From: Phycisphaerae bacterium
GTDB lineage: Bacteria; Planctomycetota; Phycisphaerae; Phycisphaerales; SM1A02
DNA length: 64,000 nt
NCBI GenBank assembly: GCA_002862305.1
Contig: PKCS01000039.1
Location: forward strand, 62,001-126,000
Direction: 5' to 3'
The notes below the pieces were generated by a model. That model saw only the letters and a list, made by a program, of their open reading frames with translations. It did not search any database and was not told the origin of the DNA. The position numbers and the translations under genes were made by a program. Every line of letters starts with the position of its first letter. Position 1 is the stretch's first letter. This document shows, piece after piece, positions 1 through 64,000 of the stretch.

Positions 1-1
1 C

Positions 2-1123
2 GACGACAACAGCGGTACGATCAGCTACCTCAACCTTCGCTACGGCGGTCGGGTGGTCGGTCTCACCAACGAGCTCAACGGTCTGTCCCTCGGTGCGATC
101 GGTCGTGCAACGACCATCAACAACGTCGAGATCATGAACAACGTCGATGACGGCATCGAGCTCTGGGGCGGTACCGTGAACCTCGAGAACTGCGCGGTCT
201 GGAACATCGGTGACGACAGCATCGACGCCGACCAGGGCTACCGTGGAACGATCACCAACGTCCTCGTCGTCCAGGGCCACAGCGCGGATGCCAAGCAGGG
301 CTCCGGATTCGGTGACAATGGTTTCGAGTTCGACGGCGCCGAGGATTCCGATGCGCAGCCTCGTACGCGTGCGGCCGTCTACAACGCCACCTTCATCGGC
401 CACCTCGACGGTGACGGCGCGACTGCATGGCGTGATGGTGCCGGCGTCCAGTACATCAACTCCATCATCATGGACTGCGGCGAGAAGGTCGTCCGCCCCG
501 ACGGTGACGATGGTGACGGTGCGCAGGGCTACGGCTACAACGGGACCGCGACCTTCGCGGAGCTCTGGGACACCAACGCCTCGGTCTTCCCGAGCGTGAA
601 CGCCCCTTCGAACCCCGCTCTCTACTACACCGCCCAGAACACCGACTACAACGTCTGTGCGATGGTCGACAGCGTCTTCTACAACAACGCCAACTACGAC
701 GATGCCGAGACGTACGGCGTCTTCGATGTTGAGAACAACAACGTCAGGGAGCCTTCGGTGATGCCGATCACCGAACTCGTCCGTGGCGACCTCGTCCTGA
801 TCGGCCCCAACTTCAAGGCCACCCAGCCGGTCGAGTTCCTCGACCCGCGCCCCGTGGGCACCTCCGCTGGTGCGTTCGATGCCAACAGCAACTGGCTCTG
901 TGGCTGGTCGACCTCCGATGCATACGGCCTGATCAACTGTGATCTTGATATCCCCTGTCCCGGTGACTTCAACAATGATGGCACGATCAGTGGTGCCGAC
1001 CTGAGTCAGCTCCTCGGTGCATGGGGCACCATCCGCCCCGAGTTCGACCTGACCGGTGATGACTTCATCAACGGTGCCGACCTGAGCATCCTGCTCGGGG
1101 CCTGGGGCCCGGGCGGCTGCTGA
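2..1123 (+). CDS. Secreted beta-helix protein with C-terminal EF-hand tail (5' partial)
   Basis: The reading frame is open from base 2 and the gene begins before the window. The body holds repeated short Asn/Gly/Asp-rich turns (GLSLGAIG, TTINNVEI, DDGIELWGGTVN, DDSIDADQGYRG). These match a widespread family of secreted right-handed beta-helix-like proteins in Planctomycetes and Bacteroidetes. The last 50 or so residues carry two calcium-loop motifs, GDFNNDGTISGADLS and DLTGDDFINGADLS, each followed by LLGAWG. This is the dockerin type I-like pair that ends three other proteins in the window. The protein is probably exported and anchored or assembled outside the cell. The signal peptide is not visible because the 5' end is missing. 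The substrate is unknown. Confidence 0.85.
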   Translation, partial: DDNSGTISYLNLRYGGRVVGLTNELNGLSLGAIGRATTINNVEIMNNVDDGIELWGGTVNLENCAVWNIGDDSIDADQGYRGTITNVLVVQGHSADAKQGSGFGDNGFEFDGAEDSDAQPRTRAAVYNATFIGHLDGDGATAWRDGAGVQYINSIIMDCGEKVVRPDGDDGDGAQGYGYNGTATFAELWDTNASVFPSVNAPSNPALYYTAQNTDYNVCAMVDSVFYNNANYDDAETYGVFDVENNNVREPSVMPITELVRGDLVLIGPNFKATQPVEFLDPRPVGTSAGAFDANSNWLCGWSTSDAYGLINCDLDIPCPGDFNNDGTISGADLSQLLGAWGTIRPEFDLTGDDFINGADLSILLGAWGPGGC

Positions 1124-1173
1124 GTCGTCCCGTAGTCATTCCTCCAGGATCCTTCGGTTTGGATCTACGGCAC

Positions 1174-1210
1174 CGCCCCCCCGGCCCCCACAGGCCGGGG
1201 GGGCGTTTCG
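1174..1210. terminator. Bidirectional terminator hairpin
   Basis: A perfect 13-bp stem (1174-1186 with 1193-1205) with a 6-nt loop is followed by TTTCG. It lies between the converging beta-helix gene and prfA and could serve both. Confidence 0.75.
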
Positions 1211-1243
1211 TATTCGGTGCGCCGTTCGTATCTGATGGGCCGC

Positions 1244-2329
1244 TCAGAGTGCGGCGAGGCGTCGTGCGACGTCCATCTCGATCAGGGCCTCGACCAGCGG
1301 CTGCAGGCGACCCTGCATCAACTCCCCGAGGTTGAAGGACTGCCCGAGTCGATGATCGACCACGAGGTTCTCCTTCCAGCGATAGGTCCGGATCTTCTCC
1401 GCTCGGCCACCGGAACCGATCATCGAGGCCCGCTCCTCCGCACGTCTGGCGTCGAGTTCCCGCTGCTGTCGTTCGTAGAGTCGCGCACGAAGCAGTCGCC
1501 ATGCCTTCTCACGATTCTGGGCCTGGCTCTTGGTCTCCTGCATCCGGACCTCGATCCCGGTCGGTTCGTGGATCAGGTGCACGGCGGTCGCGACCTTGTT
1601 GACGTTCTGGCCGCCCGGGCCCTGGGCGGTGGTGATCGATTCCTTGACGTCGGACTTCTCGAGCTGCACCGCCACCTCCTCGGGTTGAGCGAGGACCGCG
1701 ACGGTTGCGGTCGAGGTGTGGATGCGGCCCTGTGCCTCCGTCGCCGGCACCCGCTTGACCTGATGGGTGCCGCCTTCGTAGCCCAGCTCGCTCCAGGCGC
1801 CCTCGCCTTCCAGCTCGACGATCACGCTCTTGAATCCCGCGATCTCGCCCGGATGGGCCTCCAGGACCTCGAAACGCCACTGCCGCCCCTGGGCGTAGCG
1901 CTCGTACATCTCGAGCAGGTCGCCCGCCCAGATCCCCGCCTCGTCGCCGCCGACCCCGGCGCGGATCTCGAGGATCATCGCCCCGATCGCCTTGTCCTCC
2001 GCGGTGACCAGCTCGGTCTTGAGCGCCTCGACCAGTCGATCCCGCTCCTCCTCCAGGGAGGGGAGCTCCTCACGAGCGAGCACGACCAGTTCGGCGTCCT
2101 CGTTCGCGGTGATCGCGTTGGTGAGCTCCTCCCGTTCGGCTTCGAGCGCCTTCACCCTGCGCCAGGTGCCGACCGGTCCCTCGAGGGCGGAACGCTTCAC
2201 CGACAGCTCCCGGACCCGGTGGTGGTCGCCGAGGACCTCGGGATCCAGCAGCTGCTCGCCGACGCCTCGCAGCTGGGCGTCCATCTCGTCGAGTCGTCGC
2301 GCCAGGTTGTCCGCGATCCGTTCGTCCAC
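1244..2329 (-). CDS. prfA: Peptide chain release factor 1
   Basis: This factor recognises UAA and UAG stop codons and triggers peptide release on the ribosome. The GGQ catalytic motif (GPGGQN, about residues 239-241) and the RF1 codon-recognition tripeptide PAT in RVPATEAQGRIHTS (about 195-197) are present; RF2 would have SPF. I chose the GTG at 2327-2329 because GGAG lies 7 nt upstream and the resulting 361 residues match the usual RF1 length. The longer reading from TTG at 2353 has no Shine-Dalgarno site. It lies just downstream of rpmE on the same strand, a common pairing. No prmC methyltransferase follows. Confidence 0.95.
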   Translation of the reverse strand: MDERIADNLARRLDEMDAQLRGVGEQLLDPEVLGDHHRVRELSVKRSALEGPVGTWRRVKALEAEREELTNAITANEDAELVVLAREELPSLEEERDRLVEALKTELVTAEDKAIGAMILEIRAGVGGDEAGIWAGDLLEMYERYAQGRQWRFEVLEAHPGEIAGFKSVIVELEGEGAWSELGYEGGTHQVKRVPATEAQGRIHTSTATVAVLAQPEEVAVQLEKSDVKESITTAQGPGGQNVNKVATAVHLIHEPTGIEVRMQETKSQAQNREKAWRLLRARLYERQQRELDARRAEERASMIGSGGRAEKIRTYRWKENLVVDHRLGQSFNLGELMQGRLQPLVEALIEMDVARRLAAL

Positions 2330-2358
2330 GTCCGGGCTCCAGTACCCCTCCAAGCATA

Positions 2359-2385
2359 CAGCCGCACCCGTCCGGGATGCGGCTG
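2359..2385 (-). promoter_or_regulatory. Hairpin between rpmE and prfA
   Basis: CAGCCGCA (2359-2366) pairs with TGCGGCTG (2378-2385) around an 11-nt GC-rich loop. In the transcript it falls between the rpmE stop and the prfA ribosome-binding site. It may attenuate readthrough or protect an rpmE mRNA 3' end. There is no T-tract, so it is unlikely to be a full terminator. Confidence 0.4.
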
Positions 2386-2407
2386 CGTCGATGCGGGGTC
2401 GCCGAGG

Positions 2408-2635
2408 CTACTTCTTCTTCTTGTTCTTGAAGTAGTCGCCCTGGAACTTCTTCTGGAATCGCTCGACCCGTCCGGTGGTGTCCACGAAGGAGCTCTTGCC
2501 GGTGAAGAACGGGTGGGACCCGGACCAGACCTCCACGGTGAGCTCGGGCACGGTGGCGCCCACGGTCATGACCTGCTCGCCCCGGAAGAAGACCTTGCAC
2601 TCCGGGTACCATTCTGGGTGGATGTCCTTCTTCAT
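2408..2635 (-). CDS. rpmE: 50S ribosomal protein L31, zinc-free type
   Basis: 75 residues beginning MKKDIHPEWYP, with the L31 signature HPFFTGK followed by a Phe/Lys-rich end and a poly-Lys tail. An AAGGAG Shine-Dalgarno site sits 6 nt before the ATG, which rules out the longer upstream reading. The zinc form of L31 carries four cysteines. Here only one Cys remains (ECKVFF), and the Cys-x-x-Cys before HPFFTG is SGS, so this is a C-minus L31. It is co-oriented with prfA 78 nt downstream. Confidence 0.93.
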   Translation of the reverse strand: MKKDIHPEWYPECKVFFRGEQVMTVGATVPELTVEVWSGSHPFFTGKSSFVDTTGRVERFQKKFQGDYFKNKKKK

Positions 2636-2801
2636 GGGATGCTCCTTGCGCATTCCGGGCGGGGCGACCGGCCGATCGGTCGAGCAGCGCATCATACCCC
2701 CTCGTCGATCGGCAGGCAACGGCCCTCCCGGCCCCTGCCGGGGCTTCAGGCCGCCGCTTGACCGTGCTGGCGATCCCGGTATCCTCTCTTGACCCTGCCA
2801 A

Positions 2802-2874
2802 TCCCCTGTAGCTCAATTGGTAGAGCGAGCGGCTGTTAACCGCTAGGTTGCTGGTTCGAGTCCAGCCGGGGGAG
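2802..2874 (+). tRNA. tRNA-Asn (anticodon GTT)
   Basis: Full cloverleaf: acceptor TCCCCTG (2802-2808) with CGGGGGA (2867-2873), a D-arm with GCTC/GAGC, anticodon loop CTGTTAA with GTT at 2835-2837, a T-arm containing TTCGAGT, and discriminator G. The 3' CCA is not encoded. Confidence 0.97.
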
Positions 2875-2877
2875 TTG

Positions 2878-2912
2878 CCGCCCCGATGCCTGCGTCGGGG
2901 CGGTGGTCTTTT
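2878..2912 (+). terminator. Terminator after tRNA-Asn
   Basis: A perfect 9-bp stem CCGCCCCGA / TCGGGGCGG (2878-2886 with 2895-2903) is followed by TGGTCTTTT, placed 3 nt after the tRNA. Confidence 0.8.
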
Positions 2913-2936
2913 CCGGAGCCCGCCCGGCCCGGACGC

Positions 2937-4133
2937 TCAGCGAACCCGGACCCGGCTCGCGGCGGCCTTCGCCGCCCGCCTCGCCGCGGCCACGGACCGC
3001 CCGGTGGCGAGGGCGACCCCCATCCGACGATGCTTCCTGCAGGCCGGTTTCCCGAAGAGCCGGACCTGGGTGTCGGGCCTTGCCAGCGCCTCCGGGAGGC
3101 CGTCGTAGCGGGGGGGGCGGGTGCTCGCCCGTTCCGCGAGGATCACCGCACTCGCGCTCGGCCCCCGGTAGGTGATCCGGGGGATGGGCAGCCCGAGAAT
3201 CGCCCGGAGGTGCAGCTCGAACTCCGAGAGGTCCTGGGAGACCATGGTGACCATCCCGGTGTCGTGCGGGCGCGGGGAGAGCTCGGAGAAGATCACTTCC
3301 TCGCCGCGAATGAAGAACTCGACGCCGAAGAGGCCGGCGCCCTCGGGGCCGGCGATCCGGTCGGTGATCCGCTTGGCCATGCGCTCCGCCTTGCGGACCA
3401 GTGGCTTCGGCATCGGGCAGGGCATCCAGGACTCCTGGTAGTCACCCCGTTCCTGGCGATGGCCGATCGGTTCGACGTAGACCGTCCCCGACCCTCGGCG
3501 GACCGCGGAGGCACGTTGCTTGACGGTGAGCAGGGTGATCTCGTAGTCGAAGTCGATGAATTCCTCGACGATGACCACGCCCTTGTCGCCACGCATGCCC
3601 TTGAGGGCGTGCTTCCAGCTCCGGGCGATGTCCGCCCGGGTCCGGGCGACCGACTGGCCCTTGCCGCTGGAGCTCATGACCGGCTTGATCACGCAGGGCA
3701 GCCCCACGGTCCCGTCGATGACCGTCTTGAGCGAGTCCAGGTCGTCCGCGTATCCGTAGCGCGCGGTGGGCAGCTTCAATTCCTCCGCCGCCAGCGAGCG
3801 AATCGCGTCCCGATTCATGGTGAGGTGCGCCGCCAGTGCGGAAGGGATCACCGTGGTGCCCTTGGCCTCGATGTCCAGCAGCGCCTCGGTGCGGATCGCC
3901 TCGACCTCGGGCACCACGTAGTCCGGGCGGTGGCGCCGGACCAGGGTCCTGATCGCCCGTCCATCCAGCATGTCGATCACCTCGGCGTGGTCCGCGACCT
4001 GCATCGCGGGCGCGCCCTCGTAGTGGTCGGCGGCCACCACCCGGCAGCCGTAGCGCTGCGCGCAGATCACGAATTCCTTGCCGAGCTCGCCGGAGCCGAG
4101 CAACAGGATGGTCACGGGGTGTTGGCTGTTCAT
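2937..4133 (-). CDS. purT: Formate-dependent phosphoribosylglycinamide formyltransferase (PurT)
   Basis: This ATP-grasp enzyme makes formyl-GAR from GAR, formate and ATP in step 3 of purine synthesis. It replaces folate-dependent PurN. The 398 residues match the family length. The N-terminal preATP-grasp fold shows LLGSGELGKE (11-20). The ATP-grasp core has SSSGKGQ (154-160), EFIDFDYE (191-198) and ELSPRPHDTG (284-293), the last holding metal- and substrate-binding residues. The C-terminal 25 residues are Ala/Arg-rich and look like a lineage-specific tail. The gene stands alone, convergent with tRNA-Asn. Confidence 0.95.
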   Translation of the reverse strand: MNSQHPVTILLLGSGELGKEFVICAQRYGCRVVAADHYEGAPAMQVADHAEVIDMLDGRAIRTLVRRHRPDYVVPEVEAIRTEALLDIEAKGTTVIPSALAAHLTMNRDAIRSLAAEELKLPTARYGYADDLDSLKTVIDGTVGLPCVIKPVMSSSGKGQSVARTRADIARSWKHALKGMRGDKGVVIVEEFIDFDYEITLLTVKQRASAVRRGSGTVYVEPIGHRQERGDYQESWMPCPMPKPLVRKAERMAKRITDRIAGPEGAGLFGVEFFIRGEEVIFSELSPRPHDTGMVTMVSQDLSEFELHLRAILGLPIPRITYRGPSASAVILAERASTRPPRYDGLPEALARPDTQVRLFGKPACRKHRRMGVALATGRSVAAARRAAKAAASRVRVR

Positions 4134-4233
4134 GCCCGCATCTTAGGGACCGAGGCCCCGCCCCTCCGCGGCTGTGGAGAACCTGCGCTGAACCCGATGC
4201 AGCGGGTACGATGCGGGCCACCGGAGGCTCCCC

Positions 4234-4623
4234 ATCGACCTGCTCGGAAACATCCTCATCACCCTGCTCGTCCTCCAGCTGGTCTGGCAGTACGCGCTTC
4301 GGTTCGGGAAGGACACCATCGGGAACCCCCGGGTCCCCCAGTACTACCAGAACCACGGGATCCGGGAGATCGTCCTCAGCGCCACCCTCGCGGGGATCAT
4401 GCTGGTGTGCGCGTGGCGCACCCAGGCGACCTCGCTCGACCTGGTGCTGCTCACGCTGGCCGGGACCGGACTGGTCGGTTCCTACTGGGTCGCGGTCGCC
4501 TTCGTGGGGCTCGGCCGGCAGTTCCCCGAGGACGACAGCGACGACCTGGTGCCCCACGTGAACCACGCGATCCAGGCCGTGGTGCTCGTCCTCGCGCTGG
4601 GCTTGAAGTGGGCCTCGGCCTGA
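4234..4623 (+). CDS. Small four-helix membrane protein with non-canonical start
   Basis: About 129 residues with four hydrophobic segments: LLGNILITLLVLQLVW near the N-terminus, EIVLSATLAGIMLV, LLTLAGTGLVGSYWVAVAFVG and AIQAVVLVLALGLKW. I recognise no family. The frame is open from the TGA at 4189 to the stop at 4623. Between them it contains no ATG, GTG or TTG before the ATG at 4396, which would delete the first helix. A GGAGG at 4223-4227 sits 6 nt before ATC at 4234, so an AUC (or CUG at 4240) start is the simplest reading. A base error in the assembly, joining the ATG at 4211 in another frame, is the alternative. Confidence 0.6.
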   Translation: MDLLGNILITLLVLQLVWQYALRFGKDTIGNPRVPQYYQNHGIREIVLSATLAGIMLVCAWRTQATSLDLVLLTLAGTGLVGSYWVAVAFVGLGRQFPEDDSDDLVPHVNHAIQAVVLVLALGLKWASA

Positions 4624-4670
4624 TCCCCGGCCGCCACGCACGCCCGCACGCCAGCACCTAGACTGCCTCC

Positions 4671-5669
4671 ATGCGCTTCACCTCGCCCACCGCTCTCACC
4701 CGACTTTCGTGCCTGCTCCTGGTGGTCTCGCCGCTGCTTCCCTGCGTCACGGGGCACGCCGACGAGGATGATCGACTCCGGGTCCTGGTCTGGAACGCCT
4801 GGCGGGGCGGCAACGAAGTCGAGTCCGGTCCCGAGAAGGTGCTCGCGGTGATTCGTGAGGCCGCCCCGGACCTGGTCCTCATGCAGGAGAGCTACGACAT
4901 CAACGGCGACCGTCCGACCCTCGGCCGGTGGATCGCCGAGGAGCTCGGCTGGCACGTCCACCAGGCGGAGAGCCCGCACCTCTGCGTCCTGACCCCGATG
5001 AAGATCGACGCGACGTTCTTTCATGACCCCTGGCATGGTCTGGGGGTCCGCGTGACCGACGAGGCGAAGCGCTCCTTCGTCGCCTGGTCGATCTGGCTCG
5101 ACTACCGCGCCTACATCACCTACGAGCTCCGGGACCGACCGGAGCTGACCGACGCGGAACTGCTCGCGGCCGAGGACGTCCGCTCGACCCGGGTCCAGGA
5201 GGCGACCGCGCTGCTCGCGCACCTCGAGGAGGCGGGGCAGCTCGAGCTCGACGTGCCGTTGCTGGTGGGGGGGGACTGGAACACGCCCTCGCACCTCGAC
5301 TGGACCGTCGACACCACCCGGGTCTATCGGCACCGCCGGGCGCTTCCCCTTCCGGTCAGCACCCTGATGGAGAAGCACGGGTTCATCGACGCCTTCCGCG
5401 TGGTGCATCCGAACCCGGTCCAGCGACCGGGGCTCACCTGGTCACCGATGTTCCGGGTGAACTCGGAAGGCAAGCCCCAGGGATTCGAGCGAATCGATCG
5501 GCTCTACGTCAAGAACCCGGCGGATGGTGCCTGGACGCTCGCGCCGCTCGCGTCGCACGTCCTCCCGGTGGTCTGGGAACCGGATTCGATCCCCACCGAG
5601 AAGCGAACGTTCCCGTCCGATCACGGCGCGGTGGTCATCGACCTGGCGTGGGTGCGGTCCGCGGACTGA
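4671..5669 (+). CDS. Secreted endonuclease/exonuclease/phosphatase-family protein
   Basis: 332 residues with an N-terminal signal peptide (hydrophobic core about residues 10-28, cut near VTGHA). The fold of metal-dependent phosphodiesterases is shown by VWNAW (40-44), catalytic Glu in LMQESYD (E73), GGDWNTPSH (200-208), RIDRLY (D276) and SDHGAVV (316-322). The substrate cannot be told: family members cut nucleic acids, phosphoinositides or sphingomyelin. Export suggests a periplasmic or extracellular nuclease or phosphoesterase. It follows the small membrane protein by 47 nt and may share a transcript with it. Confidence 0.85.
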   Translation: MRFTSPTALTRLSCLLLVVSPLLPCVTGHADEDDRLRVLVWNAWRGGNEVESGPEKVLAVIREAAPDLVLMQESYDINGDRPTLGRWIAEELGWHVHQAESPHLCVLTPMKIDATFFHDPWHGLGVRVTDEAKRSFVAWSIWLDYRAYITYELRDRPELTDAELLAAEDVRSTRVQEATALLAHLEEAGQLELDVPLLVGGDWNTPSHLDWTVDTTRVYRHRRALPLPVSTLMEKHGFIDAFRVVHPNPVQRPGLTWSPMFRVNSEGKPQGFERIDRLYVKNPADGAWTLAPLASHVLPVVWEPDSIPTEKRTFPSDHGAVVIDLAWVRSAD

Positions 5670-5670
5670 T

Positions 5671-6918
5671 TCAGTCCTCCGAGGTGGCGATCCGCTCGGG
5701 AAGTTCCAGCAGGTCCCGGCTCTCGTCCTCCGGCAGCTGCTCGACGTTCCTGAGCTTTCGCTCCATCGCACGGGTCCGCGTGCCGGTCTCGCTGATCGTG
5801 TTCTGGGCGGTCTTGAGCTGCTTGCCGAGCTTGTCGAGCACGTCACCGAACTTCCCGAATTCCGTCTTGACCGCACCGAGCACCTCCCAGACCTCGCTCG
5901 AACGCTTCTCGATCGCGAGGGTGTGGAAGCCCATGCGCAGGGCGTTGAGGATCGCACTGAGGGTGGTCGGTCCCGCGATCGTGATGCGCAGGTCGTTGAG
6001 CCTGTCGACGACCTTCTGTCGTCGCAGGGCCTCGGCGTAGAGTCCCTCGGTCGGCAGGAAGAGGATCCCGAACTCGGTGGTGTGCGGGGGGGCGACGTAC
6101 TTCTCGCGGATGTCCTTCGCCGCGTTGATGATGCCGTTCTCCAGGCCCTTCGCCGCGGCCTCGACCGCGTCGGGGTCGGCGCGGTCCTGGGCCTCCTGCA
6201 GCCGGATGTAGTCCTCCTGCGGGAACTTCGAGTCGATCGGCAGCCAGACCTGCTCCTGGGATTCGGTGCCGGGCAGTCGGATCGCGAATTCGACCAGGGC
6301 GTTCGATCCGGGAATGGTCTTGACGTTCGACTCCCACTGGGTGGGAGTGAGCATCTCCTCCAGGATCGCCCGCAGCTGGACCTCGCCCCAGGTGCCTCGG
6401 CTCTTGACGTTGGTCAGCACCTTCTTGAAGTCGCCCACGTCCTCCGCGAGCTGCTTCATCTCGCCGAGTCCCTTCTGGACCGACTCCAGCCGTTCGCCGA
6501 CCTGCTTGAATGCCTCGCCCAGTCGCTTCTCGAGCGTCCCCTGCAGCTTCTCGTCGACGGTCTTGCGCATCTCCTCGAGCTTCTTCTCGTTGCCCTCGCG
6601 AAGCTGGTTGGCCTGCTTGGCCTGTTCCTCGCGCATCCCGGTGAGCTGGAGCACGAGGGTCTTGCCGAGCTGTTCGCTCACCGAATCCAGTCGCTTGCCC
6701 ATCTCCTCCCGGAGCCGGGCCTCGCTCTTCTCCCGTCCATCCCGGGCGCGCTCGAACTCGTCCCGGACCGCGGTCTCCTGCTTGCGAGCGAGGGTTTCCA
6801 GGGCCTCCTCGACCTGCTCGCCGGACTCGGCTCCCGAGTTCCCTAGAATCAGCTTCACGAAGGCCAGCCCGCCCAGCAGGCAGCCGATGGCGGCAAGGAT
6901 CAGGGTGATGAGTTCCAT
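5671..6918 (-). CDS. rmuC: DNA recombination protein RmuC
   Basis: 415 residues: an N-terminal membrane helix (LITLILAAIGCLLGGLAFV, about 3-21), a long coiled coil (about 30-190) rich in Glu, Lys and Arg, then the RmuC nuclease-like domain with SRGTWGEVQLRAILEEML, LPIDSKFPQEDY and FLPTEGLYAEALR. RmuC limits inversions at short repeats and is predicted to act on DNA ends. The stop abuts the converging phosphodiesterase gene by one base. The start lies 36 nt from the divergent sugar-active gene. An AGGAGGT lies 12 nt before the chosen ATG, and an in-frame ATG ten codons upstream is possible. Confidence 0.93.
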   Translation of the reverse strand: MELITLILAAIGCLLGGLAFVKLILGNSGAESGEQVEEALETLARKQETAVRDEFERARDGREKSEARLREEMGKRLDSVSEQLGKTLVLQLTGMREEQAKQANQLREGNEKKLEEMRKTVDEKLQGTLEKRLGEAFKQVGERLESVQKGLGEMKQLAEDVGDFKKVLTNVKSRGTWGEVQLRAILEEMLTPTQWESNVKTIPGSNALVEFAIRLPGTESQEQVWLPIDSKFPQEDYIRLQEAQDRADPDAVEAAAKGLENGIINAAKDIREKYVAPPHTTEFGILFLPTEGLYAEALRRQKVVDRLNDLRITIAGPTTLSAILNALRMGFHTLAIEKRSSEVWEVLGAVKTEFGKFGDVLDKLGKQLKTAQNTISETGTRTRAMERKLRNVEQLPEDESRDLLELPERIATSED

Positions 6919-6954
6919 GGCGTCGATGATACCTCCTCCAGCACCCATGACGGG

Positions 6955-8400
6955 ATGACTCCCTTGATTCTGACCAGCCTCCTCGCGGCAACCCTGCTCG
7001 TTCCCTTCGATGGTGAACCACTGGAGATCGGCGCTGAGCGCCAGCTCTTCGTGGACGATCACGTCATCGATCAAGTGACCGGAGTGCAGCAGCGCCTGGG
7101 CGTCCCCCGCGACGAGGGGCCGGTCTTCACCTTCGATCGATCCTGGGAAGGCCCCTTCAGCGGGTACTCGACGGTCCTGGTCGATGGTGCCCGCTACCTC
7201 CTCTACTACCGGGGGCTCCCCGTGGCCGGCGCCGACGGGACCGACCGGGAGACGACCTGCGTGGCGTTCAGCGACGACGGCCTGCACTGGATCCGTCCCG
7301 AACTCGGGCTCCACGAGGTCGACGGATCGACCGCGAACAACGTGGTCCTCGCCGGCGTCGCCCCGGTCACCCACAACTTCAGTCCGTTCCTCGACACCCG
7401 GCCGGGGGTCGATCCCCGGGAGCGTTTCAAGGGACTGGGGGGCAACGAGCACACCGGCCTGATCGGGTACGCCTCGCCGGACGGCGTCCACTGGACCCGG
7501 ATCCGCGAGGAGCCCCTGGTGACCGGGGGGATGTTCGACTCCCAGAACGTCGCGTTCTGGTCGGAGGCGGAGCAGTGCTACGTCTGCTACCTCAGGACCT
7601 GGACCGGCGGGGGGTACTCGGGGATCCGGAGCGTCAGCCGTTCGACCTCGCCGGACTTCCTCGAGTGGAGCGACCCGGTGCCGATGGACTTCGGGGACGG
7701 CGAGCTCGAGCACATCTACACCAACCAGACGCATCCCTACGTACGCGCCCCGCAGGTCTACATCGCGATCGCCGCGCGGTTCATGCCCGGTCGCCGGGTC
7801 CTCTCCGAGGAGGACGCACGTCGCCTCGGCGTGGATCCCCGCTACTTCGGCGACTGCTCCGATGCGGTGCTGATGACCTCCCGCGGCGGGACGACCTACG
7901 ACCGGCGGTTCCGGGAGGCGTTCCTCCGCCCCGGGATCGGCCTCGGCAACTGGGTCTCCCGGTCGAACTACCCCGCACTCAACCTCGTCCAGACCTCCCC
8001 GGAGGAGCTGTCGCTCTACGTCAACCAGAACTACGCGCAGCCGAGCGCAGAGCTCCGCCGGTACTCGCTGCGGGTGGACGGACTGGCCTCGCTCGCCGCG
8101 GGCCACGAGGGAGGGGAGCTCCTGACCCGGCCGGTCCGCTTCACGGGTGACCGCCTGGAACTGAACTTCGCGACCTCCGCGGCCGGGGGGATCCGCGTGG
8201 AACTGCAGGAGCCCGACGGGACGCCGATCCCGGGCTTCACCCTCGAGGATTCGGTCGAGCTGATCGGGAACGAGATCGCGCGTGACGCCAGCTGGCGGGG
8301 AGGTCGCGACCTGTCCGCGCTCTCCGACCGGCCGGTGCGCCTGCGGGTCGTGCTCCGGGATGCCGAGCTGTTCTCGTTCCGGTTCCACGAGCGCCGGTGA
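6955..8400 (+). CDS. Secreted glycoside-hydrolase-like (five-bladed propeller) protein
   Basis: 481 residues with a short signal peptide (LILTSLLAATLLV). The pattern LFVDDHVID near residue 32, repeated FSDDGLHWIR / YASPDGVHWTR blades and YLLYYRG match the planctomycete group of secreted GH32/43/62/68-fold proteins acting on sugars. A C-terminal beta-sandwich (about 370-481, GGIRVELQEPDG) resembles an accessory jelly-roll domain. The catalytic acids cannot be assigned by eye, so activity and substrate stay open. It is divergent from rmuC and convergent with katG. Confidence 0.75.
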   Translation: MTPLILTSLLAATLLVPFDGEPLEIGAERQLFVDDHVIDQVTGVQQRLGVPRDEGPVFTFDRSWEGPFSGYSTVLVDGARYLLYYRGLPVAGADGTDRETTCVAFSDDGLHWIRPELGLHEVDGSTANNVVLAGVAPVTHNFSPFLDTRPGVDPRERFKGLGGNEHTGLIGYASPDGVHWTRIREEPLVTGGMFDSQNVAFWSEAEQCYVCYLRTWTGGGYSGIRSVSRSTSPDFLEWSDPVPMDFGDGELEHIYTNQTHPYVRAPQVYIAIAARFMPGRRVLSEEDARRLGVDPRYFGDCSDAVLMTSRGGTTYDRRFREAFLRPGIGLGNWVSRSNYPALNLVQTSPEELSLYVNQNYAQPSAELRRYSLRVDGLASLAAGHEGGELLTRPVRFTGDRLELNFATSAAGGIRVELQEPDGTPIPGFTLEDSVELIGNEIARDASWRGGRDLSALSDRPVRLRVVLRDAELFSFRFHERR

Positions 8401-8476
8401 TCGACCCGGTCGGGCGGTTCCGGGACCGGGCGGCGCGACCGGCACGTCCCGGTCCACCCGGACCCTCGCCAACGAA

Positions 8477-8506
8477 CACCGCCCCGCATCGGGAAGCGGG
8501 GCGGTG
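8477..8506. terminator. Hairpin between converging genes
   Basis: A perfect 11-bp stem CACCGCCCCGC / GCGGGGCGGTG (8477-8487 with 8496-8506) with an 8-nt loop. No T-run follows on either strand. It lies between the sugar-active gene and katG. Confidence 0.55.
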
Positions 8507-8539
8507 GGTCGAATGGTCCTGCGCGGCCTCGGCCGCCGT

Positions 8540-10735
8540 TCAGTCGAATCGGTCCAGGTTCATGACCTTGTCCCAGGCCTCGATGAAGTCCTCGACGAAC
8601 GCCGGCTCCCCGTCGTCGGAGGCGTAGACCTCCGAGATCGCGCGCAGCTGCGAGTTCGAACCGAAGATCATGTCCACCGCGCTGCCCATCCACCGGACCC
8701 CGGATCCCCCGCGCTCCCGGCCCTGGTAGAGGTGCTCGCACTTCGGGGAGACCGACCAGTCGATCTCCAGGTCGAGGAGGTTCCGGAAGAAGTCGTTGCT
8801 GAGCACCCCGGGACGGTCGGTGAAGACCCCCATCGGGGACCCGTCGGTGTTCGCGCCGAGGGCACGCATCCCGCCGAGCAGGACCGTCATCTCCGGGGCG
8901 GTGAGGGTCAGCATCTGGGCGCGGTCCACCAGCAGTTCCTCCTGGGTCCGGGTCTCCCGGACGTCGAAGTGGTTGCGGAACCCGTCCGACACCGGTTCGA
9001 GGACCCGGAAGGAGTCCTCGTCGGTCTGCTCGGGCGTGGCGTCCCCCCGGCCCGGCCGGAAGGGAACGGTGACGTCGTATCCGGCCTCCCGGGCCGCATG
9101 CTCCACCGCTGCACAGCCGCCCAGCACGATGAGGTCCGCGAGGGAGATCCGCACGTCGCCGGACTGGGCGTCGTTGAACGCCTGCTGGATGCGCTCGAGC
9201 TCCTCGAGGGTCCCGGCGAGCCTTTCGGGTCCGTTGGCCGCCCAGTCCTTCTGGGGTGCCAGCCGGATCCTCGCGCCGTTGGCGCCCCCGCGCTTGTCGG
9301 TGTTCCGGAAGCTCGATGCGGACGCCCACGCGGTGTTCACGAGGGTGGAGACGGAGAGGCCCGAGTCCAGGAGGGTCCGCTTCAGCTCATCGATCTCCGC
9401 GTCGCCCACCAGCGGGTGGGTCGGTTCCGGAACCGGATCCTGCCAGATCAGCTCCTCCGCCGGCACGTCCTTGCCCAGGTACCTCGCACGCGGTCCCATG
9501 TCGCGATGGGTGAGCTTGAACCACGCCCTGGCGAAGGCGTCCGCCAGCGCATCGAGGTCCTCGTGGAACCGACGGGAGATCGGCTCGTAGATCGGGTCCA
9601 TCCTCAGGGCGAGGTCGGTGGTCAGCATGGTGGGAGGGTGCCGGCGTTCCGGATCGTGGGCGTCCGGCACCAGGTCCTTGGCGGCCGGGTCGCTGGGCAC
9701 CCACTGCTTCGCGCCCGCGGGGCTGTGGGTGAGCGTCCACTCGTAGCCGAAGAGGGTGTCGAAGTAGCTGTTGTCCCAGGTGATCGGGGTGGGGGTCCAG
9801 ATCCCCTCCAGGCCGCTGGAGATGGTGTCCCCGCCGCTGCCCGTCCCGTAGCTGTTCCGCCAGCCGAGGCCCTGTTCCTGGATCGAGGCGCCCTCGGGCT
9901 CCCGGGAGAGGTAGGCGTCGGGATCCGCGGCGCCGTGGGTCTTCCCGAAGGTGTGCCCGCCGGCGATCAGCGCGACGGTCTCCTCGTCGTTCATCGCCAT
10001 GCGCCCGAAGGTCTCGCGGATGTCGTGCGCGGCCGCGATCGGGTCGCCGTTGCCGTTGGGACCCTCGGGGTTGACGTAGATCAGTCCCATCTGCACCGCA
10101 CCCAGGGGCTTGGCGAGGTCGCGGTCCCCGCTGTAGCGCTGGTCCCCCAGCCACTCGGTCTCCGTGCCCCAGTTGACGTCCTCCTCGGGTTCCCAGGTGT
10201 CCACCCGACCACCCCCGAAGCCGAAGGTCTTCAGTCCCATCGACTCCAGCGCGCAGTTGCCGGTGAGGACCATCAGGTCCGCCCAGGAGAGGTTGCGACC
10301 GTACTTCCGCTTGACCGGCCAGAGCAGGCGCCTTGCCTTGTCGAGGTTGACGTTGTCCGGCCAGCTGTTGAGCGGCGCGAACCGGAGGGTGCCCGCGCCC
10401 GCGCCCCCGCGCCCGTCGTGGATCCGGTAGGTCCCCGCGCTGTGCCACGCCATGCGGATGAAGAACGGGCCGTAGTGACCGAAGTCCGCCGGCCACCAGT
10501 CCATCGAGGTGACCATCACCTTCATGATGTCCTCGCGGACCGCGTCGACGTCGAGGGCCTCGAACGCCGCGGCGTAGTCGAACGACTCGCCCAGGGGGTT
10601 GCCCGCGGGTGGGTCCTGGTGGAGGATCGAGAGGTTCAGCTGGTTGGGCCACCAGTCCCGGTTCGAACGCGCGCCCATCGTCGCATTCGCGTGGTTCGCG
10701 TTGAGGATCGGGCACTTGCTTTCGGCCTGGATCAT
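8540..10735 (-). CDS. katG: Catalase-peroxidase
   Basis: 731 residues, the full length of bifunctional KatG, which removes hydrogen peroxide using haem b. The N-terminal half holds the distal triad in RMAWHSAG (R94, W97, H98) and the proximal haem ligand in [10 protein letters not shown] (H261). Y220 (LIYVNPEG) and M246 (GRMAMND) fit the Met-Tyr-Trp adduct with W97 that gives catalase activity. The C-terminal half is the usual haem-free duplicate. A GAGGTG-containing Shine-Dalgarno region lies just before the ATG. The gene is divergent from the Gfo/Idh/MocA gene. I see no clear OxyR, PerR or Fur site in the 172-bp gap. Confidence 0.97.
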
Positions 10736-10907
10736 GTGGCACCTCTTTCCTGGGGGGTCTCGAAGTGACCTGCCGCCCTCGTCGGCGGGTCGGTCGTTCC
10801 TGATGGTATGCCAAGCCGTGCCCCGATGCGGGTTTTCCACGCCGTTCTCCGGAGAGGAATCCGGATCGATGGGCCGCCACCTATACTGCCGTGGAAGCGA
10901 GGTCGAC

Positions 10908-11942
10908 GTGTCGAACGCCACCAGATGGGCCATTGCCGGAACCGGTCGGATCTCCGGCCTGTTCGCGGACTGCATCACCCGCACCGGGTCGGGACTCGCG
11001 GCCCACGTGCTCAGCCGCACCCCGGAGGATGCCGAGGCCTTCGCCGGTCCCCGGGGCGCCACGCCCTGGTCCGACCAGCGAAGCATGCTCTCGGGCGCGG
11101 AGATCGACGCGCTCTACATCGGCACGCCGCATTCGGAGCACGCGGAACTGGCCATCCAGGCCCTCTCGGTCGGGGTGCCGGTGCTCTGCGAGAAGCCCCT
11201 GAGCTGTTCGGGTGCCGGGACCCTGGCGGTGGTGATGGCCGCCCACCAGAACGGCACCGCCCTGGTCGAGGGGTGGATGTACCGGTTCCACCCCCAGGTC
11301 GAGCGTCTGCTCGAACGGCTCCGTTCCGGGGCCATCGGGGAGCTTCGCTCGATCCGTTCGAGCTTCGGGTTCCGTGCCGACGTCGCCGCCGACCACCGGC
11401 TGCGCAACCCGAAGCTCGGGGGGGGTGCGATCCTCGACATCGGTGGATACCCGATGAGCGCCTCGATGCTGGTGGCGGGCTGTGCCGACGACCGTGACTT
11501 CGCCCGCCCGAAGTCAATGGAGGCGGTGGGGATCTTCGACCCCGTGACCGACGTCGATGCGGACGCCGCGGCCACCGTCACCTTCGACAACGGCATCGAG
11601 GCGGAGATCCGGTGTTCGATCATCGAGGACCTCGGCACCGAGCTGCGCTGCGAGGGGACCGAGGGCGTGCTGACCCTGGCCCACCCCTTCACCCACGGCG
11701 GACGCCCCGACGACCCGGTCGCCACCATCGAGCACGCCGGTCCCGACGGGACCACCACGGAGACCGTCCCCGCCGAGCTGGACTGCTTCAGCCTCGAGGC
11801 TCGTGCGATGAGCGCCCTGATCGAGTCCGGTGCGCTCCAGCCGCACCCGCCGTGCGTGGCCCACGAGGAGTCGGTGACGATCGCCGGGGCCCTCGAGTCG
11901 TGGCGCGGTGCGCTTGAACAGGCCCGCAAGGACCGGACATGA
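10908..11942 (+). CDS. Gfo/Idh/MocA-family NAD(P)-dependent oxidoreductase
   Basis: 344 residues. The Rossmann fold starts with GTGRIS (11-16). The conserved EKPLS (95-99) carries the family Lys, and GWMYRFHPQ and [13 protein letters not shown] fit the substrate domain and its catalytic region. The protein resembles dihydrodiol/trans-1,2-dihydrobenzene dehydrogenase-like or sugar dehydrogenase members; the substrate is unknown. I chose the GTG at 10908 because GAGG sits 5 nt upstream. The upstream ATG at 10869 lacks a site. TATACT at 10882-10887 could be a -10 element. Confidence 0.85.
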
Positions 11943-11999
11943 TCGACCGGGGCAGCCGCCGGAACGACCGGGCCCGCGCCGGCTGGCGGCCTGGCGTCC

Positions 12000-12989
12000 T
12001 CAGTACCCCTGCATCCACTCGCGCCGTCGAGTCCACACCTCGGACCAGGTCCGGGCCCGCTCGCGCAGTCCCGCGCTTCCGGCCAGGGTGGCCGCGACCC
12101 GGTAGCCCACGGTCCGGGTCAGGGCGTTGAGGTACAGCAGGACCCGCCCCGCCCACGCGGCGGGTCGCGACCAGTGGTGGTTCATGATGGTGACCTGCCC
12201 CCGGTTGATCCGTTCGAGTCGTCCGGCCGGACGGGTCTCCGAGGCCCCGATGTAGTGCACGATCGTGGCCTCCGGGGTGATGATCGGCCGCGCCCCGAGG
12301 GTCCGGGCCCGGATCTGGAGCTCGCACTCCTCCCCGTACATGAAGAACTCCGGCGCGAACCCCTCGAGTCGGTCCCACAGGTCCCGGTCGACCAGCATCA
12401 GGCAGCCCGTCACCCAGCCCACCTCGCGTTCGGAGTCGCGCTTCCAGCCACCGATCGAGTCCACGTTGAAGAACTCGCTGGCGGGGAAGAGCCGCGACAG
12501 CCCGGTCAGCCGGAACCCCAGTCCCCGCAGGGTGAACGGCCCGTGGCAGGAACCCGGGTCCAGGGCGCCTTCGGCATCCAGGGTCCGCCCGCCCCAGACC
12601 AGGTGGTCCCTGGTCCGGTCCGCGAAGTCCACCAGGCGGCGGAGCGCGGAGTCGAGGACCACGGTGTCGGGGTTCAGCAGCAGCAGGTACTCCCCGCGGG
12701 CCTCGGCGGCCAGCCGGTTGTTGGCCCTCGCGAACCCGAGGTTCTCCGGACTCCGCTCCAGGTGGAACCGCGGGTCCGCCCCGAATGCCTCGCGGATCGC
12801 CTCGAAGGACCCGTCCTCGGAGGCGTTGTCCAGCAGCCGCAGCTCGAAGTCGAGTCCCGCGCTCTGTTCCACCACGGATCGAAGGCAGGCCAGGGTCAGT
12901 TCCCGGGTCTGGTAGCTCACCACCAGGATGGAGACCCTGACCGGCGGTCCGCCCTCGAGTGCATCCGTGGTCGGTTCGGGGTCGCTCAT
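12000..12989 (-). CDS. Family 2 glycosyltransferase
   Basis: 329 residues with a GT-A fold: SILVVSYQTRE (20-30), DNASEDGS (54-61), the Asp-x-Asp-like NPDT (106-109) and FMYGEECEL, typical of rhamnosyl-type transferases. It transfers a sugar from a nucleotide donor to a growing surface glycan. The ATG at 12987-12989 is one base after the stop of the upstream permease, so the two are translationally coupled even though their functions look unrelated. A short C-terminal tail of about 60 residues may bind the membrane. Confidence 0.88.
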   Translation of the reverse strand: MSDPEPTTDALEGGPPVRVSILVVSYQTRELTLACLRSVVEQSAGLDFELRLLDNASEDGSFEAIREAFGADPRFHLERSPENLGFARANNRLAAEARGEYLLLLNPDTVVLDSALRRLVDFADRTRDHLVWGGRTLDAEGALDPGSCHGPFTLRGLGFRLTGLSRLFPASEFFNVDSIGGWKRDSEREVGWVTGCLMLVDRDLWDRLEGFAPEFFMYGEECELQIRARTLGARPIITPEATIVHYIGASETRPAGRLERINRGQVTIMNHHWSRPAAWAGRVLLYLNALTRTVGYRVAATLAGSAGLRERARTWSEVWTRRREWMQGY

Positions 12990-12990
12990 C

Positions 12991-14613
12991 TCAGTTCGCG
13001 GCCCCCGCATGCCCGGACGACTCCTGGGAGAGCTCCTCGAGCATCCCCGTGATCAGCGCCTCGGACTCCGCCCGCGGGAAGGCGCACCACGACGCCAGGG
13101 GGACCATGGCCGCGCACCACAGCCCGACGAGGATCTCCCCCAGGGGTGCGGGCAGCACCCCGGCCCCGCCCGGGTAGTCGCTGGCCCAGCTCATGAGGAA
13201 GAGGCCGCCCATCCAGGGAACCAGCCAGAGCGCCCCCTTCACGTAGAGGGAACGCCGCAGGGTGCCCATCGTCGGCAGGGTGAGTCCCAGCACCACCAGG
13301 CCCACCGCCAGCATGCCGAGCACCGTCAGGTTCACCGTCCATCCCGTCCAGTACGCGATGAGGCTCGAGAACACGAAGGCGGTGAAGCCGCTGAGCCGGG
13401 GGAACGGGACCCTGAACGGTCGCTCCAGTTCGGGGTGCGTCCTTCGCAACGCCAGGAACGCCATCGCGGTGACCGCGGAGGTGAGCATCACCACCGAGGA
13501 GACGATCCCCACCAGCTGGTTCCAGCCCGGAAGGGGGGCCAGCAGCAGCATCCCGACCACCAGGTTGACCAGCAGGGCCCGGGCGGGGATCCCGTTGCGG
13601 GTCAGCCGCCGGAAGAAGCCGGGGATGTTGCGGTTGTTGCCCATCGCGAGGACCAGTCGTCCCGCGCTGCTGGTGAAGATCAGCGCGCTCCCGAACGGGG
13701 AGACGGTGGCGTCGATGTACAGGATGGTCGCGAGCCAGCCCAGGCCCAGGACCAGCGCGAAGGCCGCGAACGGACCGGACGCCCCCTCGAGCACCACCCC
13801 GCGCCAGCCGTCCGCGAGCTCGCTCGCGGGGATCACCCCGATGAAGGCCACCTGGACGAGGACGAAGATCGTCGTGCAGGCGAACAACGAGCCGAAGATC
13901 GCGATCGGCACGTCGCGCTGGGGTCGTCGGGCCTCCCCTGCGAGTTCGACGATCGTCCGGTAGCCGAGCAGCGAGAACACGACCCCGCCCGCCGCCAGCG
14001 CCTCGAAGATCCCGGAGAGCCCTTCCGGGGCCAGCCCGAACTTCGTGAAGTTCTCCGGCTGGAACCCGACCCCCAGGAGCACCACCCCGGTCATGGTCGG
14101 CACCAGGACCTTCCACGAGGTGATGAGGTTGTTCGAGTGGGCCACCCAGTTCACCCCCAGCAGGTTGATCACCAGCATGACCAGCAGCAGTCCCGCCGCG
14201 ACCACGGATCCGGGCAGGGACAGCGAACGGTTCCCCCCCTCGGTCTGGATCAGCCACGGCAGTTCGTTGCCGAGGTACTCGAGGATCGCGATCGTCTCGA
14301 CCGTGGGCACCACCACGTAGGCCAGCCAGCAGAGCCAGCTGGCCACGAAGCTGGTCAGCCCCCCGTAGGTCACGTGCGGGTACCTGGCGAACCCGCCGGG
14401 GAGGGGCAGGGCCGCCCCGAGCTCGGAGAACACCAGGGCGATCACCCCGAGCATGCCCGCGGCGAGGAACCAGCTCACCACCGCGGAGGGGCCGGCGGAC
14501 TGGGCGGCGTAGAGCGCGGCGAAGAGCCATCCGCTCCCGATGATCGACCCGACCCCGACGAAGAGCAGGCCGATCGGGCCGATCCTGCGCTTGACGGTTT
14601 GGACCTGGCTCAT
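12991..14613 (-). CDS. APC-superfamily amino acid permease
   Basis: 540 residues with about 12 to 14 membrane helices. The first helix carries [12 protein letters not shown], the APC backbone substrate-binding motif with the unwound [24 protein letters not shown] matches the conserved loop after helix 6 (ELAGE..NP type). The protein imports or exchanges amino acids or polyamines across the inner membrane; the exact substrate cannot be set. An AGGGGCA lies ahead of the ATG. Its stop nearly overlaps the start of the glycosyltransferase. Confidence 0.88.
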
Positions 14614-14764
14614 GCGGTGCCCCTGGGGTGCCTCGATGGTCTGGATGATATCGGGTCCCCGCGGGCCCCGTCACGGGCCCGCCTACGGGCACGATGCCAC
14701 CTACACCATGGCCCGTTGGTGGGGCGGGTCGATCCAGGCCGTGGGTGCGTTCGCGGTCCGGTGT

Positions 14765-17020
<2,256 letters not shown>

Positions 17021-17105
17021 CGCTTCTCTGGCTCCTGGGTGAGTGCCGCACCAGTGCGGGGCTCCACAGTGTACGTGACCCTGCTAGCATCCGACAACGA
17101 TCGCC

Positions 17106-17978
17106 ATGCTCCCGTACCCCGCCACATCCGCCTGCGGCAGGCTCGCCCTGCTGGTCCTCGCCGGAGGACTGCTGGGAGCGGTCCAGGACCCCTCGACCTC
17201 GGACGCCCCCGGCGCGCGACCCGATCCCCCCGCGGATGCGGCATCGCCCGCGGGCCCCGGAACGGAGGAAGCCGAGGGGTGGCGCCCGCTCTTCAACGGG
17301 CGGGACCTCGAGGGCTGGACCCCCAAGATCACCGGGCACCCGCTCGGCGCCGATCCACTGGGCACGGTCCGGGTCGAGGACGGGATGATCCGCTTCGACT
17401 ACTCGGGCTACGGCGACGCCTTCGACGGTCGGTTCTGCCACCTGTTCCACGAACAGCCCCGGGATCGGTACCGGCTCCGGGTCGTCTACCGGTTCCACGG
17501 CGAACAGTGCCCGGGCGGGCCGGGCTGGGCGTGGCGCAACAGCGGGGTGATGCTCCACTGCCAGGACCCGCGGACCATGGGGGTGGACCAGGCCTTCCCG
17601 GTCTCGATCGAGGGACAGTTCCTCGGGGGGGACGGTTCCGCCCCGCGACCCACCGGCAACCTCTGCACCCCGGGGACCAACGTGGTGATCGACGACGAGC
17701 TCGACCGACGCCACTGCATCGAGTCGAGTTCACCCACCTGCCACGGCGACGACTGGGTCACCGCCGAGTTCGAGGTGGACGGGAGCGGCGTCATCCGGCA
17801 CTACGTGAACGGGACCAAGGTCCTCGAGTACCGCGCACCCCAGCTGGACCCCCGCGATCCCACCGCGGCGCCGCTGGTCAGGGACGACGTGCTGCTCATC
17901 GAGCGGGGCTGGATCGCCCTGCAGGGCGAGAGCCATCCCATCGACGTCCGGGACGTCTCGATCAGGGACCTCGAGTGA
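17106..17978 (+). CDS. Secreted DUF1080 (3-keto-disaccharide hydrolase-like) protein
   Basis: 290 residues: an N-terminal signal peptide (LALLVLAGGLLGAV), a Pro/Ala/Asp linker, then the DUF1080 LamG-like beta-sandwich starting WRPLFNGRDLEGW (about 59-71) and including RNSGVMLH and VSIEGQFLGG. Family members from planctomycetes and Bacteroidetes cleave 3-keto-disaccharides or act as carbohydrate-binding modules; the exact role here is inferred. The stop TGA overlaps the GTG start of the next gene, pointing to coupled translation. Confidence 0.85.
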   Translation: MLPYPATSACGRLALLVLAGGLLGAVQDPSTSDAPGARPDPPADAASPAGPGTEEAEGWRPLFNGRDLEGWTPKITGHPLGADPLGTVRVEDGMIRFDYSGYGDAFDGRFCHLFHEQPRDRYRLRVVYRFHGEQCPGGPGWAWRNSGVMLHCQDPRTMGVDQAFPVSIEGQFLGGDGSAPRPTGNLCTPGTNVVIDDELDRRHCIESSSPTCHGDDWVTAEFEVDGSGVIRHYVNGTKVLEYRAPQLDPRDPTAAPLVRDDVLLIERGWIALQGESHPIDVRDVSIRDLE

Positions 17979-18508
17979 CCGGGACCGCGGGATCCCGGGG
18001 CGGCCTGCGGCCCTGCCCCGACTGCGGGCACCCGGTCCTGCGCCCCGGGCAGGACCAGTGCAGTGAATGCGGGCTGCGCTGGGACGGCTGGATCGACCGG
18101 CACGCCTCGAGCCTCCTGATCACCCGGTCCACCTGGCTGATCATCCTGGTGGTGCTTCCCCTGGTGTTCTCGGTGCTGCCGCTGCTCACCGCCCGCGGCG
18201 CGGTGGTGGGGGCGAGGACCTTCGAGGCCTCGTACCTGCTGACGATCCCCGGGTTCGCGGGCATCCTGTTCCTCTCCGGCTACTACGCCCGCGCCATCGG
18301 CTGGCGACTCGCGCGACGTCGCGGCGTGCGGCGCCCGGATCCGGCCGGCGACCGGCGGCCCTCGCCCGGGTGGTGGCTGCTGGGGTTCCTGCTGCTGGCC
18401 CTCCTGCAGTCGGTGCTCTTCCTGGTGGTGCTCAGGCTGGGATTCGTGGTGTTCGTGGATCCCCTGCGACCGGCGATGCCCAACGCCCCGGGGGGCCTCT
18501 TCGGCTAG
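17975..18508 (+). CDS. Zinc-ribbon membrane protein
   Basis: 177 residues starting at a GTG that overlaps the TGA of the DUF1080 gene (GTGA). The N-terminus carries a four-Cys zinc ribbon (CPDCG at about 14-18, CSECG at about 30-34). Three membrane helices follow: WLIILVVLPLVFSVLPLL, FAGILFLSGYYARAIGW and WWLLGFLLLALLQSVLFLVVL. This layout is common in Phycisphaerae but has no known function. Its stop TAG is shared with the stop of the converging acetyltransferase. Confidence 0.75.
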   Translation: MTGTAGSRGGLRPCPDCGHPVLRPGQDQCSECGLRWDGWIDRHASSLLITRSTWLIILVVLPLVFSVLPLLTARGAVVGARTFEASYLLTIPGFAGILFLSGYYARAIGWRLARRRGVRRPDPAGDRRPSPGWWLLGFLLLALLQSVLFLVVLRLGFVVFVDPLRPAMPNAPGGLFG

Positions 18509-19017
18509 TCGAGGAGCTTCCGCCAGAACCAGGTGCCCCCACCGTCCGATCCCCGGACCCCGTCCTCGAAGCCGAGTTCCTCGTAGAGGCGTCGGGCACC
18601 GGTGTTCTCCCGGTCGACCTCGAGCGTGAGCTTCGCGCAGTCCCCCTCGCGGGCGATCCGTTCAAGGGCGTGCAGCATCGCATGGCCCACGCCCCGACCC
18701 CGCCACGGTTCCCTCACGTAGATGTCGTGGATGTTGAGGGACCGCCTCCCGTGGAAGCTGGTGATCGCGTACTGGCAGAGCGCGAACCCGAAGGCCTCGC
18801 CGGACCCGTCCAACGGCATCATGGCCAGCACCGTGGGGTGGGACTGCAGCAGGGCATGCAGGCGTTCCTGGTGGTCGTGGGGGACCTCGACGTCGCTCGC
18901 CACCGCCCACTCCGCGACCAGGCGGACCAGCTCCGCCCGACGGACGGGATCGTCCATGCTGCAGACCTCGATGGTGTACGGTTCCTCGGTCACCTTGGAA
19001 CGGACTCCTGTTCGCAT
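18505..19017 (-). CDS. GNAT-family N-acetyltransferase
   Basis: 170 residues with the acetyl-CoA-binding signature VREPWRGRGVGHAML (Q/R-x-x-G-x-G/A), preceded by the SLNIHDIYV strand and followed by ENTGARRLYEELGF, the usual GNAT C-terminal half. The acceptor is unknown. The last codon CTA on the plus strand reads TAG on this strand, so CTAG at 18505-18508 supplies both converging stops. Confidence 0.85.
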   Translation of the reverse strand: MRTGVRSKVTEEPYTIEVCSMDDPVRRAELVRLVAEWAVASDVEVPHDHQERLHALLQSHPTVLAMMPLDGSGEAFGFALCQYAITSFHGRRSLNIHDIYVREPWRGRGVGHAMLHALERIAREGDCAKLTLEVDRENTGARRLYEELGFEDGVRGSDGGGTWFWRKLLD

Positions 19018-19235
19018 GGTCGATCGCGCGCCGGCGCATCGTTCGCCATGACCGGACCAAGACTAGATCCCACCTCCGGCCGCCGCAAGGGGTCGATCCC
19101 CCTCGGCACCGGTGGTGGACCGCGTGCATAACCGGTCAATCCATCGCTTTTGCCGAACGGCTGCTTGAGGGGCGTCGTGGTGCAGGGGATGATGGAGCTC
19201 CCTCGATCCCGCGGTCACCAGCGCGAAAGGCACCC

Positions 19236-22205
19236 GTGCGCCCGTACCCACCCACTCGCCTCGCGATCCCGCTGCTCCTGGCCGGTCTCCCGGCCGCGGT
19301 CGCCCCGGCGGACGTCGAGAGCGTGCTCGCGGTCGATCCCGGGTCCGTCGCCGGGGTCACCCTCACCGTGACCTTCACCACCGCGATCGATTCCGACACC
19401 CAGACCGCGTCGCGTTCGGTGGGGGTCTCCGGGGGTGGGCGCGCGATCTTCCGCCCCGGGCAGGAGCCCTTCGACCAGGTGGAGCTCGCCGAACTCCGGT
19501 TCGAGCTGCAGGACTCGGACTTCCAGTACGGCTTCTTCTGCGACTCGCTCCTGGGGTGCATCGAGACCGACTTCACGCTGCGGAACGTGCAGGCGACCCT
19601 GGTCCCGCCCGCCGCCACCGGACTCGGGACCGACGGCGTCGCGCAGTTCGCGAACGCCTGGCGCCTCCAGGCGGACTACGACGTCGACGCCGGGCTGTTC
19701 TCGGAGTCCGGGTCCCTCGACATCGTGTCGGAGATCGGGTTCGGGGCGCGATTCAACACGGGCGGCGGCGACGTCTTCGTGGACCAGATCACCCTCGGCG
19801 GGCTGGGCACCGAACTCGAGGTGGGCGCCGGCATCGTGATCCAGCTGGACACCCAGCTCGACCTGCAGGGCACCACCCTCGGTGGCGGCTACCGGGAACT
19901 GCCCCCCGCGGCCTGCGGCGGGGGGGGAGCCTGCGGTTCGGTGGGCGCCCCCGGATGCGAGGACCTCGCGTGCTGCATCGCGGTGTGCGAGGCCGACTTC
20001 TACTGCTGCGAGCTCGCCTGGGACGCGGGGTGCGTCAACCGTGCGGTCGAGCTGTGCGGGGTCGCGCCCGCCAACGACTCCTGCAGCCAGGCCCGGCCGC
20101 TCGAGCTGGGGCGGCACCCCTTCACCACCGAGAACTGCTCCACCGACGGCCCGCCGCTGATCGGGGAATGCGCGACCAGCACCTCCGGGCTGAGCCTGGT
20201 CGACGACGTCTGGTTCAGCCACACCGCGCTCGCCGACAACGGCCTGGTGGTCTCGACCTGCAACCACGCGGCCTTCGACACCCGGATCGCGGTGTACGAG
20301 GAGTGCTCCGGCTCGCTGATCACCTGCTCCGACGACGAGGCCGCCTGCTCCGGCGGGACCACCATCGCCCGCTTCCAGGGCGTCGAGGGCGAGACCTACC
20401 TGATCCGAGTCGGGGGGACCACGGGGTCCGGAAGCGGGGAGATCGACCTCGCCTGGGGCGACGTCGACGAACCCTACGCCGGACTCTCGGTGGAGTGGCC
20501 GGTCGCCTCGGGAGGCAACGGGCACCACTACGCCCTCTACGCCCTCGGCGAGGCGACGTCCTTCGCCGACGCGGTGCTGGCCGCGGGACGCTTCGGCGGG
20601 TACCCCGCCACCCTCACCAGCCCGGAGGAGACCGAGTTCGTTCGCCGGAACATGCCGGCCTCGCTGTACGGCGGCTCCACCGCCTTCGGGCTCGTCAGGT
20701 CCGGGGACGACGGTCCCGGCGACGGCTGGTCGTGGATCACCGGCGAACCCCTCGACTGGACGGGGTGGGACGCCGGCGAACCGAACGACGTCCTGGGGCT
20801 CGAGGACTGGGGGATGCTCTACCCCGACGGGACCTGGAACGACACCCGGGATCGGTTCGCCTACGTGCTCCTCGAGTTCGACGAGGATCCCTCGCTGGAC
20901 GAGGTGACCTGGTCGGTGGAGGAGGGCGGCAACGGCCGGACCTACGAGGCGGTCCTGCTCGACCGACGCGTGGACTGGCTCTTCGCGAGGGCGTACGCGG
21001 AGAACCGAGGCGGGACCCTCGTCTGCCTCGACGAGCCCGGGGAGGCCGACTGGGTGTTCTCGAACCTGACCGCCTTCGCCTCCCTCTGGACCCAGACCTT
21101 CTACAACGCCGGGCCCTGGGTCGGCCTCTACCTCCGGGAGGGGCGCTGGGAGTGGCTGAGTGGCGAGGCCTTCGACGGCTCCAACTGGTACCCGGGCGAA
21201 CCCAACGGGACCGGGGACCGCGGCAGCTACCTCGCCAGTCCGGACCTGGCCGGGGGCTTCACGGAAACGTTCTCGGGAACCCCCGACGGGACCCTGTTCT
21301 CCAGCGCGGTCTACGCGGACGTCTTCGGCAACCCCCGGTTGAAGCTGGTCGCCGACGGCTTCCCCGGGACCTGGGGGACGTGGTACTCGCCCCCGATCGA
21401 GCGGACCCTCGATTCGTTCTCCGCGTCCTTCCGGTTCAGCTTCAAGAACGCCGACGGGGGGGGCGGTGACGGGTTCAGCTTCCTCTGGGGGGACCTCTCG
21501 GATGCCGGTGGCAATCGCCCGGAGGGCGGGGAGTACGGGACCTTCGGGTTCCAGCAGGATGGAGCCGGGCTCTCGATCGGGATCAACGGCTACATCGAGG
21601 GCGGAAACGCCGGCATCGACGGTCGGTGGGGTGGGACGCCCTTCGCCTTCACCCCCATGAGCTTCGAGGGCGTGACCTACCCCGACTACCAGACCGCCGG
21701 TCGTCCGGAATCGATGCCGACGATGACCGTCGACTGGCGTGCCGGCCAGGGAGTGACGGTCTCGATCGCGTTCCCCTTCGAGCCACCCCAGGTGGTCTAC
21801 CAGTCACAGGGGGTGGACGAGCTCGCCGGGATCGATCCGACGAACTGGGGCTTCGGCTTCGCCGGTCGCAACGGGGCGATCGACATGGACGTGCTGGTCG
21901 GGGACCTCGTGGTCAACGCCGGGTTCGTCGCGGAGTCGGGTGGCCTCGGGGGCGGGCCCCGGAACACCCTCGACGACACCACCGACCTCAACGTCCGTCG
22001 CACCCTGCTCATCGAGTACCCCGCCCCGGTCCCCGAGCCCTGTCCGGCGGACCTCGACCTCGACGGGGGCGTGGGGGGTGGGGACCTCGCGATCCTCCTC
22101 AGCCAGTGGGGGGGGCCGGGGTCCGCGGACCTCGACGGGGACGACCTGGTCAACGGCGTGGACCTGAGCATCCTGCTCGCGGGCTGGGGCCCCTGCGGGG
22201 GCTGA
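19236..22205 (+). CDS. Large secreted multi-lectin protein with EF-hand tail
   Basis: 989 residues from a GTG start with AAAGG nearby. Order: signal peptide (LAIPLLLAGLPAAVA), a beta-rich N-terminal domain (to about 225), a Cys-rich segment (about 227-274, PGCEDLACCIAVCEADFYCC), a PPC-like sandwich (about 280-408, DDVWFSH and FDTRIAVYEEC), two C-type lectin-like domains (about 418-550 and 556-665, DWTGWDAGEPND and SNWYPGEPNGTGD), an L-type lectin domain (about 675-930, GDGFSFLWG), and the paired EF-hand tail (about 936-989, DLDGDDLVNGVDLSILLAGWG). The design suggests binding of glycans on particles or cells. No enzyme domain is seen. Confidence 0.85.
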   Translation: MRPYPPTRLAIPLLLAGLPAAVAPADVESVLAVDPGSVAGVTLTVTFTTAIDSDTQTASRSVGVSGGGRAIFRPGQEPFDQVELAELRFELQDSDFQYGFFCDSLLGCIETDFTLRNVQATLVPPAATGLGTDGVAQFANAWRLQADYDVDAGLFSESGSLDIVSEIGFGARFNTGGGDVFVDQITLGGLGTELEVGAGIVIQLDTQLDLQGTTLGGGYRELPPAACGGGGACGSVGAPGCEDLACCIAVCEADFYCCELAWDAGCVNRAVELCGVAPANDSCSQARPLELGRHPFTTENCSTDGPPLIGECATSTSGLSLVDDVWFSHTALADNGLVVSTCNHAAFDTRIAVYEECSGSLITCSDDEAACSGGTTIARFQGVEGETYLIRVGGTTGSGSGEIDLAWGDVDEPYAGLSVEWPVASGGNGHHYALYALGEATSFADAVLAAGRFGGYPATLTSPEETEFVRRNMPASLYGGSTAFGLVRSGDDGPGDGWSWITGEPLDWTGWDAGEPNDVLGLEDWGMLYPDGTWNDTRDRFAYVLLEFDEDPSLDEVTWSVEEGGNGRTYEAVLLDRRVDWLFARAYAENRGGTLVCLDEPGEADWVFSNLTAFASLWTQTFYNAGPWVGLYLREGRWEWLSGEAFDGSNWYPGEPNGTGDRGSYLASPDLAGGFTETFSGTPDGTLFSSAVYADVFGNPRLKLVADGFPGTWGTWYSPPIERTLDSFSASFRFSFKNADGGGGDGFSFLWGDLSDAGGNRPEGGEYGTFGFQQDGAGLSIGINGYIEGGNAGIDGRWGGTPFAFTPMSFEGVTYPDYQTAGRPESMPTMTVDWRAGQGVTVSIAFPFEPPQVVYQSQGVDELAGIDPTNWGFGFAGRNGAIDMDVLVGDLVVNAGFVAESGGLGGGPRNTLDDTTDLNVRRTLLIEYPAPVPEPCPADLDLDGGVGGGDLAILLSQWGGPGSADLDGDDLVNGVDLSILLAGWGPCGG

Positions 22206-22215
22206 GGTCCGAGGA
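22183..22215 (+). repeat. 33-bp direct repeat, left copy
   Basis: Starts GCTGGGGCCCCTGCGGGGGC and runs through the stop codon of the lectin gene to GGTCCGAGGA. It is identical to 24903-24935. Confidence 0.9.
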
Positions 22216-22613
22216 ACCTCTTGCTACAAGGTCTCCAAAGTGTCTCTACACCCCCCCACGGTGCTCCGAACGCATATTTCGAGCATACTAGGAAAACGTT
22301 AGGGCGCCTCAGGTGGTCGAGATGGTCTGGGGGACACCCACACCAGGAATCTGGAGATTCCCAAGACGGGTGGTGGGGACCAGACGCACCCAGTTCCGGT
22401 CTGAGAGCAGATTGGTTCTGGACTGGGCCCCGTAGGACCGCGATGGGCGTGTGGGGCGGAGACTCGCGGAGGATCGCTTCGACGCCGATCGAATGGCGGC
22501 GGTGATGCTCCGGGCGCTGGATCTTTGATTCCCTTGGGCGGTTCCGCCGGAAAACGCCGATACTCCCCAACTCCGGAGGCTCTGCAATCCGGGTGAACGA
22601 ACGAGAGATTCCC
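22216..22613. other. Gene-free stretch before methyltransferase
   Basis: No gene, tRNA or convincing promoter is seen. The base composition is visibly less GC-rich than the flanks. A small hairpin GGAATC-TGGA-GATTCC lies at 22346-22361. The start codon of the next gene may be GTG at 22593 or ATG at 22614. Confidence 0.5.
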
Positions 22614-23465
22614 ATGACACCGCCACCCCAATCGACCCGGGATCTCGAGACCCACTTCCGCTTCGGTGAGAACTGGCTCGACTACTCGGAATCGGTGGAT
22701 GCCACCCACCTCGAGCACTCGGTGAACAACCTCCAGCGGTTGTTCGCCACGTCGCGACTCGATGGTCTTCGCTTCCTCGACATCGGATGCGGGAGCGGAC
22801 TGCACTCGGTGGCGGCCGCGACGTTGGGCGCGGAAGTCGTCTCGATCGATCTTGACCCCCAGTGCATCACGTCCACGGTCCGGCTCGGTGAACGGTTCCA
22901 GGTGTCCGACCGGATCAACGTCGAACAGCAATCCGTCTTTGATCTGGATCCCCGATATCGCGAGGCCTTCGACATCGTGTACTCCTGGGGAGTTCTTCAC
23001 CATACCGGAGACATGTGGACGGCGATCGACCAGGCCCGGACCTGCGTGTCACCTGGTGGCCAGTTCGCGCTGGCGATCTACCGCAAGTTGTGGTGCTGCG
23101 GGGCCTGGCGAATCGAGAAGTATCTCTACTCGAAGCTGCCACCCTTCCTCCAGGGCGTCATCCGCTGGCCGTACACCGCCGTGGTCGACGGGGTCGCCGC
23201 CCTGAAGCGATGCCAGTCTCCGGCCCGGTTTCGCCGAGAATACAAACTGTCCCGCGGCATGAGCCGGGATCATGACATTCACGACTGGCTTGGGGGGTAC
23301 CCGTACGAGTCCGCATCGGCGGAGGAGATCGAAGCGTTCATGTCGGCGCGTACGTTCTCGCCCGTGCGCATCTTCAATGCTGAAACCGTTCGCTTTCCCA
23401 GGGGCTGGACCGGCAGCGGTTGCGTAGAGTGCGTGTTCCAGCGGGACACCGAGTCTCCCGTTTGA
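22614..23465 (+). CDS. SAM-dependent methyltransferase (class I)
   Basis: 283 residues. The SAM-binding motif LDIGCGSG lies near residues 55-62, with the acidic SIDLD after the next strand and VYSWGVLHHTGD as motif IV/post-I region. The C-terminal half (CCGAWRIEKYLYSKLPP) resembles methyltransferases found in surface-glycan clusters. A weak GAGAGA lies 5 nt before the ATG; an in-frame GTG at 22593 would add 7 residues. Codon use is less GC-rich at third positions than in neighbouring genes, which suggests acquisition. The acceptor is unknown. Confidence 0.8.
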   Translation: MTPPPQSTRDLETHFRFGENWLDYSESVDATHLEHSVNNLQRLFATSRLDGLRFLDIGCGSGLHSVAAATLGAEVVSIDLDPQCITSTVRLGERFQVSDRINVEQQSVFDLDPRYREAFDIVYSWGVLHHTGDMWTAIDQARTCVSPGGQFALAIYRKLWCCGAWRIEKYLYSKLPPFLQGVIRWPYTAVVDGVAALKRCQSPARFRREYKLSRGMSRDHDIHDWLGGYPYESASAEEIEAFMSARTFSPVRIFNAETVRFPRGWTGSGCVECVFQRDTESPV

Positions 23466-23489
23466 ACGGGTATCCGCGAGGACGTGGAG

Positions 23490-23695
23490 AGATCACGAAG
23501 CCTGGGGCTGGTGATCGAATTCCGCACCATGTCCGATCGGCGGTGTGCTGACGGTGAGCTGCTGCCGGAGTACCTGACGCTCCATGACGCGCAGTAGGCC
23601 CAACGGCACGACGTACGTCCGGGGATCACGGGCTGGCGCAGGTCAAAGGCCGGAATCGACTCAGCTGGTTGGACAAGTTCGATCTCACCGTCATC
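23490..23695 (+). pseudogene. Decayed polyprenyl-phosphate sugar-phosphate transferase (C-terminal remnant)
   Basis: Translation reads LLPEYLTLHDAQ, a TAG at 23595-23597, AQRHDVRPGITGW, then after a one-base loss at 23636, AQVKGRNRLSWLDKF. This is the conserved end of PglC/WcaJ-type initiating transferases (LLPEYL...RRHEVRPGITGWAQVNGRN...W..KF). Just upstream, ATGTCC-GATCGG-CGG looks like the MSLIGPRP coding stretch with small deletions. The N-terminal half is missing. It is a dead fragment of a glycan-initiating enzyme and sits between the two methyltransferases. Confidence 0.75.
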
Positions 23696-23719
23696 CGGTG
23701 GGGCCGGTCCCACGACGGG

Positions 23720-24526
23720 TCACTCGGTCCGTCGGGCGACCACCGCCACGGTAGGTGACAGGTAGGCCGAATTCGGGAGCACCCGGCCCGCGTGTTCAAG
23801 CAGGGTCAGGGGCGCCTTGATCGCTAGATGGGGTAGTCGTCCCAGGCTACGGGCCCGCTGATAGAGCGCAGTATTCCAAAATCCCAGATGACCGAGGTAG
23901 CCGCCTCCGAGAATGTCGACCTGTCCGGTGCGCTCCAGCCCGGTTCGCAGATCGTCCCAGGTCATCAGATTGTGCATGGCGTGTCGTTCCGGATCCACAC
24001 GCCGCAGGATGCTTCCCCCGAGGCCCGAATGATTGGGAATGACGATGGCGATGAAGCCTCCGGGAGCGACCAGATCGACATGTCGCTGCAGGCAGGGGAC
24101 GACGTCATCGAAATGCTCGACGACCCCGAAGCTAGCGACGACGTCCCACGGGGGATGGTCAGGGTCGCAGGTGAAATCGAAGAGATCCGCGTGGATGATC
24201 TCGGCTTCGAGACCATCTGCCGCACATCGCGCACGGGTTTCCTCGCATCCTTCTTCGAGATAGTCCATGCCGGTCAGCTGATAGCCGAATCGATCGTGGA
24301 AGTAACGAAGATAGGTGCCGGGACAGCACCCCAGCTCGAGGAAACGTCGGGATTCGCCTCGGGGGAGATGCCTAGAGAACAGATCGTCGATCCCGGCGAA
24401 GGATCGATGGCGGTGCTTGATACCCAGCGGTCCGGGGCGCACCGTCGACCAGAATCTGGTCCAGTCCTCCGGTGCGGTCAGGCGAGACGGCCCGTCGGCT
24501 TTGGATGAAGATGGCTTCTCCGGCAT
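23720..24526 (-). CDS. SAM-dependent methyltransferase (class I)
   Basis: 268 residues. The SAM motif is LELGCCPGTYLRYF (about 63-76), followed by GMDYLEEG (D88), ADLFDF and VVASFGVVEHFDD, then VAPGGFIAIVIPN. It resembles methyltransferases of O-antigen or capsule clusters. The second glycine position of the GxGxG loop reads GCCPG, a variant seen in this group. The ATG has no clear Shine-Dalgarno site. Orientation is opposite to the first methyltransferase, with the transferase remnant between them. Confidence 0.8.
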   Translation of the reverse strand: MPEKPSSSKADGPSRLTAPEDWTRFWSTVRPGPLGIKHRHRSFAGIDDLFSRHLPRGESRRFLELGCCPGTYLRYFHDRFGYQLTGMDYLEEGCEETRARCAADGLEAEIIHADLFDFTCDPDHPPWDVVASFGVVEHFDDVVPCLQRHVDLVAPGGFIAIVIPNHSGLGGSILRRVDPERHAMHNLMTWDDLRTGLERTGQVDILGGGYLGHLGFWNTALYQRARSLGRLPHLAIKAPLTLLEHAGRVLPNSAYLSPTVAVVARRTE

Positions 24527-24881
24527 GGCATTTATCGGATCGCGGTGACCGTTTCATTGGGAGTGACGTCGCCGGTCACTATACTTGGTTGTTCCCGACC
24601 ATGCCCGAGCATGTTTCCACTGTGTCCGGAAACACCTTCTCCATACCCAATAATGGTTCGACGGTGATGGATGCCGTTCTTGCCAGCGATGCTGACGCCC
24701 TGGGACTGGGTGAGTTGCAGAGTCTTCCGGAGGCCGGCTGGATGGGGCAGAACTACGTGGCTGCGGCGTCCGTGTGCATCAGTGCCAGTTCTGGACGGCC
24801 GTACGCGAGCGGTGGTCGGCCGAGATCGGCGCGGAGGCCGAAGACTATCTGGATCTTCAGCGCAAGGTCAGCCGGCTGCGA

Positions 24882-24914
24882 CAGCTTCCTCGACGGCCGC
24901 CAGCTGGGGCCCCT
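24882..24914 (+). repeat. 33-nt copy of an internal GH7-like gene segment
   Basis: Matches 26419-26451 at 32 of 33 positions (only 24905 T against A differs), including CAGCTTCCTCGACGGCCGCC. It overlaps the lectin-gene repeat by 12 bases. Confidence 0.85.
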
Positions 24915-24935
24915 GCGGGGGCTGAGGTCCGAGGA
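24903..24935 (+). repeat. 33-bp direct repeat, right copy
   Basis: Identical to 22183-22215, the 3' end of the lectin gene including its stop. The two copies bound the methyltransferase segment. Confidence 0.9.
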
Positions 24936-25039
24936 TTCTTTCCACTATCTCAGGAATGACCGTCCTCCGGGGGGCGGCGTGCGGTCATAATCCTCTTCCT
25001 GCAACGACCTTGCGTCCACCCAACTCGATCCGGAGAACG

Positions 25040-26752
25040 ATGATGCCTCGAACGCCCAGTCACCCCTCGTCCGTTTCCTGCCTCCTCGGCGGCACGCTGC
25101 TGCTGGGGTGCACGACCCTTGCCGTCCACGCGTCCAGCGACACCCTCAAGGCGAACCGGGGGGACCTTGCGGTGACCGAGGGCGGCACGACCTCCAGTTT
25201 TCCCCTGCTCCAGGCCTACGGCCTGTCCACCGGCAACCCCGTCAACCTCGACGGCAGCGGGACCGCCAGCCTGGCCTTCAACAGTCGCGCCTACCTCGGC
25301 GACCCCGCCAACGTGCCCGGCGACGACGAGGCCGACCTGAGCCAGGCGTTCTACTACAACCAGTTCGACCTCACGCCCTCCGGCGCGATCGCCCGGAACG
25401 ACCAGACGGTGATCAGCTTCGACGTGGACTTCGGCGACATCTACGCCTCCACCGGTTCATCGGGCACCGGGACCTGCGGCTGCATCTGGGCGGTGTACCT
25501 GACCAGCGCGGACGGGACCCGTTCGAACGAGCAGCGCTGCGTCAGCGATCCCTACTACCAGGACGCGGTGGGGACCTGCACGGACTGCAACAGCGAGGGC
25601 TTCAGGCCGCTGGTGAACGACGACGACCTCGCGGACGGCCTCGTGAAGTGGGGCGGGACCGACTGCGACGAGGGCAACAGCTACGAGATCGACCTGATGG
25701 AAGCCAACCTCTACGGCTTCTCCACCACCCTCCACAACGGCTACGGGGCCCACGGCCGCCGCGACACCAGCGGGACGATCTTCAAGATCGGGGTGGGTGC
25801 CCTGCCGGTCTGCCCCTTCACCGCCACCTGCGACGGGGCGACCTACGGGGCCGATCCGGTGCAGGACGTCGGGTGCTTTGCCGACGGGCTCCAGAAGTAC
25901 GGACCGGGAAGCCAGTACTCGATCGATTCGACCCGTCCCTTCCGGGTCACCGCGACCTTCGGATTCGACGCGAGCGGGATCCTCGAGCGCTACACGGTCC
26001 AGCTGGTCCAGGTCACCGAGATCGGTGGCAGCACCATCGGCGACCCGGTGGAGGTCTGCGACCTCGATTCCAGCGATACGCCGCCGTTCTACAGCCTGAT
26101 GAGCAGCGGTGACGGCGACAAGTACGGGGTCTGCCCCACCGGCAACCCCGTGGTCTTCAACTCGGAGGGCGCGAGCTGGCAGCAGGGCTGCGGCTCCGCG
26201 CAGCTTTCCGACTACTCATGGTCCCCTCGCTACGACGCCGAGTCATCCGCGGTCACGGACTACGCCGGCCCCGTCAACGTGCCTTCCGGCGCGACCTACG
26301 TGCACTGCACGGAATACGTGCAGGACTGGGGCATCGGGCAATCCCCCCAGTGGGACGAGATCACCGACGCACTCCAGACCGCGAACTTCGTGATGTCGTT
26401 CCCCGGCGGCAGCGGAGGCAGCTTCCTCGACGGCCGCCAGCAGGGGCCCCTCAGCGCCTCGACCCCCCTCTGGGAGACGGTCTGCACCGACGACGACCGC
26501 ACCCAGGGGGTCTGTGGCACCGGCAACGTCAGCGAGACGTTCAAGGTGGGGAACATCAGCTTCGGTGGCGGCCAGCTCGGCGGGGCGCTCTGCGTCGGCG
26601 ACTACAACGACGACGAGCGGATCGACGGCCGGGACCTCGGCGCCCTCCTCGCGGCCTGGGGCTCGGACCTCCTGCAGTTCGACTTCGACGACGACGGGAG
26701 CGTGGGCGCGGGCGACCTCACCCTGCTCCTCGAGCGTTGGGGGGATTGCTGA
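25040..26752 (+). CDS. Secreted GH7-like glycoside hydrolase with EF-hand tail
   Basis: 570 residues. A GGAG site lies 4 nt before the first and 7 nt before the second of two adjacent ATGs. Signal peptide core: CLLGGTLLLGCTTLAVHA. The body matches glycoside hydrolase family 7 (cellobiohydrolase I/endoglucanase I): FDVD at 127-130 followed by CGCIWAVYLTSADG (family: FDVD...CGLNGALYFVSMDADG), the catalytic EIDLMEAN with E216, D218 and E221 in place of the family ExDxxE, YGPGSQYSIDSTRPFRVTATF (family: DTTKPFTVVTQF), and ITDALQTANFVMSF. Many Cys residues fit its disulphides. The end carries two EF-hand repeats (about 517-570). Cellulose or another beta-1,4-glucan is the likely substrate. Similarity is by eye only and overall divergence is large. 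Confidence 0.65.
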   Translation: MMPRTPSHPSSVSCLLGGTLLLGCTTLAVHASSDTLKANRGDLAVTEGGTTSSFPLLQAYGLSTGNPVNLDGSGTASLAFNSRAYLGDPANVPGDDEADLSQAFYYNQFDLTPSGAIARNDQTVISFDVDFGDIYASTGSSGTGTCGCIWAVYLTSADGTRSNEQRCVSDPYYQDAVGTCTDCNSEGFRPLVNDDDLADGLVKWGGTDCDEGNSYEIDLMEANLYGFSTTLHNGYGAHGRRDTSGTIFKIGVGALPVCPFTATCDGATYGADPVQDVGCFADGLQKYGPGSQYSIDSTRPFRVTATFGFDASGILERYTVQLVQVTEIGGSTIGDPVEVCDLDSSDTPPFYSLMSSGDGDKYGVCPTGNPVVFNSEGASWQQGCGSAQLSDYSWSPRYDAESSAVTDYAGPVNVPSGATYVHCTEYVQDWGIGQSPQWDEITDALQTANFVMSFPGGSGGSFLDGRQQGPLSASTPLWETVCTDDDRTQGVCGTGNVSETFKVGNISFGGGQLGGALCVGDYNDDERIDGRDLGALLAAWGSDLLQFDFDDDGSVGAGDLTLLLERWGDC

Positions 26753-26770
26753 GCCGGATCCGATCGACGG

Positions 26771-27505
26771 TCACGAACCCGACGGGTCGGCCTCCGGGCC
26801 GGCCCCTCGTTCCTGCCCGGGGTCGTGCGTCGCGACCGTGCGGGCACGATCACGGTCGACCGGTCCCTCGATCCCGTCGACCCGTCCGTCCTGGGTGTAC
26901 TGCCAGATGATCCAGGGTCCGATCCCCCGGGTCGCCTTGGGGGTCGACACCCCGTACTCCGCGACCCAGAGCGGGTTCGGCCACGGCGTCTCGCGCCTGC
27001 CCGCGAGGTGGTCGTTCCAGAACGCGGGCGACACGTAGATCATCGCCTCGTACCCCTTCTGCCGGCGAACCTCCGCGAGGAACCGCTCGAGGTTGGTCGC
27101 CAGGTCGGGACCCGGGGTCTCCACGTCGACCACCGGGAGCAGGTCGCCGGCCTCGAGTTCGACGGTGGCGAGGAAGTGCTTCGCCTGCCGGGTCCCGTCG
27201 ACGTCCGGTTCCAGGAAGTGGTAGGCGCCGCGCCTGATCGAGGTCCCGGCGACGGCCTTCCAGTTCTCCTTGAATCGCGGGTCGACCCATCGCGTGCCCT
27301 GGGTCGCCTTGATGTAGGCGAACTCGATGCCCGCTCCCTCGACCCGGGACCAGTCGATCGCCCCCTGGTAGTGCGAGACGTCGATCCCCTCCACCGGCTT
27401 CGCCTCCTTCGGTGGGGGCGGTGGTGGATCCTGCGCCGCCGCCAGCAGCGACCCCGCCACGCCCGCGGCCACGACCAGCAGCGAGATGCGGCGCGGGAAC
27501 GTCAA
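26771..27505 (-). CDS. GH25 lysozyme-like muramidase, secreted
   Basis: 244 residues: signal peptide (LLVVAAGVAGSLLAAA), a Pro/Lys linker, then the GH25 barrel starting GIDVSHYQGAIDW, with FAYIKATQG, GAYHFL and the catalytic DVE (LPVVDVETPG). It hydrolyses peptidoglycan N-acetylmuramyl bonds. The TTG start overlaps the TGA of serS (TTGA) and has AGGAG 8 nt upstream, so translation follows serS. A small charged C-terminal tail lies past the barrel. The position in a nadK-serS unit is unusual. Confidence 0.88.
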   Translation of the reverse strand: MTFPRRISLLVVAAGVAGSLLAAAQDPPPPPPKEAKPVEGIDVSHYQGAIDWSRVEGAGIEFAYIKATQGTRWVDPRFKENWKAVAGTSIRRGAYHFLEPDVDGTRQAKHFLATVELEAGDLLPVVDVETPGPDLATNLERFLAEVRRQKGYEAMIYVSPAFWNDHLAGRRETPWPNPLWVAEYGVSTPKATRGIGPWIIWQYTQDGRVDGIEGPVDRDRARTVATHDPGQERGAGPEADPSGS

Positions 27506-28899
27506 CCGATCCGCTCCTGTCCGCCGAGGTACGGCCTGAGGACCTCCGGCACGCGGATGCTGCCGTCCTCCTGCTGGTGGATCTCCAGCAACGGCACCAG
27601 GATCCGCGGGCTGGCCACCACGGTGTTGTTCAGCGCGTAGGGGAAGACGGTCTTCCGGTCCTCGTCCCGGTACCGCAGGTTCAGGCGACGGGTCTGGTAG
27701 TCCCGGAGCCGGCTCGCGGAATGGGTCTCGCCCCAGTCACCCAAGGGGCGTCCGTCGGGACCGTCCTTCCCGCGTCCGGGGATCCAGCACTCGACGTCGA
27801 TCATGTCCTCGTTCTTCGCCCCGAGGTCCCCGGTGCAGCACTGGAGCAGTCGGTAGGGAAGCTCGAGCTGCTGGAGCAGCTCCTCCACGTAGCCCAGCAT
27901 CCTCCCGTGCCAGGCCCGGTGGGTGGCCTCGTCGGCCTCGTGGATCACCACCTGCTCGACCTTGTCGAACTGGTGCACCCGGTAGAGCCCCGCGGCGTCC
28001 TTGCCCGCCGCCCCCGCCTCCCTCCGGAAGCAGGTCGAGACGGTGGTGCAGGTGATCGGGAGGCGTTCGCGATCGATGATCTCGTCGGCGAAGTAGCCCA
28101 TCAGGCCGACCTCCCCGGTCCCGGTCAGGAAGAGGTCGTGCCCCGCGCCCCGCTGGGATTCCTCGATGTGGTAGGCCTGCTCGCGGCCCGAGGGGAAGAA
28201 GCCGGTGCCGACCATGCACTCCTCGCGCACGATCACCGGCACGCTCATCGGGGTGAACCCGTGCGTCTGGGTCATGTGGTCGAAGGCCAGTCGGAGGATG
28301 GCCTGGTGCAGGCGCATCCCGTCGCCCACCAGCACGTAGTGGCGGGAGCCCGCCATCTTCACCCCCCGCTCGAAGTCCACCAGGCCGAGCTGCTCGATCA
28401 GCTGAAGGTGGGTCCGCGGGGCGAAGCCCTTCTGCTCGGTGAACGAGGTACCCGGATCGAAGCCGTCCGGTGACCAGCGTCGCAGCTCCACGTTGTCCTC
28501 GGCGGATGCCCCGGGCGGCACGTCGCTTGCGGGTGGTTGCGGGACCTTCAGCCAGAGCGCCCGCCATTCCGGCTCGACCAGCTCGATCCGCTCGTCCAGT
28601 CCCTGGATCAGTGCCTTGAGCTCCGAGGGACGCGCCTCGAGTTCGGCGATCTCCCGCTGGAGGACGGCGGCCTCCTCGGCGTCGGCCTTCTTGAGTCGGC
28701 CCTTCCTCCGGCCCAGCTCCGGTCCCATCTCCTTGGAGATCCGCTTCTGTTCCGACCGGAGCGACTCCTGTTCCGCGACGAGCGTGCGTCGGGCCTCGTC
28801 GAGCTCCAGCAGTCGATCGACGTCCACCACGATCCCCTTGGCCCGGGCGGCCTCGCGGAAGTGGTCGGGGTCTTCTCGGAGTTGCTTGAGGTCGATCAT
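27502..28899 (-). CDS. serS: Seryl-tRNA synthetase
   Basis: 465 residues, slightly longer than the usual 420-430. It has the N-terminal antiparallel coiled-coil arm (about 30-115) that binds tRNA-Ser, then the class II core: motif 2 in TCFRREAGAAGKDAAGLYRVHQFDKVE and motif 3 near the end in LNNTVVASPRILVPLLE. Most SerRS have NGSGLAxGRxLxAILEN at motif 3, so this is a variant that keeps the essential Arg. The protein ends EDGSIRVPEVLRPYLGG, as the family does. It lies 10 nt after nadK. Confidence 0.95.
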   Translation of the reverse strand: MIDLKQLREDPDHFREAARAKGIVVDVDRLLELDEARRTLVAEQESLRSEQKRISKEMGPELGRRKGRLKKADAEEAAVLQREIAELEARPSELKALIQGLDERIELVEPEWRALWLKVPQPPASDVPPGASAEDNVELRRWSPDGFDPGTSFTEQKGFAPRTHLQLIEQLGLVDFERGVKMAGSRHYVLVGDGMRLHQAILRLAFDHMTQTHGFTPMSVPVIVREECMVGTGFFPSGREQAYHIEESQRGAGHDLFLTGTGEVGLMGYFADEIIDRERLPITCTTVSTCFRREAGAAGKDAAGLYRVHQFDKVEQVVIHEADEATHRAWHGRMLGYVEELLQQLELPYRLLQCCTGDLGAKNEDMIDVECWIPGRGKDGPDGRPLGDWGETHSASRLRDYQTRRLNLRYRDEDRKTVFPYALNNTVVASPRILVPLLEIHQQEDGSIRVPEVLRPYLGGQERIG

Positions 28900-28909
28900 G
28901 GGCTCGGGG

Positions 28910-29761
28910 TCAGGTCCCTTGGTTGCGGTAGGTGGGGGGGGCGCCCCAGCGCATCTTCTCGATGAGGTTGTTCCAGTACGGGGAGTCGGGGTTCCCCACC
29001 AGTCGGGCGTGGGCATCGTGCTTGCGGAAGACCAGCCGGTCCCCCTTCTCCAGGCCGTGGGTGACCTGGCCGTCCAGCACCAGGGTCGTCCCCTCGTTGG
29101 ACCGGCGCAGTCCCACCTCGAGGGTGGTGCCCCCGTCGGCCACGATCGGTCGGAACGCGAGGGAGTGCGGGGCGACCGCGGAGATCACCATCGCGTCCAC
29201 CGTCGGCTGCACGATCGGTCCCCCGGCGGAGACGTTGTAGGCGGTGGAACCGATCGGACTGGCCACGATCAGCCCGTCGCCGTTGATCGAGGGACCCACG
29301 GTGTCGTCGATCCGCAGGCTCAGCTCGATCATCCGGAACGGCGCCCCGGCGGTCACCACGCAGTCGTTGATCGCGACCGCGCTGAAGCGTTCCCGTCCCT
29401 CGTGGTCGATCACCGACACCCTCAGGGCGAGGTACCTCCGGATGAGGGGGGCGGGACCGAAGACCTCCGCGGCGTTGCGCTCGAGGGAGTCCGCATCGAA
29501 CTCCGCGAGGACCCCGAGGCGTCCCGCGTTGACCCCGAGTACCGGGACCTCGCGGTCGAGGTTGGCCCGGATCGTGCTGAGGATCGTCCCGTCGCCCCCG
29601 ATCACCACGATCCGTTCGGTCTCGGAGGGGATCGCGTCCCCGCCCTCCAGGATCCCGACGAGCCTGCCATGGTCCTCCACCGTCTTCCTGACCCTGGGCA
29701 GGAGTTCCTCCTGGCCCGCGCCCTCGCGGTTGGTCATGATGATGGTGCAGGCGGGTGGCAT
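28910..29761 (-). CDS. nadK: NAD kinase
   Basis: 283 residues. The ATP/NAD kinase signature GGDGTIL lies near residue 55, followed by the NGDG-containing SINGDGLIVASPIGSTAYNVSAGGPI and a C-terminal beta-sandwich. It makes NADP from NAD and ATP or polyphosphate and feeds NADPH reactions such as the isocitrate dehydrogenase above. First gene of nadK-serS-GH25. No Shine-Dalgarno site is seen before the ATG. Confidence 0.94.
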   Translation of the reverse strand: MPPACTIIMTNREGAGQEELLPRVRKTVEDHGRLVGILEGGDAIPSETERIVVIGGDGTILSTIRANLDREVPVLGVNAGRLGVLAEFDADSLERNAAEVFGPAPLIRRYLALRVSVIDHEGRERFSAVAINDCVVTAGAPFRMIELSLRIDDTVGPSINGDGLIVASPIGSTAYNVSAGGPIVQPTVDAMVISAVAPHSLAFRPIVADGGTTLEVGLRRSNEGTTLVLDGQVTHGLEKGDRLVFRKHDAHARLVGNPDSPYWNNLIEKMRWGAPPTYRNQGT

Positions 29762-29807
29762 GGCCGGATGGTACGTGAAGATCGCGATCGGTGCGGATGC
29801 CGGGGGC

Positions 29808-31022
29808 TCAGTTCGCCACCTGCTCCAGCAGCTCGAGCCAGGCCCGGCAGCGGTGCTCCATGGAATGCTGGTCCATGAACGCGCGTCGTGCCCGCTCGCC
29901 CGCGGCCTGGCGTTCCCCGGGATCCCGCTCGTAGGTGGTGATCGCCTCCACCAGTTCCGTGCTGTCCCCGAGGGTGATGGTGCGTCCGCAGCGGTTCTCC
30001 TCGATCACCCGGGACACCTCGCTCGCGGGGTTGCCGATGAAGAGGGCCGGTCGCCCCACCGCGAGGATGCCGAAGAGCTTGCAGGGGATCATGACGCCCT
30101 GGATCCCGTCCAGGAGGCTGATGAGGTGCACGTCCCCGGCGGAGAGCAGCTCGTCCAGCTTCGAGCGGGGCTGGAACGGCTCGAGGATGCAGTTCCGCTC
30201 GAGTCCGTGCTCACTGATGAACGCCTCCACGATCCCCTTCTTCTTGCCGCCCCCGATGAAGGCGAACCGGATCCGGTCGTCGTCCTTCAGCGCGAGCGCG
30301 GCGTTGAGGAAGGTGTCGACGTCGTGGCCGAGGCCGAAGTTGCCGGAGTACATCACCACCAGCCGGTCCTCGACGCCCCACTTCGCCCGGTACTCGTTGT
30401 CCTCGCGGGGGATCGGCTGGATCGCCTCCTGGTCGCTCCACACCCCGATCTGCCGCACCTGCTCGGGAGGGATCCCCTTGGCGAGGATCCGCTCCTCCAT
30501 GCAGCGCCCCAGCACCACGTTCATGTCGGAATGCCTCAGGCAGAACCGACTGACCCGTTCCATGAGCCACGAGGGCGCCGAACCCTCCCGCATCATCCCG
30601 CAGGCGATCGGGAGCTCGGGGAAGAGGTCCATCACCCAGTAGACCACCTTGGTGCCCTTGAACAACCGGAGCATCACCCCCATGATCGCGATGAAGGGCG
30701 GGGTGGTGAAGCAGATGACCACGTCGTGCCGGGGCAGCCGCAGGGCCAGCAGCGCGGCCACCACGTAGAAGTAGAGGTAGTCCACCACCCTGGCGAGCAT
30801 CCCCGTCTTGCCGAAGTAGGACACCCCGACCCGCCGGATGTCGATCCCGTCGACCGTCTCCCGGCGGGGCAGCGAGGCCCCCGACTCCCCGTAGAGGGAG
30901 GGCGACGCGATCGCCGTCACCTGGTGCCCCTTGCTGGTCAGGTAGCGAGCGAGGTCGTGCCCGTGTTGTGCGGTGGCCGCCACGTCCGGGTAGAACGCCT
31001 GGTTGATCATGAGGATCTTCAT
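29808..31022 (-). CDS. Family 4 glycosyltransferase (WbuB-like)
   Basis: 404 residues, GT-B fold: MKILMINQAFYPDVAATAQ at the N-terminus, CFTTPPFIAIMG, YWVMDLFPELP, YSGNFGLGHDVDTFL, and the C-terminal nucleotide-sugar part with DGIQGVMIPCKLFGILAVGRP. This pattern matches WbuB-type N-acetylfucosaminyl-like transferases of surface polysaccharides. A predicted membrane-associated helix lies near 85-105. GGAG is 5 nt ahead of the ATG. It is a lone glycan gene in this area. Confidence 0.88.
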   Translation of the reverse strand: MKILMINQAFYPDVAATAQHGHDLARYLTSKGHQVTAIASPSLYGESGASLPRRETVDGIDIRRVGVSYFGKTGMLARVVDYLYFYVVAALLALRLPRHDVVICFTTPPFIAIMGVMLRLFKGTKVVYWVMDLFPELPIACGMMREGSAPSWLMERVSRFCLRHSDMNVVLGRCMEERILAKGIPPEQVRQIGVWSDQEAIQPIPREDNEYRAKWGVEDRLVVMYSGNFGLGHDVDTFLNAALALKDDDRIRFAFIGGGKKKGIVEAFISEHGLERNCILEPFQPRSKLDELLSAGDVHLISLLDGIQGVMIPCKLFGILAVGRPALFIGNPASEVSRVIEENRCGRTITLGDSTELVEAITTYERDPGERQAAGERARRAFMDQHSMEHRCRAWLELLEQVAN

Positions 31023-31062
31023 GCAAGCTCCGAGGCGGACCCTCCGTGGGGACCGGCCACGG

Positions 31063-32013
31063 TCAACTTACCATACCCCGGGTGAGGCGCATGAACGCGG
31101 TCTCAAGGCTGACCTCCTCGCGGCGGAGTTCGGTGATCCTGAATCCCTGTGCGATCAGTCGCGACGCCAGCTCCGAGGCCGGCAGCCCCTTGCCGGGGTC
31201 CACCTCCACCTTCAGCCGGGTGCCCGCGACCTCCGACTGGTCGGGGGCGATCCCCACCTCGGTGATTCCGGGGACCGCCTGCAGCAGCTTGATGGCGTCC
31301 TCCGCACGCGACTCGACGGCCACGATCACCGACTGGCCCACCTCCGCCTGCTTCATGGCCTCGGCCACGTCCCCGGAGAACAGCAGCTTGCCCTGCTCGA
31401 TGATCCCGACCGCGTCGCACAGCTCCGCCAGTTCGCTGAGGATGTGGCTGGAGATGATGATGGTCTTGCCCATGCGGTGCAGTTCGCGAAGCAGCTCGCG
31501 TATCTCGATGCGCGCGCGGGGGTCGAGCCCCGAGGCCGGTTCGTCCATCAGCAGCACCTTGGGATCGTGCAGCAGCACCCTCGCGACCGACAGCCTCTGC
31601 TTCATGCCCCGGCTCAGCCCGTTGACGTCGCTGGTCCGCTTGTAGCCGAGTTCGGTCAGCTCGAGGACGTCGTCCACCACCTCCCGCCGCCGGCGGCCGT
31701 GGATCCCGTAGCAGGCGGCGAAGAACTCGAGGTACTCCTGGATGAGCATGTCCTCGTAGGCCCCCATGAAGTCCGGGACGTAGCCGATCAGGGGCCGGAT
31801 CAGGTTGTTCTGGTACCCGACCACGTTGCCGTCGACCCGTGCCTCGCCCCAGCTCGGCTTGAGGAGGGTCGCGAGGATCTTGATGGTGGTGGTCTTCCCC
31901 GCGCCGTTGGGCCCGATGAACCCGTAGCACGTCCCGGCCTCGATCTCGAGGTTGAGGTTGTCCAGTGCGGTGAGGTTGCCGTACTTCTTGGTGAGGTTGA
32001 CGGTCTCGATCAT
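31063..32013 (-). CDS. ABC transporter ATP-binding protein
   Basis: 316 residues. Walker A is GPNGAGKTT, the signature is LSRGMKQRLSVAR, Walker B is VLLMDEPASGLD, and the H-loop is in SSHILSE. A C-terminal domain (about 225-316, VIVAVESRAEDAIKLL) is of the type found in GldA/NatA/DrrA-like exporters. It is 32 nt downstream of the 869-residue membrane protein, which is its likely partner. No separate six-helix permease is present nearby. Confidence 0.9.
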   Translation of the reverse strand: MIETVNLTKKYGNLTALDNLNLEIEAGTCYGFIGPNGAGKTTTIKILATLLKPSWGEARVDGNVVGYQNNLIRPLIGYVPDFMGAYEDMLIQEYLEFFAACYGIHGRRRREVVDDVLELTELGYKRTSDVNGLSRGMKQRLSVARVLLHDPKVLLMDEPASGLDPRARIEIRELLRELHRMGKTIIISSHILSELAELCDAVGIIEQGKLLFSGDVAEAMKQAEVGQSVIVAVESRAEDAIKLLQAVPGITEVGIAPDQSEVAGTRLKVEVDPGKGLPASELASRLIAQGFRITELRREEVSLETAFMRLTRGMVS

Positions 32014-32045
32014 GGCCACGGTTCGAGGTTCCCGGGTACGAGTGC

Positions 32046-34655
32046 TCAGTTCGACGCCCCATCGGGCGGCTTGGGTGGTCCCAGCAGGAGCGGCTCGAGG
32101 CGGCGGGGCGGGGTGACCACGTATCGTTCGTCGACCGGCAGCGGGTGGATCCACCGGAGCACCACGGTCCCCGTGCTCTCGACCCTGGCCCCGTCCACCT
32201 CCAACGGCACGGGGCATGGTACTCCCTCGAGGGTGCCGAGCAAGATGATGCAGGGCCTCACGAGCCAGTCCGAGCAGTCCGTCCGCGCACCCATCCACCT
32301 CTGGAGACGGAGCGCGGGCGCGGAGTTCTTCCAACCCGGCTGCTCGAGGAGGTAGACCGGCTGGGGCAGCATCCGGAACAGCGCATACATCTCCAGGCTC
32401 TCCTGGCGCAGGTCGCTCCACACCCCGCGAGTCCCCAGCAGGGTCGCCTGCAGCTGGCTCAGGACCCGCTTCTGGTAGACCTCCTCCATCTGCCTCCCGA
32501 GGGATCGCTCCGAGTCCGAGAGCCGCGAACCGGTGATCGTCTGGCGGGACGGGAAGAGCCCGGCCAGGTCGATCGCCTCCCCCCTCGGCCAGTCCCGGGG
32601 ATTGAGTCCGATGAACGCACCGGGGTTGGGCAGGGGGGAGATCGGGAGTTCCCGCGAGAGTTCGTCCACCTGGGTGTAGCGGGGCAGGGAGTTGTCGATC
32701 GGCCCCACCTGGATGATCCGGATCCGTTCGAAGTCCCAGGGAAGCCCGTGTCGGATGAGCCCCTGCACCGCGAAGGACGGTGGTTCGGTCGGGTAGACCA
32801 GCTGCCGGATCGGTTGTTCCCCGACCGTGGGCACCTCCAGCCACGGACCCTCCAGCGGGCCCTTCCAGCTCGCGGTGAGCAGGGCGCTGGTGCCCCGCGC
32901 CGGCACCTCCAGCCGGTTGGCGGGTTCACTCACGGGGTAGCTCACGCTGTTGGGGAATCGCTCGACCGATCCCGCGGGGGGTGGGCTCCAGGTCCTGATC
33001 ACCGCGTCCGGGTCGTCAACCGAGAGCTCGGCCCGACCGTAGTCCGGCAGGTAGGCGCTGAACCACGTCGTCGCTCGCGCGACGGGCTCCCCGTCGATGA
33101 CGTCGAGGAACGTGAGGTGCCTCACCGGTGCCTCGCGGCTCATGATCGCCCGCCCGATGCTCGCCGCCGCCAGCGACAGGCCGGTGAAGAGCAGCGCGAA
33201 CCCGAGGAACACCAGCCAGCTGTAGCGGACCAGCCCCCGCCGCTTCAGCCACCAGTAGCTGATCGGTCCCGCGAGGAACCCGTAGAGCAGGAAGAGGGCC
33301 AGCACCACCAGCAGCCAGGTCCCGGCGCTGACGCCCCCGATCCGGATCCCGTCGAGGACCAGGTCCCCCGCACCGAGGTTGAAGACCTCCTCGCCCTGCC
33401 GGAGGAGTTCCTGGTCGCGGAAGGCGTTGAAACTGGCCAGCGGCGGGATGCTGCCACGCCGTGCCAGGAGGCGGTTCCAGAAGACGTCGGCCTGGGGGAG
33501 CAGGCCCGGCTGGAGTTGTCGTCGACTGATCGCATCCGCGTCGATCCCCACCAGCACCAGCCAGCCGAACCCGACTCGCCGCTGGATCGCGTAGAGACCG
33601 CCCTCCACCCCCGGGTCGTCCGGCCGGCGGTCGGCCTCCCCGGTCGGCCCCGGGATCGCCGCCAGGGGTTCCCATGGTTCGTCCAGCGCCCCGGGCTCGA
33701 AGAGCCTGATCGAGCTCCTGGCCTCGGGGTTGCGAAGTCCCGGGCTCTTGCTCAGGGCCTGCAGCAACGACTCCACCGGCACGTTCTCCAGCCGCCGCGG
33801 TGCGCGTGCGGGCAGGAGGTCCGAGATCGCGGTCCGGGTCCTCGATCCGATCGACCAGGGATCGGAGCCCTCCGGAAGCACGATCACCAGCCGGCCGCCG
33901 CCGCTCAGCCAGCCCTTGAGCGCGGTCGCCTGTTCCAGCCCCAGGGCGGTGGGCGAGGCGTCGGACCAGAGCATCGTCTCGACCGAATCGAGCCCCCGGG
34001 CGCGATCGGGCAGGCCTTCCGGCCGGACGGTGCCCACCACGCAGCGGGTGTTGAGGCTCGGGATCACCGGCGTCCGCCCCTGCCCGCGCTGGTAGGCATC
34101 GAGCCCCATCGTCCCGCTCCCGACCACCAGCAGCAGGTCCTCGGTCATCTCCACCGGCACCCCCGGCAGCACCGCGCTGGCGGCACTCACCGGCGCGGAG
34201 GCGAGCTCCGCCCCCGGGCGACCGCCGTCGTCCTCGAAGACCACCACCCGGAAGACGCTCGAGCGCAACTCCACGGCACTGGCGCCGGGGGGGAGGCTCG
34301 GATACAGCCACGTGCGGTTCGTCCGTCCGGGGGACAGGACCATCGGCTCCATGTACTGCTCGACGTCCCCGTCCCGGTTCACCACCTCGAAGGCCACCAG
34401 GACCGAGCCGGTCTCCTCCAGGCGACTGCGCAGGGAGAGTCGCACCGGGTTGATGGCCCCGGGCTTGAGGTGCCCGCCGACCCCGATCGATTCCAGGGTG
34501 ATCTCGACCTTCGGCTGGGGCGCCTGGGCGAGGGCCCGGCCCGGACCGACCCCGCCGAACAGCCACCCGGCGAGCAGGAGGATCCCCCCGAGGCGCCAGG
34601 GCCGGCGTGGGGCCCGACGGGCCTTGTCCTGAGGTGGTCTCGAATCGTGCTGCAC
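32046..34655 (-). CDS. Large membrane-anchored protein next to ABC ATPase
   Basis: 869 residues from GTG with AGGGG upstream. Order: a signal or anchor segment (about 22-44), a beta-sandwich domain, a GATase/GldG-like alpha-beta domain (about 165-390, with WSDASPTALG and GGGRLVIVLPEG), two membrane helices (about 445-470 and 479-502), and a large C-terminal beta-rich domain. I recognise no named family. Planctomycetes carry similar proteins beside gliding-type ABC exporters. It likely sits in the inner membrane with bulk in the periplasm. The partner permease is not in view. Confidence 0.7.
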   Translation of the reverse strand: MQHDSRPPQDKARRAPRRPWRLGGILLLAGWLFGGVGPGRALAQAPQPKVEITLESIGVGGHLKPGAINPVRLSLRSRLEETGSVLVAFEVVNRDGDVEQYMEPMVLSPGRTNRTWLYPSLPPGASAVELRSSVFRVVVFEDDGGRPGAELASAPVSAASAVLPGVPVEMTEDLLLVVGSGTMGLDAYQRGQGRTPVIPSLNTRCVVGTVRPEGLPDRARGLDSVETMLWSDASPTALGLEQATALKGWLSGGGRLVIVLPEGSDPWSIGSRTRTAISDLLPARAPRRLENVPVESLLQALSKSPGLRNPEARSSIRLFEPGALDEPWEPLAAIPGPTGEADRRPDDPGVEGGLYAIQRRVGFGWLVLVGIDADAISRRQLQPGLLPQADVFWNRLLARRGSIPPLASFNAFRDQELLRQGEEVFNLGAGDLVLDGIRIGGVSAGTWLLVVLALFLLYGFLAGPISYWWLKRRGLVRYSWLVFLGFALLFTGLSLAAASIGRAIMSREAPVRHLTFLDVIDGEPVARATTWFSAYLPDYGRAELSVDDPDAVIRTWSPPPAGSVERFPNSVSYPVSEPANRLEVPARGTSALLTASWKGPLEGPWLEVPTVGEQPIRQLVYPTEPPSFAVQGLIRHGLPWDFERIRIIQVGPIDNSLPRYTQVDELSRELPISPLPNPGAFIGLNPRDWPRGEAIDLAGLFPSRQTITGSRLSDSERSLGRQMEEVYQKRVLSQLQATLLGTRGVWSDLRQESLEMYALFRMLPQPVYLLEQPGWKNSAPALRLQRWMGARTDCSDWLVRPCIILLGTLEGVPCPVPLEVDGARVESTGTVVLRWIHPLPVDERYVVTPPRRLEPLLLGPPKPPDGASN

Positions 34656-34676
34656 TGGTGCCCCTGTGCCCCGGGT

Positions 34677-36080
34677 TCAGCGAAGTCCCGCGAACGCCTC
34701 GAGCATCGCGGCGTGGGAGCGTATCCCGTTCCTGAGGCAGGTGAGCTCGAACTTCTCGTTCGGGGCGTGCACGTTGTCGTCGTCCAGGCCGAACCCCACC
34801 AGCAGGGAATCGATGCCGAGGATCTCGCGTATCGATCCCACCGCCGGAATGCTGCCCCCGGTCCCGATCAGTCGTGCTTCGCGCCCGAAGACGTCGGTCA
34901 GGGCGCCGCGCGCCGCGGTGAGCCAGCTGGAGTCCGTCGGCACCGAGATCGCGGGGTTGCACCCGTGGCATTCGAACTCGATCCGGCATTCGGGATGCAG
35001 GCGGCTCCGGAAGTGCTCCTTGATGCCCTCGAGGACCGCCTCCGGGTCCTGGTCCGCCACCAGGCGGCAGGACAGCTTCGCGGTGGCGTGCGAGGCGATC
35101 ACCGTCTTGGCGCCCTTGCCGGTGTAGCCGCCGTAGACCCCGTTGACGTCGCAGGTCGGTCGACACCAGGTCCGTTCGAGGGTCGAGAAGCCGTCCTCGC
35201 CCCGGCCCCGGTCGAGTCCGATCGCGGAGAGGAAACCGTCCTCGTCGAAGCCCAGCTCGCGCCACTGGGTGCGCACCTCCTCGGGGACCGTCGCCACCGC
35301 GTCGTAGAAGCCCGGGAACGTGACCCGGCCGTGCTCGTCGTGCACGGTGGCGAGCAGCCTCGCGAGTTCGTTGATCGGGTTGACCACCGCGCCGCCGTAC
35401 ATGCCCGAGTGGAGGTCGCTGCTGGGCCCGTGCACCCGGAGTTCCACGTACACCATCCCGCGAAGCATGGTGGTGATCGCGGGGGTCCGGATGTCCCACA
35501 TGCCGGTGTCCGAGACCACGCAGACGTCGGCCTTCAGTCGCTCCACGTTCGATTCGAGGAACGGATCGAGGCTGGGGCTGCCGGATTCCTCCTCGCCTTC
35601 CAGCAGCACCTTCACCCGGCAGGGCAGGGAGCCCCGGGTCTCCTTGAACGCGCGGAAGGCCTCCAGGAAGGTCATGACCTGGCCCTTGTCGTCGACCGCG
35701 CCCCTCGCCACCACGCGCCGGCCGTGTTCGGAGTCGGTCAGCACCGGATCGAAGGCCTCGTGGTCCCAGAGCTCGATCGGATCCGCGGGCTGCACGTCGT
35801 AGTGTCCGTAGTAGAGGATGCAGGGTGCATCCTCGGTGGGGCCCGCGTGCTCCGCGACGACCATGGGGTGCCCGGGGGTCTCGACGGCCTCCGCCTCGAA
35901 CCCCATCGCCTCGAGCATCCCCGCGCAGTGCTCGGCGCAGGCCGCGGTCTGCTGGTCGTGTCCGGGGTCGGTGCTCACGCTCTCGATCCGGAGCAGTTCG
36001 CAGAGTCGGTCGACGCTTCCCTCGAAGTCCGCGTCGATCCGCTGCATCACGTCGTCAAGTCGGCTGGTGGTTTCGCTCAT
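34677..36080 (-). CDS. M20-family metallopeptidase (dipeptidase)
   Basis: 467 residues. Metal-binding motifs are YGHYDVQP and GAVDDKG, the catalytic EGEEESGS follows, and the C-terminal GFGLDDDNVHAPNE supplies the last ligand. An inserted lid/dimerisation domain lies about 190-360 with HSGMYGGAV. It hydrolyses dipeptides or similar amides with two zinc ions in the cytoplasm. GGAG lies 6 nt before the ATG. It is 21 nt upstream of the large membrane protein and may be cotranscribed with it. Confidence 0.92.
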   Translation of the reverse strand: MSETTSRLDDVMQRIDADFEGSVDRLCELLRIESVSTDPGHDQQTAACAEHCAGMLEAMGFEAEAVETPGHPMVVAEHAGPTEDAPCILYYGHYDVQPADPIELWDHEAFDPVLTDSEHGRRVVARGAVDDKGQVMTFLEAFRAFKETRGSLPCRVKVLLEGEEESGSPSLDPFLESNVERLKADVCVVSDTGMWDIRTPAITTMLRGMVYVELRVHGPSSDLHSGMYGGAVVNPINELARLLATVHDEHGRVTFPGFYDAVATVPEEVRTQWRELGFDEDGFLSAIGLDRGRGEDGFSTLERTWCRPTCDVNGVYGGYTGKGAKTVIASHATAKLSCRLVADQDPEAVLEGIKEHFRSRLHPECRIEFECHGCNPAISVPTDSSWLTAARGALTDVFGREARLIGTGGSIPAVGSIREILGIDSLLVGFGLDDDNVHAPNEKFELTCLRNGIRSHAAMLEAFAGLR

Positions 36081-36140
36081 TGCGGTCTCCAGGTACCCCG
36101 CACTCCGGGACCCGCACCTTAGCAGCGTCCGGGCGGGGCT

Positions 36141-36518
36141 TCATCCCGTGACCAGCTCGAGCATCACCAGGCAGGCGACCAGTCCGAGGAAGATCGTGAG
36201 CAGCCAGCGTTCCGTGAGCCGGGTCTCCAGGGCCGCCACCCAGGAGCGCTGGTCACCGGGGGGGCGCGCCCGCTCGCCCGGGGCGGAGGGCGGCTCGAGC
36301 AAGCCCTCCATTCGGGCGTAGCTCATCGGCTCCCGTTCCCGGAAGTCGCATCCGCACGCCCGGCAACGTCCCCGATCGGCTTCCCAGCGGCCATCGACCC
36401 GGTCCGGGTCGGGCTGGTACACCGGCGAACCGCACGCCACGCACAGCGGCGCGACCAGTCTCCGAGGACCGTCGACGATGCGTTCCGTCCGTTCCATCTC
36501 CGACCTTCGGCCCGGCAT
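36141..36518 (-). CDS. Small zinc-ribbon protein with C-terminal membrane anchor
   Basis: 125 residues. Two Cys pairs, CVAC (about 26-29) and CRAC (52-55), form a likely zinc ribbon. A single helix WLLTIFLGLVACLVMLELV ends the protein, so it is probably tail-anchored. AGGAGG lies 10 nt before the ATG at 36518. No family is recognised. It is a likely hypothetical of Phycisphaerae. Confidence 0.6.
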   Translation of the reverse strand: MPGRRSEMERTERIVDGPRRLVAPLCVACGSPVYQPDPDRVDGRWEADRGRCRACGCDFREREPMSYARMEGLLEPPSAPGERARPPGDQRSWVAALETRLTERWLLTIFLGLVACLVMLELVTG

Positions 36519-36617
36519 CAGCCATCATCCTCCTGTCCCGAATCTACCCGGGGAGAAGGCAAAATCAACCATGTTTTCCGGGGTTCCGGGTGCGGGTGCG
36601 CGCCGGGGCGAGGGCCC

Positions 36618-38066
36618 TCAGCGCGGGCCCTCGGAGAAGGTGTCCTCGGACTCGAAACGCGCCTCGGGTCGTTCCTCGACCTGCACCGTCGATCCCCCGA
36701 GGGTCCCCGGCAGCCAGATCACGGAAGGGGACTGCTTGTCGACGATGAACCGCATGGCCAGGAACAGGCGGGTCCCGATCGTCGCGATCCAGCTGAAGAC
36801 GTAACCGAGCAGCAGGGCGATCAGCAGCTGCTCCCAGAAGCTCACCAGCGCGCCCGCCGCGGTGGCGGTTCCCGAGGTGGTGCTGGGCAGGTTGTCGAAG
36901 GTGAAGTCCAGGGCCGTGAAGGTCCCCGCACTGCGCATCGCCCCGCCGGAGACGATCCCGCCCCAGCTGGTCGCGGCCACGTCGAGGGCCAGCACCACGA
37001 TCACGTCGACCAGGGCCAGTCCGATCGCGAAGCACGCGAGCCCCGCGCCCAGCAGCAGCAGGAAGTGACCGGGTCGGGCCATCACCGAGCCCCAGCTGGA
37101 CTGGATCGACTCACCGGCATCGCAGCGTTCGACGCCCACCGACCCGACCAGCATCGGCATCATCGCCCCGTACCCGACCAGCAGCACCGCGCTCACCAGG
37201 CTCAGCGCGATGGAGAGGCCGTAGATGATCCCGCCCAGCACGTCGAGCACCGGGAGGTTGAACGGGATGCCCACGATCGCCAGCAGTCCGCTGAGGATCG
37301 CCACCACCGCGAGCGGAAGCAGCACCGACTGCAGCAGCTTCTGGATGTTGGACCACGCGAACTCGAGCCCGTCCCACGCGGTCGGCTTGAGCCTCAGTCC
37401 GGTCTCCAGCGCATCGAGCCTCGCGATCGCCCCCCCGAACAGGGCGAAGCAGAACCCGATGAGCAGGGCGAGGAGGATCGCGACGAACGGATCCCCCGAC
37501 CAGAGCAGGAGGGGGATCTGGTAGGCGAGTCGCGAGAGCGCCACCAGCGAGTCGCCGGGCCGCACCTCGATCACCCCCTCGACGAAGCGACCCAGTTCCA
37601 GCCCCGCTCCGCGCATGGTCGCCTCGAACGGCCCGCAGGGTTCGAGTTCCTCGAGCGCCCCGAGCTCGTCCAGGTACCGGGATTCCAGTTCCAGTCGTTC
37701 CTCGGGGTCCTCGAGTCCGCCCCGGCTCTCGAGGAAGTCCCGCCGCAGGGCCGTCCTGAGTTCGCCGATGGTGGGGGGGGCCGACGCCTCCTCGAATCCC
37801 AGTCTCCGGCCGGTGTCCTGCATCGCGGCCTGCAATCGCTGCTGGGCGTCCTCGGTGTGGGCGGCGTCGATGGTCCGCTGCCAGCTGCTGGTGCCCACGG
37901 CATCGAGCAGCGATCCTCCGATCGCGATGCACGCCACCGCCAGGACCCCGAGCAGCAGTCGGGGTGGCTGGAGCGCCGAGACCGCGGCTCCGGCCACCAG
38001 GACCAGCGCCTTGCTCAAGGCATGCTGGCCGGCCTGCTCGTGATTCGATTCTTCCGTGCTGGACAT
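36618..38066 (-). CDS. Multi-pass membrane protein, function unknown
   Basis: 482 residues with one helix near 38-57, a soluble charged region (about 60-190), then at least five hydrophobic segments: AILLALLIGFCFALFGG, VLLPLAVVAILSGLLAIVG, IIYGLSIALSLVSAVLLVGYG, HFLLLLGAGLACFAIGLALVDVIVVL and LLIALLLGYVFSWIATIG. I recognise no domain. GAGGGG lies 8 nt before the ATG. It stands alone, divergent from the next gene. Confidence 0.75.
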   Translation of the reverse strand: MSSTEESNHEQAGQHALSKALVLVAGAAVSALQPPRLLLGVLAVACIAIGGSLLDAVGTSSWQRTIDAAHTEDAQQRLQAAMQDTGRRLGFEEASAPPTIGELRTALRRDFLESRGGLEDPEERLELESRYLDELGALEELEPCGPFEATMRGAGLELGRFVEGVIEVRPGDSLVALSRLAYQIPLLLWSGDPFVAILLALLIGFCFALFGGAIARLDALETGLRLKPTAWDGLEFAWSNIQKLLQSVLLPLAVVAILSGLLAIVGIPFNLPVLDVLGGIIYGLSIALSLVSAVLLVGYGAMMPMLVGSVGVERCDAGESIQSSWGSVMARPGHFLLLLGAGLACFAIGLALVDVIVVLALDVAATSWGGIVSGGAMRSAGTFTALDFTFDNLPSTTSGTATAAGALVSFWEQLLIALLLGYVFSWIATIGTRLFLAMRFIVDKQSPSVIWLPGTLGGSTVQVEERPEARFESEDTFSEGPR

Positions 38067-38183
38067 GGTCGGGCCCCTCGTGGGTGGATGCACGCATGGT
38101 ACAGACTCGGGGTGCCCGGACTCCAGAGAAAGCACCCGAACCACCCCTTGACCCCCGGCTGGCGGCTCGTCAGGCTCTTTCCG

Positions 38184-38825
38184 ATGCACGCCCACGTCCC
38201 CGATCGAGCTGAAGCCCGGGATCGCCTCGCCCGGCAGGCCGCTCGCGAGCTTGCCTCCACCCCCGGACTCGACCAGGCCTCCGCGATCGCCAGGGCGCGC
38301 CGGCACCCGGCACTCGCCGACGCGCCGTCGCCTACCCGGTCGCAGGTGTCCCGGCACCTCGAGGCCCTGCAGCTCCAGGCCCTCGGGGAGGCGGGGTTCA
38401 GGCGAGCGCGCTCATCGGAGCTGCGGGGGATCGTCGAGGTCCTGGACCTGGTCGAGCTGCTGCTGTCGCCGGACCGGATCCAGCTCGCGGGTCGCATCGC
38501 CGGCCCGCATCCGCTCGGGGGCGTCGACGTCCACGCACGGCTGGTGGGGGGGCGCCCGGTCGAGTCCTGCGCGAGCGAGCTCGAGGACGCGGGGCTCGAG
38601 GAGCTCCGATTCACCACGGCCCGGACCCGGCACGGTTTCCTGCCGAAGGCCAGCTTCACCGGCGATGGTCGCCGGTACCACCTGGTCTCCTGCCCGGGGG
38701 CCCTCGTCCTGGACCCGCCCACGGATCTCTTCACCGGCGAGCCGATCCGGGTCCTCGAGCTGTCGGAGCTTCGCCGGTCGGCCGGCGTCGACGACGACCC
38801 GGAGGTCAGCCCAGGCCGCCCTTGA
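38184..38825 (+). CDS. Hypothetical protein, Arg/Ala-rich N-terminus
   Basis: 213 residues. The N-terminal third is helical and Arg/Ala-rich (ARDRLARQAARELAS), the rest alternates strands and helices (VEVLDLVELLLSPDRIQLAG, GDGRRYHLVSCPGALVLDPP). No family is recognised. Its 3' end overlaps the end of the S1 gene by 20 bp (38806-38825) on the opposite strand. Codon use is typical of the region, which supports it being real. Confidence 0.65.
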   Translation: MHAHVPDRAEARDRLARQAARELASTPGLDQASAIARARRHPALADAPSPTRSQVSRHLEALQLQALGEAGFRRARSSELRGIVEVLDLVELLLSPDRIQLAGRIAGPHPLGGVDVHARLVGGRPVESCASELEDAGLEELRFTTARTRHGFLPKASFTGDGRRYHLVSCPGALVLDPPTDLFTGEPIRVLELSELRRSAGVDDDPEVSPGRP

Positions 38826-40251
38826 GGCCGCTCGAGGAGAAGCGGGCCTTGAGCTTCCGCATCGCCGGATCCTCCTCGCGGGCCTGCTGCGGTTCGCGCG
38901 CGTCCCGACGCCCGCGCTTCCCACCGCCGTCGGCGTCCGCGCGCCTGGGAGGCTCGGTGAGGGCCTTGATCGAGAGGCTCAGGCGGTTGCGCTGGCCGTC
39001 CACGCTGAGCACCTTGACCCGGATGACCTCGTTCTTCTTGAGGACCTGCTGGACGTTCTGGACCCGTTCGTGGGCGAGCTGGGAGATGTGGACCAGCCCT
39101 TCGACGCCCGGGGCGACCTCCACGAAGGCGCCGAAGTCGGTGAGCTTCTTCACGGTGCCGGTGAGCTCCGCGCCCTCCTCGATCTTCTCCATCTCCGCGA
39201 CCGCGGGGTTGGTCACGACCTGCTTGCGCCCGAGCCCGATCTTGGTCTCCTTGCCGCTGTCGTCGATCTTGAGGACCTGGACCTCGACCTCGTCCCCGAC
39301 CTTGAGCACTTCCGAGGGATCCTTGATCCGTTCGTGGGCGATGTCCGAGACGTGGATGAGCCCGTCGATCCCCCCGAGATCCGCGAACGCCCCGTAGGGC
39401 TGGATGGAGGTCACGGTGGCCTTGCGGACCTGGCCCTCGGCCAGTTCCGCGAGCAGGTGCTTCCGCTGTTCCGCCCGTTCCGAGGCGACCACCGCCTTGC
39501 GACTCAGCACCAGGCGGTTCTTGTTCTTCTTGAGCTCGATCACCTTGCAGTTCATCTTCTCGCCGATGAACACCGAGATGTCCGGGACGTGCCGGGTGTC
39601 GACCTGGCCGGAGGGCATGAACCCCCGGTGGTTGTTGACCTCCATCTCGAGCCCGCCTCGATTCACCCCCACGCAGCGGGCCTCGATGATCTGCCCCTGC
39701 TCCAGCGTGCCCCAGTCCGCCTTGTGCACCGCACCCGGCAGGGAGACGATCAGGAGACCCTCGAAGGGATCGAAGCGATCCACCACGAACTCGTGGGTGC
39801 TTCCGACCTCGGGGGGGGCTCCCTTGAGTTCCTCGAACTGGGCCGCGGGGCAGAGCCCCTGCGACTTCGGTCCGAACTCGATCATCGCGTTCTTGTCGTG
39901 GATCGCCACGATGGTCCCGCTCCTCGTCCGACGTCCGTCACTGGACATCTGCACGGTCTGCGCCGGCTGCAGCTGGTCGTCCATCAGCTCGTCGATGCTG
40001 GCGTCCCCGAGGGCCGCGGCGATCTCCGCCTCCAGGTCGTCCTCGAGCCGCGTCGCCCCGCCGTCATTCGGCACGGGGGCCGGCGCGGGGGCCGGCGCGG
40101 GGGCGGGCTCCGCCCCGGGAGGCGAGGCGACCGCTTCGCCCGGCGTGGCGGGAGTGGGGGGAGGGAATTCCACGACCTCATCCTCCGGGGGCTTCCCGGC
40201 CGGGTCCTGGTGCTCGTTCGTGGATGGGGTCTCTGGTGAGTGGTCGGTCAT
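38806..40251 (-). CDS. rpsA: Ribosomal protein S1-like, four S1 domains
   Basis: 481 residues: a long Pro/Ala/Glu linker (1-105), then four S1 OB-fold domains at about 108-175, 190-255, 270-345 and 358-430, the last two with the typical GAFADLG / GAFVEVAPGVEGLVHISQLA. A basic tail closes it. S1 binds mRNA leaders on the 30S subunit. E. coli S1 has six domains; planctomycete S1 forms are shorter, so the call is S1 or a close S1-domain homologue. The Pro-Ala run near the N-terminus is low complexity. Confidence 0.85.
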   Translation of the reverse strand: MTDHSPETPSTNEHQDPAGKPPEDEVVEFPPPTPATPGEAVASPPGAEPAPAPAPAPAPVPNDGGATRLEDDLEAEIAAALGDASIDELMDDQLQPAQTVQMSSDGRRTRSGTIVAIHDKNAMIEFGPKSQGLCPAAQFEELKGAPPEVGSTHEFVVDRFDPFEGLLIVSLPGAVHKADWGTLEQGQIIEARCVGVNRGGLEMEVNNHRGFMPSGQVDTRHVPDISVFIGEKMNCKVIELKKNKNRLVLSRKAVVASERAEQRKHLLAELAEGQVRKATVTSIQPYGAFADLGGIDGLIHVSDIAHERIKDPSEVLKVGDEVEVQVLKIDDSGKETKIGLGRKQVVTNPAVAEMEKIEEGAELTGTVKKLTDFGAFVEVAPGVEGLVHISQLAHERVQNVQQVLKKNEVIRVKVLSVDGQRNRLSLSIKALTEPPRRADADGGGKRGRRDAREPQQAREEDPAMRKLKARFSSSGLKGGLG

Positions 40252-40501
40252 TGCTGCTCGCGCTTCTCGCGGGGATTCTCTCTTATCCGTCCGGAAGTCG
40301 CTCCCCGGCCGCCTGACAGTCTAACAGGAGGAAATCGGGAACCTCCAAGGATTCTGTCGCGGATTCCTCCCTGATCAAGCCGGAGGTCCGCTTTACGGCG
40401 GAAACACCCGCCCCCATCGATTGATATATGATCCGTAATCCGAGCTGTGCCTTGAGTAAGGCGCCTCACCCACAATTCCGCAGCTACCGAGATTATCACG
40501 T
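40252..40501. other. Divergent control region of rpsA and pilM
   Basis: 250 bp between divergent genes, less GC-rich than its surroundings. TATGAT at 40427-40432 could be a -10 element for the pil unit, but no good -35 lies 16-18 nt upstream. No hairpin terminator is seen. Confidence 0.35.
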
Positions 40502-42637
40502 ATGGCAAACGCAAAGAGTGCTTGGGGAGTGGAGATTGGTTCATTCGGCATCAAGGCCGTGCGCCTCGAGCGCAAGGGCTCCGGTGTCAAGGTGACGGAC
40601 TTCGCGGTGATCCCCCACAGCTCGGTGCTCTCGGCCCCCGACGTCGACGCCGACGAAGTGGTGCGCATCAGTCTCGGGCAGTTCGTGAGCCAGAAGATCG
40701 TGGACAAGCAGCGGGTCGCGATCTCCATCCCCGGCAACGTCGCCTTCAGCGCCTTCACCCGGCTGCCTCCCCACGAGGCGAAGCAGACCCCCAACCTCGT
40801 CCGGTTCGAGGCGGAGCAGCAGATCCCCTTCCCGATCAACGAGGTGGAGTGGGACTACAAGACCTTCCAGAGCGAGGACTCGCCCGAGGTCGAGGTGGGC
40901 ATCTTCGCCCTGCAGCGCAGCGTGCTCGATGATCGCCTCGGGCTCTATTCCGAACTCGGGATCGAACCCGACCTGGTGACCGTGAGTCCCCTCGCGCTCT
41001 TCAACGCGATCAGCTACGACCTCGACCTGCAGGGCAGCTCGAAGCCGGTGGTCATCCTCGACATCGCCACCCGCCACAGCGACCTGATCGTCGCCGAGGG
41101 TGGTCGATGCTGGTTCCGCAGGCTCCCGGTCGGCGGGCACAACTTCACCATGGCGATCTCCGAGGCCTTCAAGATCTCCTACGCCAAGGCCGAGGTGCTC
41201 AAGCAGGAGGGCGCGACCGGGAAGTACGCCAAGCAGGTCATGCAGGCGATGCGGCCGGTCTTCACCGAACTGCTCGACAGCGTCCAGCGCTCGCTCGAGT
41301 ACTACAAGACCGCCGCGAGCCTCGACACCGTGATCGGGGTCGGCTCGACCTTCCGGATCCCGGGGCTGCGCCGCTTCCTCGGCACCCAGCTCCAGAAGGA
41401 CGTCGTCCGGCTCGACGAGCCCCGGAAGATCCGGGTCGAGGGCCCCGAAGCGGCCTCCTTCGCCACCAACACCGTCAACCTCTGGACCGCCTACGGGCTC
41501 GCGCTGCAGGAGGTCGGGGGCGGCGAGATCAACGTCAACCTCGCTCCCGCCGAGGTCCTCCGCCAGCAGATGTGGTCCGCCAAGAAGGGCTGGTTCGTCG
41601 CCGCGGCGGTGGTCGCCCTGCTCGCGGGCGGCGCGATGTTCCTGCGGCCGTTCCTGGACTCCACGGGGCTTCGCAACGGCAAGGAAGCGGCGCTGCAGGA
41701 GGTCCGCAACGTCGAGAGCAGCCAGCGGCGCTTCAAGTCCGAGCTCGACGAGATCATGTCCCTCGCCACCGGGGGGAACCTCGGGCAGTCGCTGACCCAG
41801 CTGGACGACTATCGCCGGGTGTGGCCGGGGATCGTCCGGGACGTGACCCGGGCGGTGGCCAACGGCACCGACCCCAGGTTCCTGGAGATGACCCCCGAGC
41901 AGATCGCGGGCACCGACGGCGCGACCCGGAAGCTGACCCTCCTCGAGGGGCTCTCGGGGGTCTACAGCGTGCAGGGCTCCGGGAACGGGGCCAAGCGATA
42001 CATCGACCTCGAGGTCGACCTCGCGTACAGCAACACCGCGACCGACTTCCTGAACACCACGGTGTGCGACTGGCTGCGGACCCGCGCCGGCCAGCCCTCG
42101 TCCGAATACCGCATCATCCCCGAATCGATCTCCTACAACCCGACCCGGATCGCCGCGGTCAAGGTGACCGAGAAGGGAATGGTCGCCGACGCCGGCTCCG
42201 GCCGTTCGTCGAGCCCCTCCCGGGACCGCGGACGCAGCGGATCCGCGGCGTCCCCGCCACCGGGTTCCGGCGGGTCCGGCGGCGGCTCCGGCGGCGGCTC
42301 CGGCGGCGTCTCCATCGGGGGATCCGGCGGGGGGGCGCGGACCGTCGGCAACAGCGGCGTCACCTTCGACGCGCCTTCCGGGCCCGCACTCTTCGGGGGC
42401 GGGAACGAGGGGCCGATCACCGCTGGCGACGACATCGACGACGACGGTGGGTCCCGCGGCGCACGGGGCGGCAGAGCCAGCACCATCAACAAGGAACTCG
42501 GGGAACTCGACAGCATCGCGCCCATCCCGACGAAACCGCTGCTCTACGAGCTGGGTTCGACCTACTACAAGGGGGTGGTGACCTTCCGAGTCGAGTTGCT
42601 CGCACCCGATGCTGACCAAGCGGGAGGCAGGAGCTGA
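40502..42637 (+). CDS. pilM: PilM-PilN fusion, type IV pilus assembly
   Basis: 711 residues. The first 350 residues are the actin-like PilM ATPase fold (WGVEIGSFGIKAVRL, EVEWDYKTF, ILDIATRHSDLIV, VIGVGSTFRIPGL). A helix at about 361-385 (WFVAAAVVALLAGGAMFL) and a coiled coil then begin a PilN-like part, normally a separate protein. A Gly/Ser-rich linker (about 577-616) precedes a C-terminal domain of about 60 residues. PilM, PilN, PilO and PilP form the inner-membrane alignment complex of type IV pili or type II secretion. The next gene follows after two bases. Confidence 0.85.
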   Translation: MANAKSAWGVEIGSFGIKAVRLERKGSGVKVTDFAVIPHSSVLSAPDVDADEVVRISLGQFVSQKIVDKQRVAISIPGNVAFSAFTRLPPHEAKQTPNLVRFEAEQQIPFPINEVEWDYKTFQSEDSPEVEVGIFALQRSVLDDRLGLYSELGIEPDLVTVSPLALFNAISYDLDLQGSSKPVVILDIATRHSDLIVAEGGRCWFRRLPVGGHNFTMAISEAFKISYAKAEVLKQEGATGKYAKQVMQAMRPVFTELLDSVQRSLEYYKTAASLDTVIGVGSTFRIPGLRRFLGTQLQKDVVRLDEPRKIRVEGPEAASFATNTVNLWTAYGLALQEVGGGEINVNLAPAEVLRQQMWSAKKGWFVAAAVVALLAGGAMFLRPFLDSTGLRNGKEAALQEVRNVESSQRRFKSELDEIMSLATGGNLGQSLTQLDDYRRVWPGIVRDVTRAVANGTDPRFLEMTPEQIAGTDGATRKLTLLEGLSGVYSVQGSGNGAKRYIDLEVDLAYSNTATDFLNTTVCDWLRTRAGQPSSEYRIIPESISYNPTRIAAVKVTEKGMVADAGSGRSSSPSRDRGRSGSAASPPPGSGGSGGGSGGGSGGVSIGGSGGGARTVGNSGVTFDAPSGPALFGGGNEGPITAGDDIDDDGGSRGARGGRASTINKELGELDSIAPIPTKPLLYELGSTYYKGVVTFRVELLAPDADQAGGRS

Positions 42638-42639
42638 AC

Positions 42640-44061
42640 ATGGACCTCAACGTCGAACAGATCAAGCCCGTCGTCAAGTGGATCAAGGGGCACCTGCTGA
42701 TCGCCCTGATGTCGATCCTGATCGTCGCCTTCCTGGCGTGCGGCTGGTACTTCTCGACCGGCATGGCCGCCGAGCTGAAGGACGAGATCGCGGACCGCAA
42801 GAAGAACTTCCAGAAGATCGAGCAGGCCGGCAAGAGCCGGGTCTCCCTGCCGATGACCGATGGACAGTTCGAGGCGACCGGGGTGCTGAACAAGCAGCTG
42901 CTGGACAGCATGCGGTCGCTGACCGAGACGATGAAGGTCGACCTCGACTCGGCCCGGGAGCAGAGCCTGCGCCACAACGGGGATCCCTTCCCCGACCAGT
43001 CGCCGCACCCCGCCTACGCCGATCGCCAGTCGGGGGCCGCCCCGGGCTCCAAGCGACTCCTCGTCGACGAGTCCATGTTCCCGAACCCCGCCCCGAACGA
43101 GCTCGAGGACCTGCCCAACAAGGTGCACACCGCGCTCATGAAGGCCTACGCGGGAATGCTCGAGGATGCCCGGGCGGGGAGTCCGCCCGCACCGTCCGAA
43201 CTCTCCGACGTGCTGCTTCGGGAGCAGTCGCGCTTCGTCCAGCTCGACAAGCGCAAGGCCTCGAGGGGGGACCTGACCGAGGAGGAGGTCGCCGAACTCA
43301 CCTCCAAGCTCTCCCAGACCCGCCTGCAGATCTACAACCAGGCGGCCTCCGACCTGAGCTTCTACGCCGACGCCTCGGCCTTCCTGCTCCCCGACAGTCC
43401 CTTCGCCACCAAGACCCAGCACTCGCTGGCCCAGCTCTACGACTGGCACTGGGACTGGTGGATCGCCGAGGACATCATCGCCGCGATCGTCAACGCGAAC
43501 AGCGACCCCGAATCCGGCAAGCCGCTCCCGGTGGTTCAAGCTCCCGTGAAGCGGCTGCTCGAGGTCACCACCCTCGACTCGGCCCTCGCCTCCATCACCC
43601 GAAACACCTCGGCCGGCAACCAGGGCGGGCGTTCGGCCGGTCGGGGACGGGGCAATCGTTCCCAGGACGCGCCGGCCGCCGGAGGACCGCTCCCGGAGCC
43701 GGACGTCGGGATGGAGGGGGCGATCAAGACCGACTTCTCCCGATCCATCACCGGTCGCTCCAACAGCGACCTCTTCGACGTGCGGGCGGTCGAGGTCGTG
43801 CTCGTCGTCGAGACCGCCGCGCTCCCGCGGCTGGTCAACGCCCTCGCGCAGGAGAACTTCATCACCATCACCAACCTCTCGCTCCAGCCCGCCGACCCGT
43901 TCGCCGCGGCCGCCCGCGGCTTCATCTACGGCTCGAGCCCGGTGTCCCTGGTCAAGCTCGAGCTCGAGACGGTCTGGTTCCGGAAGTGGACCGCCGCCTG
44001 GATGCCGATGCAGGTCCGCGACGCACTCGGCATCAAGTCCTCGGCCCGCGGCTCCGGCTGA
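42640..44061 (+). CDS. PilO-like inner-membrane pilus assembly protein
   Basis: 473 residues: a cytoplasmic start, a single helix (LLIALMSILIVAFLACGWYF, about 19-38), then a coiled coil (about 42-65) and a large periplasmic part. Near the end, FDVRAVEVVLVVETAALPRLVNALAQENF resembles the ferredoxin-like fold of PilO. It is longer than usual PilO (about 200 residues) because of an insertion of about 300 residues with a Gly/Arg-rich stretch. It follows pilM in the same transcript. Confidence 0.65.
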   Translation: MDLNVEQIKPVVKWIKGHLLIALMSILIVAFLACGWYFSTGMAAELKDEIADRKKNFQKIEQAGKSRVSLPMTDGQFEATGVLNKQLLDSMRSLTETMKVDLDSAREQSLRHNGDPFPDQSPHPAYADRQSGAAPGSKRLLVDESMFPNPAPNELEDLPNKVHTALMKAYAGMLEDARAGSPPAPSELSDVLLREQSRFVQLDKRKASRGDLTEEEVAELTSKLSQTRLQIYNQAASDLSFYADASAFLLPDSPFATKTQHSLAQLYDWHWDWWIAEDIIAAIVNANSDPESGKPLPVVQAPVKRLLEVTTLDSALASITRNTSAGNQGGRSAGRGRGNRSQDAPAAGGPLPEPDVGMEGAIKTDFSRSITGRSNSDLFDVRAVEVVLVVETAALPRLVNALAQENFITITNLSLQPADPFAAAARGFIYGSSPVSLVKLELETVWFRKWTAAWMPMQVRDALGIKSSARGSG

Positions 44062-44112
44062 TTCCGCTCGCCACCACCCGACGCACCCCTCCACCAACAG
44101 GATTCACTGCAC

Positions 44113-46128
44113 ATGCGAAGCAAGACAACCCCGATCTGGGAACAGCATCTCGAGAAGGGCATCCTCGCCCTGCTGGTCGTGGTGCTCCTGGTCATCCTCT
44201 TCATCGGACTCACCGGTTCACCCAACCAGGTCGAGGTGCGCGTCCGCGGCCAGGCGCGCACCCTCTCCCCCGGCGAGCTCAACGAGCTGATCCTGAGCGA
44301 AGCGAACTCGATCCGCATGAGGCAGACCCCGGACGCCTCCCCCATGGAGGAACCCCCGGCGGTCCAGGAACTCCGGATGCTCTCGCCCGACGTGACCGCG
44401 GTCATCGAGGGAGAGGTCCTTCCAGATGATGCCTTCTCGCGGACCGCGCCGATGATGGCGAGCGGCCTGGTGTCCACCGGCTCCGCCGAGGACCTCCTGT
44501 ACCACCTTCCCGCCCTCCCCCCGATCCGGGTGGTGGGCGTGGAGCAGTTCCTCGACGAGTTCACCGCGGGTGCGGCCGACGAGAACCCGGGACTCCTCCA
44601 GCTGAGCGAAGACGGTTCCCGCGAGATCGACTGGGTCACGCCGGTCATCGAGATCGACATGGCCGCCACCCGGAACGAGTTCAACGGCGGGACCGAGCGC
44701 GAGCCCGCGCCCCCGGCGTTCTGGCGGGACGGCACCTACTCGATCGTCGACGTGCAGTTCGAGCGGCAGATGATGGGTCCCGACGGGACCTGGTCCGCCG
44801 ACTCGCAGCTGGTCCCGGTGTTCCTGGACACCCTGAACTTCCGGGACAACCTGAGCAGCTACGCCGAGGCCATGAAGGTGTCGCTCGAGTCCGGGAAGCC
44901 GCTGGACGGCGCGCAGGAGCAGTTCCGCAACGACGTCATTCCACCTCTTGGCCAGCCGATCCTCCAGACCGAGCTGCTCCAGCCCACCTTCGTGCAGACC
45001 CGGTTCGGGGCCGCGGATGAGTTCCTCCGGAATCCCGAGGGCCTCTCCGCCCGGGGGGGCAAGTCCCTCGAGGTCCTGGACCTCGAAATGCGAATCAACC
45101 GCGAGCAGCGTCGTGCCGCCCGGGTCGAGAGTGAACTGGTCGCGCTCGGCGGCCCCCTCGAGGAACCCCAGGACACCTCCGCGGGTGATGGTCGCGACGG
45201 CGGCCGGGGCGGTGGCGGCCGCGGCGGCCGGGGTGGCCGGGGTGGCGGCGGCGGCGGCGGCGGCAGCGGTAGTGGCGGCGGCTTCGGCGGCGGATTCGGC
45301 GGAGGCCTCAGTGGAGGTGGCGGTCGCTCGATCGGTGGCGGCACCACGATGGAAGCCGACGAGCTGGAGCGCAACAATGCGCTCCGCATCAGCAAGACCC
45401 GACTGCTCAAGCGCGTCCAGGCCAAGATCGACGAGCTCCTCGAGAAGCTTCGCGGGCTGGATCCCGAGAACACCCTGCTGACGGCCGACGACGAATTCGG
45501 CGGGACGGCCGGCGGCCTGGTCAACCTCAACGAGGACGACTTCGTCCTCGCCTGGACCCACGACCCCTCCGTGGATCCCGGGGCGACCTATCGCTACCGG
45601 GCGATCGTGAGCTTCTACAACCCCTTCTTCACTCGTGGATTCCAGCTGGATCCGTCGCAGGAGCACCTGAGCAAGCTGCCCACCCTCGAGACCTCGACCA
45701 GTTCCTGGAGTTCGCCGATCAAGGTCGACAGTGGCACCGAGTTCTTCCTGACCGAGGCCACCCCGCCTTCCGGCACCCAGCTGGGCAGCGCGACCATCGA
45801 GGTCTTCAGCAAGCAGGGGGGACGATACTGGAGCCGGAGCTACACCGTGGGTCCCGGGGACCGGATCGGCGGCATCCAGTCGATCAAGAGCTCGGATGAC
45901 CCCATCGACTTCGGAACCGACTGGTACGTCCTCGACATCCTTTCCGACGGCAGCAGCCAGGAGTCCGGGGGAGGGGTCCAGGTGGTCCTTCAGCGGATCG
46001 GGGGCGACGAGCAGCTGATGATCCGGAGCCCTGCCCTCGAGGCCGCCAATCCCGTCTTCAAGGCGATGGAGCTGAAGGTCCAGAACGCCGACGCCCGGGA
46101 ACAGGTGGCCGCTTCCGAGACACCCTGA
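44113..46128 (+). CDS. Membrane-anchored glycine-rich protein of the pilus unit
   Basis: 671 residues: a short start, one helix (ILALLVVVLLVILFIGL, about 17-33), a large extracytoplasmic region, a Gly-only stretch (about 361-411) and a coiled coil (about 415-450). I do not recognise a family. By position, third after PilM-N and PilO, it may do the job of PilP, which links to the outer-membrane secretin. The Gly-rich part is low complexity, not a tandem repeat of fixed period. No secretin gene follows, since the rRNA operon starts next. Confidence 0.6.
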   Translation: MRSKTTPIWEQHLEKGILALLVVVLLVILFIGLTGSPNQVEVRVRGQARTLSPGELNELILSEANSIRMRQTPDASPMEEPPAVQELRMLSPDVTAVIEGEVLPDDAFSRTAPMMASGLVSTGSAEDLLYHLPALPPIRVVGVEQFLDEFTAGAADENPGLLQLSEDGSREIDWVTPVIEIDMAATRNEFNGGTEREPAPPAFWRDGTYSIVDVQFERQMMGPDGTWSADSQLVPVFLDTLNFRDNLSSYAEAMKVSLESGKPLDGAQEQFRNDVIPPLGQPILQTELLQPTFVQTRFGAADEFLRNPEGLSARGGKSLEVLDLEMRINREQRRAARVESELVALGGPLEEPQDTSAGDGRDGGRGGGGRGGRGGRGGGGGGGGSGSGGGFGGGFGGGLSGGGGRSIGGGTTMEADELERNNALRISKTRLLKRVQAKIDELLEKLRGLDPENTLLTADDEFGGTAGGLVNLNEDDFVLAWTHDPSVDPGATYRYRAIVSFYNPFFTRGFQLDPSQEHLSKLPTLETSTSSWSSPIKVDSGTEFFLTEATPPSGTQLGSATIEVFSKQGGRYWSRSYTVGPGDRIGGIQSIKSSDDPIDFGTDWYVLDILSDGSSQESGGGVQVVLQRIGGDEQLMIRSPALEAANPVFKAMELKVQNADAREQVAASETP

Positions 46129-46305
46129 CCGCCCGGGGCACGGACCCTGCATCGACGGCCCCCAACCCCCCCCGAATCGCCCCTGGAGGCCTTCCAGGTC
46201 ACCTCGAGGCGAGGCCGCCGCTCGGGATCGGGGGACCCGGGCCCCACACCCCCCCTGGGGGGCCGAAACTCGTGATTTTCGGGCCAAATGCCCGCCCCGG
46301 GCCGG
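46129..46305. other. Spacer between pilus unit and rRNA promoter
   Basis: Contains several GC-rich inverted repeats, including CCTGGAGGCCTTCCAGG near 46190 and a C-run/G-run hairpin near 46245-46265. These could end the pilus transcript, though no T-run follows. No gene is seen. Confidence 0.4.
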
Positions 46306-46333
46306 TTGACAGCCCCTAGGAACTCGATATCCT
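46306..46333 (+). promoter_or_regulatory. Candidate rRNA promoter
   Basis: A perfect -35 TTGACA (46306-46311) and TATCCT (46328-46333, four of six to TATAAT) are separated by 16 nt. It lies about 340 nt before the 23S gene and has no 16S gene between. Confidence 0.65.
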
Positions 46334-46390
46334 GTCCGATCTGACCCACAGTTCGTTCCGTGGTTCAGGGGCCCCCCAACGGGGCTTCGA

Positions 46391-46402
46391 TTCTTTGACA
46401 AG
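46391..46402 (+). promoter_or_regulatory. boxA-like antitermination element 1
   Basis: TTCTTTGACAAG resembles the E. coli rrn boxA TGCTCTTTAACAA. It is transcribed in the leader. Confidence 0.5.
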
Positions 46403-46516
46403 TCACGTTGTAATGTCGCGATCGAGTCTGGTCGTGCGAACACCCCGTTGTTCGGGTGGTCGCGTGGTCGGGCACGATCTGCAATGCAAATGACAAAGAG
46501 AAATCATCGAGAAGCA

Positions 46517-46529
46517 TTATTTTGACAAG
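46517..46529 (+). promoter_or_regulatory. boxA-like antitermination element 2
   Basis: TTATTTTGACAAG repeats the TTTGACAAG core of the first element 126 nt downstream. Confidence 0.45.
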
Positions 46530-46675
46530 CCTGAGTGAGCTGCCGGAGTTCCGACCTGGTCGGGACACCGGTTGTCGGGGGTGAATCGTCCTCCGGCATG
46601 GTGCATCTCCCCTCTCATCGGACCCTCGACCCCGTCAACGACGCGGTCGGCGCGAGGATGACGTCGGGTAGATGC

Positions 46676-49430
<2,755 letters not shown>

Positions 49431-49573
49431 TATCTACCGGGCGCCATCGCGCGCCCGGCAGCTCGACGGGCTTGTCGAACGCTTTCGATGATTCCTTGTC
49501 TGCACTGCAGCCGATTCGCGACGAATGCAACGTGACAGTTGCCGTCGTGGGGCGAAGGCCCCGCGCCGGAGTT

Positions 49574-49679
49574 GTCGGTGACCAGAAGCGCGGGGAGACA
49601 CCTGTTCCCATCCCGAACACAGCAGTTAAGCCCGCGCTGCCGATGATACTGCCAAGCGGGAAAGTAGGTTATCGCCGAC
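49574..49679 (+). rRNA. rrf: 5S ribosomal RNA
   Basis: About 106 nt with closing stem GTCGGTG (49574-49580) and CGCCGAC (49673-49679), the conserved CCCATCCCGAACAC loop region and GCGGGAAAGTAGGT. It lies about 145 nt after the 23S, as usual. No tRNA lies in the spacer. Confidence 0.93.
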
Positions 49680-49684
49680 TTTAT

Positions 49685-49720
49685 GGGCCCGCCCGGGACA
49701 CCCCCGGGCGGGCCCTTTTT
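49685..49720 (+). terminator. rRNA operon terminator
   Basis: A perfect 13-bp stem GGGCCCGCCCGGG (49685-49697) with CCCGGGCGGGCCC (49703-49715), a 5-nt loop and then TTTTT. A strong intrinsic terminator 5 nt after the 5S gene. Confidence 0.92.
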
Positions 49721-49949
49721 CGTTTCCTGGGCCCCCAGGCCGTGGTTTCGCTCGGGGAGGATGCTGGACTTGGCGCTCCGAGCAGCTACTCTGTAGAGGT
49801 ACGACTCGAGAGGTTCCCACCGCCGCGGCGGGGGGACGTGCCGGGATGCCGCTGGGTCCCGGCCACGAACACCCTCGAGTCCTTTGAAGCATGCGCGACC
49901 GCCGGGGTGCCCGGCAGTCGTTCCGGGGCCGGCGACGAGGGTTTGACCG

Positions 49950-50420
49950 ATGTCCAAGGGACTGTTCAAGATCTACGTGGGGAACCTTGACTACAAGGTG
50001 ACCGAGTTCGCCGTGCGTCGCCTCTTCGAGCCGTATGGAGATCTCGAGGACGTGGCCATGGCCACCGACAAGGAAACCGGGAAGCCACGGGGTTTCGCGA
50101 TCGTGATGATGCGTGACCACGACGAGGCCCAGAAGGCGATCAGTGGCGTCCAGGGACGCCGGCTCATGGGACGCCCGCTGGTCGTGAACGAGGCGGTCTC
50201 CAAGAAAGGCCGGAAGTCCGACTCCGCACCCGGGACCACCCCTGCATCCACCGCCCCGCGTTCCGGCTCGGCGCCGCAACGCACGGGCGGCGACGCACGC
50301 AGTTTCGGGGCCCAGCCGCTCCGGGCGCCTTCCCGGCAGTCATCCGGTGAGGGACGTCCCTCCAGCCGGAACCCACGACGCAGTGGCGGTCGGAATCCCC
50401 GACGCAGCAGCCCACGCTGA
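49950..50420 (+). CDS. RRM-domain RNA-binding protein
   Basis: 156 residues. One RNA-recognition motif fills residues 5-85, with RNP2 IYVGNL (8-13) and RNP1 KPRGFAIV (45-52). A basic Ser/Arg/Gly/Pro tail follows, as in bacterial and plant glycine-rich RNA-binding proteins. These act on mRNA structure or in cold response; the targets here are unknown. It follows the rRNA terminator with a 230-bp gap, so it should have its own promoter, which I cannot place with confidence. Confidence 0.9.
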   Translation: MSKGLFKIYVGNLDYKVTEFAVRRLFEPYGDLEDVAMATDKETGKPRGFAIVMMRDHDEAQKAISGVQGRRLMGRPLVVNEAVSKKGRKSDSAPGTTPASTAPRSGSAPQRTGGDARSFGAQPLRAPSRQSSGEGRPSSRNPRRSGGRNPRRSSPR

Positions 50421-50477
50421 AGGATCCGGGGCCGCGTGGCCCTGAAGGACCTCCGTGCTCCTCGTAGAATCACATCC

Positions 50478-51053
50478 ATGATCGGATCCGAACGAGACTC
50501 CGAGGATTCTCCGGTACCAGGGGAGGGAGCCGATCCCTTCGAACTGCTCGGGATCCCCGTCCGGTTCGACCTGGACGTGGAGGCGGCCCGGTCCCGGTTG
50601 CGGCGCAAGGTCGCCGCGTTGCACCCGGACCGCTTCACCGATCCGGTCGAGATCGAACGGGTCACCCGGGCGGCCGCGGCCCTCAACGAGGCATGGACCC
50701 TGCTGTCCGACGACGAACGTCGCGCGAACCTGGTGCTGTCCCGGCTCGGCGGTCCCGCCCCCCACGAGGACCGCTCGCTCCCCCCCGAGTTCCTGCAGGA
50801 CATGCTCTCGATCCGCATGGAGCTCGAGGAGGCGATCGAGCAGTCCGACCGGGTCGAGATCGCCCGCCTGCGCGAGTGGGTCGCGTCCCGACGCGCCGAG
50901 CTGCGTGAGCGGGTGCGAATCGGGCTTCAGCGCCTGTCCGACGGTGCCGGCGATGCCGGTGCGATCAGGCTGGACCTGAACGTGTGGCGCTACATCGAAC
51001 GCATGGACGAGCAGCTCTCGGGCACCCCGGCGGCGCACGGACCGGAGCCGTAG
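50478..51053 (+). CDS. hscB: HscB-like J-domain co-chaperone
   Basis: 191 residues. The N-terminal J domain has the HPD motif in HPDRF (49-53) and ALNEAWTLLSDDERRANLVL. The C-terminal part (about 95-175) is a helical bundle with LPPEFLQDMLSIRMELEEAIE, as in HscB, which passes IscU to the Hsp70 HscA during iron-sulphur assembly. No isc genes lie nearby. The stop is one base before the GTG of the CNNM gene, so they form an operon. Confidence 0.85.
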   Translation: MIGSERDSEDSPVPGEGADPFELLGIPVRFDLDVEAARSRLRRKVAALHPDRFTDPVEIERVTRAAAALNEAWTLLSDDERRANLVLSRLGGPAPHEDRSLPPEFLQDMLSIRMELEEAIEQSDRVEIARLREWVASRRAELRERVRIGLQRLSDGAGDAGAIRLDLNVWRYIERMDEQLSGTPAAHGPEP

Positions 51054-51054
51054 C

Positions 51055-52311
51055 GTGGGGTCCCTCGACGTCATCCTGGTGCTTCTGATGATCCCCCTCC
51101 TCTGCGGGAGTGCGGTCTTCTCGGCGAGCGAGACCGTCTTCTTCGGGCTCGCCGAAGTCGATCGAATGCGACTCCGCCAGCGAAGCCGGGTGGTCTCCGG
51201 TGCGGTCGACCGACTGCTGGCCCAGCCCCGGATGCTCCTGATCACGGTGCTGCTCGGGAACATGACCGTCAACACCCTGTACTTCGTGATCGGATCGGTC
51301 CTCTCCGTCCGGTTCTCCTCGAACGTCCTCCTGGCCACGCTCATCGGCCTCCTCACCATCGCGGTCATCGTCATCGCCGGGGAGGTGATCCCGAAGGTCG
51401 TGGGGGGGGCGCTCCGGGTCCGGGTCGCGATGATCCTCGCGACCCCGCTGCTTGCACTGCACCAGTTGCTCGGTCCGGTGCGCATCTTCCTGGAATCGGT
51501 CGTCGTCGCACCCCTCTCCCGGCTGACCGCCCCGTCCGATGCCCCGACCAACCTCGATCCCGGGGAGCTCGATGCCCTCATCGAACTCTCGGGTCGGGAG
51601 GGGGTGATCGACTCGAACGAGCACGAACTCCTGCAGGAAGTGATCCGAATCCGGGAGCTCAAGGTCTCGGACGTCATGATCCCGCGCGTCGACATGCCGG
51701 TGGTGAACCTCGGCACGCCTCGATCCAGGATCGTCGAGCTGGTCGAGGAGACCCGGTGCTCCTACCTGGTGGTCGGGTGCGGCGACCGGGACCGGGTGGC
51801 CGGCCTCGTCAAGGTGCGGGACCTCCTGCTCGACGATGGCGAACCCGAGGGTGCACTCGATCGCCACGTCCAGGCCGCACCCTACGTGCCGGAGCTCGCA
51901 TCCATCGAACACCTGCTCGGCCACTTCCAGGACACCGGGACCTCGATCGCGGTGGTCCTCGACGAGTGGGGGGGGACCGCGGGGCTGGTCACCCTCGAGG
52001 ACGTGGTCGAGGAGTTCGTCGGGGACATCCGGAGTTTCGGGGAGGTCGAGGTCCCTCGTCCCGAGCGGCTCGAGGATGGTGACTGGAGATTGCCCGGCGC
52101 CACCCCGATCGACGACTGGAAGCGGCTGTTCGGGGACACCCTCCTGTCGACCAGGATCAGGACCGTGGGTGGACTCTTCCTGGAGCGCTTCGGCCGCATG
52201 CCGAAGGCGGGCGAGGAGATCACCATCGGGAACGTCCGATGCACCGTCGAATCGACGGAGGGCCAGCGGATCACCTCCGTACTGGTCCGGGTGGTGGAGG
52301 CCGGCCGATGA
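51055..52311 (+). CDS. CNNM/CorC-type membrane protein with CBS pair
   Basis: 418 residues from GTG. Order: DUF21/CNNM transmembrane domain with SAVFSASETVFFGL and AGEVIPKVVG, a cytoplasmic CBS pair beginning VSDVMIPRVDMPVV (about residue 203), and a C-terminal CorC_HlyC domain (about 330-418) with LPGATPIDDWKRLFG. This is the full hemolysin-III-like/CNNM set tied to magnesium and cobalt efflux. It overlaps the next gene by ATGA. Confidence 0.9.
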   Translation: MGSLDVILVLLMIPLLCGSAVFSASETVFFGLAEVDRMRLRQRSRVVSGAVDRLLAQPRMLLITVLLGNMTVNTLYFVIGSVLSVRFSSNVLLATLIGLLTIAVIVIAGEVIPKVVGGALRVRVAMILATPLLALHQLLGPVRIFLESVVVAPLSRLTAPSDAPTNLDPGELDALIELSGREGVIDSNEHELLQEVIRIRELKVSDVMIPRVDMPVVNLGTPRSRIVELVEETRCSYLVVGCGDRDRVAGLVKVRDLLLDDGEPEGALDRHVQAAPYVPELASIEHLLGHFQDTGTSIAVVLDEWGGTAGLVTLEDVVEEFVGDIRSFGEVEVPRPERLEDGDWRLPGATPIDDWKRLFGDTLLSTRIRTVGGLFLERFGRMPKAGEEITIGNVRCTVESTEGQRITSVLVRVVEAGR

Positions 52312-53297
52312 CCGAATCGACCCTCATCTGGCCCTGGTTCATCGTGGCGATCACCGGGCTGCTCCTGAGTGCGCTCTGCTCCGGTCTCGAGATCGGGCTG
52401 TACACCCTCAATCGCGTCCGGCTCGCGGTGCGCGCGGGCCGGGGCGATCGCCAGGCGGTTCGCCTGGATCGGGAGCTCGCCGACCCCGGTCGCTCCCTGA
52501 CCACGCTCCTGATCGGCAACAACATCGCCAACTACCTCGGTTCGCTGGGGGTGATGGCGCTGCTCAAGTCCACCGGGCTCTCCGATACCTGGGCGATCGT
52601 GGTCGACACCCTGATCCTGGTCCCGGTGTTCTTCATCTTCGCCGAGACCCTTCCCAAGGACCTCTTCCGGACCCACACCGATCGGTGGACCTACCTGCTC
52701 TCGATGCCGCTGGTGGTGGCACGCCTGCTGCTGAGCGCGATCGGGGTGGTCCCCGCGGTGCACGGCATCGCACGCTTCTTCCAGCGACTGCTCGATCCCG
52801 GTGCCGAAGGACCGCCGGGTGCACGCCAACGCATGGCCGAACTGCTCCGCGAGGGGGTGTCGGCCGGGCTGCTCTCGAGTTCGCAGGGCGAACTGCTCGA
52901 CCGCGCGGTTCTGCTCAACCAGTCCACCGCCGGCTCGGAGATGATCCGGTGGCAGAAGGTCGCCTCCGTCCCGCTCTCCGCGGATCGGACCACGCGGGAG
53001 CTCGTGGTGCGGGGACGTGCCTTCAGCAGGCTTCCGGTCGTCGACCGGGACGGTCGAGTCTGCGGGCTGCTGCACGTCATCGATGCCATGCTTCATCCCG
53101 GGTCACGAACCGAGGAACTGCTCAGGCCGACCATCGAGATCACCTCCTCGACCTCGACCCTCGAGGCCCTGGAGCGCATGCGCGAGGCCCGGGTCCAGCT
53201 CGCGATCGTCGTCGCCGACGAGTCCCGCCGGCCGGTCGGGGTGGTGAGCATCAAGGACCTCGTCGAGCCGCTGATAGGGCCGATCCGGGACTGGTGA
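52308..53297 (+). CDS. CNNM-type membrane protein without CorC domain
   Basis: 329 residues. A second DUF21 domain (LLSALCSGLEIGLYTLN, FAETLPKDLFR) and a CBS pair (about 220-325, ASVPLSADRTTREL and VGVVSIKDLVEPL) are present, but the CorC_HlyC end of its neighbour is missing. The ATG overlaps the TGA of the first gene (52308-52311), so the two are made together and may form a heterodimer. Confidence 0.88.
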   Translation: MTESTLIWPWFIVAITGLLLSALCSGLEIGLYTLNRVRLAVRAGRGDRQAVRLDRELADPGRSLTTLLIGNNIANYLGSLGVMALLKSTGLSDTWAIVVDTLILVPVFFIFAETLPKDLFRTHTDRWTYLLSMPLVVARLLLSAIGVVPAVHGIARFFQRLLDPGAEGPPGARQRMAELLREGVSAGLLSSSQGELLDRAVLLNQSTAGSEMIRWQKVASVPLSADRTTRELVVRGRAFSRLPVVDRDGRVCGLLHVIDAMLHPGSRTEELLRPTIEITSSTSTLEALERMREARVQLAIVVADESRRPVGVVSIKDLVEPLIGPIRDW

Positions 53298-53363
53298 CCC
53301 CGGTTTGGTTGCGCGTTGACTGGGCGGGTGATACAGTTTTCCCTCGCCGCACGGCGACCACCC

Positions 53364-53437
53364 GGGCCTATAGCTCAGCTGGCTAGAGCGCACCCCTGAT
53401 AAGGGTGAGGTCACAGGTTCGAGTCCTGTTAGGCCCA
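53364..53437 (+). tRNA. tRNA-Ile (anticodon GAT)
   Basis: Acceptor GGGCCTA (53364-53370) with TAGGCCC (53430-53436), discriminator A, anticodon loop CTGATAA with GAT at 53398-53400, T-loop TTCGAGT. CCA is not encoded. In many bacteria this tRNA lies in the 16S-23S spacer; here it stands alone. Confidence 0.97.
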
Positions 53438-53443
53438 TTGAAG

Positions 53444-53486
53444 ACCCGGCATCGACCCTGCCACGCTCGGTCGGCCGGGTTTCTTC
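53444..53486 (+). terminator. Terminator after tRNA-Ile
   Basis: ACCCGGC (53444-53450) pairs with GCCGGGT (53474-53480) and is followed by TTCTTC. The loop is long (23 nt). Confidence 0.5.
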
Positions 53487-53538
53487 ATGCACGCCGGACC
53501 CGGGAACGAGGCGGCGCTTCCGGGAGCCTCCCGGAGGC

Positions 53539-55026
53539 CTACTGGCACGATCCCCACGAGCTCAGCAGCACGCTCAGGTCGGCCCCGGTGATCGCTCCGT
53601 CCCGGTTGAAGTCGGCGGGGCAGTCGCCGGTCGGGCACGTGCCCCAGTAGGCAAGCACCATCGAGAGGTCCATCCCGTCGACCATGCGATCACCGTTCAG
53701 GTCGGCGACGCAGGGGGCCTCGCCGAGCTCCACGCTGAGTTCGGTGACCCAGCTGAAGTCCGGGTATCCCAGCTCCCCGAGGTCCCGGAACTGCCCCGAA
53801 CAGAACCCCTGTTCGTCCCGGTACCAGGTCGGGCTCGCGGATGGACTGGTATTGCCTCCGACCGAGACGTAGTCGTAGGACCAGCTGGCATGCATCGTGA
53901 CGACCAGGTTGGTGTCCGCCGGCACCACCACGGGTGGATCGAACACCGCGATGTGGCGGCCGAGGTTCTCCAGGATCGTGATGTCGGACCTGCCCAGGAG
54001 GACGAGGTCCTCCCCCGGGTAGACCGGGGACCCTCCATCGGAGTCCGCCCAGAGTTCGATCCGTCCGTTGGTCGCGGAGTAGTTGTTGTAGGACCCGTAG
54101 GTGATGCACTTGACGGTCACGTCCCTGCCCGCGGTGCCTCCGGCCGAGAGGTCGTAGGCGACCGCCCACTGGCCGGGATCGGAACCGCACGACCCCCATT
54201 CCTTGACGCATTCGCACCGGTTCGCCCGCTCGTCCACGACCGATGATTGGTTGACGGTCAGCACCTGGTCACCGGGGTCGCAGGTGACGGGACAGTCGTC
54301 CGAGACGTAGTTGCTCGAACCGCTGCATTGGTTGCATTCGCGGGCATCGTTGCCGCAGATGGTCGAGTTCACCACGCCAAGCGTGTTGCTGTAGTAGCTG
54401 AAGACCGCCCAGCTGGTCGGACCCGGGGCGTAGTTCCCGGTCACCGTGCAGCCATCCAGCAGGAGGAACCGGTTGAAGGCGTCCCCCATCATGACCGCGG
54501 ATCCGTTGAGCTGGCCGAACAGCAGGCACTGGTTCCTCGTGAATGTGCATCCATTGCAGGTCGCGTCGCCCACGCAGAAGATCCCACCGCCCTGGTCGGC
54601 GACGTTGTCCGTGACATGGCAGTTGTCGAAGGTCGCTCCATCGCCGAAGGCGACGTAGATCCCACCACCCTGGCGTCGTCCGGAGTTCAGGGTCCCGGTC
54701 CCGTTCCGGATCACCAGGTTCTCGAAGATCGTCGACTCCTTCGATTCGCCGCTGTTGACGGTGATCACCGATCCCGGCTGGTTCTCTCCATCCACGATCG
54801 TCAGCGGGGTCCCCGAACCCCCGACCGTTCCCCGGACGGTGATCTCCTTGCCATCGGGATTCAGCTGCTCCAGGTAGAGTCCGGCGGCGACCTCGACCAG
54901 GTCCCCGTCGGATGCGGCGTCGATCGCGGCCTGGATCGTCGGGTGGTCTCCGGGAACCCGGATGGTGTCCGCGAGACAGGGGGTGGTGAGGAACAGCAGG
55001 AGGATGGCGAGGCGGGCCGTGGACAT
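53539..55026 (-). CDS. Secreted beta-helix protein with EF-hand tail
   Basis: 495 residues: signal peptide (ARLAILLLFLTTPCLA), then a right-handed beta-helix (about 21-230) opening IRVPGDHPTIQAAIDAASDGD, the pectin-lyase-like start. A second beta-sandwich domain lies about 275-435. Two EF-hand repeats close it (DLNGDRMVDGMDLS and DFNRDGAITGADLS). GGAG lies 5 nt before the ATG. No catalytic residues of polysaccharide lyases can be set, so it may only bind glycans. It shares its tail with three other proteins here. Confidence 0.85.
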   Translation of the reverse strand: MSTARLAILLLFLTTPCLADTIRVPGDHPTIQAAIDAASDGDLVEVAAGLYLEQLNPDGKEITVRGTVGGSGTPLTIVDGENQPGSVITVNSGESKESTIFENLVIRNGTGTLNSGRRQGGGIYVAFGDGATFDNCHVTDNVADQGGGIFCVGDATCNGCTFTRNQCLLFGQLNGSAVMMGDAFNRFLLLDGCTVTGNYAPGPTSWAVFSYYSNTLGVVNSTICGNDARECNQCSGSSNYVSDDCPVTCDPGDQVLTVNQSSVVDERANRCECVKEWGSCGSDPGQWAVAYDLSAGGTAGRDVTVKCITYGSYNNYSATNGRIELWADSDGGSPVYPGEDLVLLGRSDITILENLGRHIAVFDPPVVVPADTNLVVTMHASWSYDYVSVGGNTSPSASPTWYRDEQGFCSGQFRDLGELGYPDFSWVTELSVELGEAPCVADLNGDRMVDGMDLSMVLAYWGTCPTGDCPADFNRDGAITGADLSVLLSSWGSCQ

Positions 55027-55049
55027 CTCATCTCCCTTCGGAATGGGTG

Positions 55050-55078
55050 GCTCGTTCCAGCGTACCTCTGGAACGAGC
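55050..55078. promoter_or_regulatory. 11-bp inverted repeat in divergent control region
   Basis: GCTCGTTCCAG (55050-55060) and CTGGAACGAGC (55068-55078) are exact inverses around a 7-nt loop, 24-52 nt before the beta-helix gene start. It may be an operator or a leader hairpin. Confidence 0.5.
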
Positions 55079-55289
55079 GATCGTGCCCTCGAATCCGGGA
55101 TTTCACTCCCTTGTCGAGTGGACGACCGGGTCCGGGCCCCGGCCATCCATCCGTCGCCTGCCTGTTGGACCTCCTGCCTTGCCGGTCCGGATCCGGATTC
55201 CCCCGGTTGCACCCCGGAGACCCTCTGGCTACGTTCCAGACGCCCCGAGACCCGCGTCCCCCGTTCCATCTGGTACTGGAGCCTGAATC

Positions 55290-56090
55290 ATGCCCCTTCT
55301 AGCCACCCTGCTGGTCCTGCCGCTCTGCCTCCCCTCCAACGACCCCGTCGCGACGACCGCCCTCGGCGAGGATCCGCTGGAGACGATGGATGCGCACGAT
55401 GCCCGGGAGATCCGGAAGCATCTTCCGGATGTCGTTCTCGGTCCGGTCAAGGGGATGGAATCGATCGAGGTCGCCGAGGACTGGTGCCCCCTCAAGTCCA
55501 CCCGATTCACCTACGAACGCCCCGGTACCTCCAAGGAGGTCGAACTCACGATCCGGACCGTCGATCGTGCGCCAGGGAGCACCCTCGATGAACCGGCCAG
55601 GGGGTGGGCGCTCGAACTCCCCGATGGCACGACCCGCTACTTCCGGTCCGATCCCGGGTTCGGGGTCGTGGCCCCGACCGATCTCTCCAAGAGCAACGGC
55701 CTGATCATCCGACTCGACCCGCCCGAGCCGATCGTCCACCAGAACGCCCGCGTCAACGAACCCATCAAGCGCAAGATCAAGGTGGAGATATTCGACCTCC
55801 ATTCGCCCACCAAGGTCGCCCACTCCGGAACCGTCGACTGCACCTGGACCGACCTGGGAGGGTGGCGGGTACGGGTGCCGATGGGGGACTACGACACCCA
55901 CCTGGTGCGGATCGAGTACGACGGGAGCGTGGGGCCCGCCTCCGTGCAGGGCAACAAGTACATGTTCCTGGCCAAGGGCGTCGGGCCCGTGGCCTTCACC
56001 GATTCGCGGGTGATCTCCGCGTTCCTCTTCTTCAGCCAGAGCCAGCACAAGGCCGGCATGCTCAAGGCGGTTGAACATCCCTCGGGTTGA
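55290..56090 (+). CDS. Secreted protein of unknown function
   Basis: 266 residues with a signal peptide (LLATLLVLPLCLPS). The rest is beta-rich (KEVELTIRTVDRA, GLIIRLDPPEPIVHQNA, HLVRIEYDGS) with no recognised domain. GGAG lies 8 nt before the ATG. It is divergent from the beta-helix gene and upstream of mdh by 177 bp. Confidence 0.7.
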   Translation: MPLLATLLVLPLCLPSNDPVATTALGEDPLETMDAHDAREIRKHLPDVVLGPVKGMESIEVAEDWCPLKSTRFTYERPGTSKEVELTIRTVDRAPGSTLDEPARGWALELPDGTTRYFRSDPGFGVVAPTDLSKSNGLIIRLDPPEPIVHQNARVNEPIKRKIKVEIFDLHSPTKVAHSGTVDCTWTDLGGWRVRVPMGDYDTHLVRIEYDGSVGPASVQGNKYMFLAKGVGPVAFTDSRVISAFLFFSQSQHKAGMLKAVEHPSG

Positions 56091-56267
56091 ATCCCGGTCA
56101 GTCGTCCTCCCCGCCCCTCAAAATGCGTTGATTTGACTGATTCCCGCCCACACCGTCCCGGGACGGACTGTGACGCGGTCCCAAGTCAACTATCATGTCC
56201 GCCCCCGAGTCCCCCACTGGACCCCGGGGAGCAACCCGAACCAACCTCGACACGGAGAGACCACCAC

Positions 56268-57218
56268 ATGCGTCGTGCCAAGATCAGCGTCATCGGAGCC
56301 GGAAACGTCGGAGCAACCTGCGCTCACTGGGCCGCGGCCAAGGAACTCGGGGACGTGGTGCTCGTCGACATCCCCGACAAGGAGGGGGTGGCCAAGGGCA
56401 AGGCCCTCGACCTGGTCTGCTGCGGTCCCATGGAAGGCTTCGACGTGGACATCACCGGTACCTCGGACTACGCCGACGCGGCCGGTTCCGACGTGGTGAT
56501 CGTGACCGCCGGCCTGCCTCGCAAGCCGGGGATGAGTCGCGACGACCTGATCGAGACCAACGTCAAGATCGTGCGCAGCGTCTCCGAGAAGATCGCCGAG
56601 CACTGCCCGGAATCGATCGTGATCCTGGTCTCCAATCCCCTCGACGCGATGGTGTACACCGCCTGGAAGGCGACCGGATTCCCGACCAACCGGATCGTGG
56701 GCCAGGCGGGATGCCTGGACGTCGCGCGCTACCGGGCGTTCATCGCGATGAAGCTCGGATGCTCGATCGAGGACATCTCCGCCCTGCTGCTCGGCGGGCA
56801 CGGCGACGACATGGTGCCCCTGCCTCGATTCACCTCCGTCCACGGGATCCCGGTGAGCCAGCTGCTCCCGGACAGCGACATCGTCGAGTGCGTCGAACGC
56901 GCCAAGGTCGGTGGTGGCGAGGTCGTGAAGCTGATGGGAACCAGCGCCTTCTACGCCCCGGCCAGCGGCTCGGTGCAGATGGCCGAGGCGATCATCAAGG
57001 ACAAGAAGCGGATCCTGCCCTGCGCCGCCTTCTGCGAGAAGGAGTACGGCATCGACGGGTACTTCGTGGGGGTCCCCTGCATCCTCGGCGCCAACGGGGT
57101 CGAGCAGGTGGTGGAGATCGACCTCGACGCCGGGGAGAAGGCGTTGATGGACGAATCGGTCTCGCACGTGAAGGACCTGGTCAGGATCGTCACCGAGATG
57201 TTCCCCGACCTCGCCTGA
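56268..57218 (+). CDS. mdh: Malate dehydrogenase (LDH-like)
   Basis: 316 residues. NAD-binding GAGNVGA (10-16), D34 for NAD selectivity, substrate arginines R85 and R91 in GLPRKPGMSRDD, N123 in VSNPLD, R154, and the catalytic His in GGHGDDMVP (H178). R85 in place of Gln marks malate rather than lactate use. GGAGAG lies upstream of the ATG. It converts malate to oxaloacetate in the TCA cycle and meets a small converging gene after one base. Confidence 0.95.
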   Translation: MRRAKISVIGAGNVGATCAHWAAAKELGDVVLVDIPDKEGVAKGKALDLVCCGPMEGFDVDITGTSDYADAAGSDVVIVTAGLPRKPGMSRDDLIETNVKIVRSVSEKIAEHCPESIVILVSNPLDAMVYTAWKATGFPTNRIVGQAGCLDVARYRAFIAMKLGCSIEDISALLLGGHGDDMVPLPRFTSVHGIPVSQLLPDSDIVECVERAKVGGGEVVKLMGTSAFYAPASGSVQMAEAIIKDKKRILPCAAFCEKEYGIDGYFVGVPCILGANGVEQVVEIDLDAGEKALMDESVSHVKDLVRIVTEMFPDLA

Positions 57219-57219
57219 G

Positions 57220-57513
57220 TCAGTCGTCCCCGATCCGCCCCCCGGCGTCCGGCGCCCCGTCAATCAGGTCGAGGAGCTGCCGGAGCTGCGACCTGGACTT
57301 CGGGTCCGACCACAGGATGTCGTACTCGAGACGGAAGTTGCAGCGGTGGAACCTGACGTTCTTGGTGAACACCGGCCCGTTGGTCAGGACCAGGGTGCAG
57401 CTGTCGAAGGCGCAATCGATGAAGGCGTGCCCCGCCAGGTGCATCGTCTGGCCGATGAAGTTCCGGTTCCGGTGGGTGCTGAAGTGCGATTCCGGTCGTT
57501 GGGGTTCCTGCAT
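57220..57513 (-). CDS. Small pentapeptide-like hypothetical protein
   Basis: 97 residues. The middle (HAFIDCAFDSCTLVLTNG, VRFHRCNFRL) has the five-residue rhythm of pentapeptide repeats, A(D/N)LxF-like, over about three coils. The function is unknown. It is convergent with mdh with one base between stops. Confidence 0.6.
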   Translation of the reverse strand: MQEPQRPESHFSTHRNRNFIGQTMHLAGHAFIDCAFDSCTLVLTNGPVFTKNVRFHRCNFRLEYDILWSDPKSRSQLRQLLDLIDGAPDAGGRIGDD

Positions 57514-57613
57514 CCCCCGAGCCTACCCGCTCCCGGCGTGGATGAGGGGGATCAATGAGGGGGATCCACCCGGAATCCTGCCCGATTGGCCCGGGTCGTG
57601 TCGATAGACCAAG

Positions 57614-58138
57614 GTGCGTTTCCTCCGATCCATGCTCCCGACCGTGAGCGACTCGGGCTGGCCCTGGCTGCTGGCGGGGATCCTGCTGCTGGTCTGCGCG
57701 GGCGTCGTCCCCTCCGAGGAGCGACTGGCGAGGGAGCGGACCGCGGTCCTGGACCTGCACCGGGAGGTCTCGAACCTCCGGGAGGTCTCCGAGACCTACG
57801 GCCGGTTCCTGGCCGAGGTCGGCCGGGGCGAGCCCACGGTGGTCCGGCGCCTCGCCGCCGCCCAGCTCGGGGTTCTTCCACGGGGACACGAACCGCTGGT
57901 GATGCTCTCGGGCGTCGCCGATCCGCCGACCCGGTGGATCGAACGCGCCGCCCTGGACGGGAGCACCGAAGGTCCGGCGGTACCGGTCCCCGTCGACGAC
58001 TCCTCGATGCTCGCCTCCCTGCTGCAGGGTCCCGGCCAGCTCTGGGTCTTCGGAACCTCCCTGCTGCTGGTCTTCGTCGGGCTGCTGCTCGGTCCGACCG
58101 ATCGCGGTGCGGAGCCGGGCTCTTCCGCGACCCACTGA
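57614..58138 (+). CDS. Two-helix membrane protein, function unknown
   Basis: 174 residues from GTG. Helix WLLAGILLLVCAGVV near residues 18-32, a short coiled coil (ERTAVLDLHREVSNLREVSETY), then a soluble part and a second helix LWVFGTSLLLVFVGLLLG near 143-160. The layout is a little like FtsL/DivIC but has a second helix. No Shine-Dalgarno site is clear. It lies 34 nt before dprA. Confidence 0.6.
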   Translation: MRFLRSMLPTVSDSGWPWLLAGILLLVCAGVVPSEERLARERTAVLDLHREVSNLREVSETYGRFLAEVGRGEPTVVRRLAAAQLGVLPRGHEPLVMLSGVADPPTRWIERAALDGSTEGPAVPVPVDDSSMLASLLQGPGQLWVFGTSLLLVFVGLLLGPTDRGAEPGSSATH

Positions 58139-58172
58139 GCGCCCCCCCTGATCCCGGCTAGGCTCGTGCCTC

Positions 58173-59150
58173 GTGTCGAAGCTGACCCCTGATCCCGCTC
58201 GGATGAACGCCACGGCGGAGTCCGTGGTCGGGGATGACCGCCTCGCCATCGACCTCGTGCGCGGGGTGCACCCCCGGACCCTGCGGGCACTGCTCGATCG
58301 GTTCGGGACCGCCCGTGCCCTGCTTGATGCCGACGTCGACCTCATCATGGCCGGTTCAGGACGCTCCCGCACCTTCGCCTCGGGTCTTCGCCGGGCCCTG
58401 GGTGCGGCGGCCGACCGGGTCGAACTCGAGCGAAACCTCCTCGCGCGCCGCGGTGCGCGACTGGTCGGGCTCGGGGCCCCCGACTACCCGGCCCTGCTGG
58501 CCATGACCCCCGGGCCACCGCCGGTGCTCCGGGTTCGCGGCGGGCCGGGATCAGGGATCCCGACCTGCCCCGAGTGGTCGGTGGCGGTGGTGGGGTCCCG
58601 TCGCCCCACCGGGTATGGGCGACGGCAGGCTCGCCGCTTCGCGGCCGGACTGCTCGACCACGGGGTCCACCTGGTCTCGGGCGGTGCCCGCGGCATCGAC
58701 GGGGAAGTGCACCGCTTCGCCGTCGATCGAGGGCGGGGGACCACCGCAGTGCTCGGGAGCGGGCTCGACCGTCCCTACCCACCCGAGCACTCGAGCCTCT
58801 TCGATGCCATCGTCGACTCGGGGGGCGTCGTGGTCAGCCAGTTCCCGATGGACACCCCGCCCCGACCCGCGAACTTCCCACGTCGGAACCTCACGGTGGC
58901 GGGTCTCGCCCTGGGCGTGCTGGTGGTGGAGGCCGCGGTTCGATCCGGGGCCCTGATCACCGCGCGTCTCGCGGTCGAGGAGCTGGGCCGGGAGTGCGGG
59001 GCGGTCCCCGGTCGGCTGGAGGATCGTCGGTCCGAGGGGTGCCATCGCATCATCGCCGAGGGGTGGGGGGGACTGGTCCGGACCCCGGCCGAGCTGGTGG
59101 AGATGATTTCCGGGAACTTTCTGGGGCACCGTGCCTTGCAGGTCCGATAG
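58173..59150 (+). CDS. dprA: DNA processing protein DprA
   Basis: 325 residues from GTG (ATG at 58203 is possible). The Rossmann-like DprA core has VAVVGSRRPTGYGR, LVSGGARGIDGEVH, GTTAVLGSGLDRPYPPEH and FPRRNLTVAGLALGVLVVEA. It binds incoming single-stranded DNA and loads RecA during natural transformation. The C-terminal winged helix seen in many members is short here. No comEA or comEC is in view. Confidence 0.92.
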   Translation: MSKLTPDPARMNATAESVVGDDRLAIDLVRGVHPRTLRALLDRFGTARALLDADVDLIMAGSGRSRTFASGLRRALGAAADRVELERNLLARRGARLVGLGAPDYPALLAMTPGPPPVLRVRGGPGSGIPTCPEWSVAVVGSRRPTGYGRRQARRFAAGLLDHGVHLVSGGARGIDGEVHRFAVDRGRGTTAVLGSGLDRPYPPEHSSLFDAIVDSGGVVVSQFPMDTPPRPANFPRRNLTVAGLALGVLVVEAAVRSGALITARLAVEELGRECGAVPGRLEDRRSEGCHRIIAEGWGGLVRTPAELVEMISGNFLGHRALQVR

Positions 59151-59291
59151 CTAGGGCGTTCCCGTTCCGAAATTCCGCTCGCTTGTCCGAAGGAGCCCTG
59201 CATTCCCGCCCCCCGGTTGCCGATGAAGTGAACCGAATTCATGAAGTGTCAGTAACGAATCCAGGGTCTGCATGATTCTCAAGGGTCAGCC

Positions 59292-60044
59292 ATGTCTCGA
59301 ATCGCCATCATCTCCGACGTCCACGGCAACGCGCTCGCCCTTCGAGCCGTCCTCGAGGACATCTCATGGTGCAGCGTGGACCGGGTCGTCTGCCTCGGCG
59401 ACGTGGTCGGCTACGGCCCCGATCCGAGTGAATGCCTGTCCCTGGTCGAGGAGCACTGCGAGGTCTGCATCCGGGGCAACCACGAGGACGCGATCCTCGT
59501 GCCCGAGCAGGCGAGCGGATTCAACAACAAGGCGCGGGCCGCCCTCTCCTGGACCGCCTCCAGGCTCGAGCTCCCGGAACTGAACCAGATCCGATCGATG
59601 CCGACGTGGTACCACCTCGACTCCGACATCGTCTGCGTCCATGATTCACCCGTCCCCCAGGACGGCCACGGCTACATCCGTTCCCGTACGGACGCGACTC
59701 CGGTCCTGCATGCCATGGACCACCGCATCTGCCTGTTCGGTCACACCCACCTCCCGGCGATCTTCACCGTGGACCCCGCACGGCGGAACGTCCGGGCGAC
59801 CAGGCTGCTGCCTCGGACGGGCGAGCTGGTCCGGTTGGACCGTGGCGGACGATACCTGCTCAATCCCGGCAGCGTCGGGCAGCCGAGGGACGGTGACTGG
59901 AGGGCGAGCTGGGGGCTGCTGGACCTCGAGGCGATGAACTTCAGCACCCATCGCAGCGCCTACGAGGTCTCCAGCGTCCGACACGCGATCGCCTGCGCGG
60001 GCCTTCCCTCCTCGCTCGGCGAGCGGCTGCTTATCGGGGCCTGA
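59292..60044 (+). CDS. Calcineurin-like metallophosphoesterase
   Basis: 250 residues. Motifs: SDVHGN (9-14), GDVVGYG, RGNHED, and FGHTHLPAIF, the full YfcE/MPE dimetal set. LLNPGSVGQPRDGDWRAS closes the core. It likely cleaves phosphodiesters such as cyclic nucleotides; the substrate is unknown. AAGGGTC precedes the ATG. Confidence 0.9.
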   Translation: MSRIAIISDVHGNALALRAVLEDISWCSVDRVVCLGDVVGYGPDPSECLSLVEEHCEVCIRGNHEDAILVPEQASGFNNKARAALSWTASRLELPELNQIRSMPTWYHLDSDIVCVHDSPVPQDGHGYIRSRTDATPVLHAMDHRICLFGHTHLPAIFTVDPARRNVRATRLLPRTGELVRLDRGGRYLLNPGSVGQPRDGDWRASWGLLDLEAMNFSTHRSAYEVSSVRHAIACAGLPSSLGERLLIGA

Positions 60045-60242
60045 ACGACTCGCGTCCCCCGCATGGACCGGCTGGGACGTCTGCGCCGCCCCGTACTCCG
60101 GCAATCCGACCCGCTTGCCCGCTTGCGGCCTGCACCCGCTGATCCGATTCATACGCTGTTCCCGGCGAGCGTTCCGGGGTCGATCGTCTCGAACGGTTCG
60201 CTTCCGTGCACTCGCGGAAGCCGGTCCCCGGGGGAGCTTCCC

Positions 60243-60935
60243 GTGCATGGTCTTCATTCACACCTGGGTTCGCTGGTCGTCTCCCTGTGCCGGGCCGGGG
60301 CGCTCCTCGCCCTGCTGCAGCTGGTGGCCTGGGTCGCGAACTTCGCGGAGCGCGCCGGCAGCGACGAAGCTGCCGCCCCCGACCGAACGGTCGCGGGCAT
60401 CGCCTACCTGCATGCGGTGGGGGAGCCGGGGCTCGACGCGATCCTGGGGCTGGACGTTCCCGCGACCGGTGTTCGGGAGGCATCGTCCACGGTCCTCATC
60501 CGATTCGCCAGGGAGTTCGGTCGCGTCATGTTCTGGGGGGTGGTGCTGCTGCTGCTGCCGCTCGGGTTGGTGCTGGGGGTCGGCGCCCCCTTCCTGCTCC
60601 CCCGCGGGGAGGCGCAGCGGATGCTCTTCGGCACGGTCGCCCTGCTGGGGGTGCTTCCCCTCGTCCGGTCTGAAACCATGCCCACCCCCTGGCGGGCGGG
60701 TGCGCTGCCCGCGATGCCCGAGTCCCTGCTCGCGGGGGCCGCGGTCCCGTTGGTCGCCCTGATCCTCCTCGCCTCCGCCTCGGTGCTCTTCGACCTGCGG
60801 CGTCACCGGGATCCCGATCCCCCGAGGGACCACGGTCCCGCGGGCGGGCTCTCCTCCAGCGACGTCCGCGCGATCATCCGGCGCGGGGAGCCGTCCCGGG
60901 TCAGGTCCAGCCGATCGCGTAGAACAGTGCGGTGA
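60243..60935 (+). CDS. Membrane protein of unknown function
   Basis: 230 residues from a GTG with GGAG 5 nt upstream. Hydrophobic segments: LVVSLCRAGALLALLQLVAWV, VMFWGVVLLLLPLGLVLGVGAPFLL, LFGTVALLGVLPLV and LLAGAAVPLVALILLASASVLF. The frame stays open upstream to 60063, but that part is low in coding character. Its 3' end overlaps mlaE by 35 bp on the opposite strand. Confidence 0.6.
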   Translation: MHGLHSHLGSLVVSLCRAGALLALLQLVAWVANFAERAGSDEAAAPDRTVAGIAYLHAVGEPGLDAILGLDVPATGVREASSTVLIRFAREFGRVMFWGVVLLLLPLGLVLGVGAPFLLPRGEAQRMLFGTVALLGVLPLVRSETMPTPWRAGALPAMPESLLAGAAVPLVALILLASASVLFDLRRHRDPDPPRDHGPAGGLSSSDVRAIIRRGEPSRVRSSRSRRTVR

Positions 60936-61722
60936 ATCCGAGGTCGCAGAAGATCACGACCACGATGGTCTGCACCACCGTCTGGGTGGTGGCCTGCCCC
61001 ACCCCCGCGGCTCCGCCACTGACCTTCAGGCCGTTGCGGCAGGCGATCAGGCCCAGGATGAGCCCGAAGACCGCGGCCTTGATCAACCCGGTCATGAAGT
61101 CGCCGACCACCAGCTGGGACAGGGTGTTGTCCTTGTAGACCTCGAACGGGATGTCGAGGAACACCACTCCCACGAATCCCCCCGCGAACACGGCGCAGAG
61201 GTCACCGAGCACGGTCAGGAGCACCAGGCTGACGGCGGTGGCGATCAGCCTGGGGATCACCAGGAAGCGGATCGGATTCAGCGCCATCGACTCCAGGGCC
61301 TCGATCTCCTCGTTGACGACCATGGTGCCGATCTCCGCCGCGATCGAGGCTCCCGCGAAGCCGGTCAGGACCACCGCCGCGATCAGGGGGCCCAGTTCGC
61401 GGAGCACCGCGACGCCCACCAGGTTCGCGACCTTGTCCACCTGGCCGAACTGCTGCAGGCTCGGTGCGGTCTGGAGTGCGAGGATGAATCCGATGCAGCC
61501 GCTGACCAGGGAGACGATCGCGATCGACTTGACCCCCACCCGGACCATCTGGGAGACGATCGCGCTCCGGCCGATGCGGATCTTCCTCAGGACGATCGCG
61601 CGATAGAGCCACTTCAGTGCGTCCAGCAGCAGCCACACCAGGCTGCCCAGGTACTCGTTGATCTCGTTCCAGGCCCTGCCGGTGCCGATCACGATCTTCT
61701 GGATGGGACGAAGCGCTTCCAC
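60901..61722 (-). CDS. mlaE: MlaE-family lipid transport permease
   Basis: 273 residues with five to six helices. The core LRELGPLIAAVVLTGFAGASIAAEIGTMVVNEEIEALESMALNPIRFL is the MlaE/YrbE signature. MlaE is the inner-membrane part of the Mla phospholipid transporter and its MCE relatives. The ATPase MlaF and the MCE protein MlaD are not nearby. It follows the STAS gene by 4 nt. Confidence 0.9.
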   Translation of the reverse strand: MEALRPIQKIVIGTGRAWNEINEYLGSLVWLLLDALKWLYRAIVLRKIRIGRSAIVSQMVRVGVKSIAIVSLVSGCIGFILALQTAPSLQQFGQVDKVANLVGVAVLRELGPLIAAVVLTGFAGASIAAEIGTMVVNEEIEALESMALNPIRFLVIPRLIATAVSLVLLTVLGDLCAVFAGGFVGVVFLDIPFEVYKDNTLSQLVVGDFMTGLIKAAVFGLILGLIACRNGLKVSGGAAGVGQATTQTVVQTIVVVIFCDLGFTALFYAIGWT

Positions 61723-61726
61723 GGAT

Positions 61727-62074
61727 TCAGAGTTCCTTGGCGGCCGTCAGGTCCTCGGCGATCTTGAAGACGGTATCCAGCCTCGCGATCTCGAAGATGG
61801 ACTTGACCCGGTCCTGCATCCCGGCGAGGACCAGGGTCGCGCCGGCCTGGTTCGCCAGCTGCATCCCCTCGACCAGGGTGGCCACCCCGGAGGAGTCCAT
61901 GTAGGGGACCTCGCTCAGGTCGATGACCAGCCTGGCGGGTGGATCGGAGAACACCTCCGCGATCCTGGCCCGCAGCTCGGGAGCGCCGCTGAGGTCGACG
62001 TCCCCCGACGGCTTGAGGACCGTCGTGCCATCCGAGTTCTCGATCGTGATCGGGAGGTTCTCTTCCGCTGTCAT
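61727..62074 (-). CDS. STAS-domain protein (anti-sigma antagonist / MlaB-like)
   Basis: 115 residues, one STAS domain with GDVDLSGAPELRARI and the phosphorylatable YMDSSGVATLVEG (S61/S62). The serine marks it as a target of an RsbW-type kinase, unlike E. coli MlaB, which has Thr-Gly-Gly there. It lies between the kinase and MlaE and may control that permease. Confidence 0.88.
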   Translation of the reverse strand: MTAEENLPITIENSDGTTVLKPSGDVDLSGAPELRARIAEVFSDPPARLVIDLSEVPYMDSSGVATLVEGMQLANQAGATLVLAGMQDRVKSIFEIARLDTVFKIAEDLTAAKEL

Positions 62075-62089
62075 CGCTTGACCACCTGT

Positions 62090-62566
62090 CTAGGTTTCCT
62101 GCGTCGAGGAAGGGAGGCTGGAGCCGTCCGGCCTCCCAGGATTCACGTACTTCTCCATTATGACCCGCATGCCCTGCGACTGCTGGCGCTTCTCGAACCG
62201 GCAGTCGTCCATGATCTCCCGCATGATATGGACTCCCAGGCCTCCCGGTCGGACGTCCTCGAGGTCGCGGCCCTGGATCAGCTCGGGGTCGACCTGCTCC
62301 GCCTCGTCCTCGATCATGATCCGGATGCCCTTGGCCTCGCCCTGCAGGACCCAGATCGACATGTGGATCGGTTCCTCCTCGCGGTGCTCGTACCCGTGGC
62401 GGATGATGTTGGCCAGCGCCTCGTCGATCGCCAGCGCGATGTGGCCGCAGGCATTCTCGTCGAACCCGACCCGCTGGGTGAGGCTGAGGACCATGCCGCG
62501 GACGCTGGAGAGCAGCCGTGGCTTGCTGCGAAGCTGGATGGTCAGGTCTGGAGGGGTCTCGCTCAT
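62090..62566 (-). CDS. RsbW-like serine kinase (HATPase)
   Basis: 158 residues, GHKL ATPase fold with N box IALAIDEALANIIRHGYE (about 43-60), G1 region IEDEAEQVD and G2 PGGLGVHIMREIMD. It should phosphorylate the adjacent STAS protein. The ATG overlaps the TGA of the upstream lipoprotein gene (ATGA). Confidence 0.88.
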   Translation of the reverse strand: MSETPPDLTIQLRSKPRLLSSVRGMVLSLTQRVGFDENACGHIALAIDEALANIIRHGYEHREEEPIHMSIWVLQGEAKGIRIMIEDEAEQVDPELIQGRDLEDVRPGGLGVHIMREIMDDCRFEKRQQSQGMRVIMEKYVNPGRPDGSSLPSSTQET

Positions 62567-63006
62567 CCCTTCGCGTCCTCCCCGGGGGAGGGCGATCCGG
62601 TCTGGGCAGGGGGGACGACCCGTATTCGGTCGGATCCGTTGCTGGTCAGGGCGTACTCGCGCCACTCGAGCACCGACCTGAATCGAACCTCGGGGGGATC
62701 GAAGAACCGGTAGCCGAAGTCCTTTCCGGTCAGCTGGATCAGCCCGTTGATGGCCATGAACCGCACCATCGAGTCATCCGCGAGCAGGAGCGAGACCATC
62801 TGCTTGAGGTCCGACCGCTGGAGGACCCCGTCCGACTCCGCGGCCTCGACGGTGACCTTGATCGCATGGGTGCGTGCTGCCGGAGCCGGCGAGTCGAAGC
62901 CGCCCCGGGTGATCGAGGGCGCGGTGCAGGATGACGCGGCGACCAGCCCGCCGAGGCAGGCCGTCGACAGCAGGAGGCGTCGGATGATCGGTGCGGTCGG
63001 CCTCAT
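62563..63006 (-). CDS. Putative lipoprotein
   Basis: 147 residues. Signal peptide [18 protein letters not shown] followed by Cys, a lipobox-like end with Ala at -3, slightly off consensus. The rest ([24 protein letters not shown]) has no known domain. First gene of the unit with kinase, STAS protein and MlaE. Confidence 0.7.
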
Positions 63007-63081
63007 TCGACTCGTAGGATACCGCGAGCGACGGTGCTTCGCCCCATTTTGGCCAATTCAGACGCCCGTTCGACCGCCCTG

Positions 63082-64000
63082 ATGCGCCCCCACGGGTATT
63101 CTGGTCGCCAGTTCGTCTTCCTCATTCCCCCAGACTGGAACCAGGCCATCACTCCCCCCGACGAAACGATCCTGATCCTCGATTTCGGCAGCCAGTACGC
63201 CCAGTTGATCGCACGCAGGGTTCGCGAGGCGGGAGCCTTCAGCCTGCTGGTGGCTCCCGACACGCCGCTCGAGACCCTCCGTTCGCTGTCGCCGAAGGGC
63301 ATCATCCTCTCCGGCGGTCCGTCGAGCGTCGGGGCCCAGGGGGCGCCACGCTGCGAGCCCGGACTGTTCGAACTCGGGGTCCCGGTGCTGGGCATCTGCT
63401 ACGGGATGCAGCTCGGCTGTGAACTGCTCGGTGGCGTGGTCGAGCCCGCCCCCGCCCGCGAATACGGCCGCGCCCGCCTCGAGATCAGCGTCCGGGACGG
63501 ACTGCTGGAGGGCATTCCCTCCCTCACCTCGGTCTGGATGAGCCACGGCGACCAGGTGACCGGGCTCGGCGGTGACTTCGTGCCCCTCGCCTCCACCGAA
63601 ACCTGCCCCTTCGCCGCGGTCCGCCACGCCTCCCGGGAGTTCTACGGCGTTCAGTTCCATCCCGAGGTCACGCACACCCCGCACGGGGTCGACATCCTGC
63701 GGAACTTCCTGTTCGGCATCTGCGGCTGCTCCGGGTCGTGGAAGATGAGCGAGTTCATGCAGTCGGCCTGCGAGGACATCCGGCAGCAGGTGGGTGACCA
63801 TCGGGTCATCTGCGGCCTCTCGGGCGGGGTCGACTCCTCGGTCGTCGCGGCGCTGCTCGCCCGCGCCATCGGGAACCAGCTCACCTGCATCTTCGTGGAC
63901 AACGGCCTGCTCCGTAAGAACGAGCGCGAACTGGTGGAGCGGACCTTCCGGGACCACTTCGACGTCGACCTCCACGTGGTCGATGCCGCGGACCAGTTCC
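63082..64000 (+). CDS. guaA: GMP synthase (3' partial)
   Basis: 306 codons to the window end. The glutaminase domain has [12 protein letters not shown], the nucleophile C106 in GICYGMQLG, and H193/E195 in QFHPEV. The ATP pyrophosphatase domain begins with the P-loop GLSGGVDSS (245-253). It makes GMP from XMP, ATP and glutamine. The ATG at 63082 adds about 27 residues before the usual start; GTG at 63034 and TTG at 63049 are other options. Divergent from the lipoprotein gene. Confidence 0.93.

Follow-up and report, generated by a model that had tools for sequence, protein, structure and literature searches.

The lipid ABC transporters of the MlaFEDB type described in E. coli, Acinetobacter and Pseudomonas combine the permease MlaE, the ATPase MlaF, an MCE protein and a small STAS protein, MlaB, with a serine or threonine at the position of MlaB Thr52. 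In E. coli this residue lies near the centre of the interface with MlaF and the phosphomimetic T52E substitution lowers MlaF binding (PMC7367683), and T52A abolishes ATPase activity with the complex left intact (PMC5016091). Phosphorylation of MlaB at Thr52 was proposed for E. coli in two eLife papers of 2016 and 2020 (PMC5016091, PMC7367683), the second of which notes the lack of experimental evidence for it, and MlaB has been called sparsely distributed in a survey that used NF033618 in synteny (PMC10665443). A search of the literature in open-licence PMC papers turned up none in which a kinase is described for the STAS subunit of an Mla system. The other closely comparable systems are the partner switches RsbU/RsbV/RsbW and SpoIIE/SpoIIAA/SpoIIAB, which consist of a HATPase_c_2 kinase, a STAS substrate with a DSSG motif and a PP2C phosphatase.

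Components of both kinds of system are found side by side in the window analysed here, a stretch of 64,000 nucleotides from a 2.67-Mb draft genome that has MAGs of Phycisphaerales, among them Planctomycetes bacterium TMED75, as its closest named relatives. The cluster comprises four genes, given here in their order of reading.

62563-63006, minus strand: lipoprotein of 147 aa with lipobox cysteine C27, the first gene of the cluster
62090-62566, minus strand: RsbW/SpoIIAB-like serine protein kinase of 158 aa (Pfam HATPase_c_2, E=2.8e-25)
61727-62074, minus strand: STAS protein of 115 aa (Pfam STAS, E=6.4e-22)
60901-61722, minus strand: MlaE-family permease of 273 aa (PF02405, E=5.3e-68)

The spacing between successive genes is -4, 15 and 4 nt and the closely packed unit of the preliminary description is real. 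The kinase gene likely begins with the ATG at 62566 and thus shares 4 nt with the end of the lipoprotein gene; the longer open reading frame from a GTG (62665) is a mechanical extension. The flanking genes are unrelated to the cluster, with a divergent GMP synthase upstream and genes for a metallophosphoesterase and for DprA beyond the other end. An open reading frame on the plus strand (60063-60935) is convergent with MlaE and overlaps its end; it has hydrophobic stretches and no Pfam match and possibly encodes a membrane protein that starts later.

We read the cluster, with a probability of roughly three in four, as one half of a phospho-controlled lipid ABC transporter of the Mla/MCE type, namely the half that contains the regulatory proteins and the permease. 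This reading is based on gene content, conservation, linkage, phylogeny, the conservation of the motif and active site, and two operons in relatives that include a phosphatase. In comparison with MlaFEDB there is a dedicated kinase in the operon, joined in some relatives by a phosphatase, together with an added HEAT-like lipoprotein and an RsbV-like STAS protein.

Within Phycisphaerales the kinase and STAS genes lie directly upstream of MlaE in 112 of the 125 readable loci that have the window's type of MlaE. This count is made up of the 30 nearest loci, 17 loci mainly from other families, 80 upstream regions and 4 further loci, less exclusions, two regions truncated at contig ends and three loci with a more distant type of MlaE being left out. 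The order kinase-STAS-MlaE is kept in 30/30 of the nearest loci checked, most of which also have the lipoprotein, and the pair sits directly upstream of MlaE in all 17 loci drawn mainly from other families, which represent 16 new genomes as one of them (L050) repeats genome G033. An MlaE match is present in 196 of the 201 genomes of the order when the second type of MlaE is counted too. Among the 13 exceptions the kinase is lost in eight (L097, L098, L298, L304, L310, L351, L353 and L354) and the kinase-STAS pair is found elsewhere in the genome in five (L095 and L376-L379). In the former group the kinase has been lost and not moved, because all eight genomes have only weak matches to it elsewhere (best match E 3e-9 to 8e-20), and the persistence of STAS with MlaE in these loci argues that STAS is part of the transporter. 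The three loci with the more distant MlaE (L373, L374 and L375) have a STAS gene upstream with VDSSALG or VDSGALG and no kinase, and two of them also have the HEAT-like lipoprotein.

The same linkage is seen when the kinase is taken as the starting point, where STAS and MlaE follow the kinase for 72 of the 80 nearest kinases of named genomes, two of the other eight being cut by contig ends. Across 294 Planctomycetota genomes MlaE lies within 3 kb on the same strand for 41 of the best 45 kinase matches (E up to 2e-30), and for one further match of these 45, in G264, MlaF adjoins STAS. This neighbourhood survey supports the phospho-controlled lipid transport suggested from the sequence alone and overturns the contrary possibility, that kinase and STAS occur without MlaE in most relatives, since it showed the reverse. 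Two loci (L093 in G027 and L094 in G047) have a close Mla-type kinase that neither STAS nor MlaE adjoins, and their genomes are without a close MlaE of the window's type.

Profile matches of the kinase include RsbW (6m36, E=3e-18) and SpoIIAB (1til), and its N-box (E49...N53), which is invariant in 23 homologues, aligns to that of both. Unlike the kinases of the Rsb and SpoII switches it scores below the RsbW/SpoIIAB equivalog cut-offs (62.0/145, 50.1/155 and 43.8/135 bits) and belongs to a clade of its own. The Mla-linked kinases all fall into this one clade in a tree of 57 kinases (support 97/89), where Mla linkage as a label requires a single change; RsbW-like kinases that have only SpoIIE phosphatases beside them lie outside it.

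That the kinase and STAS protein are most like RsbW/SpoIIAB and RsbV/SpoIIAA respectively is what would be expected of an ordinary RsbW-RsbV sigma-factor switch, controlling for example envelope stress transcription, with the permease merely co-transcribed. We consider this unlikely as the kinase clade tracks Mla genes across many families, STAS stays beside MlaE after loss of the kinase and no sigma factor was found by Pfam among the scanned neighbours in the window. In contrast with the Rsb and SpoII switches, the conserved neighbour here is a lipid ABC transporter.

The window's STAS protein carries YMDSSG (Y58-M59-D60-S61-S62-G63), invariant in a 23-row alignment, in agreement with the MDSSG motif first noted in it. 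S61 is at the canonical phospho-serine position, that is the first serine of the motif, corresponding to S58 of SpoIIAA and S56 of RsbV. Serine or threonine is present at this position in nearly every readable motif of a kinase-linked STAS protein, with threonine in a minority. By sequence the protein is nearer to sigma-factor antagonists (RsbV-like) than to MlaB and it scores 31.7 bits against NF033618 (MlaB), far under the cut-off of 90. We infer that it is MlaB-like by role, and its score below the cut-off of the model used in the survey suggests that MlaB-like subunits are under-counted. We also considered whether loss of the phospho-serine tracks loss of the kinase. The first two kinase-less loci had altered motifs (LSSPG and MDSAG), each retaining the canonical first serine, and the idea was rejected as DSSG is intact in 5/8 of the kinase-less loci. 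The serine does not follow the presence or absence of the kinase, so the phosphosite receives no independent proof from this pattern.

The nearest solved relatives of the window's MlaE in a PDB profile search are the MlaE subunits of MlaFEDB complexes (E=1e-45). There are two MlaE genes in the genome and in a tree of MlaE proteins the window's copy groups with the operon MlaEs, with the second remote from them. The preliminary description had MlaF and MlaD absent nearby, which is correct for the window but not for the genome, where copies are present on other contigs. In other families and classes both genes directly follow MlaE, and their absence from the neighbourhood of the window cluster probably reflects relocation, a difference from MlaFEDB that is shared within Phycisphaerales. 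As the ATPase partner, MlaF1 on contig C26, where it adjoins MlaD, was rejected in favour of the copy on C16 (MlaF2, G000:C16:22615-23514) by phylogeny and co-occurrence. In the MlaF tree the MlaF2 of the order groups with the MlaFs of the operons, apart from MlaF1 (100/100), and five genomes whose single MlaE is kinase-linked (G012, G164, G068, G033 and G019) have MlaF2 but no MlaF1. An MCE-type gene follows MlaF2 in most genomes examined but not in the window genome, in which the MCE proteins are encoded on other contigs than the cluster. These include a protein with two MCE domains (G000:C30; L005, L007) and two tandem MCE-like proteins (G000:C23; L008). The tandem proteins are possible MCE partners for the MlaE of the window; L008:1888-3174, the likely partner, scores below the PF02470 cut-off.

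Outside Phycisphaerales, kinase and STAS adjoin MlaE or MlaF in at least 12 further Planctomycetota families, and the best-resolved loci read kinase-STAS-MlaE-MlaF-MlaD. The cluster runs on into MlaF and an MCE protein in L099, L100, L104, L107, L109, L111, L119, L121 and L123, of which L121 belongs to the window's order but has a second arrangement. PF02470 is above cut-off in L104, L107, L109 and L111 and just below it in L100. A long MCE-like open reading frame directly follows MlaE in five loci of family f45 (L101, L103, L105, L106 and L108); PF02470 was not detected in that of L101, the one tested. The lipoprotein is kept upstream of the kinase both inside and outside the order.

Two of these operons also contain a phosphatase. 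That of L109 is a SpoIIE phosphatase (E=1.2e-36) whose gene precedes the kinase by 23 nt, and that of L123 is an FHA-GAF-SpoIIE phosphatase (E=2.6e-41) encoded at the head of the operon. Each of the two operons thereby encodes a complete set of PP2C phosphatase, kinase, STAS, MlaE, MlaF and MlaD (MCE protein). There is no phosphatase in the window's own cluster, and the four SpoIIE proteins of the window genome are all unlinked to it. An FHA-SpoIIE protein (G000:C6, L091) is a candidate phosphatase of this genome because its relative in L157 (34% identity over 519 aa) is encoded about 3 kb downstream of MlaE. Further SpoIIE genes are found a few kb downstream of kinase-STAS-MlaE in L143, L162, L185, L196 and L209, the FHA-SpoIIE domain layout being that of L157, the only one of these downstream genes scanned. 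It is possible that the downstream genes, that of L157 among them, encode the cognate phosphatase.

The phosphatases bear on a further explanation, in which STAS acts constitutively as an MlaB-like assembly subunit and the kinase chaperones or sequesters it without phosphorylating it. E. coli MlaB works without a known kinase and most of the kinase-less loci retain DSSG, both of which fit such an arrangement. It is nevertheless improbable given that the ATP-site residues of the kinase are invariant and that two operons include a PP2C phosphatase, an enzyme that requires a substrate in phosphorylated form. Chance adjacency in a gene-dense genome, for which the compact spacing and nothing beyond it speaks, is already refuted by the survey, with the same order in well over 100 genomes and linkage in at least 12 families beyond the order.

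Under the phospho-control reading, STAS as an MlaB-like subunit would bind the ATPase MlaF and so permit assembly of MlaFE(D) and ATP hydrolysis. The RsbW-like kinase would phosphorylate S61 of STAS, on the face that would meet MlaF, and by analogy with Thr52 of E. coli MlaB this would release MlaF and stop transport, which a SpoIIE/PP2C phosphatase would restore. Published work on SpoIIAA and MlaB suggests, again by analogy, that the kinase and MlaF would bind to one and the same face of STAS and hence compete. The genes for the ATPase and the MCE protein of this system would have moved elsewhere in the genome in the lineage to which the window belongs. Phosphorylation, its direction, its target and the transported substrate are all parts of the scheme that we infer.

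Several observations weigh against the phospho-control reading, namely the closer likeness of the STAS sequence to sigma-factor antagonists, the intact motif in loci that have lost the kinase, the window cluster having no phosphatase of its own and the two loci that keep the kinase apart from STAS and MlaE. The joining of a switch module to an Mla-type transporter is itself real and widely conserved and, as far as our searches show, undescribed. More broadly, we think it fairly probable that across Planctomycetota a partner switch of PP2C phosphatase, kinase and STAS has MlaEFD and not a sigma factor as its output and provides post-translational control of the traffic of envelope lipids. If this is true, partner switching gains a transporter as output. 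Beside STAS and the transporter the operon offers a kinase as a natural candidate, with a phosphatase as well in relatives, which makes the question of MlaB phosphorylation directly testable.

The lipoprotein is predicted to be exported and is therefore not expected to contact the kinase directly. Its AlphaFold model has an all-helical core, and a fold search with this model gave weak HEAT/Armadillo-like matches only, none with E<0.001. Among 22 homologues of the lipoprotein the lipobox cysteine C27 is invariant and 17 have a HEAT_2 match.
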